Source: Actinomycetes bacterium (GTDB taxonomy: Bacteria > Actinomycetota > Acidimicrobiia > Acidimicrobiales > Aldehydirespiratoraceae). Taken from it: 38,369 nt of DNA. Below the pieces are notes generated by a model that saw only the letters and a program-made list of their open reading frames with translations, had not been told where the DNA came from and made no database searches. How positions within the stretch are numbered: position 1 is the stretch's first letter; each line of letters begins with the position of its first letter. The stretch spans positions 1 to 38,369 of the forward strand of contig JAJRXC010000064.1 of the NCBI GenBank assembly GCA_024276495.1, written 5' to 3'. The translations under genes were made by a program, and so were the position numbers. Below, piece by piece: positions 1-38,369 of this stretch.

Positions 1-674
1 ACGGCGCCGACCGAATGGCTCAGGTCCCACAGGACCAGCGCCCCGACCTCGTGGGCCTTCGCGGTGAGGCGAGCGAGATCGTAGCGGTAGCCCGACTTGA
101 AGGTCACGTGCGAGAGGCTGACGAGCGCGGTGTCGTCGTCGATCGCGGCCTCGATCGCGTCGATCGGACCCTCGATCCCGTCGGATCCGATCACCTCGAC
201 GATCTGGCCCGAACCGGCCGCCCTCGCGGCCGATCGGAGGATGTAGAGATCGGTCGGGAAGTTGAGATCGTCGGTGAGGACACGGGGACGATCCGGCGCG
301 GCGATCAGGGCGGCCGCCGCGAGCTTGAACAAGTTGACCGACGTCGAGTCGGAGACGAGCACCTCGTCGGGTTCGGCGCCGACGACGGGGGCGAGGAGCC
401 GGCCGAGGTCCTCGGGCAGCTCCCACCATCCTTCCTGCCAGGATCGAATCAGTCGGTCGCCCCACTGACGACGGACGGCATCATCGATTCGATCGACGGC
501 CGCGGTGGGGAGTCGGCCGAGAGAGTTCCCGTCGAGATAGACGACATCGGGATCGTCGACGACGAAGTGCGCCCGTTCGCCGGCCAGCGGGTCGGCCCGA
601 TCGAGGGCCGCCGCCCGCTCGTAGCCGAACACGTCGGGAAAGGCACCGAGGTCGAGACGGGGGGTGTCGTCCAT
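1..674 (-). CDS. kynU: Kynureninase, C-terminal part cut off by the window edge
   Basis: PLP enzyme that splits kynurenine to anthranilate and alanine (or 3-hydroxykynurenine to 3-hydroxyanthranilate) in tryptophan degradation; cytosolic. About 224 residues are visible; the family is usually about 400-420, so nearly half, including the PLP lysine, lies outside the window. Seen in order: YLDGNSLGRLP near residue 37, a Trp-rich stretch, DSTSVNLFKLAAAAL (cofactor phosphate region), SHVTFKSGYRYD, and LWDLSHSVGA with the Asp that normally contacts the PLP ring nitrogen. The ATG at 674 is favoured because a -10-like TACGGT ends six bases upstream, as at other leaderless genes here. It lies 71 bp downstream of the P450 gene on the same strand. 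No other kynurenine pathway gene is in view. Confidence 0.88.
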   Translation of the reverse strand, partial: MDDTPRLDLGAFPDVFGYERAAALDRADPLAGERAHFVVDDPDVVYLDGNSLGRLPTAAVDRIDDAVRRQWGDRLIRSWQEGWWELPEDLGRLLAPVVGAEPDEVLVSDSTSVNLFKLAAAALIAAPDRPRVLTDDLNFPTDLYILRSAARAAGSGQIVEVIGSDGIEGPIDAIEAAIDDDTALVSLSHVTFKSGYRYDLARLTAKAHEVGALVLWDLSHSVGA

Positions 675-680
675 CTGCGC

Positions 681-686
681 ACCGTA
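681..686 (-). promoter_or_regulatory. -10 element of kynU (TACGGT, leaderless)
   Basis: On the minus strand TACGGT is followed by six bases and then the ATG at 674. This spacing puts the predicted transcription start on the first base of the start codon. No Shine-Dalgarno-like purine run precedes the ATG, which agrees with a leaderless transcript. Confidence 0.5.
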
Positions 687-745
687 GGGCGTGGGAAGGG
701 ACACGGGCGGACAGCCGCCGCGTGACCCCTCTCGTCGCGCCGGCG

Positions 746-2086
746 TCAGTCGTCTCGCTCGACCGCACCGCCGTACCCGTCGGTGCCCGAGGCACCCGCC
801 GCGGACCCGAGACGGTCGAGGGGCATGGTGTTGGTCGACGGTGTCGGCGTGAACTCCACCGGCAGGGCCTTCACGCCGCCGATGAAGTTCGAGCGCAGAT
901 ACTCGGCCGGGCCGACCGGATGGATGTCGGATAGCCGCTCGGCGATCCCCTTGAACATCAGCGCGATCTCCATCTTGGCGAGGTTGGAGCCGAGACAGAA
1001 ATGGGGTCCGCCGCCCCCGAAGCCGACATGGTCGTTCGGGTGGCGGGTGATGTCGAACGTCCACGGATCGTCGAAGGCACGCGGATCACGGTTCGCCGCA
1101 ATGTGCCACATGACGACCTTGTCGTCGGCCTTGATCTTCACCCCGCCGAGCTCGTAGTCCTGCAGCGCCTGGCGCCGGAAGTTGAGCACTGGCGTCGCCC
1201 AGCGCACGACCTCGTCGACCATCGTGTCGCGGTAGCGATCGGGGTCGCTCTTGTAGAGCTCCCACTGGTCGGGAAAGTCGAAGAACCCCTGCATGCCCCG
1301 GGTGACGGAGTTGCGGGTGGTCTCGTTGCCGGCGACGCACAGCAACAAGAAGAACATGTCGAACTCGATCTCGTCGAGCCCTTCGCCGTCGACGTCGGCG
1401 GACAGCAGCGTGGTGACGATGTCGTCGCCGGGGGTGTCTCGTCGTTCGTTTTGCAACGCGTTGGAGTAGGCGAACAGCTCACCGAACGCGGCCATCACGT
1501 CCTCTTCGCTCTTCGCGTAGTCGGGGTCGTCGGCGCCGATCATGGAGTTGGTCCAGTCGAAGATCTTCGATCGGTCCTCGAGCGGGATGCCGACCATCTC
1601 GGCGATGGCCTGCAGCGGCAACTCGGCCGCCAGCTGGGTGACGAAATCGGCTTTCCCGTCCTCACAGACCCGATCGATGATCATCTGGGTGCGGTTGTGG
1701 AGATAGTCCTCCAGCAGGTTGATCATGCGTGGGGTGAAGCCGCGGCTGACGATGCGCCGGTAGCGGGTGTGCTTCGGGGGATCCATCGACAGCATGAGCG
1801 AATCGTTCTGGAAGCTGTCGAGGTCGTCGGCCCGGTTGCGTTCCTGCATCTGGGTGCCGCCCTTGTTCGACGAGAAGATCTCGGCTTGCCGGTTGACCTC
1901 CTTCAGGTGTTCGAGTCGGGTGATGGCCCAGAACCCGGGGCCCATGTCGCCTTCGTCGATCCAGTGGATCCCCGGATCGGTCTCCCGGAGCTGTTCGAGC
2001 ATCGCGTGGTGCTCCTGGCGCTGGAACGCATCCATGTCCCAGAGGTCGACATTGTCCCAAACCGGTGCGTCGTCGTGAACCGTCAT
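746..2086 (-). CDS. Cytochrome P450 (CYP125/124/142-like)
   Basis: Heme monooxygenase of 446 residues, a normal bacterial soluble P450 length. Visible signatures: SMDPPKHTRYRRIVSRGF in the C-helix region, the I-helix oxygen-activation motif AGNETT at residues 252-257, the K-helix EVVR, and the heme-binding loop FGGGGPHFCLG with the axial Cys near residue 364. The ending FIGGVKALPVEF is typical of the actinobacterial CYP125/CYP124/CYP142 group that hydroxylates steroid side chains or branched lipids; the substrate here is inferred only. The start is the ATG at 2086, preceded by a purine-rich GGGGGAGCAGGAGAG. The open frame continues 23 codons upstream but without a ribosome binding site. The likely neighbours in transcription are the citrate synthase upstream (80 bp gap) and kynU downstream. 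No ferredoxin or reductase gene is in the window. Confidence 0.93.
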   Translation of the reverse strand: MTVHDDAPVWDNVDLWDMDAFQRQEHHAMLEQLRETDPGIHWIDEGDMGPGFWAITRLEHLKEVNRQAEIFSSNKGGTQMQERNRADDLDSFQNDSLMLSMDPPKHTRYRRIVSRGFTPRMINLLEDYLHNRTQMIIDRVCEDGKADFVTQLAAELPLQAIAEMVGIPLEDRSKIFDWTNSMIGADDPDYAKSEEDVMAAFGELFAYSNALQNERRDTPGDDIVTTLLSADVDGEGLDEIEFDMFFLLLCVAGNETTRNSVTRGMQGFFDFPDQWELYKSDPDRYRDTMVDEVVRWATPVLNFRRQALQDYELGGVKIKADDKVVMWHIAANRDPRAFDDPWTFDITRHPNDHVGFGGGGPHFCLGSNLAKMEIALMFKGIAERLSDIHPVGPAEYLRSNFIGGVKALPVEFTPTPSTNTMPLDRLGSAAGASGTDGYGGAVERDD

Positions 2087-2106
2087 CTCTCCTGCTCCCC
2101 CATATA

Positions 2107-2124
2107 CCTTCCCTGGAAGGAAGG
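2107..2124. promoter_or_regulatory. Inverted repeat upstream of the P450 gene
   Basis: CCTTCC, six bases, then GGAAGG, ending 20 bp before the P450 start codon. It lies in the gap between the citrate synthase stop and the P450 ATG. It could be a repressor site for the P450 or a weak RNA hairpin. No T-run follows on the minus strand, so a terminator is less likely. A short AT-rich patch (TATATG on the minus strand) adjoins it. Confidence 0.35.
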
Positions 2125-2166
2125 CTAGGGCGTCGCGGCCGGGGAAGGTAGTCAAGGATCACCGAT

Positions 2167-3294
2167 TCACGACGCCACCCCCACCAGCGGCGCCGGTCCG
2201 ACATAGCGGGCGCTCGGTCGCACGATCTTGCCGACACCGTGTTGTTCGATGATGTGGGCCGTCCAACCGATCGACCGGCTGACCGAGAACGTTGGGGTGA
2301 ACATCGCGCGGGGCAAGCCGGCGAGCTCGAGCACGACCGCGGCCCAGAACTCGACATTGGTGACGATTCGCTGTCCGGGCTTCCAGTCGGCGAGGACCGC
2401 GAGGATCTCCCGCTCGATCCCGGCCGCCCGGTCGACGAGATCGCCGCCGAGTCGTTCGGCCGCCTGCCGGAGAACCACGCCGCGGGGATCTTCGGCCCGG
2501 TACACGGCATGGCCGAACCCCATGATCTTGTCGCCGGCAGCCAGACGCGCCCGCACCCAGTCCGCGGCCCGGTCGGGCGTGGCGATCTCGTCGATCATCG
2601 AGATGCAGCGACTCGGCGCGCCGCCGTGGAGCGGACCGGTGAGCGCGCCGACGGCGGCGACCAGCGCCCCCGCCATGTCGGCGCCGGTGCTCGCGACCAC
2701 CCGGGCGGTGAAGGTCGACGCGTTGAATCCGTGATCGACCGTGGCCACGAGATACTGCTCGACCGCCCGCGCCTCGTCGACGCCGGGGGTCGTACCGGTT
2801 GCCATGCGGAGGTAGTCGGCGGCGTGGCCGAGGAAGGGATCGGGATCGAGGGGGGCCTCGCCGGCCCGACGCCGGTGATGTCGGGCCAGGATCGTCGGAA
2901 CGACCGCGGCGAGGCGCCGCGCGTCGTCGTCGATCTCGTCGGCGGTTCGGTCGAGCAGCGATCCGCGGCCCTCGAGGTCGGCCAACGCGAGCAGCCCGAC
3001 CCGCAAGGTCGCCATCGGATCGGCGACCCGCGCCGCGGTCAGGTCGACGAGCTCTCCGACGACGGGCGGCAACTCCCGCCGGGCACCACCGTCGACCGCC
3101 GGTTCCGCCGGTGGCAGCGCACCGCGCAGCTGAAGAGTCCAGACGTCTTCGAGGCTGCGGGTTCGAGCGAGCTCGGCGGCGTCGTGCTCTCGATAGTGGA
3201 AGAACCCCTCCTGCCCCCGAACACCTCCGAGCACGGTGTCGGCCACAGTCAGTCCCTTCAGACCGGGTGGGGCGATGAGCGGTTGTTCGGCCAT
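2167..3294 (-). CDS. Citrate synthase family protein (CitA-like; citrate or 2-methylcitrate synthase)
   Basis: Condenses oxaloacetate with an acyl-CoA, normally acetyl-CoA or propionyl-CoA; cytosolic. 375 residues, as in short bacterial type I citrate synthases. The two catalytic histidines are present: GPLHGGA (H223) and MGFGHAVYR (H262). The third catalytic position, usually Asp in NVDF, is Glu here: NVEFWAA (E315). I recall this variant from actinobacterial CitA-type paralogues but cannot check it. The C-terminus has the usual SRSIGWTAHIIEQ and RPSARYVGP. The start at 3294 is chosen for the GAGGAG ribosome site just upstream; the frame runs 44 codons further but into the operator region. 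It is divergent from a second, HTH-fused citrate synthase. Citrate versus methylcitrate cannot be decided from sequence; the nearby mutase genes make propionyl-CoA a fair candidate. Confidence 0.9.
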   Translation of the reverse strand: MAEQPLIAPPGLKGLTVADTVLGGVRGQEGFFHYREHDAAELARTRSLEDVWTLQLRGALPPAEPAVDGGARRELPPVVGELVDLTAARVADPMATLRVGLLALADLEGRGSLLDRTADEIDDDARRLAAVVPTILARHHRRRAGEAPLDPDPFLGHAADYLRMATGTTPGVDEARAVEQYLVATVDHGFNASTFTARVVASTGADMAGALVAAVGALTGPLHGGAPSRCISMIDEIATPDRAADWVRARLAAGDKIMGFGHAVYRAEDPRGVVLRQAAERLGGDLVDRAAGIEREILAVLADWKPGQRIVTNVEFWAAVVLELAGLPRAMFTPTFSVSRSIGWTAHIIEQHGVGKIVRPSARYVGPAPLVGVAS

Positions 3295-3353
3295 GGGGGT
3301 CTCCTCGAATCGGCGCGGGACGTCGACTCCCAACCTGCGCCATCGCGGATACA

Positions 3354-3391
3354 TTGACAACGTTGATCGACTCAACGTTGATTGAATCAAT
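3354..3391. promoter_or_regulatory. Repeat-rich operator/promoter between the divergent citrate synthase genes
   Basis: Two direct copies of CAACGTTGAT (3358-3367 and 3373-3382, 15 bp apart), each holding the 8-bp palindrome CAACGTTG, are followed by ATTGAATCAAT (3381-3391), an odd palindrome touching the ATG at 3392. TTGACA at 3354-3359 is a perfect -35; 17 bp on, GTTGAT (3377-3382) is a weak -10, so the plus transcript would start at or next to the ATG. The element is AT-rich against its surroundings and fills the space where a ribosome site would be. A regulator bound here would block the HTH-citrate synthase promoter and probably affect the divergent gene too. Confidence 0.55.
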
Positions 3392-4627
3392 ATGACGAGC
3401 CCCGCACCGACCCGGATCAGCGCCACCGAAGCGGCCGCACGTCTCGGGGTGAAACGCGAGACGATCTACGCCTACGTCAGCCGAGGGCTGCTCCACTCGC
3501 AACGCCACATCGACGGCAAGTCGTCCACGTTCGATCCCGACGAGATCGACCGCGTTCGCCGCCGCAAGGGAGACGACCGGCCGGGTCGGCTCGAGGTGCC
3601 GGTCACGTCGGGCATCACCGAAGTGACCGACGGACACGTCCACTACCGAGGCCACGACCTCACCGAGCTCGTCGAACCGGGCCACACCTACGAGGCGATC
3701 GCCGAGCTGTTGTGGACCGGCGAGCTCGCGACGACCGAACCGTGGCCGACCAACCGGTCGGTGTCGAACGCGGTCCGCCGAGCCGTCCGGGCCCTCCCGG
3801 CCCACGCCACCCCCACCGACCGGATGATGGCGGGGGTCGTCGCGGCCGGAGCCCTCGACCCGTTCCGCGACGACCGCTCCCTCGACGGTGCCACCGCCAC
3901 CGCCCGCCGACTCATCCGGGCCATCGTCGACTCGCTGCCCACCCACACCGAAACCGGCGGCGATCGGATCGCCGAACGGCTCTGGGTGCGCCTCACCGCG
4001 CGCGATCCCGCCGAGCAGGACCTCCTCGGCATCGCGCTCGTGGTCCTCGCCGACCACGGCATGGCCACCTCCACCCTGGCAGCCCGCCTCGCGGCGTCGA
4101 CCCGGGCCGGACCCCACGCGATCCTCCTCGCCGGGCTCGGCGCGGTTACCGGGCCGCTGCACGGCGCGGCGAGCCGCACGGTGCACCTCATGTTCGAGGA
4201 CGCCACCGCGCGCGGTGCCGACGCCGCCATCGCCGAGGTCATGCGCCGCGACGGAAAGCTGCCCGGCGTCGGCCACTTCATCCACCGAACCAACGATCCC
4301 CGCCACGACCTCCTGTTCGACGCCCTCGCCGACCGCCGAATCGACGAGGAACGCATGGACGTCGTCGCGTCGGTGGTCTCCCGCACCAGCGAACGGATTC
4401 CCGTCGCGCCCAATGTCGACCTCGCTCTCGGCGCCCTCACCTTCATCACGGGAATGAGCCACGACGCGGGCGAGGTCATCTTCGCGATCGCCCGCACCGC
4501 CGGCTGGATCGCCCACGCGCTCGAGGAGTACGAGGAGACCCCGATCCGCTTCCGGCCCGTCGGCCGCTATGTGGCCCGCCCTAGTCGCCCTCGCCGAGAA
4601 GCCGGTCGACCGCGATCGACGGGGTGA
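3392..4627 (+). CDS. Citrate synthase with N-terminal helix-turn-helix domain
   Basis: 411 residues. Residues about 7-55 form a MerR/excisionase-like DNA-binding domain: SATEAAARLGVKRETIYAYV gives the helix-turn-helix, followed by a wing and DPDEIDRVRRRK. Residues about 65-395 are a citrate synthase domain that starts with a repeated YRGHDLTEL-type lid motif. All three catalytic residues look intact: GPLHGAA (H257), GVGHFIHR (H295) and NVDLALG (D343). The protein may therefore be both an enzyme and a metabolite-sensing regulator, or a regulator that uses the fold to sense acyl-CoA or oxaloacetate; neither is shown. HTH-fused citrate synthases are, from memory, known in actinobacteria. No Shine-Dalgarno precedes the ATG; the operator abuts it. 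The 3' end overlaps meaB (convergent) by 47 bp, and the final 20 or so residues are Arg/Pro-rich and probably not part of the fold. Confidence 0.9.
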   Translation: MTSPAPTRISATEAAARLGVKRETIYAYVSRGLLHSQRHIDGKSSTFDPDEIDRVRRRKGDDRPGRLEVPVTSGITEVTDGHVHYRGHDLTELVEPGHTYEAIAELLWTGELATTEPWPTNRSVSNAVRRAVRALPAHATPTDRMMAGVVAAGALDPFRDDRSLDGATATARRLIRAIVDSLPTHTETGGDRIAERLWVRLTARDPAEQDLLGIALVVLADHGMATSTLAARLAASTRAGPHAILLAGLGAVTGPLHGAASRTVHLMFEDATARGADAAIAEVMRRDGKLPGVGHFIHRTNDPRHDLLFDALADRRIDEERMDVVASVVSRTSERIPVAPNVDLALGALTFITGMSHDAGEVIFAIARTAGWIAHALEEYEETPIRFRPVGRYVARPSRPRREAGRPRSTG

Positions 4628-5576
4628 TCTCACCGGCGAGAACCGCGGCCTCGATCCGGGCCCGGTGCTCGCCCACGGCCGGATCGGCGCGGAACCGGGC
4701 GACAAGCCGTTCGGTCAACAGCGTGTCCATCCACTGGAGTTGCTGCTCGCGCCGGCGGGTCGCCCGCTCACCCGACTCGGTCATCTTCGAACGATGCGAC
4801 TCGACGTGTCGCCAGAACTCGTCGATGCCGTCACCGGTCAACCCGGAACAGGTCAGAACCGGCGGGGACCAGTTCGGGCTCACCGGACGGAGGAGATGCA
4901 ACGCCCGCCGGTAGTCGCCGGCAGCCCGCGCCGCCCGCTCGACGTTGTCGCCATCGGCCTTGTTGACCGCCAGCAGGTCGGCGAACTCGAGTACCCCCTT
5001 TTTGATGCCCTGGAGCTCGTCGCCGGCGCCGGCGAGCATCAACACGGCGAAGATGTCGACCATGCCGTGGACCACGGTCTCGGACTGCCCGACCCCGACC
5101 GTCTCGACGATGACGACATCGTGGCCCGCGGCCTCCAGCACCAGCATCGCCTCACGGGTCGCCCGGGCGACACCACCGAGCGTGCCGGCCGACGGAGAGG
5201 GTCGAACGAACGCGTGGTCGTCGACCGCCAGGTTCGGCATGCGGGTCTTGTCGGCCAGGATCGAACCGCCGCTGCGCGTGCTCGACGGGTCGACCGCCAA
5301 CACGGCGACCCGATGGCCCTGCGCGGTGAGAGTGGTGCCGAGACGGTCGATGAATGTCGACTTGCCGACGCCCGGCACCCCGGTGATGCCGACCCGGTGG
5401 GCTCCCCCGGTGTGGGGAAGCAGTCGTTCGAGGATTCGACCGGCACGGGCCCGATGTTCGGGGCGGGTCGATTCGACCAGGGTGATCGCCCGGCCGATCA
5501 TCGCACGATCGCCCTCGCGAACCCCCGCGACCAGCGCGTCGTCGTGGATCTCGTCCTCGTGCATTTCTGCCGACAT
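4581..5576 (-). CDS. meaB: Methylmalonyl-CoA mutase-associated GTPase MeaB
   Basis: G3E-family P-loop GTPase that gates adenosylcobalamin loading and protects methylmalonyl-CoA mutase. Visible: Walker A GVPGVGKST (about residues 66-74), DPSSTRSGGSILADKTRM (switch region), ETVGVGQSE (G3 region), and VNKADG for base recognition. 331 residues from the ATG at 5576, the usual length. An in-frame ATG at 5609 would overlap the divergent gene at 5601, and the -10-like TAACGT eight bases before 5576 supports the shorter form. The mutase subunits it serves lie 0.8-5 kb upstream on the same strand, separated by two plus-strand genes, so meaB has its own promoter. It overlaps the HTH-citrate synthase tail to tail. 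Confidence 0.95.
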   Translation of the reverse strand: MSAEMHEDEIHDDALVAGVREGDRAMIGRAITLVESTRPEHRARAGRILERLLPHTGGAHRVGITGVPGVGKSTFIDRLGTTLTAQGHRVAVLAVDPSSTRSGGSILADKTRMPNLAVDDHAFVRPSPSAGTLGGVARATREAMLVLEAAGHDVVIVETVGVGQSETVVHGMVDIFAVLMLAGAGDELQGIKKGVLEFADLLAVNKADGDNVERAARAAGDYRRALHLLRPVSPNWSPPVLTCSGLTGDGIDEFWRHVESHRSKMTESGERATRRREQQLQWMDTLLTERLVARFRADPAVGEHRARIEAAVLAGEITPSIAVDRLLGEGD

Positions 5577-5584
5577 CGTCGCTG

Positions 5585-5594
5585 ACGTTACCGT
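5585..5594. promoter_or_regulatory. Interlocked divergent -10 elements (meaB / SnoaL-like gene)
   Basis: In a 24-bp gap, the plus strand carries TACCGT (5589-5594) six bases before the ATG at 5601. The minus strand carries TAACGT (5590 down to 5585) eight bases before the ATG at 5576. The two hexamers share the bases at 5589-5590. Both starts would be leaderless or nearly so, and the two directions should compete for polymerase. Confidence 0.5.
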
Positions 5595-5600
5595 CTGGCC

Positions 5601-6083
5601 ATGGCCCACGAACGAGCAGAGATCGAAGCAACCATCCAGCGCTACCTCGAACTACGGCGCGCCGCGATCGCCGGGGAGATTCCATGGCGCGATCTCAAGG
5701 AGGTGTTCACCGACGATGCCGTGTTCGTCGACTCGGTCTGGGGCCGCCATCAGGGCGTCGACGCGCTGGTGGAGTTCCTCGACAACTCCATGGCCGGCCT
5801 CGAGTCGTGGGACTTCCCCCACTTCTGGGAGGCGATCGACGGGAACAAGGTCTTCTTGCGTTGGAGCAACCGCCTTCCCGGCACCCGTCCCGACGGCAGT
5901 CCCATCGACAACATGGGGATGTCGTATCTGGAGTACGCGGGCGACGGAAAGTTCTCCTATGAGGAGGACATGTACTCCGAAAGCCACCTGATGCAGGCCA
6001 TGCAACAAAGCGACTGGTCGCCGAGCGACGACATGAACTTCCCGCCGGCCGATCGCGACTGGGTGTCGCGGCCGACCCCATGA
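5601..6083 (+). CDS. SnoaL-like / NTF2-fold protein
   Basis: 160 residues with the pattern of the SnoaL/NTF2 cone fold: an N-terminal helix EIEATIQRYLELRRAAIAG, then FTDDAVFVDSVWGRHQGVDALVEFL, then strands ending in YLEYAGDGKFSYEEDMYS. Proteins of this fold include isomerases, dehydratases, cyclases and non-enzymes, so the reaction is unknown. Its ATG is six bases after TACCGT, suggesting a leaderless transcript. The stop overlaps the start of the next gene (ATGA), so both are made from one mRNA. The pair sits between meaB and mutB on the opposite strand; a link to CoA-ester metabolism is only positional. Confidence 0.8.
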   Translation: MAHERAEIEATIQRYLELRRAAIAGEIPWRDLKEVFTDDAVFVDSVWGRHQGVDALVEFLDNSMAGLESWDFPHFWEAIDGNKVFLRWSNRLPGTRPDGSPIDNMGMSYLEYAGDGKFSYEEDMYSESHLMQAMQQSDWSPSDDMNFPPADRDWVSRPTP

Positions 6084-6373
6084 TCCGCCACACCGTGTTG
6101 CTGTCGCTCGACGGGGCCGGCGAGGAAGCGATCTCGACGGTCATCGAGGAGTTGCGGGCTCTCCCGGCGCTGATCCCCGAGATCACGCGCTACTCGGTCG
6201 AACGTGATCTCGGGCTCCAGGCCGGGACCGCTCATGTCGTGATCGTCGGCGACTTCGCGTCGGCCGACGACTACCGGACCTACTCGGCGCACCCCGAACA
6301 CGTTCGGGTCATCGACGACCACATCCGCCCCCACATGACGGGCCTGTTGCGGGCCCAGGTGGAGCTGCCCTGA
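6080..6373 (+). CDS. Dabb-family (stress-responsive alpha/beta barrel) protein
   Basis: 97 residues, the normal length of the Dabb dimeric ferredoxin-like fold. The N-terminus MIRHTVLLSL matches the family's usual IRHvvlfkl opening, and DFASADDYRTYSAHPEHVRV matches the conserved region before the final helix, which contains the H-x2-H pattern. Some members are polyketide or olivetolic-acid-type cyclases and others have no known activity. It is translationally coupled (ATGA) to the SnoaL-like gene. Its stop lies 8 bp from the convergent mutB stop. Function in this organism is unknown. Confidence 0.85.
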   Translation: MIRHTVLLSLDGAGEEAISTVIEELRALPALIPEITRYSVERDLGLQAGTAHVVIVGDFASADDYRTYSAHPEHVRVIDDHIRPHMTGLLRAQVELP

Positions 6374-6381
6374 GCGGCCGG

Positions 6382-8523
6382 TCAGTCGAGGCGGTCGAGC
6401 AACTCGGCCGCCGCGTCGGCGATGACCGTGCCGGGCGGATAGACGGCGACCGCGCCCATCTCCATCAGGGTCGGCACGTCGTCGGGCGGGATCACCCCAC
6501 CGACGGTGATCAAGATGTCGGGGCGTCCGAGCCGGGCCAGTTCGTCGCGCAGCTCCGGCACGAGGGTGAGGTGGCCAGCGGCGAGCGACGAGACGCCGAT
6601 CACGTGCACGTCCGCCTCGACCGCCTGCCGGGCGACCTCACCGGGGGTCTGGAAGAGCGGCCCGATGTCGACATCGAACCCGAGATCGGCGAACGCGCTC
6701 GCGATCACCTTCTGCCCGCGATCGTGGCCGTCCTGGCCCATCTTCGCGACGAGGATCCGTGGATGACGACCGTGGCGCGCCGCGAAGGTCTCGACCCTCG
6801 TTCGTATGGCGTCGACGGCTTCGGAATCGGCTCCCATCTCGGTTCGGTACACCCCTCCCACGGTTCGAATCTCGGCGACATGACGACCGTAGACCTTCTC
6901 GAGGGCGTCGCTGATCTCCCCGACGGTCGCCTTCTCTCGGGCCGCGTCGATCGCGAGGGCCAAGAGGTTGCCTTCGCCGCGAGCGGCGGCCTCGGTGAGC
7001 GCGGCCAGCGCCGACTCGACCGTCGCGGGGTCGCGCTCGGCCCGGAGCTGTTCGAGCTTCGCGATCTGCAACGCCCGGACCTCTGCGTTGTCGATCGTGA
7101 GAACGTCGATGTCCTCGTCCTCGTCGAGGCGGTAGGTGTTGACGCCGATGACGGCCTGACGGCCCGAGTCGATGCGCGCCTGTGTGCGGGCAGCCGCCTC
7201 CTCGATGCGCAACTTCGGGATGCCCGCTTCGATCGCGGCGGCCATCCCTCCCATCTTCTCGACCTCGACGATGTGGGCCCACGCCTTCTCGGCGAGCGCC
7301 CCGGTCAACCGCTCGACATGGTGGCTTCCCCCCCACGGATCGACCGGCCGGGTCGTGCCGCTCTCTTGTTGGAGGAAGAGCTGGGTGTTACGGGCGATGC
7401 GGGCCGAGAAGTCCGTCGGTAGTGCGAGCGCCTCGTCGAGGGCGTTGGTGTGCAACGACTGGGTGTGGCCCTGGGTCGCGGCCATCGCCTCGACACAGGT
7501 TCGCGCGACGTTGTTGTAGACGTCCTGGGCGGTGAGGCTCCAGCCGCTGGTCTGGCTATGGGTTCGCAGGGACAGCGACTTCGGGTTCTGCGGATCGAAC
7601 TGCTTCATCAACTTCGACCAGAGCAAACGGGCGGCCCGGAGCTTGGCGACCTCCATGAAGAAGTTCATGCCGATGCCCCAGAAGAAGCTGAGTCGGGGAG
7701 CGAACGCGTCGACGTCGAGGCCGGCCGCGATTCCGGCACGGACGTATTCGACACCGTCGGCGAGCGTGTAGGCGAGCTCGAGATCGGCGGTCGCGCCGGC
7801 TTCTTGGATGTGATATCCGGAGATCGAGATCGAGTTGAACTTCGGCATCTGCTCACTGGCGAAGGCGAAGATGTCGGAGATGATCCGCATGCTGGGGGTC
7901 GGCGGGTAGATGTAGGTGTTGCGGACCATGAACTCCTTGAGGATGTCGTTTTGGATGGTCCCCGCCAGCTGGGCCGGCTTCACTCCCTGCTCCTCGCCGG
8001 CGACGACGAAGAGGGCGAGGATCGGCAGCACCGCCCCGTTCATCGTCATCGACACGCTCATCTCCTCGAGTGGGATCCCATCGAAGAGTTGGCGCATGTC
8101 GAGGATGGAGTCGATGGCCACTCCGGCCATGCCGACGTCGCCCGCGACCCTCGGGTTGTCGGAGTCGTAGCCGCGGTGGGTCGCGAGATCGAACGCGACG
8201 GACAGGCCCTTTTGTCCGGCGGCCAGGTTTCGGCGGTAGAAGGCGTTCGAGGCCTCGGCGGTGGAGAAGCCGGCGTATTGTCGGATCGTCCACGGCTGGT
8301 TGACGTACATCGTCGGGTAGGGCCCTCGAAGATACGGCGGCAGCCCGGGCAGGGTCGCCGGGAAGTCGAGGTCGGCGATGTCGTCGGCGGTGGTGAGGGC
8401 CCGAACACCGATGCCCTCGGCCGTTTCGGTGACGATGTGGCGCAACGGCGCCGGCGCGGGATCGATCGGCGCGCGGTCGCTCGACTCGAAGGCGACCGTC
8501 GAGAAATCGGGGATCACGCTCAT
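6382..8523 (-). CDS. mutB: Methylmalonyl-CoA mutase large (alpha) subunit
   Basis: Adenosylcobalamin enzyme interconverting (R)-methylmalonyl-CoA and succinyl-CoA; it channels propionyl-CoA from odd-chain fat, Val, Ile or sterols into the TCA cycle. 713 residues, full length. The TIM-barrel part has [12 protein letters not shown] with the catalytic Tyr near residue 83 and [12 protein letters not shown]. The C-terminal cobalamin domain has GQDGHDRG (D598-x-H600-x2-G603), the lower axial His motif, then GVSSLAAGH and the GGVIPP loop. The start at 8523 is chosen because TACGGT ends six bases upstream; the open frame extends further but into the divergent gene's territory. It is separated from mutA by a plus-strand gene, so it is probably transcribed on its own. 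Confidence 0.97.
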
Positions 8524-8529
8524 GGGTCC

Positions 8530-8535
8530 ACCGTA
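8530..8535 (-). promoter_or_regulatory. -10 element of mutB (TACGGT, leaderless)
   Basis: TACGGT on the minus strand, then six bases, then ATG at 8523: the same hexamer and spacing as at kynU. It overlaps the small palindrome CCGTACGG (8531-8538). It gives mutB a promoter independent of mutA. Confidence 0.5.
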
Positions 8536-8665
8536 CGGCGTGGCTCGACATGACCAAACCGAGCGGGGCGCACCGGCTACCTTCGACGTCGAACCGGGCA
8601 CCGACAGCGAACCAGGACGCAGCCGCCCGCCCGGTCCCGCCCCCGATGAGATGATGTGACGCGCC

Positions 8666-9373
8666 GTGTCCTCCCTTTTCGAACGATCACCACAGGGTTT
8701 CGTGCGCCGCGCGATCGTGGCCGTCGGCGCCCTCGTCGTTGTCGTCATCGCCGGCGTCGTGGCGCTGAGCGGAGGACAAGACGGTGGCGGTGGCGGTCGC
8801 CGATCCGACGACGTCGATCGAGCAACGGCGCCGGCGAGTGCCGCGCGGTCCGACGAGGCTCCGCCCGCGACCGAGGTGACGAGCGAGCCCGCCCCGACGA
8901 CGCCTCCGACGGAGCCGGTCCCGGGTCGCGAACCGCCGATCGTCCTCCATCCGTGCGACGTGGTCCCCGCCGACGACGTCCGCTCGGCGACCGGCGTCGC
9001 CGGTTCGAGCACCCGCCTGGTCGACGACGAGCCGCGCAAGGTCTGCGACTATCGGGAGATCGACGGCGACGCACCGATCGTCGTGCTCGAAGCGGGTCGT
9101 GACCGTGACGCGGCGAACCTCCTCGAGGAGTTCCGCAACCGGCAGGCCGATGCCTCGCAGGTGATTCCGCTCGGGTGGGGAACCGAGGGAGAGATCCGGG
9201 TCACCGCCGACCAGGTCTCCGTGTGGTCCTACGTGGTCGACGACGACCCGCTCGGCCGAGACCTCTTCGTGCAGTTGACGATCTCCAACACGGCGGACCC
9301 CGGCCGGTTCACCGAACCGATCGAGGTGCTGGCCGAGCAGTTGCGCGACGCGCTCCTCGCGGCTCGTCCGTAG
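8666..9373 (+). CDS. Membrane-anchored exported protein, DUF3558-like
   Basis: 235 residues. Residues about 12-35 form one hydrophobic segment after a basic stretch ([16 protein letters not shown]), so the protein is a signal-anchored extracytoplasmic protein. A Gly/Ser/Thr/Pro-rich linker follows to about residue 90. The folded part opens with [16 protein letters not shown] and has a second Cys in [10 protein letters not shown], a pattern like actinobacterial DUF3558 lipoproteins where the two Cys may pair; there is no lipobox here. Function unknown. The GTG start at 8666 is the best available, with only a weak upstream signal. It sits between mutA and mutB on the opposite strand, 25 bp from the mutA stop. 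Confidence 0.75.
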
Positions 9374-9397
9374 CTTCGACCGTCGGTGTTCGGCCGG

Positions 9398-11197
9398 TCA
9401 GATTCCCAGGTCGTGATGCAGCCGGGTGAGAACGTCGAGCACGTCGACGCCGTCGTACCAGAACTCGTCGATGCCGGCCGCCACCAGCTCGTCGCGGCGG
9501 TCGCCGGGGTGTCCGGCGAGCACGACCCGGGAGGCGCCGGCTTCTCGCAGGGCGGTCGCGGTGGCGGCGGCCCGTTCGGCGTAGATCTCGTCGGAAGAGG
9601 TGATGACGGCCACCGACGAGCCGCTGTCGGTGAACCGGACCTCCGCTTCGAGCGGCGACATCGATCCGTCGTCGTCGCCGCCGGACGTGGCGATGCCGCC
9701 AACGGCCAGGAGGTTGGCGATCCAGGAGCTCCGGGTGGTGTGGGTGGCGAGCGGGCCGAGCGCGGCGAGATGGACCAGTGGGCGGTTGCCGGTCGAGGCC
9801 AGGGCCCGATCCGCGGCGTCACGAAGCGACTCGAACGACTCGGCCAGACGACGAACCGGAAACCCGGGCGCGGGCGGCCGGGGTGGGCGTTCGACGAGCG
9901 ATTCGTCGAGGTCGGGATACTCCGAGACCCCGGTGACGGGACGTCTCCGGGTTCGCAGCAACGCATGGCGTCGGGCCCAGGCGTCGTCGATCTCGGCTGC
10001 GATCGAACCCGAGACGAGGGCCGCCTCCATCCCACCGGCGGCCTCGACGCGCTGAAGGACCTGCCACGCCGCAGCCGCGAGCCGTTCGGTGAGCGACTCG
10101 ACGAACCAGGAGCCGGCCGCGGGATCGATGACGCGGGCGAGATGTGACTCTTCGATCAACAGGAGCTGGGTGTTGCGGGCGATCCGCCGCGAGAAGCCGT
10201 CGGGCATCCCGATCGCGTCGTCGAAGGGCAAGACGGTGATGGAATCGGCACCACCCACGCCGGCCGCGAACGCCGCCGTGGTGCCCCGCAACATGTTGAC
10301 CCAGGGATCACGACGGCTGAACATCGCCCGGGCCGTCACCGCCTGGACGAGCTGACGCCGTCGTTCGGCTTCGACGCCGCTCGCGTCGAGCACCCGGCGC
10401 CAGAGTCGGCGGCCGGCCCGGAGCATGGCGATCGTCAGGAACTGGTCCGCCCCCACCGACACACGAAAGGCCATGGTGGCCGCCGCGGCGGAGGGGTCGA
10501 GACCGGCCTCCTCGAAGGAACGAAGGCAGGCGACGGCACTCGCGATGCTCCACCCGATCTGCTGTGCTTTGGTGGCGCCGGCATCGCCGTAGCGTGCGCT
10601 GTCGATCGTGACCGTGCGGCCATTGGGGAGCGTCGCGGCAAGATCAGCCGCGAATCCGATCACGTCGTTCGTCGATGCCGTGCCGCCCCGGGCGGTCTCC
10701 CCGATCGGGTCGAGACCGAGCCAGCAGCCGGTGGCGGCGAGATCGCCGCGTTCGGCGACGACCGTGTGCAAGGCCGCGGCGGCAGCCGGGTCGGCGTGGG
10801 GGGCCAACACCACCGGGGCGAGATCGAAGAGCACTCCCTGGGTCGCCGTCCGCATCGTGTCGGGGGTCCATCCGTCCGCCGGCGCGATGAGCTCGACAGA
10901 GGTGACCCCTCGTTCGAGCTCGGTGACGACCGCCCGCGCGCACTCGGCAGGATCGGCGCCGTCGTGGACCTGACGCACGTCCCATCCCCGCGTGACCCGT
11001 TCCGGGTCGAGCGATCCGAGCACCGCGGCCGGCGGTGCGTCGGCGGCGAGATACAGCGGCTGGATGTCGAGGCCGTCGTCGGTGGTCGACACGAGCACCT
11101 TCTCGTAGGACCTCCCCCGCAGGACCTTCTCGACCGCGTCGACCCATTCGGCCCGGTCGGGCGTGGGGAAATCGGCGCTGAAGTCGAGGTCGGTCAT
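9398..11197 (-). CDS. mutA: Methylmalonyl-CoA mutase small (beta) subunit
   Basis: Non-catalytic partner of MutB in the heterodimeric mutase. 599 residues, about 100 shorter than MutB, as usual. The barrel is recognisable: [63 protein letters not shown] and VIDPAAGSWFVE. The C-terminal Rossmann domain has LAGHPGDRRDEL where MutB has the cobalamin motif, so it cannot ligate B12 through His; this is normal for the beta subunit. The start at 11197 removes a 30-residue upstream extension with no support. It is divergent from the Liv operon across a 172-bp region, and its stop faces the exported-protein gene. Confidence 0.95.
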   Translation of the reverse strand: MTDLDFSADFPTPDRAEWVDAVEKVLRGRSYEKVLVSTTDDGLDIQPLYLAADAPPAAVLGSLDPERVTRGWDVRQVHDGADPAECARAVVTELERGVTSVELIAPADGWTPDTMRTATQGVLFDLAPVVLAPHADPAAAAALHTVVAERGDLAATGCWLGLDPIGETARGGTASTNDVIGFAADLAATLPNGRTVTIDSARYGDAGATKAQQIGWSIASAVACLRSFEEAGLDPSAAAATMAFRVSVGADQFLTIAMLRAGRRLWRRVLDASGVEAERRRQLVQAVTARAMFSRRDPWVNMLRGTTAAFAAGVGGADSITVLPFDDAIGMPDGFSRRIARNTQLLLIEESHLARVIDPAAGSWFVESLTERLAAAAWQVLQRVEAAGGMEAALVSGSIAAEIDDAWARRHALLRTRRRPVTGVSEYPDLDESLVERPPRPPAPGFPVRRLAESFESLRDAADRALASTGNRPLVHLAALGPLATHTTRSSWIANLLAVGGIATSGGDDDGSMSPLEAEVRFTDSGSSVAVITSSDEIYAERAAATATALREAGASRVVLAGHPGDRRDELVAAGIDEFWYDGVDVLDVLTRLHHDLGI

Positions 11198-11270
11198 GAG
11201 TCCATCCGGTGGTCGGCAACCGGTGTCGACGGTACCGGGCTCTCTCCGCGGGCGCCGACCCGGCGGCCAT

Positions 11271-11286
11271 TGTGCCGTTTGGCACA
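11271..11286. promoter_or_regulatory. Operator-like inverted repeat in front of the Liv operon
   Basis: TGTGCC, four bases, GGCACA: perfect 6-bp arms. The right arm occupies the expected -35 position (17 bp) relative to the TATCGT -10 at 11304. A repressor bound there would block initiation. It also lies about 75 bp upstream of the mutA start, so it could serve both directions. Confidence 0.45.
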
Positions 11287-11303
11287 CGAGATGGTGCGCG
11301 GGC

Positions 11304-11309
11304 TATCGT
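11304..11309 (+). promoter_or_regulatory. -10 element of the Liv operon (TATCGT)
   Basis: TATCGT would start a transcript near 11316, leaving a leader of about 54 nt with a GGAGG ribosome site five bases before the ATG at 11370. The predicted -35 (GGCACA) is the right arm of the inverted repeat. Confidence 0.4.
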
Positions 11310-11369
11310 CCGCGCCACACCAACCGACCCGCGTCGACCTCGCCGAGTCGATCAGCCATGGAGGGGACC

Positions 11370-12860
11370 ATGCTCAAGAGGACCGTGTCCGAGAAGGTTG
11401 TCGTCCGTTGGATCGCCGCCTTCCTCGCCCTGGCCGTGATCGCGTCGGCCTGTGGGAGCCGCGACGACGATCCGGCCGCGACGGAGACGGCCGACCCGGC
11501 GCCGGTCGCGTCCGAGGACACACCCTCCGACCCGCCCGAGGACACTCCCGATGGCACCGAGCCGGGCGTCACGACACCGGAAGTGACCGAGCCGCCCGAG
11601 GCCGACGTGTGCGACGTCGAGCTCGAGGCCACCGAGATCGGGGTCACCGCCGACACCATCAAGGTGATCGTGATGGCCGACTCCGACAACCCCTTGGCCC
11701 CCGGGCTGTTCGACGGTGCCCGCGACGGGGCCCTCGCCTGGGCCGCGAACCTCAACGAGCGGGGTGGCATCGCCTGTCGCACCGTCGAGATCGAGTTCTG
11801 GGACAGCCAGCTGAACCAGACGGCCACCACCAATGGCTTCCTGAGAGCATGCAGTGAGGCCCTCGCGCTCGTCGGCACGACCGTGCTCTTCGGCACCGAC
11901 ACCACCGACCTGACGACCTGCCCCGACCAGGCCGGCAACCCGACCGGTGTTCCCGATCTGGCCTACATCACCACCGAGGTCCCGCATCAGTGCTCGTCGG
12001 TGAGCTTTCACCTGAGCCGGCCCGGGGTCGAATGTCCCTACGAGGGCGGCGAACGGGACGCGGTCGCGGCGGTCGGTGCGGTGCAGTACCTCCTCGAGCA
12101 GAACGGGGGCGACCTGCGTGGTCTGTTCCTGGTCCCCGGCGACCTCCCCTCGACCACCGTCTCCGCCATCCCGCAGATCGCCGGGCACGAAGCCATCGGC
12201 GTCGTCTACGACAAGGCGTACGGGATCAGCGGCCTCGATCCCCAGTCGGCGTTCACCCCCTACGTGGCGACGATGCGTGAGAACGATCTGAACTTCGTCT
12301 ACAACGGCTCCAACGACGCGGCGATGAGCAATCTCCTGAGCGAAGCCGCCGACCAGGGCTTCGACGTCGACAGCGTCACCTGGCTGTGTTCGTTGGCCTG
12401 CTACACGCCGTCGTATCTCGAGAACGGCGACAAGGTCGAAGGCACCTACGTGTGGCTTTTCTTCCTCCCCTTCGAGGAGACCGACACCAATGCCGAGCTC
12501 GCGGCGTTCATGGACGCGATCGACACCGACTTCCCCGCGGCGTGGGCCGCCGGGGCGTGGGGCGACGGCATCCTCTTCGAACAGGTGGTCAACCAGATCG
12601 TCGAGGCCGACGGGCCCAACGCCTTGACCCGGGCCCGTCTCCTCGATGAGCTGCGGGCCACCGACTCCTTCGACGTCAACGGCTGGTGGGGAAGCGCCGA
12701 TTTCACCTCGACGCTGACGACCGCCGACTGCTTCGTCCTCCTGCAGGTGCAGAACAACGAGTTCGTGCGGGTCTTCCCCGCAGAACGGGGCACACTCGAC
12801 TGCGAGACGGAACCGATCCCGGTGACGGTCAACCCCGACACATTCACCCCCGACAGCTGA
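11370..12860 (+). CDS. ABC transporter substrate-binding lipoprotein, branched-chain amino acid type
   Basis: Periplasmic-binding fold type I (Leu/Ile/Val-binding family) receptor that delivers ligand to the permease encoded next. 496 residues, about 100 longer than classical LivJ because of an acidic Thr/Pro-rich linker (about residues 30-80). The signal peptide ends in a lipobox, VIASAC, so the Cys near residue 25 should be lipidated. The folded part starts at TEIGVTADTIKVIVMADSDN and contains NERGGIACRTVEI and YNGSNDAAMSNLLSEA. Six or more Cys residues in the mature part suggest disulphides. The ATG at 11370 has a GGAGG site; an ATG at 11358 is possible but weaker. It is the first gene of a five- or six-gene operon. 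The ligand is unknown: the family also binds amides, aromatic acids and short-chain compounds. Confidence 0.9.
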   Translation: MLKRTVSEKVVVRWIAAFLALAVIASACGSRDDDPAATETADPAPVASEDTPSDPPEDTPDGTEPGVTTPEVTEPPEADVCDVELEATEIGVTADTIKVIVMADSDNPLAPGLFDGARDGALAWAANLNERGGIACRTVEIEFWDSQLNQTATTNGFLRACSEALALVGTTVLFGTDTTDLTTCPDQAGNPTGVPDLAYITTEVPHQCSSVSFHLSRPGVECPYEGGERDAVAAVGAVQYLLEQNGGDLRGLFLVPGDLPSTTVSAIPQIAGHEAIGVVYDKAYGISGLDPQSAFTPYVATMRENDLNFVYNGSNDAAMSNLLSEAADQGFDVDSVTWLCSLACYTPSYLENGDKVEGTYVWLFFLPFEETDTNAELAAFMDAIDTDFPAAWAAGAWGDGILFEQVVNQIVEADGPNALTRARLLDELRATDSFDVNGWWGSADFTSTLTTADCFVLLQVQNNEFVRVFPAERGTLDCETEPIPVTVNPDTFTPDS

Positions 12861-12873
12861 GCCGGAGCCGCGG

Positions 12874-15093
12874 GTGAGGACCTCCGGGCTTCGCCCGTCA
12901 TTGATCTTCGCGATCCTCGCGAGCCTCGGCTTTCTGGTTGTCGTCAGCTGGCAGAGCTGGGCCGGGAACACCGTCACGCTCGACAGCTTGTTGGTGGCCA
13001 CGATCGCGGGTCTCTCCGTCGGCTCGCTCTACGCGATCTCCGCGACCGGGCTCGTCGTCGTCTACACCACCACCGGCACCTTCAACTTCGCCCATGGCGG
13101 CATCGGCGTCTTCTCCGCTTTTCTCTACTGGGAACTGGCCGAGAACAAGGACGGGATCGGCCTGCCCCGGCTGTTCGCCCTGATCCTGGTGGTCCTGGTG
13201 GTCGCCCCCGCGATCGGCGTGTTCCTCGACCTGATCCTCATGCGCCGCCTCCGCACTGCCGATCTCGTCGTCCAGCTGATGGTGACGGTCGGCCTGATGG
13301 TCTTCCTGCTCACCTTGACCGGCCAGCTCTGGCAGGCCGACCAGGCCCGCTCGGTCGGCTTCTTCTGGGAAGGCCAGGGCTTCTTCATCGGCGAGTTCAA
13401 GGTGACCTGGCACCGCTACATGGTGATCGTCGTCGCCGCCGCGATCGCCCTCCTCTTGCGGCTGCTCCTCTACCGGACCCGGATCGGTGTGGCGATGCGG
13501 GCCGTCGTCGACAACCGGGAGCTCACCGCGCTCAACGGGGCCCGCCCCGGCATGCTCTCGTCGTTCGCCTGGGCGCTCGGGTCGTCGCTCGCCGCCCTGG
13601 CCGGAATCCTGATCGCCCCGGAGGTCCAGTTCAGTCCGGCCAACCTCAACGACGTCATGTTGATCGCCGCGATCGCGGCCGCCGCGCTGGGTCAGCTCCG
13701 CAGCCTTCCCCTGACCGTCGTCGGTGGGCTCCTGATCGGGCTGCTGCAACAGCACAACGCCCAATGGCTCTCCCACGGCGCCGACTGGCCGTTCACCCGC
13801 CTGGCGATCGCGCCGATCGTGCTGTTCCTCGTCGTGCTGGCGCTGCCCCAGGCCCGACTCGAAGTCGGTCGGGTGGCCACCAACCTGCGTCCGGTCGAAC
13901 GCACCACGAACTGGGCCGAGGGCGCGTTCGGGTCCGTCGCCCTCATCGTCGTCGCGATCGTCTTGGCCAACGGCTGGCTCGACTTCGGGGTGTGGGATCC
14001 GGGCCCGTGGAACCAGATCGCGTTGAACAACGGCATCGCCGCGATGGTGATCGCCCTGATCGGTCTGTCGCTGGTCCCACTCACCGGTTGGGCCGGGCAG
14101 ATCAACTTCGCTCCCCTCGCGTTCGCGGGGTTCGGTGCCTTCCTCTTCCTGAAGCTGGCCGGCGAGTCCGGAAACGCCCTGTGGATTCCCGTCGTCGGTC
14201 TGCTCTGCGCACCACTCGGCGCGATCGTCGCGCTGTTCGCCGCCCGGCTCAGCGGCCTCTACCTCGCCCTGTTGTCTCTCGCGTTCGCGCTGCTCATGGC
14301 GAAGCTCGTCTACCCGCACCCGAAGATCTTCCCGACCCACACGTTCGCCGATCTCTCGGTCGGGAGCTACACGCTCGACAGCCGGTATCGGTTCTTCCTG
14401 GCGCTCATCATCGTCTTCGCGGTGATGATGTTCGCCCTCGTCTTGTTGCGCCGTTCGCGCTTCGGTCGGCGCTGGGTGGCGATGCAGGACAGCCAGGCCG
14501 CGGCGGCGACCATCGGGGTCAACGTCATCTTGACCAAGGTCATCGTCTACGCGACATCGGCCGCCCTCGCCGGAATGGCCGGCGTGTTCTGGGCGATCAG
14601 CAAGAACAGCATCGACAGCGGCCGCGACTTCGAACTGCTCGCCAACTTCGAGATCGTGCTCCTGATGGCCGCGGCCGGTCTCGCGATGCCCGCCGCCGCC
14701 CTCTTCCTCTCGTTCCGGTTCGTCATCGAGGCCCTCGGCGGACGACTCGACGAAGCCGGCTCGTTCGGCCCGCTCGTCTGGTTCCTCGACAGCTTCCTGG
14801 CCAAGTTCGGGCCGGGTCTGCTCGCCATCGGCATGGTGGTGAATCAGCGGGGAGCGGTCTTCGAGATGGGCAAGGGCTTCGCTCCGCTGCTCCCTTGGCG
14901 TCGCGACGCCCGTCGGGAGCTCGCGTTGGAGCGCGAGCGGGGCCGGGTCCGTGAGATCGGCGGCCTCGGCCTGACCGAGCCGTTCACCGGCGAGGCGCTG
15001 CTCGAGATCGATCACGAGCTCGGCGTCGTCGACGACATCACCCCGGCCGAGGGCTATCGCCACGCGGTCCACCCGGAAGTGGCCGATGTCTGA
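12874..15093 (+). CDS. Fused LivH-LivM branched-chain amino acid ABC permease
   Basis: 739 residues carrying both permease halves that are separate proteins in E. coli. The LivH-like half (about residues 30-325) has SVGSLYAISATGLVVVYTTT and FNFAHGGIGVFSAF. The LivM-like half (about 380-680) has NGIAAMVIALIGLSLVPLTG, GWAGQINFAPLAFAGFGAF and RSRFGRRWVAMQDSQAAAAT, the coupling-loop region that meets the ATPases. There are about 16-18 hydrophobic segments. The last 60 or so residues are charged and probably cytosolic. The start is GTG at 12874, 13 bp after the binding protein's stop. The end overlaps livG by 8 bp (ATGTCTGA), showing translational coupling. Fused LivHM proteins occur in actinobacteria; I see no frameshift that would suggest an artefact. 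Confidence 0.92.
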   Translation: MRTSGLRPSLIFAILASLGFLVVVSWQSWAGNTVTLDSLLVATIAGLSVGSLYAISATGLVVVYTTTGTFNFAHGGIGVFSAFLYWELAENKDGIGLPRLFALILVVLVVAPAIGVFLDLILMRRLRTADLVVQLMVTVGLMVFLLTLTGQLWQADQARSVGFFWEGQGFFIGEFKVTWHRYMVIVVAAAIALLLRLLLYRTRIGVAMRAVVDNRELTALNGARPGMLSSFAWALGSSLAALAGILIAPEVQFSPANLNDVMLIAAIAAAALGQLRSLPLTVVGGLLIGLLQQHNAQWLSHGADWPFTRLAIAPIVLFLVVLALPQARLEVGRVATNLRPVERTTNWAEGAFGSVALIVVAIVLANGWLDFGVWDPGPWNQIALNNGIAAMVIALIGLSLVPLTGWAGQINFAPLAFAGFGAFLFLKLAGESGNALWIPVVGLLCAPLGAIVALFAARLSGLYLALLSLAFALLMAKLVYPHPKIFPTHTFADLSVGSYTLDSRYRFFLALIIVFAVMMFALVLLRRSRFGRRWVAMQDSQAAAATIGVNVILTKVIVYATSAALAGMAGVFWAISKNSIDSGRDFELLANFEIVLLMAAAGLAMPAAALFLSFRFVIEALGGRLDEAGSFGPLVWFLDSFLAKFGPGLLAIGMVVNQRGAVFEMGKGFAPLLPWRRDARRELALERERGRVREIGGLGLTEPFTGEALLEIDHELGVVDDITPAEGYRHAVHPEVADV

Positions 15094-15826
15094 GATCGAC
15101 CCGTCCGGCGCCGCCGTGTTGGAGGCCGAGGACATCACGGTGCAATTCGGTGGGCTCCGGGCCCTGTCGCACGCGACCATCACCGCCCACTCCGGGGTGA
15201 TCACCGGGCTCATCGGCCCCAACGGAGCCGGGAAGACGACGCTGTTCAACGTGATCACCGGCCACCAGAACACCGTGACCGGCGCGGTCCGACTCGGCGG
15301 CCGCGACGTGACCCGGCTCGGTGTGCACCGACGCGCCCGCAAAGGGCTCTCCCGCACCTTCCAGAAGCTCGAGGCGTTCAACTCGCTGAGCGCGCGCGAC
15401 AACGTGCTCGTCGCCGCGGAGATGTACGGCGCGGGGACCGGTCCGGCCCGCCTGGCCGACGACATCCTCGAACGGGTCGGGCTGGCCGACGTCGCCGACA
15501 TCACCGTCGGCACGCTGCCGACGGGCACGGCCCGTCTGGTCGAGCTCGCCCGAGCGCTCGCGGTGCGACCCCGGGTGTTGCTCCTCGACGAAGCGTCGTC
15601 GGGCCTGACCGAGGAGGAGACGGCAGCGGTCGGCGACCTGCTCATCCAGCTCGTGGCCGAGGACGACCTCGCCGTTCTTCTCGTGGAACACGACATGAGC
15701 TTCGTGATGAACACGTGCAGCCAGATCCACGTCCTCGACTTCGGTCAGATGATCGCGGCCGGAAGCCCCGAGGAAGTCCAGGGGAACGAGACGGTCCGGG
15801 CCGCCTACCTCGGGACGGGGTCATGA
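15086..15826 (+). CDS. livG: Branched-chain amino acid ABC transporter ATPase LivG
   Basis: 246 residues. Walker A is GPNGAGKTT, Walker B is VLLLDEASSGL, and the H-loop is VEHDM. The signature loop reads LPTGTARLVELARAL instead of LSGGQ. I recall this substitution from actinobacterial LivG proteins; it pairs with the normal LSGGEQQ of LivF, so the transporter may have one canonical and one degenerate ATP site. The C-terminus ends with the LivG-type VRAAYLG. It overlaps the permease stop and, by ATGA, livF. Confidence 0.93.
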   Translation: MSEIDPSGAAVLEAEDITVQFGGLRALSHATITAHSGVITGLIGPNGAGKTTLFNVITGHQNTVTGAVRLGGRDVTRLGVHRRARKGLSRTFQKLEAFNSLSARDNVLVAAEMYGAGTGPARLADDILERVGLADVADITVGTLPTGTARLVELARALAVRPRVLLLDEASSGLTEEETAAVGDLLIQLVAEDDLAVLLVEHDMSFVMNTCSQIHVLDFGQMIAAGSPEEVQGNETVRAAYLGTGS

Positions 15827-16548
15827 CCACCGCCGCTCCCCTCCTCGAGCTGCGCGGAGTGCGCGCCGGCTACGGCATCATCGACGTGCTCCACGGCGTC
15901 GACCTCGTGCTCCAGCCGGGCGAGGTGCTCGCCCTTCTCGGCCCCAACGGGGCGGGCAAGAGCACGACGCTCGCCGTGGCGAGCGGCCAGATCGAGCCGA
16001 GCTCCGGTCAGTTGCTGATCGGGGGCCGCGAGGTCAACGGCGCCCGACCCGATGCTCTCGCCCGCTCGGGTGTGTGTCTCGTTCCCGAGGGTCGGGGGAT
16101 CTTCCCGAACCTCACCGTGACCGAGAACCTCCGCATGATGACCTTCGCGGGAACGTCGTTGTCGGCCATCCAGGAGAAGGCCTACGAGCTCTTTCCCCGG
16201 CTCGAGGAACGACGGCGGCAGCTGGCCGGAACCCTCTCGGGGGGAGAGCAACAGATGCTGGCGATGGCTCGGGCGATGGCCACCGATCCGGCCCTGCTCA
16301 TGCTTGACGAGCTCTCGATGGGGCTGGCCCCGATCATCGTCGATGAGCTGTACAGCCAGGTGGCGACGCTGGCCCGTACCGGACTTTCGATTCTCATCGT
16401 CGAACAGTTCGCGAAGACGGTTTTGGGTGTCGCCGACACCGCGGCCATCATGCTGCACGGCCGGGTCACCCGCACCGGCCGCCCCGACGAGATCGCCGAA
16501 GAACTGACCGCTGCCTATCTGGGCATCGAATCCGGAGGACATCAATGA
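15823..16548 (+). CDS. livF: Branched-chain amino acid ABC transporter ATPase LivF
   Basis: 241 residues. Walker A is GPNGAGKST, signature LSGGEQQMLAMARAM, Walker B LLMLDELSMGL and H-loop VEQF, as in LivF, which has Gln where other ABC proteins have His. The typical LivF stretch PEGRGIFPNLTVTENL is present. The ATG at 15823 overlaps the livG stop; the same frame is open upstream but lies inside livG. It forms the asymmetric ATPase pair with LivG, and its stop is coupled by ATGA to the next gene with a GGAGGA ribosome site. Confidence 0.94.
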   Translation: MTTAAPLLELRGVRAGYGIIDVLHGVDLVLQPGEVLALLGPNGAGKSTTLAVASGQIEPSSGQLLIGGREVNGARPDALARSGVCLVPEGRGIFPNLTVTENLRMMTFAGTSLSAIQEKAYELFPRLEERRRQLAGTLSGGEQQMLAMARAMATDPALLMLDELSMGLAPIIVDELYSQVATLARTGLSILIVEQFAKTVLGVADTAAIMLHGRVTRTGRPDEIAEELTAAYLGIESGGHQ

Positions 16549-16922
16549 CCGAGGAACGCCCGGGCGACGAAAGCCCACGGTTGCAAGAGTTCCAGACCCA
16601 AGTCGAGGATCTGCGGCTGAGCGGAGGGCGGGCCAACCCAGAGCGCGCCGCCGTCCGGCTCGCGCTGGTGCTCTTCGTCGTCGCGGTGGTGATCGAGATC
16701 GTCGCGTTCAACGGGTCGAGCAGCGCGTCGGATTCCCGCGACCAGACCGATTTCGTCATCCTCGCCCTCCTCGGCGTCGTCGTCGCGCTCGGCGCGGTCG
16801 GCTTGTTCATACGGGCTTCGCTCACCCGCTACTTCCGCTACTGGCTGGTTCGGCTCGTCTACGAGGACCGGGCCAACACCGACCGCCTGATCGACGCGTT
16901 GCGGCCCGGCCGGGAGAAGTGA
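16545..16922 (+). CDS. Small two-TM membrane protein coupled to the Liv operon
   Basis: 125 residues. The first 35 or so are charged and cytosolic-looking. TM1 is about residues 40-57 (LALVLFVVAVVIEIVAF), a Ser/Asp-rich loop follows, TM2 is about 70-92 (FVILALLGVVVALGAVGLF), then a basic/aromatic tail (RYFRYWLVRLVYEDR). It has a strong GGAGGA site and overlaps livF by ATGA, so its output is tied to the transporter. I do not recognise the family. A role as transporter accessory or stabiliser is inference from position only. Confidence 0.75.
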   Translation: MTEERPGDESPRLQEFQTQVEDLRLSGGRANPERAAVRLALVLFVVAVVIEIVAFNGSSSASDSRDQTDFVILALLGVVVALGAVGLFIRASLTRYFRYWLVRLVYEDRANTDRLIDALRPGREK

Positions 16923-16923
16923 C

Positions 16924-17784
16924 ATGCCCGTCCCCGACGGCATCGGCGCCATCGACTGCATGATCTCGTTCCCGGCCTCGGACTTCAGCCAGTACGACTT
17001 CATCCGCCGTCAGCTGAAGGACGCCGAGTCGACCGACTTCGAGTTTCCCGTCGAGTACATGTTCAAGGGGGTGCCCAAGGAGCTCTACGGTTCCGACGAC
17101 CCGATCGCGCTGACCCTCGGCGAGATGGACCGTTTCGGCATCGACAAGGGCCTCATCGGCTGCGAGGGCGAGGTGTCGATCAAGGCGTTGACCGACCATC
17201 CGGATCGGTTCATCGCCCAGAGCAATGTCGACCCCAACGACGTGGTCGGTGCGGTCCGCAAGATCCGCCGCGAACACGACGAGTTCGGCACCCGCGCGGT
17301 CGGTGCGTTCCCGGCGGGCTGTGTTCCCCAGGTCGACATCGACGACCCGAAGTTCTATCCGGTCTACGCGACGTGTTGTGAGCTCGACCTGCCCATCTTC
17401 GTGTGTGCCGGCGTGCCCGGGCCCCGACTCCCGATGTCGTGCCAACACGTCGAACGCATCGATCAGGTGATGTACGACTTCCCCGAGCTCACCTTCGTCA
17501 CCCGCCACGGATGTGAGCCGTGGGAGGACCTCGCGGTGAAGTTGATGCTCAAATGGCCGGGCCTGCACTACTCCACCTCGGCGTTCGCGCCAAAGCACTA
17601 CCCCAGGGCGATCATCGACTATGCCAACACGCGCGGGGCCGACAAGATCATCTACGCCGGCTACTTCCCGATGGGGCTCTCGCTTGAACGGATCATGACC
17701 GAGATGGACGATGTGCCGTTTCGCGACCACGTGTGGGAACCGTTCCTGCGAGGCAACGCGGCCCGGCTCCTCAAACTCGACTGA
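16924..17784 (+). CDS. Amidohydrolase-2-like protein lacking standard metal ligands
   Basis: 286 residues with the TIM-barrel layout of the amidohydrolase-2 family: EMDRFGIDKGLIG, HPDRFIAQSNVDP, VGAFPAG, LDLPIFVCAGVPGP, FPELTFVTRHGCEPW and a closing FLRGNAARLLKLD. The N-terminal HxH metal motif is replaced by DCMI (residues 11-14), and the late Asp of the usual GSDYP is absent (IYAGYFP). The His in TRHG is kept. So it may be metal-free or use another chemistry; decarboxylase or lactonase activity should not be assumed. The GGGAGAAG site before ATG 16924 is good, and the gene starts one base after the previous stop, so it belongs to the Liv operon and may process the imported compound (inference). 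Confidence 0.82.
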   Translation: MPVPDGIGAIDCMISFPASDFSQYDFIRRQLKDAESTDFEFPVEYMFKGVPKELYGSDDPIALTLGEMDRFGIDKGLIGCEGEVSIKALTDHPDRFIAQSNVDPNDVVGAVRKIRREHDEFGTRAVGAFPAGCVPQVDIDDPKFYPVYATCCELDLPIFVCAGVPGPRLPMSCQHVERIDQVMYDFPELTFVTRHGCEPWEDLAVKLMLKWPGLHYSTSAFAPKHYPRAIIDYANTRGADKIIYAGYFPMGLSLERIMTEMDDVPFRDHVWEPFLRGNAARLLKLD

Positions 17785-17807
17785 CCCACCCCCGCAAACA
17801 AGAACGT

Positions 17808-17839
17808 GACACTCCCGGGGTGAGCGCCCCGGGAGTGTC
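17808..17839. terminator. 13-bp perfect hairpin between convergent operons
   Basis: GACACTCCCGGGG, six-base loop, CCCCGGGAGTGTC, 24 bp after the amidohydrolase stop and 82 bp before the stop of the convergent acyl-CoA synthetase. It is very GC-rich and has no T-run, as is common for actinobacterial terminators. Being symmetric it can act in both directions. Confidence 0.7.
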
Positions 17840-17921
17840 GACGTCGCGAACACACCTCGCCGACAGGTTGGTTCGGTGCGCTCCACGTTCCGATCGGACC
17901 GAAACCGGCCGATGTGAGGGT

Positions 17922-19484
17922 TCAGATCGTGCGGCCGGCGTCGGCCCAGTACTCGTCTTTGAGCAACCGCTTGTAGAGCTTGCCGGTCGGATGCCGGGGG
18001 AGCTCTTCGCGGAAATCGAACGTGCGCGGGCATTTCACATCGGCGAGGTGCTCGCGGCAGTAGGCGACCAGCTCCCGTTCGAGGGCTCTCGCCGCCTCGT
18101 CGTCGGCCGGCATCTCGACGGGCTGCACGACCCCCTTGACCTCCTCACCGAAGTCGTCGTTGGGCACGCCGATCACCGCCACGTCGACGACCTTCGGATG
18201 CATCGTCAGAAGGTTCTCGGCCTCCTGCGGGTAGACGTTCACCCCGCCGGTGATGATCATGTAGGCCTTGCGATCGGTGAGGTAGAGGAAGCCGTCCTCG
18301 TCGACCTTGCCGACATCGCCGAGCGTCGACCAACCGTTTGCCATCCGGGAATCGGCGGTCTTCTCGGCATCGCCGTGGTACTCGAACTCCGAGCCCCCCT
18401 CGAAGTAGATGGTGCCTTCCTCACCGACCGCCACCTCTTCACCGTCGTCGCCGACGATGTGGATCGTGCCGAGAATGGCCGAACCGACGGTGCCGGGATG
18501 GGCCAACCACTGCTCGCTGTTGCAGTAGACGAACCCGTTGCCCTCGGTCCCCGCGTAGTACTCGTGGATGACCGGACCCCACCAGTCGATCATGGCCCGC
18601 TTCACCTCGACCGGGCACGGAGCGGCGGCATGGATGCAGGCCTGCAGCGACGACACGTCGTATCTCGTCCGGGTTTCCTCGGGCAGCTTCAACATTCGCA
18701 CGAACATCGTCGGGACGACCTGCGAGGCGGTGATCTCGTACTTCTCGATCAGCCGCAGATAGTCCTCGGGATCGAACCGTTCCATCACGATGACGGTGCC
18801 ACCGCCGACGTGGATCCCCATGCAGAACCGCAGCGGCGCCGCGTGGTACAGCGGCGCGGGCGACAGATACCGCGAGTCCTCACCGAACCCGAACAACATC
18901 GCCCCGAGGGCGCCGACCCCCGACACCGACTCCTCGAGCGGCTGCGGCTCGATCTTGGGCAGAACCCCCTTGGGGCGGCCGGTGGTGCCGGAGCTGTAGA
19001 GCATGTCGGTCCCCGCGATCCGGCCGGGAAGCGGCGCCGCCGACGCCTGCTCGATCGCCGCCTCGTAGCTGTCGTAGCCGTCGATCGTCGAGTCGACCAT
19101 CAATCGCATCTCGACCGCCGGCATCTGATCGCGCAGCTCGGCCGCCTGATCGGCCTTGTGGGGCGACGTGATGAACGCCCGGGCCCCACAGTTCTCGATG
19201 ATGTACGCCATCTCCTCGGTGGTGAGACGGCTGCTCATCGCCGTGTAGATCAGCCCCGCGTAGTGGGCGCCCCAGCAGATCGCGAGGAAGCGGGGATGGT
19301 TCTCCATGCAGAACGCGATGTGATCGCCGGGTTCGAGCCCCATGTCTCGAAACACGTGGGAGAGCCGGTTGGCCTCGTCGTCGAGCTCCGCGTAGGTCGT
19401 GATGTCGCCCGTGCTCGCCTGGATGATGGCGGGATGATCGGGGCGGTTGGCGGCGTGGGCTCCGGGGTACAACGGGTCCTCCAT
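17922..19484 (-). CDS. Acyl-CoA synthetase (AMP-forming, FadD-like)
   Basis: ANL-superfamily ligase that activates a carboxylate to its AMP ester and then to the CoA thioester. 520 residues, full length. Motifs: the P-loop-like YSSGTTGRPKGV, EYYAGTEGNG (A5, adenine/AMP), STLGDVGKVDEDGFLYLTDR (hinge Asp and Arg) and PTGKLYKRLLKD with the adenylation Lys. The actinobacterial FadD look suggests fatty, aromatic or steroid-derived acids, but the substrate is not readable. The ATG at 19484 fits the family start. The gene is convergent with the Liv operon across the hairpin and lies 72 bp downstream of the SDR on the same strand, so co-transcription is possible. Confidence 0.93.
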   Translation of the reverse strand: MEDPLYPGAHAANRPDHPAIIQASTGDITTYAELDDEANRLSHVFRDMGLEPGDHIAFCMENHPRFLAICWGAHYAGLIYTAMSSRLTTEEMAYIIENCGARAFITSPHKADQAAELRDQMPAVEMRLMVDSTIDGYDSYEAAIEQASAAPLPGRIAGTDMLYSSGTTGRPKGVLPKIEPQPLEESVSGVGALGAMLFGFGEDSRYLSPAPLYHAAPLRFCMGIHVGGGTVIVMERFDPEDYLRLIEKYEITASQVVPTMFVRMLKLPEETRTRYDVSSLQACIHAAAPCPVEVKRAMIDWWGPVIHEYYAGTEGNGFVYCNSEQWLAHPGTVGSAILGTIHIVGDDGEEVAVGEEGTIYFEGGSEFEYHGDAEKTADSRMANGWSTLGDVGKVDEDGFLYLTDRKAYMIITGGVNVYPQEAENLLTMHPKVVDVAVIGVPNDDFGEEVKGVVQPVEMPADDEAARALERELVAYCREHLADVKCPRTFDFREELPRHPTGKLYKRLLKDEYWADAGRTI

Positions 19485-19556
19485 TGGGATCGACCCCGAG
19501 AAACTAGCAACCCGCGGCGTCGGCCAACAGTGTCGGGAACCGAACCCTCCGGGCGG

Positions 19557-20351
19557 TCACAGCGTGAAACCGCCGTCGACATCGAGATGGACTCCGGTGA
19601 TGAAACGGGATCTCGGTGAGGCCAGGAAGCAGACGGCTTCGGCGATGTCGGACGCCGAACCGAAGCGACGCAACGGGATGTTGGCGCGAGCGGCGTCGAG
19701 CGCTCGCTCGTCGAGATCTCCTGATGCCATGAGCCGCTCGGCCATCCCATCGGTGAGCATGCCCGGCCCGACGGTGTTGGCCCGAACCCCGAATCGACCC
19801 TCTTCGGCGGCCAAGCCTCGGATCGCCGCTTCGACCGCGGCCTTCGGAATCGACGACAGCCCGTCACGCACCGGGAAACGCCGGGTCGCCGCGGTGGTGA
19901 CCGCGACGATGCTGCCCTCGCTGTCGCGAAGATGCGGAATCGACGGCTGGGCCACCGCGAAGAAGCCGGCCGCGTCGACATCGAGCTGCCATCTGACCTC
20001 GCCGGGGTCGACCGTGCTGAGGTGCTTTTGGGGCACGTGGGGGCCGGCCGCGTAGACGAGGGTGTGGATGCCGCCGGCGGCCTCGGCGATCGCGTCGACC
20101 GAGGCCCTGGCCTGCTCGTGGTCGGCCAGGTCGAGCCCGACGGTCCAGGCCCGTTGTCCCCAGTCGCCGATGTCCGCGGCGAGCGCCTGGGCCGCGGCCT
20201 CGTTGCCCCGGTAGGTGAGCGCGACATCACTGCCCCGCACGGCGAGCTCGCGACAGATCGCGGCCCCGAGGCCGCCGCTGCCCCCGACCACGAACGCGGT
20301 TCCCGGCCGGTCCCCGAAGTCGGCGGTGAGGTCGGTCCCGTGTTCAGTCAC
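19557..20351 (-). CDS. SDR-family protein with altered catalytic residues
   Basis: 264 residues, classical short-chain dehydrogenase size. The cofactor motif is intact (VVGGSGGLGAAI), and LDLADHEQ, YAAGP (in place of NNAG), NTVGPGML and the C-terminal TGVHLDVDGGFTL are in the right order. The active site is not standard: the YxxxK motif reads SSIPK, giving Ser at about residue 166 and Lys at 170, and the upstream catalytic Ser region is VAVTTAATRR. A normal oxidoreduction mechanism is therefore doubtful; some ER-type and divergent SDRs also lack Tyr. The start is GTG at 20351, with CACGCT six bases before it, resembling the local leaderless pattern. It is divergent from the LLM gene with a 77-bp gap. 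Confidence 0.85.
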   Translation of the reverse strand: MTEHGTDLTADFGDRPGTAFVVGGSGGLGAAICRELAVRGSDVALTYRGNEAAAQALAADIGDWGQRAWTVGLDLADHEQARASVDAIAEAAGGIHTLVYAAGPHVPQKHLSTVDPGEVRWQLDVDAAGFFAVAQPSIPHLRDSEGSIVAVTTAATRRFPVRDGLSSIPKAAVEAAIRGLAAEEGRFGVRANTVGPGMLTDGMAERLMASGDLDERALDAARANIPLRRFGSASDIAEAVCFLASPRSRFITGVHLDVDGGFTL

Positions 20352-20416
20352 CCCGCCAGCGTGGCGCGTCTCGAGGCGTGGGGCCAACCTCCCGCTCGTG
20401 GGGGACGGTGGGTCGC

Positions 20417-20422
20417 TACAGT
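20417..20422 (+). promoter_or_regulatory. -10 element of the LLM gene (TACAGT, leaderless)
   Basis: TACAGT followed by six bases and the ATG at 20429, with no ribosome site between. It matches the recurring pattern in this window. Confidence 0.5.
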
Positions 20423-20428
20423 CCCGCC

Positions 20429-21334
20429 ATGCGCCTCGGTGTCTCATTGTCCTCCACCCACCTCGTCGACGACCCCACCGAAGGTGCCCGTCGGATCATC
20501 GAGCGGGCCCGGGTCGCCCGTGACGTCGGCCTCGACTCGTTGAGTCTCGGTGACCACCACGCCACCCCGTGCCCCTACTACCAGGGCGTGCCCATGCTCG
20601 GCCGCCTCACCGCCGAATGGGATCCGGACCGTCCGCTCGGATGCCTGTTCCTGCTCCCGTTGTGGAACCCGGTGCTCGTCGCCGAACACGTCGGCACCCT
20701 CGCCGCGATCCATTCGGGCCCCTTCGTGGTCCAGACCGGCATCGGGGCCGGGGCCGAGCAGTTCGCGGCGATGGGGGCCGACATCGGCACCCGGGGCGCG
20801 ACGCTCGACGAGTCGATCCGGGTGATCAAGGCGCTGCTGGCCGGCGACACGGTCGACAGCGAGCGATTCGGGTTCACCGGCGCCCGGATCAGCCCCCGTC
20901 CTCCGTCGCCGGTCGAGTGGTGGATCGGTGCCGGCGCGGCCGGCCCGTTGCGGCGGGCTGCCCGAGAGGGCGACGCCTGGTACGGCGGCCCTCAGGTCGT
21001 GCCGTCGAACGCACCCGGGATGCTGGAGACGTATCGCGGCGAAGCCGAACGGCTCGGCCGGCCGAGCCGGGCCATCGTCCGCAAGGACATCGTCATCTTG
21101 CGCGACGGCGCCCGGGCCGTGGAGATCGGCGACGAGCTCGTCGCGAAGGGCTATCGCGGCATGTCGCGCGAGGCGCTCGTCTACGGCGGGGTCGACGAAG
21201 TGATCGACCAGCTCGTGCCGTTTCGGGAGCTGGGTTTCGACGATGTGATCGTGCGTTGCATGGCGATCGACCAGGCCGAGGCGCTGGAGTCGTTGGAGTT
21301 GTGCGGCGAGGTCAGGGCCGCGCTGCTCGGCTGA
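20429..21334 (+). CDS. LLM-class (luciferase-like, probably F420-dependent) oxidoreductase
   Basis: 301 residues with the bacterial luciferase-like TIM barrel: LGVSLSSTHLVDDPTEGARR at the start, VGLDSLSLGDHHA (the GxDh motif), WNPVLVAEHVGTLAAIHSGPF, TGIGAGAEQFAAMG, and RGATLDESIRVIKALLAG before WWIGAGAAGPLRRAAREGDAW. In actinobacteria this family mostly uses F420, some members FMN; the cofactor is not proven. The ATG at 20429 is favoured by the TACAGT six bases upstream. The last 23 bp overlap the convergent acetyltransferase. Confidence 0.9.
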   Translation: MRLGVSLSSTHLVDDPTEGARRIIERARVARDVGLDSLSLGDHHATPCPYYQGVPMLGRLTAEWDPDRPLGCLFLLPLWNPVLVAEHVGTLAAIHSGPFVVQTGIGAGAEQFAAMGADIGTRGATLDESIRVIKALLAGDTVDSERFGFTGARISPRPPSPVEWWIGAGAAGPLRRAAREGDAWYGGPQVVPSNAPGMLETYRGEAERLGRPSRAIVRKDIVILRDGARAVEIGDELVAKGYRGMSREALVYGGVDEVIDQLVPFRELGFDDVIVRCMAIDQAEALESLELCGEVRAALLG

Positions 21335-21872
21335 GCTGCCACACCACGTTGATGCCGGCCTGGCGGGGGTCGCCGGGCTCGACGGCGTCGCGCGCCGTCT
21401 CGACGAAGCCGAGCTTCTCGGGCACACGAGCGCTCGCGTGGTTGGCGGCATCGTGGTGAATCTCGACGATCTCGATGCCGTCGAGGGCCAGGGCGGCGCG
21501 GGTCAACAGGGCAGCGGCGGCCGTGGCCACTCCGGCACCGGTGCGGTCGGAACGGACCCAGTAGCCGATCTCCAGCTTCCCTGGCCCCTGTCGGGCCATG
21601 AGGGCGCAGTTGCCGATGACCTCGCCCGTGAACGGATCGAGCATCGTGAAGCCGAACTCCTCGCCGTTCTCCCAGGCCTCCTTTCGAGAGGACAGATGCT
21701 CCCGGGTCGCGTCGCGTGGTTGGGGCTCCTCGTCGATCCAGTCCATCCAGGGCTGGAGCTCGACATGGCTGGTCTCGATCGCGGCCTGCAGCCCGTCGAG
21801 ATGGTCCGGGGTCGCCCGAACGAGCACGACGATCTCGTCTCGGAGGAGTTCGGGTGGACGAGCCGCGATCAC
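21312..21872 (-). CDS. GNAT N-acetyltransferase (RimJ/RimL type)
   Basis: 186 residues. Acetyl-CoA pyrophosphate loop: RSDRTGAGVATAAAALLTRAAL (R/QxxGxG/A). IGNCALMARQGPGKLEIGYWV is the core beta-sheet, and HHDAANHASARVPEKLGFVE is the conserved C-terminal motif with N..S..v.EKLGF. The W-M-x-W stretch near residue 40 (ELQPWMDWIDEEPQPRD) is typical of RimL-like members. The substrate may be a protein N-terminus or a small amine. The start is GTG at 21872 with GAGAAT six bases upstream. It is likely co-oriented with, but 77 bp from, the molybdopterin gene. Confidence 0.88.
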   Translation of the reverse strand: MIAARPPELLRDEIVVLVRATPDHLDGLQAAIETSHVELQPWMDWIDEEPQPRDATREHLSSRKEAWENGEEFGFTMLDPFTGEVIGNCALMARQGPGKLEIGYWVRSDRTGAGVATAAAALLTRAALALDGIEIVEIHHDAANHASARVPEKLGFVETARDAVEPGDPRQAGINVVWQLSRAARP

Positions 21873-21949
21873 CCGATGATTCTCGGGCGTTGGTCCACCG
21901 GCGGCAAACCAGTTCTTTCGTTCCCGTGCCCGACGACCAGGCGACCGGG

Positions 21950-24202
21950 TCAGGCGGGGGCGACTTCGACGGGAATGCCGTTGAGCACCGCGTTGCCCGA
22001 CAGCGGATCGATGATCGCGGGATCGGTGAGCACATTGCTGTTGACGCCGGCATGTTCGGCCGCGACACGCATCCGGATGCCGGGCAGATCGTGCCCCCAC
22101 CCGTGGGGCAGGCTGACGACGCCGGGCCGCACCGAATCGGTCACCTCGACGGGGGCGACGACCGCACCGACCCGAGAGCTGATCCTGGCCGCCGCGCCAT
22201 CGGTCAGCCCCCGGTCGGCGGCGTCGTCGGGATGGAGCTGCAGGGTGCATCGGGGCTTGCCCTTCACCAAGATGGGGAGGTTGTGCATCCACGAGTTGTT
22301 CGACTTCAGGTGGCGGCGGCCGACCAGCAGCAGCCGGTCGTCGGCCCCCCACTCGGCGACCCGCTCCGCGAGCCGCGACAGCTCCTCGGCGAACGGCCCG
22401 GCAAAGAGATCGATGCGACCGCCGGGCGTACGCAAGAGCGCGGGCAGGCGGGGCTCGAGCGCGCCGAAGTCGATGCCGTGGGGGTTCTCGCGCAGCTTGG
22501 CCAGCGACAGCCCGTCGGGGACCGAACCGAAGCCGTCGCCTCGCACACCGGTGCGCAACATGGCGTCGAGCACCCGCTCGCTTCCGGTGTCGCCGTCGAC
22601 CATCGAAACCAGCTCGTCGAGGTCCCGGCCCGCAACCGGCGACTCGGGGGTCTCGATCTCCGCTTGGAGCAGGCCGGCGACGACCTGGTCGTGGAGATCG
22701 TTTGGGTCGGCCTCCGGTCCGAAACCGAGGGCGATCAGCGCCAGCGACGCGAGGATGTCCTCCTCTGTCGGCGCGTCGTTCTCGAAGACGGTCGGCGAGA
22801 AGTTGGCGACGTTGCGCACGCTCAAGCCGGTGAACGCCATGTCGTAGTGGCTCTTTTCGAGCGACCCGGGCGGGGGCAGGATCACCGAGGCGTGGCGGGT
22901 CGTCTCGTTGAGATAGATGTCGACCGCGACCATCGCGTCGAGCGCGGCGAAAGCTTCGTCCATCCGCGCGCCGTCGGGGCAGGAGAGCACCGGGTTGCCG
23001 GCGACGGTGAAGATCATTCTCAACTGACCCTCACCCGGCTCGAGGATCTCGTCGGGCAGGTCGGCGACGGGGAACTCACCTTGCACCTCGGGGCGACCGT
23101 TGACCCGGCTCGTCCAGCGACCGACCCGGAACGGACGGCCGGGCTTCTCGCCGCGCACCCGGGTGTGGGCCGCTTCGGGGAACATCGTGCCGCCGGGCGA
23201 GTCGAGGTTTCCCGACAGGATCGCGATCACGTCGAGCAGCCAGGTCGTCAACGTGCCGAACTCGACGGCGCAGGTGCCGATGCGGCCGTAGACGGCGGCC
23301 CGCTCGGCCGCGGCGATCTCGTCGGCCAGGGCGACGATGGCCGATTCGTCGATGCCGGTCGCCGGGGCGGCCATCTCGACGGTGAACGGGGCGAGCGCGG
23401 CCTCGATGCTCTCGAGGCCGTCGATGAGGTCGGCGACATGGCCGGTGCCGCGGTGTCCACCCTCGAGCAGCAGCCGGGCGATCGCCGCGAGGAGCACCGC
23501 GTCGGTGCCGGGCGTGATCGCGAGATGGAGGTCTGCCTGTTCGGCCGTTCGGGACCGGCGGGGATCGATCACGACGACCCGACCGCCCCGCTCCTGCACG
23601 GCCTCGATCCGACCCGGAAAGTCGGGCGCGGTGCAGATGCTCCCGTTGGACGCGTAGGGATTGGCGCCGAGGCAGACAAAAAGATCAGTGCGATCGATGT
23701 CGGGCACCGGCATCGATCCGCCGCTGCCGTAGAGGTAGCCGGACGTGACATGGCGGGGCATCTGATCGACGGTGCTGGCGGAGAACACCGCGCCGCCACC
23801 GAGCGCCTTCATGAGGTGGCGGGTGTGGGTCGCGGCGCCGAGCACATGGGCGCCCGGGTTGCCGAGGTACATCCCGACCGCGGCGTTGCCGTGCGTCTCC
23901 CGCACGGCCCGCAACTGCTCATCGACCACCCGGTAGGCCTCGTCCCAACCGACCTCCTCGAAGACCGGCGCGCCGGCGTCGTCGAACCCTCGCCGCACCA
24001 ACGGGGCCCGCAGCCGATCGGGATCCTCGTGGAGTTGCTTGAGCGTCGATCCCTTCGGGCAGATGAAGCCGTGGGAGAACACGTCGGCCATGTCGCCGCG
24101 GATGCGCGTGACGGCGTCGTCGACGATCTCGATCTGCAGCCCGCAGGTGGCCTCGCAGAGCGGGCAGGTGCGAAAGACGGTGCGGTCGGCGGTATCGGTC
24201 AT
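21950..24202 (-). CDS. Molybdopterin-dependent oxidoreductase
   Basis: DMSO-reductase/formate-dehydrogenase superfamily, 750 residues. The N-terminus carries a [4Fe-4S] site: C13, C16, C20 and C48 in CPLCEATC and FICPKG. The following Lys matches the family's electron-transfer residue. Then come VGWDEAYRVVDEQL, LGANPYASNGS, VVIDPRRSRTAEQADLHLAI (pterin binding) and a C-terminal Mo-binding domain with LQLHPDDAADRGL, VSLPHGWGH and DPAIIDPLSGNAVLNGIPVEV. No twin-arginine signal is present, so it is cytosolic. The metal ligand residue could not be assigned. No electron-transfer or membrane subunit is adjacent, so its partner is unknown; catabolic roles of such stand-alone proteins are undefined. 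CACGAT lies six bases before the ATG at 24202. Confidence 0.92.
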   Translation of the reverse strand: MTDTADRTVFRTCPLCEATCGLQIEIVDDAVTRIRGDMADVFSHGFICPKGSTLKQLHEDPDRLRAPLVRRGFDDAGAPVFEEVGWDEAYRVVDEQLRAVRETHGNAAVGMYLGNPGAHVLGAATHTRHLMKALGGGAVFSASTVDQMPRHVTSGYLYGSGGSMPVPDIDRTDLFVCLGANPYASNGSICTAPDFPGRIEAVQERGGRVVVIDPRRSRTAEQADLHLAITPGTDAVLLAAIARLLLEGGHRGTGHVADLIDGLESIEAALAPFTVEMAAPATGIDESAIVALADEIAAAERAAVYGRIGTCAVEFGTLTTWLLDVIAILSGNLDSPGGTMFPEAAHTRVRGEKPGRPFRVGRWTSRVNGRPEVQGEFPVADLPDEILEPGEGQLRMIFTVAGNPVLSCPDGARMDEAFAALDAMVAVDIYLNETTRHASVILPPPGSLEKSHYDMAFTGLSVRNVANFSPTVFENDAPTEEDILASLALIALGFGPEADPNDLHDQVVAGLLQAEIETPESPVAGRDLDELVSMVDGDTGSERVLDAMLRTGVRGDGFGSVPDGLSLAKLRENPHGIDFGALEPRLPALLRTPGGRIDLFAGPFAEELSRLAERVAEWGADDRLLLVGRRHLKSNNSWMHNLPILVKGKPRCTLQLHPDDAADRGLTDGAAARISSRVGAVVAPVEVTDSVRPGVVSLPHGWGHDLPGIRMRVAAEHAGVNSNVLTDPAIIDPLSGNAVLNGIPVEVAPA

Positions 24203-24267
24203 CTCGCCATCGTGGCACGTCACCGGGGGCAACGGCGAAGAGGCCGTGATCGGTCGACCGGACGCGT

Positions 24268-25413
24268 TCAGTACTCCAGTTGGCCCTTCAGGCTCTCGAC
24301 CGCGTCGATGAACTCGTCGACCATCTCCATCACCACCGCGGTGGCGGACTTCCGCTGGTTCATGGTGCCGACGATCTGGCCGACGAAGTAGTTCGACAGC
24401 TTCTCCGCGCCGGACCCGGCGTGATGAGCAGACCGGTTGATGCGACGCTGGGCCTCTGCCGCCAGGATCGGCTGGAGGGGCATGCCGAGGGGGTCGGGGG
24501 TGTCGTCGCGGGCCCATTCCTCGGTCCACGCCGACTTGAGCATCCGCGCGTGCTTGCCGGTGAGCGACCGGGAGCGGATCGTGTCGGCCGAGGTGGCGGC
24601 GAGAAACTTCTCCTTGACCACCGGGTGGGTCTCGGCCTCGTCGGTGGTGAGCCAGACCGAACCGCACCAGACCCCTTGGGCACCGAGCGCCATCGCGGCG
24701 GCCATCTGTCGACCCCGGCCGATGCCACCGGCACCGAGCACCGGCAACGAGGTGGAATCGACGATCTCGGGGATGAGGACCATCGTGCCGATCTCGCCGG
24801 TGTGCCCGCCGGCTTCGGAGCCCTGGGCGATGATGAGGTCGACGCCGGCCCGCTCGTGGGCTTCGGCGTGCGACGGGCGGCCGGCCAGCGCGCCGACGAG
24901 CCGCCCGGCCCCCTTGACCGCTTCGATCAGGTGAGGTGGTGGCGGTCCGAGGGCGTTGGCGACGAAGGCGGTCTCGTGGGCGAGCGCGATGTCGATCTGC
25001 GGCCCGGCGGCGTTGGCCGAGAACGGTGCGGCGCCGGCGCGGTCCATCCCTCCCTGACCGGCGACGAGCTCGTCGTCGGCGGGCAACTCGGGAACCTCGT
25101 AGCGGGCGAGGATGTCGTCGATGAACTCCCGGTGCTCGGCGGGGATCAGCTTGACGAGATCGGCGGTCGTGTAGCCGCCTTCCTCGTCGCCCGCGTACTT
25201 CGCGGGGATGATCAGGTCGACGCCGTAGGGCTTGTCGCCGATCTCGTCCTCGATCCATTCGAGGTCGATCTCCAGCTGTTCGGGGGTGTGGGCGACCGCG
25301 CCGAGCACACCCAGTCCTCCCGCCTTCGACACGGCGGCGACCACGTCGCGGCAATGGCTGAACGCGAAGATCGGGAACTCGAGATTCAACATCTCGGTGA
25401 CGTCGTTTTTCAT
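24268..25413 (-). CDS. Nitronate monooxygenase / NPD-like FMN oxidoreductase
   Basis: 381 residues. FMN TIM barrel of the 2-nitropropane dioxygenase family: LNLEFPIFAFSH near the start, AVSKAGGLGVLGA, LIIAQGSEAGGHTGEIGTMVL with the GGHxG phosphate-binding loop, LPVLGAGGIGRGRQMAAAMALG and GVWCGSVWLTTDEA. It is longer than typical NMOs, with an extra C-terminal part (LQPILAAEAQRRIN to SLKGQLEY). Sister families act on acyl-CoAs or as enoyl reductases, so nitroalkane oxidation is not certain. GAAAGGG gives a good ribosome site before 25413. It is upstream of, and possibly co-transcribed with, the molybdopterin gene (65 bp gap), and divergent from the thiolase. Confidence 0.9.
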   Translation of the reverse strand: MKNDVTEMLNLEFPIFAFSHCRDVVAAVSKAGGLGVLGAVAHTPEQLEIDLEWIEDEIGDKPYGVDLIIPAKYAGDEEGGYTTADLVKLIPAEHREFIDDILARYEVPELPADDELVAGQGGMDRAGAAPFSANAAGPQIDIALAHETAFVANALGPPPPHLIEAVKGAGRLVGALAGRPSHAEAHERAGVDLIIAQGSEAGGHTGEIGTMVLIPEIVDSTSLPVLGAGGIGRGRQMAAAMALGAQGVWCGSVWLTTDEAETHPVVKEKFLAATSADTIRSRSLTGKHARMLKSAWTEEWARDDTPDPLGMPLQPILAAEAQRRINRSAHHAGSGAEKLSNYFVGQIVGTMNQRKSATAVVMEMVDEFIDAVESLKGQLEY

Positions 25414-25451
25414 TGTTGTCCCTTTCGTTCCCGGGCCGAGGATCCACCGCG

Positions 25452-25480
25452 AGACTACACAGGATGTGAACGCTCGCTAA
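25452..25480 (-). promoter_or_regulatory. Possible promoter of the NPD-like gene
   Basis: Reading the minus strand, TTAGCG (25480-25475), 17 bp, then TAGTCT (25457-25452), which would give a leader of about 35 nt carrying the GAAAGGG ribosome site. The hexamers are weak matches. Confidence 0.3.
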
Positions 25481-25488
25481 CTTCGAGG

Positions 25489-25502
25489 TACCGTGCACGG
25501 TA
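25489..25502. promoter_or_regulatory. 14-bp palindrome with -10 hexamers on both strands, at the thiolase start
   Basis: TACCGTGCACGGTA is a perfect palindrome whose last base is the A of the thiolase ATG. On the plus strand TACCGT ends seven bases before that ATG, fitting a leaderless start. The same hexamer on the minus strand points toward the divergent NPD-like gene. It may be a symmetric promoter, an operator, or both. Confidence 0.5.
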
Positions 25503-26686
25503 TGAGCGAACGTGAAGTAGTCATCGTCGATGCCGTACGCAGCCCGGTCGGGAAACGCAACGGCGAACTGTCCACCATGCACAGCATCAACCTGCTGGGC
25601 GACGTGCAAAAGGCGCTGTTCGATCGCACCGGGATGGACCCGGCCGAGGTCGGCCAGGTCGTCGGCGGCTGCGTCGGCCAGGTCGGCATGCAGACCATGA
25701 ACGTCGCCCGCAACGCGTGGCTCGCCGCGGGCCTTCCGCTGTCGGTCGCCGCGACCACGGTCGACGCCCAGTGCGGATCGAGCCAGCAGGCCACCAACCT
25801 GGCCTACGCGATGATCAAGGCCGGCGTCGTCGATTCGGCGGTGAGCTGCGGCGTCGAATTGATGAGCCAGATCAAGATGGGTGCCACCATCCCCGACCCC
25901 GACACCACCGGAGTGCCCGTCAACGCCCGCTATTGGGAGAACTACGAGTGGACGTCGCAGTTCGAGGGCGCCGAGCGCATCGCCGACCAGTGGGGCATCT
26001 CACGAGCCGACGCCGACGCATTCGGACTCCGGAGTCAGGAGCTCGCGGCCAAGGCGTGGGCGGAGGACGCCTACGGCAGTCAGATCGTCCCGATCGATGT
26101 TCCGGTGCTCGACGACGAGGGCAAGCCGACCGGCGAGACCGTCACGGTCACCCGCGACGGCGGCCTGCGCGAGACCACGCCGGAAGGGCTGGCGAACCTC
26201 AAGCCGGTGGCGCGCGAGGACGGTGTCCACACGGCCGGTTCGTCGAGCCAGATCAGCGACGGGGCCGGCGCGGTCCTGATGATGACCGCGGAGAAGGCGG
26301 CCGAGCTCGGGTTGTCGCCCATCGCGCAGATCGTCGACACCTGTCTCGTCGGCACCGACCCGGTCCTCATGTTGACCGGACCGATCGATGCGACGAAGAA
26401 GTTGCTGGCCGACAACGATCTCGAGATGGGCGACATCGGTGTCGTCGAGATCAACGAGGCGTTCGCGTCGGTCGTGCTCGCATGGGAAAAGGAGCTCGGT
26501 CCCGACATGTCGACGGTGAACCCCAACGGCGGCGCCATCGGGCTCGGTCACCCGCTCGGCGGCACCGGTTCGATCCTCATCACCAAGGCCGTGCACGAGA
26601 TGCAGCGTTCCGACAAGGAGTACGGGATCGTCACCATGTGCTGCGGCGGCGGCCTCGGCACCGGCACCCTCCTGAAGAAGCTCTGA
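25502..26686 (+). CDS. Acetyl-CoA acetyltransferase / thiolase
   Basis: 394 residues, full-length type I/II thiolase. The nucleophilic Cys is in DAQCGSSQQA (C91), the active-site His in GLGHPLGGTGS (H350), and the second Cys in MCCGGGLG (C380, in CxGGG). NEAF and NPNGGA are also in place. It either cleaves 3-ketoacyl-CoA with CoA in beta-oxidation or condenses two acetyl-CoA. FadA/steroid-thiolase-like features are suggested by the company of an acyl-CoA synthetase and a P450, not by a diagnostic motif. The ATG at 25502 is used; a GTG nine bases upstream is in frame but lies inside the -10 palindrome. No hydratase or dehydrogenase of beta-oxidation is in the window. Confidence 0.94.
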   Translation: MSEREVVIVDAVRSPVGKRNGELSTMHSINLLGDVQKALFDRTGMDPAEVGQVVGGCVGQVGMQTMNVARNAWLAAGLPLSVAATTVDAQCGSSQQATNLAYAMIKAGVVDSAVSCGVELMSQIKMGATIPDPDTTGVPVNARYWENYEWTSQFEGAERIADQWGISRADADAFGLRSQELAAKAWAEDAYGSQIVPIDVPVLDDEGKPTGETVTVTRDGGLRETTPEGLANLKPVAREDGVHTAGSSSQISDGAGAVLMMTAEKAAELGLSPIAQIVDTCLVGTDPVLMLTGPIDATKKLLADNDLEMGDIGVVEINEAFASVVLAWEKELGPDMSTVNPNGGAIGLGHPLGGTGSILITKAVHEMQRSDKEYGIVTMCCGGGLGTGTLLKKL

Positions 26687-26697
26687 ACCCGCCCACG

Positions 26698-26727
26698 CCC
26701 GCCCCCACCCCGCCCGCCCCCACCCCG
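26698..26727 (+). repeat. C-rich tandem repeat after the thiolase (2 x 15 bp)
   Basis: Two perfect copies of CCCGCCCCCACCCCG (26698-26712, 26713-26727) within a C-rich tract from 26687. The plus-strand RNA here is rich in C, poor in G and nearly free of T, which is what Rho-loading sites look like. It directly precedes the hairpin. Confidence 0.6.
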
Positions 26728-26777
26728 CTTTTCTGACGCGTTGGTCGCGAATAGCGCGACCAACGCGTCAGAAAAGC
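26727..26777. terminator. 23-bp perfect palindrome between convergent genes
   Basis: Left arm 26727-26749, loop AATAG, right arm 26755-26777, with no mismatch. The arm starts GCTTTTCTGACGCG. It serves the thiolase (+) and the DUF3048 gene (-). The right arm contains the last codons (Leu, Phe) and the stop of the DUF3048 gene. No free U-run follows on either strand, so it may act with the C-rich tract or as an mRNA end stabiliser. Confidence 0.7.
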
Positions 26778-28003
26778 TCGAGGGAGTCTTCGGGCGCGAG
26801 CTCGACCCAGGTGATGCCGGGGGTGAGCGCGACGGGGACGCCGTCGGGGGTCGTCCACGTGGCGACGGACCGGATCGACGGTTTCGTCCACGTCACCTCG
26901 ATCACCTGCCCGTCGGTGAAGACCCAGCCACGTCCCGAACCGAGGAACTGTTGTTCGAAGACGGTCGAACCCGCGGTGTCGACCGATCCGGTGGCCACCT
27001 TGCGAACCTCGGCGACCACGACGTTGGCGGCGACGACCCGCTCGCCTTGGGCATCGACGTGTTCGGTTCCGTTCTGGGTCCGCGCCCATCCTTCGAGCGC
27101 GGGATCCCACGTCCACTCCGCCGTGGCCGACGGGAACGCCACGGTCAACCCCGCGACGGGCCGGGCCGACTCGGGGAGACCGATCGTCGCGTCGCGATAC
27201 TCGAAGTGGGGAGGGGGCGGACCGGAGTTGTCGCGGTCGGCGGCGATGTCGAAAAGCGTCTGGGCTTCGGACATCAGGTTGTAGGTCCCCGGGCGATCCG
27301 ACGCCCGGAAGTACTCGTTGCGACTCTGGGCGCCCAGGTCGATGATGTCTCGGCGGCGGAGCAACGCGGCGTGCACGAGATTGGCGCCCGACCAGGCGAA
27401 GATCGGCTGGTTGAGTGAGCCGACAAGCGCGATGTCGGTGGTGCGTCCGGAACGAATCGGGCCGAGGAGCGGGGCATTGGTGTGGTACACGGCCGCCAAC
27501 CGGGTGAACCCGCCCTCGATCATCTCCTCGTAGACGAGGTCGGCCAGGGCGAGCGCCTCCTGCGGGCGGCCCTTGCTGGTGTTGTCGATCTTGACGAGCA
27601 GCGCGGGCCGGTCGGCAACCGACGGATCGGCCAGCGGGAGTCCGGTCAGCGGCGCGATCCCGTCCGGTGCCGGCGCGGGGGGCAGCGCCACCGGGGCGAC
27701 GATGGAACGGTCCGGGTCCAGTTGACCGAGAACACCGCGATACGCCGGCTCGCCCGACAGAACCGTGATCCCGCCGAGCCCGCCGACGGGCTGCACGGCG
27801 ACCTCGGGAGCCGGACCCCGAGTCGTGGGTGGGCCGACCGGCACGGTGGAGCTCGTCGAGGAAGTCGACGACGATGTCTGCCCATCGCCGGCCGAAGCGG
27901 CGGTGATCGGATCTTGCGCGGCATCGGGATCGTCGCCACCGCCTCCGCAGGCTGCGGCGAGCAGCGCGACTGAGAGGGCGACGGCCGAGAGTCGAACACA
28001 CAT
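26768..28003 (-). CDS. DUF3048 (YerB-like) lipoprotein
   Basis: 411 residues. Signal peptide with lipobox LLAAAC, then a Gly/Asp and Ser/Thr-rich linker to about residue 65. The DUF3048 core follows: APLTGLPL, RPALLVKIDNTSKGRPQ, ADLVYEEMIEGGFTRLAAVYH, GPIRSGRTTDIALVG, and the C-terminal part with WTWDPALEGWARTQNG and VTWTKPS. It is extracytoplasmic and membrane-anchored; Bacillus YerB-family proteins have no settled biochemical role. The ATG at 28003 is chosen; a TTG nine bases upstream is in frame. TAGCGT ends eight bases before the ATG. Its stop codon is inside the 23-bp palindrome. Confidence 0.9.
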   Translation of the reverse strand: MCVRLSAVALSVALLAAACGGGGDDPDAAQDPITAASAGDGQTSSSTSSTSSTVPVGPPTTRGPAPEVAVQPVGGLGGITVLSGEPAYRGVLGQLDPDRSIVAPVALPPAPAPDGIAPLTGLPLADPSVADRPALLVKIDNTSKGRPQEALALADLVYEEMIEGGFTRLAAVYHTNAPLLGPIRSGRTTDIALVGSLNQPIFAWSGANLVHAALLRRRDIIDLGAQSRNEYFRASDRPGTYNLMSEAQTLFDIAADRDNSGPPPPHFEYRDATIGLPESARPVAGLTVAFPSATAEWTWDPALEGWARTQNGTEHVDAQGERVVAANVVVAEVRKVATGSVDTAGSTVFEQQFLGSGRGWVFTDGQVIEVTWTKPSIRSVATWTTPDGVPVALTPGITWVELAPEDSLELF

Positions 28004-28011
28004 GGCGGGCA

Positions 28012-28017
28012 ACGCTA
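28012..28017 (-). promoter_or_regulatory. -10 element of the DUF3048 gene (TAGCGT)
   Basis: TAGCGT on the minus strand, eight bases before the ATG at 28003. The predicted start of the transcript is one or two bases before the start codon, so the mRNA is near-leaderless. Confidence 0.45.
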
Positions 28018-28041
28018 CGGCCTGTCGGCGCCGACGTGCGG

Positions 28042-28569
28042 TCAGCGGCTCGACCAGAACTCCTGCCAGGCCGGATCGCCGTACGGAATCGACCCGAGAC
28101 CGACTTGGCGCTCGGGCCAGTTCGCCGGCGCCTGGCCGAGCGGATCTCGCTCATCGTGACGCCATCCCAACCACAGCTGGTGCCGCCGTCGGGTGAAGCG
28201 CCACTCGCCATCAAGGCGCACATACCGGTCGTCGTACTTGATGAGCTGCTGGATGAGTCCTTCGCCCTCACCGCGCGGACCGCCGTCGTCGACGAAGCCG
28301 TGGGCCCAGACCGTGCCCGTGGCGTTGTCGGCGTCGTCGAACTCGATCAGGTGGTTGGCGACCAGCAGGACGGCCATGCCGATCTCGGCGAGCGTCGACC
28401 CGAAGAACGACCGGGCATCGCCGAGAGTCCCGAAATGGGCATCTGGCCGGTACAGCGACACCAGCAGGTCGAGATCGCGGCGATCGACGGCGTCGGCGTA
28501 CCGGTAGGCCAGCCGACGGATCTCGTCGCGGGCGACCAGTTCCTCCAAAGGGGTCATCTCGGCGACCAT
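28042..28569 (-). CDS. SnoaL-like (NTF2-fold) protein
   Basis: 175 residues. LEELVARDEIRRLAYRYADAVDRRDLDLLVSLYRPDAHFG is the classical SnoaL_4-type opening with the Tyr/Asp pair, followed by VANHLIEFDDADNATGTVWAHGF and YDDRYVRLDGEWRFTRRRHQLWLGW. Members include dehydratases and ring-hydroxylating dioxygenase relatives; the activity is unknown. The start at 28569 is set by AGGAGG upstream. An upstream ATG at 28644 would overlap the divergent oxidoreductase. It lies 38 bp from the DUF3048 start and may be co-transcribed with it. Confidence 0.85.
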   Translation of the reverse strand: MVAEMTPLEELVARDEIRRLAYRYADAVDRRDLDLLVSLYRPDAHFGTLGDARSFFGSTLAEIGMAVLLVANHLIEFDDADNATGTVWAHGFVDDGGPRGEGEGLIQQLIKYDDRYVRLDGEWRFTRRRHQLWLGWRHDERDPLGQAPANWPERQVGLGSIPYGDPAWQEFWSSR

Positions 28570-28616
28570 CGCGTCCTCCTCGCCATCGCCCGACTCCTCG
28601 GGCGCGACCGACCCGG

Positions 28617-28626
28617 ACGCTAGCGT
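28617..28626. promoter_or_regulatory. Symmetric -10 (ACGCTAGCGT) between divergent genes
   Basis: A 10-bp perfect palindrome that reads TAGCGT on both strands, sharing the central four bases. Plus: transcript would begin at about 28633, at the GTG at 28634. Minus: leader of about 40 nt with an AGGAGG site for the SnoaL-like gene. Confidence 0.45.
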
Positions 28627-28633
28627 GCCGTCG

Positions 28634-29656
28634 GTGGAGACCACCGACGACCGACCCGCTGGTCCGGTTCCCGGCGCCTGCCGGTTCGCGGTGGTCGGTG
28701 TCGATCATCCGCATGCGGTCGTCCTGACCGCGGGGCTGGTGGAGGCCGGGGCCACCGGGATCGGTTGGATCGACACCTCCGGTGATGCCGGTACGGCGTT
28801 CGCGGCGTGGTTCCCGGACCTGCCGGCGACGACGCTGGATGCCGCCTTGGCTGCGGATCCCGACCTGGTCGTCATCGCCGCGGTGCCCGCGACGCGGGCC
28901 CGGCTGGCGGTCGCGGCGATGCACGCGGGCGCGGACGTGCTCGTCGCCAAGCCCGGGGTGACCGATCTCGTCGGGCTGGCCGAGGTGGAATCGGCGCGGG
29001 CGGCGACCGGTCGCCGCTGGTGGGTCGGCTTCACGGAGCATTTCGCCAGCCGGGCGATGATGCGAGCCGATGCGGTCGTCGCCTCGGGTCGGATCGGGAC
29101 CGTGCGGCATGTGCTCGGGATCGGCCCGCACCGTCGGGGTCCGGGCCGGCCCGCCTGGTTCACCGACCCTGCCCGCTCCGGGTCGATGATCGCCGATCTG
29201 GCGAGCCATCAGATCCATCACGCGTGCCGCCTGCTCGGCACCACCGACCTGACCGTTCTCGCGGCGCGCACCACGGCGTCGGTCGATGGGACCCACCCGC
29301 CGGTGCTCGGTGAGGTGCTGCTCGAGGGTGGTGGCGGTTCGGCCTATGTTCGGGTCGACTGGTTGACTCCCGACGGACTGCCGGCGTGGGGCGACGTCCG
29401 GTTGATGATCACCGGCGACTCGGGAACGGTCGAGGTGCGGTCCAACTGTGACCCGGGTGGGCGACCCGGATCGGATCATGTGATCGTCGTCGACGCGGGC
29501 GGGGTCGAACACGTCGACTGTGCCTCCGACCCGCTGACCTGGGCCGAGACCGTGATCGGCGACGTGCACCGCGGTTCGGAAGGTCTGATCTCGACCGCCC
29601 ACTCGCTCGACGTCACCCGCCTCGCGCTCGGCGCGGCGGCGATGGCCGGCCGCTGA
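28634..29656 (+). CDS. Gfo/Idh/MocA-family NAD(P) oxidoreductase
   Basis: 340 residues. N-terminal Rossmann fold: RFAVVGVDHPHAVVL (in place of the usual GxGxxG), PDLVVIAAVPATRARLAVAAM and DVLVAKPGVTDL, corresponding to the family's EKP segment with Ala for Glu. The C-terminal sheet domain includes RRWWVGFTEHFASRAM, GRIGTVRHVLGIGPHR and SMIADLASHQIHHACRLLG with the conserved D-x5-H region. The substrate is probably a sugar, polyol or related alcohol but is not identifiable. GTG at 28634 is preferred because TAGCGT ends seven bases upstream; GTG at 28625 would begin inside that hexamer but is a legitimate alternative. The stop is 4 bp from the convergent SRPBCC gene. Confidence 0.87.
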   Translation: METTDDRPAGPVPGACRFAVVGVDHPHAVVLTAGLVEAGATGIGWIDTSGDAGTAFAAWFPDLPATTLDAALAADPDLVVIAAVPATRARLAVAAMHAGADVLVAKPGVTDLVGLAEVESARAATGRRWWVGFTEHFASRAMMRADAVVASGRIGTVRHVLGIGPHRRGPGRPAWFTDPARSGSMIADLASHQIHHACRLLGTTDLTVLAARTTASVDGTHPPVLGEVLLEGGGGSAYVRVDWLTPDGLPAWGDVRLMITGDSGTVEVRSNCDPGGRPGSDHVIVVDAGGVEHVDCASDPLTWAETVIGDVHRGSEGLISTAHSLDVTRLALGAAAMAGR

Positions 29657-29660
29657 CCGG

Positions 29661-30041
29661 TCAGCCGCGCTCGGCCCGCCGCACGAGACGATCGAGGAAC
29701 GCACCGGTCGACTCCATGACGGAGTCGAGGAACGCGGCGCCGGCCGGCGAAGGTTCGGGGTCGATCACCACCCCCCACGAGACGTGGCACTCGGAGCCGT
29801 CGTCGCGCAGCACGAATGTCCCTTCGAGCAGGTCGAGGTGGGTCCCCGCCCCATCGACGCGGGAGCTGCGCCGCCATGGCGGTTCGAGGGAGCGCACCGT
29901 TTCGACGAGCGTGGCGTCGGGGAACCAGGGGCCCTGCTCGATCTCGGCCAGCAGTGCCGCCCAGGTGCGCGCGCGGGGCGCGTCGACGTGGCGTTCGAGC
30001 GAACGGGAGATGTGGCGGACGTTTTCTGGTTTCTCCGGCAT
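29661..30041 (-). CDS. SRPBCC (START-like) domain protein
   Basis: 126 residues. RHISRSLERHVDAPRARTWAALLAEI is the usual opening of polyketide-cyclase/START-like proteins, and THLDLLEGTFVLRDDGSECHVSWGVVIDPEPSP gives the anti-parallel strands. FLDSVMESTGAFLDRLVRRAE is the long C-terminal helix. Such proteins bind hydrophobic ligands; no catalytic residues are evident. The start at 30041 excludes a long upstream extension that is out of frame with, and inside, cysQ. It is the last gene of a minus-strand group, 11 bp after cysQ. Confidence 0.8.
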   Translation of the reverse strand: MPEKPENVRHISRSLERHVDAPRARTWAALLAEIEQGPWFPDATLVETVRSLEPPWRRSSRVDGAGTHLDLLEGTFVLRDDGSECHVSWGVVIDPEPSPAGAAFLDSVMESTGAFLDRLVRRAERG

Positions 30042-30052
30042 CGGCGCTCGGC

Positions 30053-30808
30053 TCAGTGGGTGCGGCGGGACATCGCGGCGACGATGGCCTCGGTGAGGTC
30101 GGGCTGACAGATGACGAGCCCGGGGGACCAGGGATCGAGCTTGTTGAAGTGCAATGGGCTGCCGTCGAGACGGCAGGCGACGAGACCGGCCGCTTCGGCC
30201 ACGGCGACGGGCGCGCAGGAGTCCCACTCGTAGAGCCCGCCGCCGTGCACGTACGCGTCGACCTCGCCCCGAACGACGGCCATCGCCTTGACCCCGGCCG
30301 AACCGACCGCGAACACTTCGGCACCGAGGCCTTCTCGGAGCAGGCGGCCGTCGATGTGTCGACGGGAACGGGAGACGACGATCCGGGGCCGGTCCCCCAC
30401 CCGCGACATGATCGGTTGCGGTGTCGGCTCCGTCGCCCAGGTCGTGTTCCAGCCGGGCACGGCGACGGCACCGGCGGTCGGACGGCCCGCTTCGACCAAG
30501 GCGACGTGCACCGACCAGTTGTCGCTCCAGCCGAAGTCGGCTGATCCGTCGAGGGGGTCGACGATCCACACCCGGTCGGCTCCGAGCCGGGCCGGGTTGT
30601 CGCGGCCTTCTTCGGAGAGCACCTGGTCGTCGGGCCGTTCGCGGGCGAGCTCCGCGACGATGAAGTTGTGCGCCGACCGGTCGCCGGTGTACTCGATCGA
30701 GCTCCATCCGTGTCTCGTCGCGTTCGGGTCGTCGAGCAGGCGGACGAGGAGGTCGCCGGTGTCCGATGCGATGCGCGCCGCGAGCGCGTGATCAGAGGAG
30801 TCGGCCAT
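30053..30808 (-). CDS. cysQ: 3'(2'),5'-bisphosphate nucleotidase / inositol-phosphatase family (CysQ-like)
   Basis: 251 residues. Li+-sensitive Mg-dependent phosphatase family. LSEEGRDN and WIVDPLDGSADFG are the metal-site motifs (Glu, DxxDG), and GSAGVKAMAVVRGEVDAYVHGG plus YEWDSCAPVAVAEAAGL form the second metal site (WDxxA). CysQ removes the 3'-phosphate from PAP formed in sulfate assimilation or sulfotransfer; inositol phosphates are an alternative. A SulP-family transporter lies 1.9 kb away but on the other strand. The ATG at 30808 gives the best family-length protein; no clear ribosome site is seen. Confidence 0.85.
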   Translation of the reverse strand: MADSSDHALAARIASDTGDLLVRLLDDPNATRHGWSSIEYTGDRSAHNFIVAELARERPDDQVLSEEGRDNPARLGADRVWIVDPLDGSADFGWSDNWSVHVALVEAGRPTAGAVAVPGWNTTWATEPTPQPIMSRVGDRPRIVVSRSRRHIDGRLLREGLGAEVFAVGSAGVKAMAVVRGEVDAYVHGGGLYEWDSCAPVAVAEAAGLVACRLDGSPLHFNKLDPWSPGLVICQPDLTEAIVAAMSRRTH

Positions 30809-30892
30809 CGAGTGGCTCAGAGGTTCCTGATCATCGGCGGCGCACCGGCATCGGTCGATCCTCGCACGTCGGCCCGGCATCGAACGAACGGG

Positions 30893-31483
30893 TCACCGGC
30901 GACGGTGGGCCGACACGGCATAGTCACCGCCGTCGAAGGGCTGTCGGTCCCAGGTCGCCCAGCGATCGACGAGCTCGAGACCGGCCGCGGACAGGTGGCG
31001 GTCGAAGTCGGCGAAGGCGAGCCGTGCGTCGCCGGTGCGGAAGCCGCTGACGAGCAGCCCACCGGGGCGGAGGTGGCGGCCGAGGTTGGCGAGCACCGCT
31101 TCTTCGGCGCCCGGGGCCACGAAGACGATGACGTTGCCGGCCAGGATGACGACATCGAATGTCGTGCCGAGATCGACATCGGCGAGATCGCCGTGGGTCC
31201 AGCGAAGGCCGGGGTCCTTGGCGCGGGCCTCGGCCAGCATCGCCTCGTCGAGGTCGACGCCGACGACGTCGATGCCGCGGGCCGCCAGTTCGATCGCCAC
31301 CCGTCCGGTGCCGCATCCGGCGTCGAACATCGTCGGTGACTCGCCGAGGTCGTGTTCGGCGGCCAGTTCGAGGACGAGGTCGACCTCGCCGTGGATCGGT
31401 TCGCCGGCTGCGGCCATCTTCGTCCATGCGGCGTCGTAGTCGGCGCCTCGGGGGACGTCGCGGCGTTCGTTCCAGGTGCTCAT
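30893..31483 (-). CDS. Class I SAM-dependent methyltransferase
   Basis: 196 residues. Motif I is FDAGCGTGRVAIELAARG (SAM binding), then DVVGVDLDEAMLAEARAKDP with the acidic residue for the ribose, THGDLADVDLG, FDVVILAGNVIVFVAPG, and LRPGGLLVSGF (motif III). The substrate cannot be told. The ATG overlaps the stop of the upstream regulator (ATGA), so expression is tied to it. A candidate cysQ neighbour follows 84 bp downstream on the same strand. Small substrates such as thiols or halides are possible but not supported. Confidence 0.85.
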   Translation of the reverse strand: MSTWNERRDVPRGADYDAAWTKMAAAGEPIHGEVDLVLELAAEHDLGESPTMFDAGCGTGRVAIELAARGIDVVGVDLDEAMLAEARAKDPGLRWTHGDLADVDLGTTFDVVILAGNVIVFVAPGAEEAVLANLGRHLRPGGLLVSGFRTGDARLAFADFDRHLSAAGLELVDRWATWDRQPFDGGDYAVSAHRRR

Positions 31484-32145
31484 CCGGCTCGCGCCGGGGT
31501 CCGGATCCGGTAGACGCAGCGTTCGTCGCCGGACAGGAGGTGTTGGGTGCGTTCGATCTCGCCCGCCTCGCCGATGAACGCCCGGAACAGTTCGAGCTCG
31601 TTGCGGCACAGGTTTTGGCAGGTTGTGGCTGCGGCGCAGATCGGACAGTGGTGTTCGATGAACACGAAGTCGTCGCCGTCGGGCACGACTTCGGCCATGT
31701 ATCCCTGTCGGGCCCGCTGGTCGGCGAGCAGGGCGACGCGGCCGCCGAGGTCGTCGATCGCGATCTCTTCTGCGGCCAGGCGTTCCCGGAGCTCGCGGAG
31801 GTGGGCGGCATCGCGGGCGGCGAGCACCTTGTCGATCGCTTCCTCGCCGAGCTCGCGGCGCATGGTGGTGAGCAGCTCGACGGTGAGGTCGCCGTGGCGA
31901 TCGGGGAAGAGCTCGACGGCGAGGGGGGACAGGGCCCAGCCGATCGGGGGGCGCCCCCGGGTGCCGGTTGCGATGGTCTCGGCGTTGACCAACCCTCGTT
32001 CCTCGAGCTCGACGAGTTGGGGGCGCACGGCTTGGGTCGTGACGCCGAGGGCGTCGGCGATCGCGGTGGTGGTGCCGGCCCCGGACCGTTTGAGATGGTC
32101 GACGATGCGTCGTTGCGCGTCGCCGATTCCCGAGGGTTCGTCCAT
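31480..32145 (-). CDS. Winged-helix regulator with C-terminal Cys cluster (SufR-like)
   Basis: 221 residues. Residues 9-60 form an HTH (QRRIVDHLKRSGAGTTTAIA, ALGVTTQAVRPQLVELEERG) with a basic wing GTRGRPPIGW. The C-terminal half ends with C167, C170, C176, C180 and C210 in HHCPICAAATTCQNLC and ERCVYRI. The C167-x12-C180 spacing matches the first part of the SufR Fe-S ligand pattern as I recall it, but the next ligand position is not Cys, so this is a SufR-like family rather than SufR itself. It probably senses iron-sulfur status or redox. TACGAT lies six bases before the ATG. It is divergent from the VOC gene and coupled to the methyltransferase. Confidence 0.88.
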   Translation of the reverse strand: MDEPSGIGDAQRRIVDHLKRSGAGTTTAIADALGVTTQAVRPQLVELEERGLVNAETIATGTRGRPPIGWALSPLAVELFPDRHGDLTVELLTTMRRELGEEAIDKVLAARDAAHLRELRERLAAEEIAIDDLGGRVALLADQRARQGYMAEVVPDGDDFVFIEHHCPICAAATTCQNLCRNELELFRAFIGEAGEIERTQHLLSGDERCVYRIRTPARAG

Positions 32146-32151
32146 GGGGTC

Positions 32152-32157
32152 ATCGTA
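32152..32157 (-). promoter_or_regulatory. -10 element of the SufR-like regulator (TACGAT, leaderless)
   Basis: Minus-strand TACGAT, six bases, ATG at 32145. No ribosome site lies between. The TTGTGAAA box lies just upstream of this -10. Confidence 0.5.
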
Positions 32158-32163
32158 GCGACT

Positions 32164-32228
32164 TTTCACAATGAAGCTCTTGACAATTGAGCCTCCAAGG
32201 TAAATATTGCAAGATACTACTTGTGAAA
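32164..32228. promoter_or_regulatory. Paired TTGTGAAA boxes in the regulator/VOC intergenic region
   Basis: TTTCACAA (32164-32171) and TTGTGAAA (32221-32228) are exact inverted copies 49 bp apart in an AT-rich stretch. Each divergent gene sees a TTGTGAAA box in its own reading direction. They may be operators for the adjacent SufR-like regulator. Also present: GCTC-N9-GAGC (32176-32192) around the -35. Confidence 0.4.
32180..32208 (+). promoter_or_regulatory. Promoter of the VOC gene (TTGACA-N17-AATATT)
   Basis: A perfect -35 TTGACA at 32180-32185, 17 bp, and AATATT at 32203-32208. The transcript would begin near 32215, leaving a leader of about 37 nt with GCAGGGA before the ATG at 32252. 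Confidence 0.5.
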
Positions 32229-32251
32229 TATCGACGGCAGGGACCACCCAC

Positions 32252-32623
32252 ATGAACCTCGAACACGCCAACGTCACCGTGACCGACCCCCAGGCCAGCG
32301 CCGCGCTGCTCGGCCGCATCTTCGGCTGGCACATCCGCTGGGAGGGTCCATCACTGCTCGGTGGACACACCGTCCACGTCGGCACCGACGACACCTATCT
32401 CGCCCTCTACACGCCGGGTGATCCCGACGACCAGGCCGACAGCGACCGCGTGGGCGGCCTCCAACACCTCGGCATCCTCGTCGACGACCTCGACCTGATC
32501 GAAGCCCGGGTCCGGGCCGAGGGCATCGAGCCCTACAACTTCATGACCTACGAACCCGGTCGGCGCTTCTACTTCAACGACCACGACAACATCGAGTTCG
32601 AAGTCGTCGCCTACGACGTGTAG
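32252..32623 (+). CDS. VOC-family (glyoxalase/bleomycin-resistance fold) protein
   Basis: 123 residues, single-module VOC protein. MNLEHANVTVTDPQASAALLG is the first strand-helix with the metal-position His (H5); GGLQHLGILVDDLDLIEARV starts the second half with another His, and FYFNDHDNIEFEVVAY carries the usual C-terminal Glu. It is likely a metal-dependent lyase, isomerase or dioxygenase, or a binding protein. The start at 32252 has a weak SD; an upstream in-frame ATG at 32207 falls within the promoter and is rejected. It is divergent from the SufR-like regulator, which probably controls it. Confidence 0.87.
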   Translation: MNLEHANVTVTDPQASAALLGRIFGWHIRWEGPSLLGGHTVHVGTDDTYLALYTPGDPDDQADSDRVGGLQHLGILVDDLDLIEARVRAEGIEPYNFMTYEPGRRFYFNDHDNIEFEVVAYDV

Positions 32624-32674
32624 CCACCGTGCGGGCCGGGGGCGGTGAGCATGGCCCCGTGCGCCCGCCCCGAT

Positions 32675-32680
32675 TAGCGT
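32675..32680 (+). promoter_or_regulatory. -10 element of the SulP gene (TAGCGT, leaderless)
   Basis: TAGCGT, six bases, ATG at 32687; no ribosome site. It is the same hexamer as at 28012 and 28617. Confidence 0.5.
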
Positions 32681-32686
32681 CGGCGG

Positions 32687-34276
32687 ATGCCCCGGGCTCG
32701 CGTCACCACGATCCCGCGACCGACGCCCGGCGATCTGATCGCCGGTCTCTCGGTTGCGCTGGTGCTCATCCCCCAGTCGCTCGCCTACGCCGAGATCGCC
32801 GGCGTTCCGCCGCATGTCGGCCTCTTCGCCGCCGCGCTGCCCCCGTTGATCGCCGCGCCGTTCATGTCGCTGCCGTATCTCCAGACCGGGCCGGTCGCGC
32901 TCACCTCGCTCCTCACGTTCGGCGCGCTGGCGGGACTCGAATCGACCGGCACCGCCGAGTACGTGAAGCTGGCGGCCCTCCTCGCCCTCGTCGTCGGCGT
33001 GACCCGACTCGTCCTCGGGCTCTTCAAGATGGGCACCCTCGCCTACCTCATGTCGCAACCGGTGTTGCAGGGGTTCACCAACGCGGCCGCGGTGCTCATC
33101 ATCTCGTCGCAGCTTCCGTCGATGTTCGGTACCGCGCCCGACACCGACGGCATCCTCGAACGCGCCTGGTGGACGGTCACCAACCCCGGCGACTGGTCCG
33201 GCGGCGCCCTTGTGCTCGCGATCGCCACCACGGTCCTCGTGCTCGGCAGCCGCCGGATCCACATCCTGTTCCCGGGCGTCCTGCTGGCGGTGATCGGGAC
33301 GACGATCTGGAGCGACCTGTCCGGCTACGACGGTGCGACGATCGGTGAGCTTCCCGGCGATTTCGTGTCGTTGAGCATCGACCTCCCGTTCGGACGCTGG
33401 ACCAACCTGGTCGTGCCGGGCATCATCATCGCCCTCGTGGGATTCGCCGAGCCGGCATCGATCAGCCGCACGTTCGCCACCGCCGATCGCCTTCGTTGGA
33501 GCGCCAACCGCGAGCTCGTCAGCTCGGGGATCGCCAACCTCACATCCGCGGTGTCCGGTGCGTTTCCCGTCGGCGGTTCGTTCTCACGGAGCTCGCTCAA
33601 CCGGTTCGCGGGGGCGACGAGCAACTGGTCCGGTGCGACCACCGGCCTCGTCGTGATCGCGATCCTTCCCCTCGTGTCGTATCTCGAGCCCCTCCCTCGG
33701 GCCGTGCTCGGGGCGGTGATCTTCACCGCGGTGCTGCGGTTGGTCCAACCCGCGGCGCTCGTCGCGATCTGGGGGCAGAGCGCGCCGCAGGGCACGATCG
33801 CCACCGGCACGTTCGTGGCGACGTTGCTCTTCTCGCCCAACGTCGAACGCGGCGTGCTCGTCGGGATCGTCGGCGCGATCGCCTTTCACCTCTATCGCGA
33901 GGTTCGGGTCGACCACGACTACCGGATCGAGGGCGACACCATCACGATCCATCCCACCGGGGTCGTCTGGTTCGCGTCGACGCCCGCTTTGGAGGACGCC
34001 TTCCGCTCGGCGGTGGCCGAACACCCCGAGGCCACCCACGTCGTCATCGACTTCGGCGCCTGTGGACGACTCGACTACTCCGGCGCGGCCACCTTGTCCG
34101 GTGTGATCGACGACCTGACCGCCGACGATCGCGAGGTCGACATCGTCAACGTCCCCCGCCACGCCCAGCGGGTGCTCTCGGTGTTCCTCGGCGGCAGCCA
34201 CGGCGTGCCGGAGCTCGCCGATCTCCCCGCCGATGCCCGGTCGCAGTGGGCGACACCGTGGAGCCGCAGCGAATAG
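32687..34276 (+). CDS. SulP-family anion transporter with STAS domain
   Basis: 529 residues. The membrane domain (about residues 10-400) has the SLC26/SulP opening: GDLIAGLSVALVLIPQSLAYAEIAG, then GLFAAALPPLIAAPF, QPVLQGFTNAAAVLI, and GSFSRSSLNRFAGATSNWSG, the SulP signature. The STAS domain (about 410-515) contains VVIDFGACGRLDYSGAATLSG. Members carry sulfate, bicarbonate or dicarboxylates; the substrate is not fixed. A nearby CysQ-like gene makes sulfate attractive, but other sulfate-assimilation genes are absent from the window. It has a leaderless-type promoter. Confidence 0.92.
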   Translation: MPRARVTTIPRPTPGDLIAGLSVALVLIPQSLAYAEIAGVPPHVGLFAAALPPLIAAPFMSLPYLQTGPVALTSLLTFGALAGLESTGTAEYVKLAALLALVVGVTRLVLGLFKMGTLAYLMSQPVLQGFTNAAAVLIISSQLPSMFGTAPDTDGILERAWWTVTNPGDWSGGALVLAIATTVLVLGSRRIHILFPGVLLAVIGTTIWSDLSGYDGATIGELPGDFVSLSIDLPFGRWTNLVVPGIIIALVGFAEPASISRTFATADRLRWSANRELVSSGIANLTSAVSGAFPVGGSFSRSSLNRFAGATSNWSGATTGLVVIAILPLVSYLEPLPRAVLGAVIFTAVLRLVQPAALVAIWGQSAPQGTIATGTFVATLLFSPNVERGVLVGIVGAIAFHLYREVRVDHDYRIEGDTITIHPTGVVWFASTPALEDAFRSAVAEHPEATHVVIDFGACGRLDYSGAATLSGVIDDLTADDREVDIVNVPRHAQRVLSVFLGGSHGVPELADLPADARSQWATPWSRSE

Positions 34277-34291
34277 GCCCTCGTGGCCCGA

Positions 34292-35641
34292 TCACGACCC
34301 GGTGCGGTCTCGCGTCACGAAGTGGAGGTCGACGAATCGTCGACGAAGGGAGCTCACATCGTCGGCCACGGCGGGCGGCTCGTCGTATAGACCTCGGGCG
34401 ATCAGGACGGCGAGCTCGGGCATGTCGGCCGCGGTCATGCCCCATCGCACCGCCTCGTTGAGCCCGACGCGCAGGCCGCCCGCCGGCGCGTCGGGCGCGT
34501 CGACCGGGAGACCGATGGCGGAGGTCAACAGGTTCGCCCGACGGAGGCGCAGCGCGGCAGCGTGTCCGCCACCGATCTCCCGGACGTCGATAGCGAAGGC
34601 ATGGGAACGGGTGGCGCCGCACTCGCTGATGTGGACGGGCACGTCGCGCGCCGAGAGCTCGGCGGCCAGCGCCGCCGCGGCGTCGACCATCTCGGCCGCA
34701 TAGGCCGATCCGGCGGTGATCCAGTCGAGCAGGGAGATGGCCAAGGCCGCGGTCTTGCCGGCGTCGAAGTTCGCGGTGAGCCCCGGGTAGGCGATCGCAT
34801 CGACGCGTTCGGCGATCGCGGCGTCGTCGGTCACCAGCAGCCCCGACGGTGGCCCGCCGAGGCTCTTGTAGGTGCTCATGGTCATGAGGTGGGCGCCGGC
34901 GGCGACCGGGTCGGGCCAGACGCCCCCGGCGATCGGCCCGGAGAGGTGGGCGGCGTCGAACAACACGATGGCACCGACCTCATCCGCGACCTCCCGGATC
35001 TCCGCGACGGGGTGGTGACACAGGTTGAGGCTGCCGCCGATCGAGATCACCTTCGGCCGGACCCGGCGGGCGAGCGCGGCCAGCCGGTCGACGTCGACGG
35101 TGTAGCGGTCCGCGTCGACGGGCGCGGCGTGCACGTCGAGCCCGTAGAGCCCGGCGACGCCGGCGTCGTGATGGGTGACGTGACCCCCGATCGACGCCGG
35201 CGGCGCGATGATCGTGTCGCCCGGTTTCGCGCCGGCCATGAACGCGTAGAGGTTGGCGATCGCTCCCGACGGCACCCGCACCTCGGCGTAGCGGGTTCGG
35301 AAGACCTCGGCGGCGAGCTCGGCCGCGATCACCTCGATGCGCTCGATGGCCTCGAGCCCCATCTCGTACTTCTCGCCCGGATAGCCGAGCGATGGTCGGG
35401 TCCCGAGCCCGGCCGCGAGCGCGGCCTCGGCCCGGGGGTTCATCGTGTTGGTGGCCGGGTTGAGGTTCAGACAGTCGTGGTCGTGGATCCGACGGTTGTC
35501 GCCGATCAGCGACGCGAGCCGGTCCGCGACCGTCTCGGGAGCAGCGATCGCGGTCTCCGTCGCGATCTGTTGCACGAGCGCCTCGACCGCGGCAGGCACC
35601 CATGGCCGCGTCGCCAGACCGGTCGGGTCGTTGTCGTCCAT
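34292..35641 (-). CDS. SHMT-like PLP-dependent enzyme (fold type I)
   Basis: 449 residues, close to serine hydroxymethyltransferase in size and layout. GYPGEKYEMGLEAIERIE matches the SHMT segment GYPGxRYYGG; RVPSGAIANLYAFMAGAKPGD, GGHVTHHDAGVAGL and DAAHLSGPIAGGVWPDP are in order. The Schiff-base Lys is in STYKSLGGPPSG (K259), where true SHMT has THKTLRGPRGG; the His before Lys is Tyr and the Arg is Gly. The region normally holding NxxASEN reads LNPATNTMN. So it is probably a paralogue acting on a different amino acid or aldehyde, such as phenylserine or alpha-methylserine. GAGAGGAA precedes the ATG at 35641. It is convergent with the SulP gene (15 bp). Confidence 0.85.
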   Translation of the reverse strand: MDDNDPTGLATRPWVPAAVEALVQQIATETAIAAPETVADRLASLIGDNRRIHDHDCLNLNPATNTMNPRAEAALAAGLGTRPSLGYPGEKYEMGLEAIERIEVIAAELAAEVFRTRYAEVRVPSGAIANLYAFMAGAKPGDTIIAPPASIGGHVTHHDAGVAGLYGLDVHAAPVDADRYTVDVDRLAALARRVRPKVISIGGSLNLCHHPVAEIREVADEVGAIVLFDAAHLSGPIAGGVWPDPVAAGAHLMTMSTYKSLGGPPSGLLVTDDAAIAERVDAIAYPGLTANFDAGKTAALAISLLDWITAGSAYAAEMVDAAAALAAELSARDVPVHISECGATRSHAFAIDVREIGGGHAAALRLRRANLLTSAIGLPVDAPDAPAGGLRVGLNEAVRWGMTAADMPELAVLIARGLYDEPPAVADDVSSLRRRFVDLHFVTRDRTGS

Positions 35642-35673
35642 GCCAGTTCCTCTCACATCGGGGCCGGGTCGAA

Positions 35674-35679
35674 ACCGTA
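35674..35679 (-). promoter_or_regulatory. -10 element of the SHMT-like gene (TACGGT)
   Basis: Minus-strand TACGGT that would start a transcript near 35667, giving a 26-nt leader with the GAGAGGAA ribosome site. Same hexamer as at kynU and mutB, but here with a leader. Confidence 0.35.
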
Positions 35680-35745
35680 ACAATCGGTCGCCCTCCGCCG
35701 ATTCTCCTGCGGTACGTCTACACGTCGGAGAGGCGGGAGCATCAC

Positions 35746-36882
35746 ATGACGATCGTGCCGCCGTCCGCGCCCGACGACACCGCAACCAGGCGGGCGCGGA
35801 TGCGGTTGCGGGCCACCGCCGTCGTCGTCGCCCTGTTCGCGCTCGTGGCCTCATCGGGGTTCGGTCGACGCGACCCGTCAGTGGGGGATGCGTCGCCGGT
35901 GACCCCACCGGCCGCGTCCGCCGACGCGTCGGCGCCGCGGGTCGTGCCGCCGGACTCCACCCCGCCGGTCGTGACGACCACCACGGCGGCACCCGGACTC
36001 CCCGTCGTGGTGCCTGACCCCCGCCCCGGCGATTTGCGGGTCGACGACGAGGCCGATGTGCTCCCGGCGGGCTACGAACCGGGACCGGCGACCACGGTCG
36101 TGCGCGACGTCGCCTACGGCACCGACCCGGCCCAGCGGCTCGACCTCTACCTGCCGGAGAACGCCGGCGCGCCCGTCCTGTTGTACTTGCACTCCGGCGG
36201 ATGGATCGGCGGCGACAGGTCGGCGGTGTCCGCCATGGTGATGCGGTTCGTCGAGCGGGGCTACGCGGTGGCGTCGGTCGACTATCGCCTGGCGCCGGAC
36301 AATCCGTTCCCCACGCCGGTGACCGACGTGAAGCTCGCGATCCGGTGGCTCAAGGCGTACGCCGACCGGGACGGCACGATCGACGGTGGCCGGATGGTGC
36401 TCGTCGGCGCCTCGTCGGGTGGCCATCTCGCCGCGTTCGCCGCGGCGACCCCCGGGGAGTACGAGCCGACCGACCTCGGGCCGGAGCTCGCCGCGTTCGA
36501 CTCGACCGTCGCCGGAGTCGTGTCGTTCGTCGGACCGACCGACCTGGTGCAGCTCTACGACCAGCCCCACGTGTGGGCTCGGGGGATCACGTCGGCGTTC
36601 GTCGGCTGTTTCCCGTGCGATGCGGCGCAGCTGACCGAGCCGAGCGTGGGCGCGCACCTGCATCCGGGCCTTCCCCCCGCCTATTGGGCCTACGGCACCG
36701 ACGATCCGCTGATCGACGCGAGGAGTCAGGCCGTGGCGATCGCGATGGGGTGGGCTGCGGCCGCGGGGGCCGAGATGTCGTGGCTCGACCTGGTGAACGG
36801 GGCGGAGCACACCCTCGACGAGAACACCGTCAACCAGCGGGCCCTCGAGGCGTTCGTCGACCGTGCGGTCGGGCTCGGGTAG
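35746..36882 (+). CDS. Exported alpha/beta hydrolase (esterase/lipase, HSL-like)
   Basis: 378 residues. A basic N-terminus and hydrophobic segment (about residues 20-37, TAVVVALFALVASSGF) act as signal or anchor. A Pro/Thr-rich linker follows to about residue 85. The hydrolase part has the oxyanion motif LHSGGWIGGD, nucleophile GASSGG (S223), acid YGTDDPLID (D319 or D320) and H355 in NGAEHTLDE, all correctly ordered. The substrate is an ester of unknown kind, hydrolysed outside the membrane. GGGAG lies 5 nt before the ATG at 35746. The stop is 3 bp from the convergent acyltransferase stop. Confidence 0.9.
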   Translation: MTIVPPSAPDDTATRRARMRLRATAVVVALFALVASSGFGRRDPSVGDASPVTPPAASADASAPRVVPPDSTPPVVTTTTAAPGLPVVVPDPRPGDLRVDDEADVLPAGYEPGPATTVVRDVAYGTDPAQRLDLYLPENAGAPVLLYLHSGGWIGGDRSAVSAMVMRFVERGYAVASVDYRLAPDNPFPTPVTDVKLAIRWLKAYADRDGTIDGGRMVLVGASSGGHLAAFAAATPGEYEPTDLGPELAAFDSTVAGVVSFVGPTDLVQLYDQPHVWARGITSAFVGCFPCDAAQLTEPSVGAHLHPGLPPAYWAYGTDDPLIDARSQAVAIAMGWAAAAGAEMSWLDLVNGAEHTLDENTVNQRALEAFVDRAVGLG

Positions 36883-36885
36883 CGG

Positions 36886-38369
36886 TCAGCGGATGTCGTC
36901 GGCGGACTGCTGGGCGGCGAGCCAGTCGTCGTAGGTCCGCAGGAGCTCCGGGGCCAGCCAGTCGGCGACCACCTGGGTGCTGTCGTAGGTGAAGTGCACT
37001 CCGTCGGGCCGCAGCCAGCGGTCGTCGGGGTAGGCGTCGACCCAGCCGGCGAGGTCGACGACGACGACCGAGGGGTTGACGGCCGCGGTCTCGGCCAGGA
37101 TCTCCCGCCAGCGTTCGGCCCGGGCCGGGTCGTACTCCGGATAGCTGGTGCCGGCGGGCACGGTGTCGAGCCGGGCCTGGCCGATGTCGGGGTGGGCGAG
37201 CAGCACGACCAGCTCGCTGTTGTCGAGGAGGACGTCGATCGCCGCGTTCAGGTTGGTGCGCAGGAGTGTCTCGTATTCGGCGTCGCGGCCGATGGCGAGG
37301 AACGGTCCGCCTGGTTCGAGCTGCTGGTCGACGATGTCCCACGCGCCGAGTTGCACCATCGCGATGTCGACATCGTCGCCGTCGATGGATTCGGCCCATT
37401 CGGTGAGCCACGGGTCGCAGTCCTTGCCGACGGGCAGGACCCGGGATTCGAGTTTGCGGACGCCGCCGGCCACGAGACCGCAGCCGAGCCGCGCCTGGCC
37501 GATCACCGGGGTGATCTGGTCGGGGTTGTCCTCGGCCCACAACGCGATGCCCAGGCCGGTCATCAACGCGGTGGAGTCGCCGAAGCCGGAGACCCGAAGC
37601 GGTCGGTCCGGGTGCGTCGCGGTCTCGACCGCCCCCGCCACGATGGTCTCCGCCGGGGTGGTGACCGTCGAGGTCGGTGTCGGCGTCACGTCGGCGACGA
37701 GGGCGACCAACTCGGCCTCCGCCGCGGCGAAGTCGATCGGCGCCTCGGTCGGAGTCCGCCAGACGGTGACGGCGACGATCATCGCGGCGACGGTGAGCGA
37801 GGCGGGAACCGCAACCCAGATGCGTCGACCGACCGCGGCCCCTGCGCCGCGGCGGATCGGCATCTCCACGAACCGATGGGAGAGGGAGGCCAGCACGATC
37901 GTGATCGGTAGGCCGACCAGGAATCGTTGCTCGGCCCCGAGCGACGTCTTCTGCTGGAACAGGAGCAGGATCGGCCAGTGGAAGAGGTAGGCGCCATAGG
38001 AGATCACGCCGAGTCGGCGCAGCGGCTCCCACGACAGCACCACTCGCACCGGACCCCGTGGCGCGACCGCGGCCACGATCACCACGATGGTGAGCAGGCC
38101 GTGCAGGGCCAACCCACCCCGGTAGAGATAGAGGTCGGCGGGATTGGCCGTGCCCCACATGACCGCGAGCACGCCGACCGCGCCGATCGCGGCGATCGTC
38201 AACGGCACCGAGCGGTCGGGCACCTCGCGCCCCCGCCGTGTCCACCACAACGCCAGCAGAGCGCCGAGCACCAGTTCGACGACGCGGGTGTCGGTGCCGA
38301 AATAGAGGCGGTCGGTCGTAGCCCCGTTGGCGAGCAGGACCAGCGGCCAGATCACCCCGGCCGCGGCCA
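36886..38369 (-). CDS. Acyltransferase-3 / SGNH-domain protein, N-terminus beyond the window
   Basis: About 494 residues are visible; the frame is open to the right edge, so the first transmembrane segments are missing. OafA-type proteins are about 650-700 residues, so roughly a quarter is lost. The visible membrane part has several segments, including GVISYGAYLFHWPILLLF, a typical Acyl_transf_3 motif, and SHRFVEMPIRRG at its end. After a Thr/Pro linker a periplasmic SGNH domain follows: VSGFGDSTALMTG (Ser block), VQLGAWDI and a closing PDGVHFTYDS with Asp and His. Such proteins O-acetylate cell-surface polysaccharides or lipids. The stop at 36886 lies next to the hydrolase stop. Confidence 0.88.
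   Translation of the reverse strand, partial: AAAGVIWPLVLLANGATTDRLYFGTDTRVVELVLGALLALWWTRRGREVPDRSVPLTIAAIGAVGVLAVMWGTANPADLYLYRGGLALHGLLTIVVIVAAVAPRGPVRVVLSWEPLRRLGVISYGAYLFHWPILLLFQQKTSLGAEQRFLVGLPITIVLASLSHRFVEMPIRRGAGAAVGRRIWVAVPASLTVAAMIVAVTVWRTPTEAPIDFAAAEAELVALVADVTPTPTSTVTTPAETIVAGAVETATHPDRPLRVSGFGDSTALMTGLGIALWAEDNPDQITPVIGQARLGCGLVAGGVRKLESRVLPVGKDCDPWLTEWAESIDGDDVDIAMVQLGAWDIVDQQLEPGGPFLAIGRDAEYETLLRTNLNAAIDVLLDNSELVVLLAHPDIGQARLDTVPAGTSYPEYDPARAERWREILAETAAVNPSVVVVDLAGWVDAYPDDRWLRPDGVHFTYDSTQVVADWLAPELLRTYDDWLAAQQSADDIR

Follow-up and report, generated by a model that had tools for sequence, protein, structure and literature searches.

A citrate synthase carrying a MerR-type DNA-binding domain, and a conserved predicted operator between it and a divergent citrate synthase gene

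The divergent genes and the repeats between them

The window (the whole stretch of DNA that was analysed, 38,369 nucleotides) contains two divergent genes separated by 97 bp (3295-3391). P0001, the proposed regulator (411 aa; 3392..4627, plus strand), joins a helix-turn-helix (HTH) domain to a citrate synthase domain, while P0002, a CitA-type citrate synthase and the presumed target (375 aa; 2167..3294, minus strand), contains Citrate_synt as its only Pfam domain. The initial annotation had described such a join on the plus strand, divergent from a second citrate synthase, and the Pfam domains and strands of the two proteins bear this out. In P0001, HTH_17/MerR_1 cover residues 10-57 and Citrate_synt residues 72-388, and both HTH matches lie above the Pfam cut-offs (25.6 bits against 21.6 for MerR_1, 28 bits against 27 for HTH_17). 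Taking Pfam, modelling of the HTH alone and conservation together, we place the winged HTH at residues 9-57 (3416..3562, plus strand). The citrate synthase domain (3605..4555, plus strand; Pfam and alignment) has H257, H295 and D343, which we take from citrate synthase biochemistry to be catalytic, as well as R304, R368 and R388, presumably ligand-site residues; the three catalytic residues earlier read as intact are thus present in the alignment. Three Citrate_synt matches were found in the organism's own genome, namely the P0001/P0002 pair and a high-scoring gene on another contig. The fusion gene is already annotated in databases, where plasmid records name it 'citrate synthase family protein'. 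As judged by eye, MeaB-like and methylmalonyl-CoA mutase-like genes adjoin the pair in the window.

In the AF2 model of P0001 (mean pLDDT 86.8), a winged HTH is followed by a linker of low confidence (residues 62-69, pLDDT<50) and then by a citrate synthase fold. The citrate synthase part superimposed on 1a59 with a Z score of 35.9 and an rmsd of 3.4 over 340 residues, and 2-methylcitrate synthases were among the best structural matches of the fusion. The coiled-coil dimerisation helix of MerR proteins is absent from the model, in which the helix stops at residue 60. When the HTH was modelled alone (pLDDT 78.4), it matched Xis, SoxR and BldC with Z scores of about 8.0, at the border of the trustworthy Z scale, and rmsd values of 1.7-2.4. 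A Foldseek search with this HTH-only model gave nothing at E<=0.001 (best match RacA, 0.003), and phmmer with the HTH gave a single match with an E value of 0.13. The Pfam matches are therefore firmer evidence for the HTH than the structure comparison; the domain is a MerR-type winged HTH without the classical MerR coiled coil. With regard to enzyme families, the fusion scored below the NCBIfam cut-offs (149.1 against 421.3 bits for TIGR01800), which weighs little because the companion also misses them (330.7 against 332 for its best model).

P0002 has a Glu in place of the catalytic Asp, as do all companions in the alignment (47/47). The same substitution is found in two solved sequences aligned to P0002: 2c6x, its best PDB match, which is named Citrate synthase 1 and which we take to be the CitA of Bacillus subtilis, and 8gmf, given as the CitA of Mycobacterium tuberculosis in the structure match list.

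The gap between the genes carries a repeat array (3357-3391) that abuts the start codon of P0001. CAACGTTGAT occurs at 3358-3367 and again at 3373-3382, forming a direct repeat with a period of 15 nt, and ATTGAATCAAT (3381-3391) ends right at the ATG; the two repeats and the start-codon element of the initial annotation are accordingly present. Across the 38-kb window CAACGTTGAT was counted twice against 0.05 expected, a number reached by none of 100 shuffles. Aligned to the motif described below, the array consists of an operator core TCAACGTTGAT (3372..3382), a perfect match to TCAAYRTTGAT, a second core ACAACGTTGAT matching at 10/11 positions and lying 15 bp from the first (3357..3367), and an additional TCAAT half-site (3387..3391) that abuts the ATG. 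The perfect core at 3372..3382 is the single occurrence of TCAAYRTTGAT in the 4.33-Mb assembly. Chance repeats were rejected on the basis of the shuffles, the single genomic copy and the conservation across loci.

Conservation of the motif upstream of the fusion gene

The motif was derived from a discovery set consisting of the window and 50 loci with fusion relatives from species genomes (Acidimicrobiia, Streptomyces, Jiangella, Rhodococcus, Mycobacterium and others), of which 46/51 include the fusion N-terminus. Five loci with the N-terminus outside the locus (L011, L038, L041, L044 and L047) were dropped before the core counts, as was L091, which gave no HSP to the N-terminus and scored 11/11 in the composition-matched test. 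A companion-like gene of the P0002 type was found upstream on the opposite strand in all 46 discovery loci with the fusion N-terminus, window included, as judged by a lenient call (tblastn, at least 40 bits, within 1500 bp of the fusion). The fusion also matched 16 plasmid records from alpha- and betaproteobacteria and two actinomycetes. Eight of these were compared, and two of the eight list a 'citrate synthase family protein' gene facing away from an annotated citrate synthase gene; one locus (L057) was scored as lacking a companion, with a partial tblastn match, though a divergent citrate synthase is listed in its record.

What the loci share is a single TCAAYRTTGAT core, with a TCAA half-site usually following it at a variable distance. 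A core matching at least 10/11 positions within 200 bp upstream of the fusion was found in 45/46 discovery loci, 25/29 held-out loci and 7/8 plasmid-record loci, giving 77/83 overall. The discovery loci had served to define the motif, so a fair test has to come from the held-out set. It contains no near-copies of discovery loci (top DNA identity 86.9% over at least 500 bases), and its members are partly akin, with 14/29 loci in one family (f24) and 6/29 in another (f31). Among 245 control windows taken from within these genes, none reached 10/11 and one reached 9/11; these windows are coding DNA of unmatched base composition. In a composition-matched comparison, each of the 25 held-out loci scoring 10 or 11 was equalled by 0/100 shuffles.

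The outer TCAA starts 0-8 nt past the core and is absent within 13 nt in 4/77 loci. A stricter 16-position pattern, in which the outer spacing is fixed, scored 15-16 in 36/44 discovery loci, each equalled by 0/100 shuffles, and 11-13 in the remaining 8/44, which were equalled by 0 to 27 of 100 shuffles (four of the eight by more than 10). Two cores 14-16 bp apart, each at least 9/11, were present in 20/84 loci. As to whether orthologous pairs retain the repeats of the window, the single core has thus been kept widely, while the double core recurs in that minority of loci. Confinement of the double repeat to a few Acidimicrobiia (6/10 loci) was rejected, as the 20 loci include some from Rhodococcus and Streptomyces.

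Several loci depart from this layout. Cores were found with no companion detected in L070, L072, L073, L093 and L125, and likewise in three plasmid records from Variovorax, Nonomuraea and Paraburkholderia (L060, L061 and L063). Conversely, no core of at least 10/11 lies within 200 bp of the fusion in L045, L058, L068, L069, L086 and L092. The best scores were 9/11 in L092 and L058 and 8/11 in L045. For L086 (genome G075), a beta-lactamase-family gene stands between the fusion and the operator, which is kept at the divergent companion promoter. L068 and L069, from one family, showed neither companion nor core, and their fusions adjoin a CobW-like gene (by Pfam in the L068 region, by eye in L069). 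In these comparisons the motif is a phylogenetic footprint, moving together with the fusion gene in Actinomycetota and Pseudomonadota. The site is tied more closely to the fusion gene than to the companion, and the fusion protein is therefore its likely reader.

Specificity of the pattern and its candidate reader

To see how specific the pattern is genome-wide, we sampled 296 Actinomycetota genomes, of which 32, the organism's own included, match the fusion N-terminal model (one of them, G146, as a weak partial match). The core with its outer TCAA occurred in 25/32 fusion genomes against 28/264 fusion-free genomes (Fisher p 1e-15), and the reversed pattern in 0/32 fusion genomes and 10/296 genomes overall. 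The 28 fusion-free genomes with a match were taken as background; the true pattern is, however, commoner there (28/264) than the reversed form overall (10/296), an excess that counts against the regulator proposed below. In five of the fusion-free matches (L128-L132) tblastn revealed no relative of the fusion or the companion, and the L128 match sits, by eye, inside an ABC-transporter-like frame. Together the 32 fusion genomes contain 27 pattern matches, and all but one (26) sit at the fusion/companion locus. In G113 a second site lies upstream of a CoA-transferase family III gene, a candidate extra target. The longer pattern is missing from 7/32 fusion genomes (G013, G023, G028, G087, G118, G146 and G193), three of which (G013, G028 and G087) still hold a core of 10-11/11 (L072, L073 and L078). 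The predicted operator is nearly single-copy in the sampled genomes and single in the organism's own; as the matches lie nearly all at the locus, we therefore regard it as a local operator and not a global box.

These counts bear on the view that another, global regulator reads the operator, and that the fusion HTH merely decorates an isozyme or acts elsewhere. Two regulators have been reported at what are presumably, by their layout, the same divergent pair. In S. coelicolor, MtrA is described as binding the region between citA3 and citA4 (SCO5831/5832), and the mtrA mutant as having higher levels of both at late time points (PMC12323332); in S. albus, RspA1 is described as binding the promoter regions of the divergent slnwt_1427/1428, whose transcripts fall in the RspA1 mutant (PMC7411085). 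A global regulator would be expected to have many sites, yet one core is present in the organism's own genome and all but one of the 27 matches fall at the fusion/companion locus. Besides, the motif accompanies fusions of both phyla, some of them lacking a detected companion, and the S. coelicolor MtrA site, as given in the source, resembles a block beside, not within, the core of other Streptomyces (PMC12323332). We consider such a reader of the operator very unlikely.

The fusion is probably instead a dedicated one-component regulator built on citrate synthase, predicted to bind its own operator and to control both genes. The fusion architecture, the conserved operator, its co-occurrence with the fusion and the retained active site all come out of comparing sequences. 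The autoregulated divergent layout proposed by the initial annotation is well supported by comparison, the operator being conserved, single-copy or nearly so, and kept also beside fusions with no companion detected. The 6/83 loci with no core of at least 10/11, the 7/32 fusion genomes without the longer pattern and the window gap, in which no sigma-70-type promoter was recognised, count against it. The case for a conserved operator tied to the fusion at nearly one locus is stronger than the initial annotation had put it.

Proposed regulation and relation to known systems

We infer DNA binding by the fusion, pairing through the dimer, the sign of regulation and the ligand as follows. The citrate synthase dimer would pair the winged HTHs, which would then bind TCAAYRTTGA-type sites in the intergenic region of the fusion, and the bound protein would control its own gene and that of the divergent CitA-type citrate synthase. 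Against this stands the tight spacing of the half-sites in one core for a pair of winged HTHs. Oxaloacetate, acyl-CoA or citrate may be sensed in the citrate synthase pocket and alter the DNA affinity of the fusion; repression would act by promoter occlusion and be relieved by ligand.

Over 34 fusions mean conservation is higher in the HTH (0.69) than in the citrate synthase core (0.62), and YAYVSRG in the recognition-helix region (residues 26-32 of P0001) is the most conserved 7-mer, with a mean of 99.6% across two phyla. The first and second catalytic His are present in 52/52 fusions each and the catalytic Asp in 51/52, and the ligand-site Arg is invariant (52/52) at each of three columns. 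A sensor-enzyme answering oxaloacetate or acyl-CoA, as put forward in the initial annotation, may be suggested by these near-invariant active- and ligand-site residues. They would also suit a true trigger enzyme, that is, a working citrate or methylcitrate synthase that also regulates and whose turnover is the signal, as would the 2-methylcitrate synthases among the best structural matches and the MeaB-like and methylmalonyl-CoA mutase-like neighbours. In the citrate synthase tree, 30 fusions and 25 companions are split by a branch with support of 100/99, which rules out a recent tandem duplication of the pair; the root is unsure, as the outgroup is a single long row. The fusion branches are longer than those of the companions, which argues against a trigger enzyme, whereas the low TIGR01800 score counts little in the same direction. 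For two citrate synthase paralogues of Caulobacter whose locus numbers neighbour each other, complementation of E. coli gltA is reported for CitB and not for CitC (PMC7083601); if CitC is the fusion, its failure would speak for a sensor rather than an enzyme. The main text of that paper contains no 'helix-turn-helix' and uses 'DNA-binding' once, for CtrA (PMC7083601). A working trigger enzyme is, on balance, doubtful. The fuller picture, in which a catalytically competent citrate synthase serves as the sensor, possibly by turnover, at its own operator and at a single divergent locus throughout a widespread class, is put forward only tentatively.

With regard to the sign of regulation, many Streptomyces loci read, from the core towards the companion, TCAATATTGACA, about 16 nt and TRGACAGT. 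A TTGACA hexamer thereby falls within the operator with a -10-like TRGACA about 16 nt further on, and it looks like the -35 box of the companion. In the window, a sigma-70-type scan of the gap (3295-3391) found no promoter, and no Shine-Dalgarno-like sequence precedes the ATG of P0001. As the array abuts this ATG, leaderless translation of P0001 is suggested. As for the over-long -35/-10 spacer that houses the operators of MerR regulators, the Streptomyces companion promoter has a spacer that looks about 16 nt long, and the window gap showed no sigma-70-type promoter. Alternatively, a fusion bound over the companion's -35 box or upstream of it might activate the companion. Activators are frequent among MerR relatives, and the Streptomyces core overlaps the presumed companion -35 and lies farther upstream of the fusion gene. 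In the window, on the other hand, the sites abut the fusion's own ATG, a position from which it is difficult to picture that gene being activated, so that we find activation unlikely. Because the sites abut the fusion start codon and the Streptomyces core enters the companion -35, repression by occlusion of both promoters appears the likelier sign. The published position of the MtrA site relative to the transcription start (-16 for SCO5832, -92 for SCO5831; PMC12323332) fits this promoter reading in Streptomyces if SCO5832 is the companion, as we suppose.

No title or abstract on a transcription regulator with a citrate synthase domain was found in the open-access literature, which is a weak negative. 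The regulators of the MocR/PdxR type combine a GntR-type winged HTH with an aminotransferase fold and are often autoregulated and divergent from pathway genes. The fusion is likewise a winged HTH joined to a metabolic-enzyme fold, but with a MerR-type HTH and a citrate synthase fold, hence another fold and cofactor. In B. subtilis, work attributed to Jin and Sonenshein reportedly places the regulator gene citR back to back with the gene of a CitA-type citrate synthase. The fusion gene is placed likewise and the best match of its companion is 2c6x; CitR, however, is of the LysR type and has no citrate synthase domain, whereas the regulator proposed here carries one. The trigger enzymes PutA and BirA are each described as a single chain that is both enzyme and repressor of its own pathway (PMC6978683); the fusion differs in its enzyme and its DNA-binding domain, and its activity is putative. 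In fold (Z about 8) and in having no MerR coiled coil, the fusion HTH resembles BldC and Xis. BldC, however, is a protein of 68 residues with no enzyme domain that is reported to read AATT-containing direct repeats (PMC5859096), whereas the core TCAAYRTTGAT has no AATT element. The Streptomyces pairs also differ from our reading in how they are presented: SCO5831 is called citrate synthase-like (PMC9739823, PMC8981147, PMC7324645), and in the passages on S. coelicolor and S. albus both pairs are treated as citrate synthases under MtrA or RspA1, neither protein being named a regulator there.

If our reading is true, a regulator stands at the entry of the TCA or methylcitrate cycle with the pathway's own enzyme fold as its sensor, and the class spans Acidimicrobiia, Streptomyces and alpha- and betaproteobacteria. 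Genes of the same kind in Streptomyces and other genera are treated as citrate synthases in the literature passages concerned. Being short, nearly single-copy and conserved, the predicted operator lends itself to direct tests of binding, ligand and sign in laboratory streptomycetes.

The predicted operator and its surroundings

In a number of Streptomyces loci (L010, L014, L022 and others), a block with the sequence TTGATTCGACTGTCCATGCTTGA is conserved on the companion side of the gap, where it adjoins the predicted operator and overlies what is presumed to be the -10 box of the companion gene. This block resembles the MtrA site of S. coelicolor, TTGACTTAACTGTCCA, as published in PMC12323332. 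At L122, the locus of genome G075, a beta-lactamase-family gene (about 2034-3123) separates the predicted operator from the fusion gene, and the operator remains at the companion promoter.

The operator pattern was also matched in 28 of the 264 fusion-free genomes and was commoner there than its reversed form, which was found in 10 of all 296 genomes; this excess perhaps reflects composition, or perhaps other functions. In one genome, G113, which belongs to the same order as the window, the pattern matched a second operator-like site (L124 2232-2249, equivalent to G113:C1:133731-133748), which lies on the 5' side of a gene for a family III CoA-transferase, next to an oppositely directed SpoU methylase gene.

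The companion enzyme and neighbouring genes

Glu replaces the catalytic Asp in all 47 aligned companions, including that of the window (2167-3294, minus strand), as it does in both CitA-type sequences from the PDB with which the window companion was aligned. Directly downstream of the window companion gene lies a cytochrome P450 gene (749-2155, minus strand). Since homologues 72-85% identical to it keep the equivalent position in four loci (L001, L005, L007 and L050), the regulated operon may include the P450 gene in some Acidimicrobiia.

At the 3' end of the fusion gene, a MeaB-like GTPase gene (4581-5609, minus strand) is convergent with the fusion gene and overlaps it by 47 bp in the window; nine fetched loci contain homologues of this GTPase gene. 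It is followed by a methylmalonyl-CoA mutase-like ORF (6382-9039, minus strand), both genes being identified by eye, and together they hint at propionyl-CoA metabolism.
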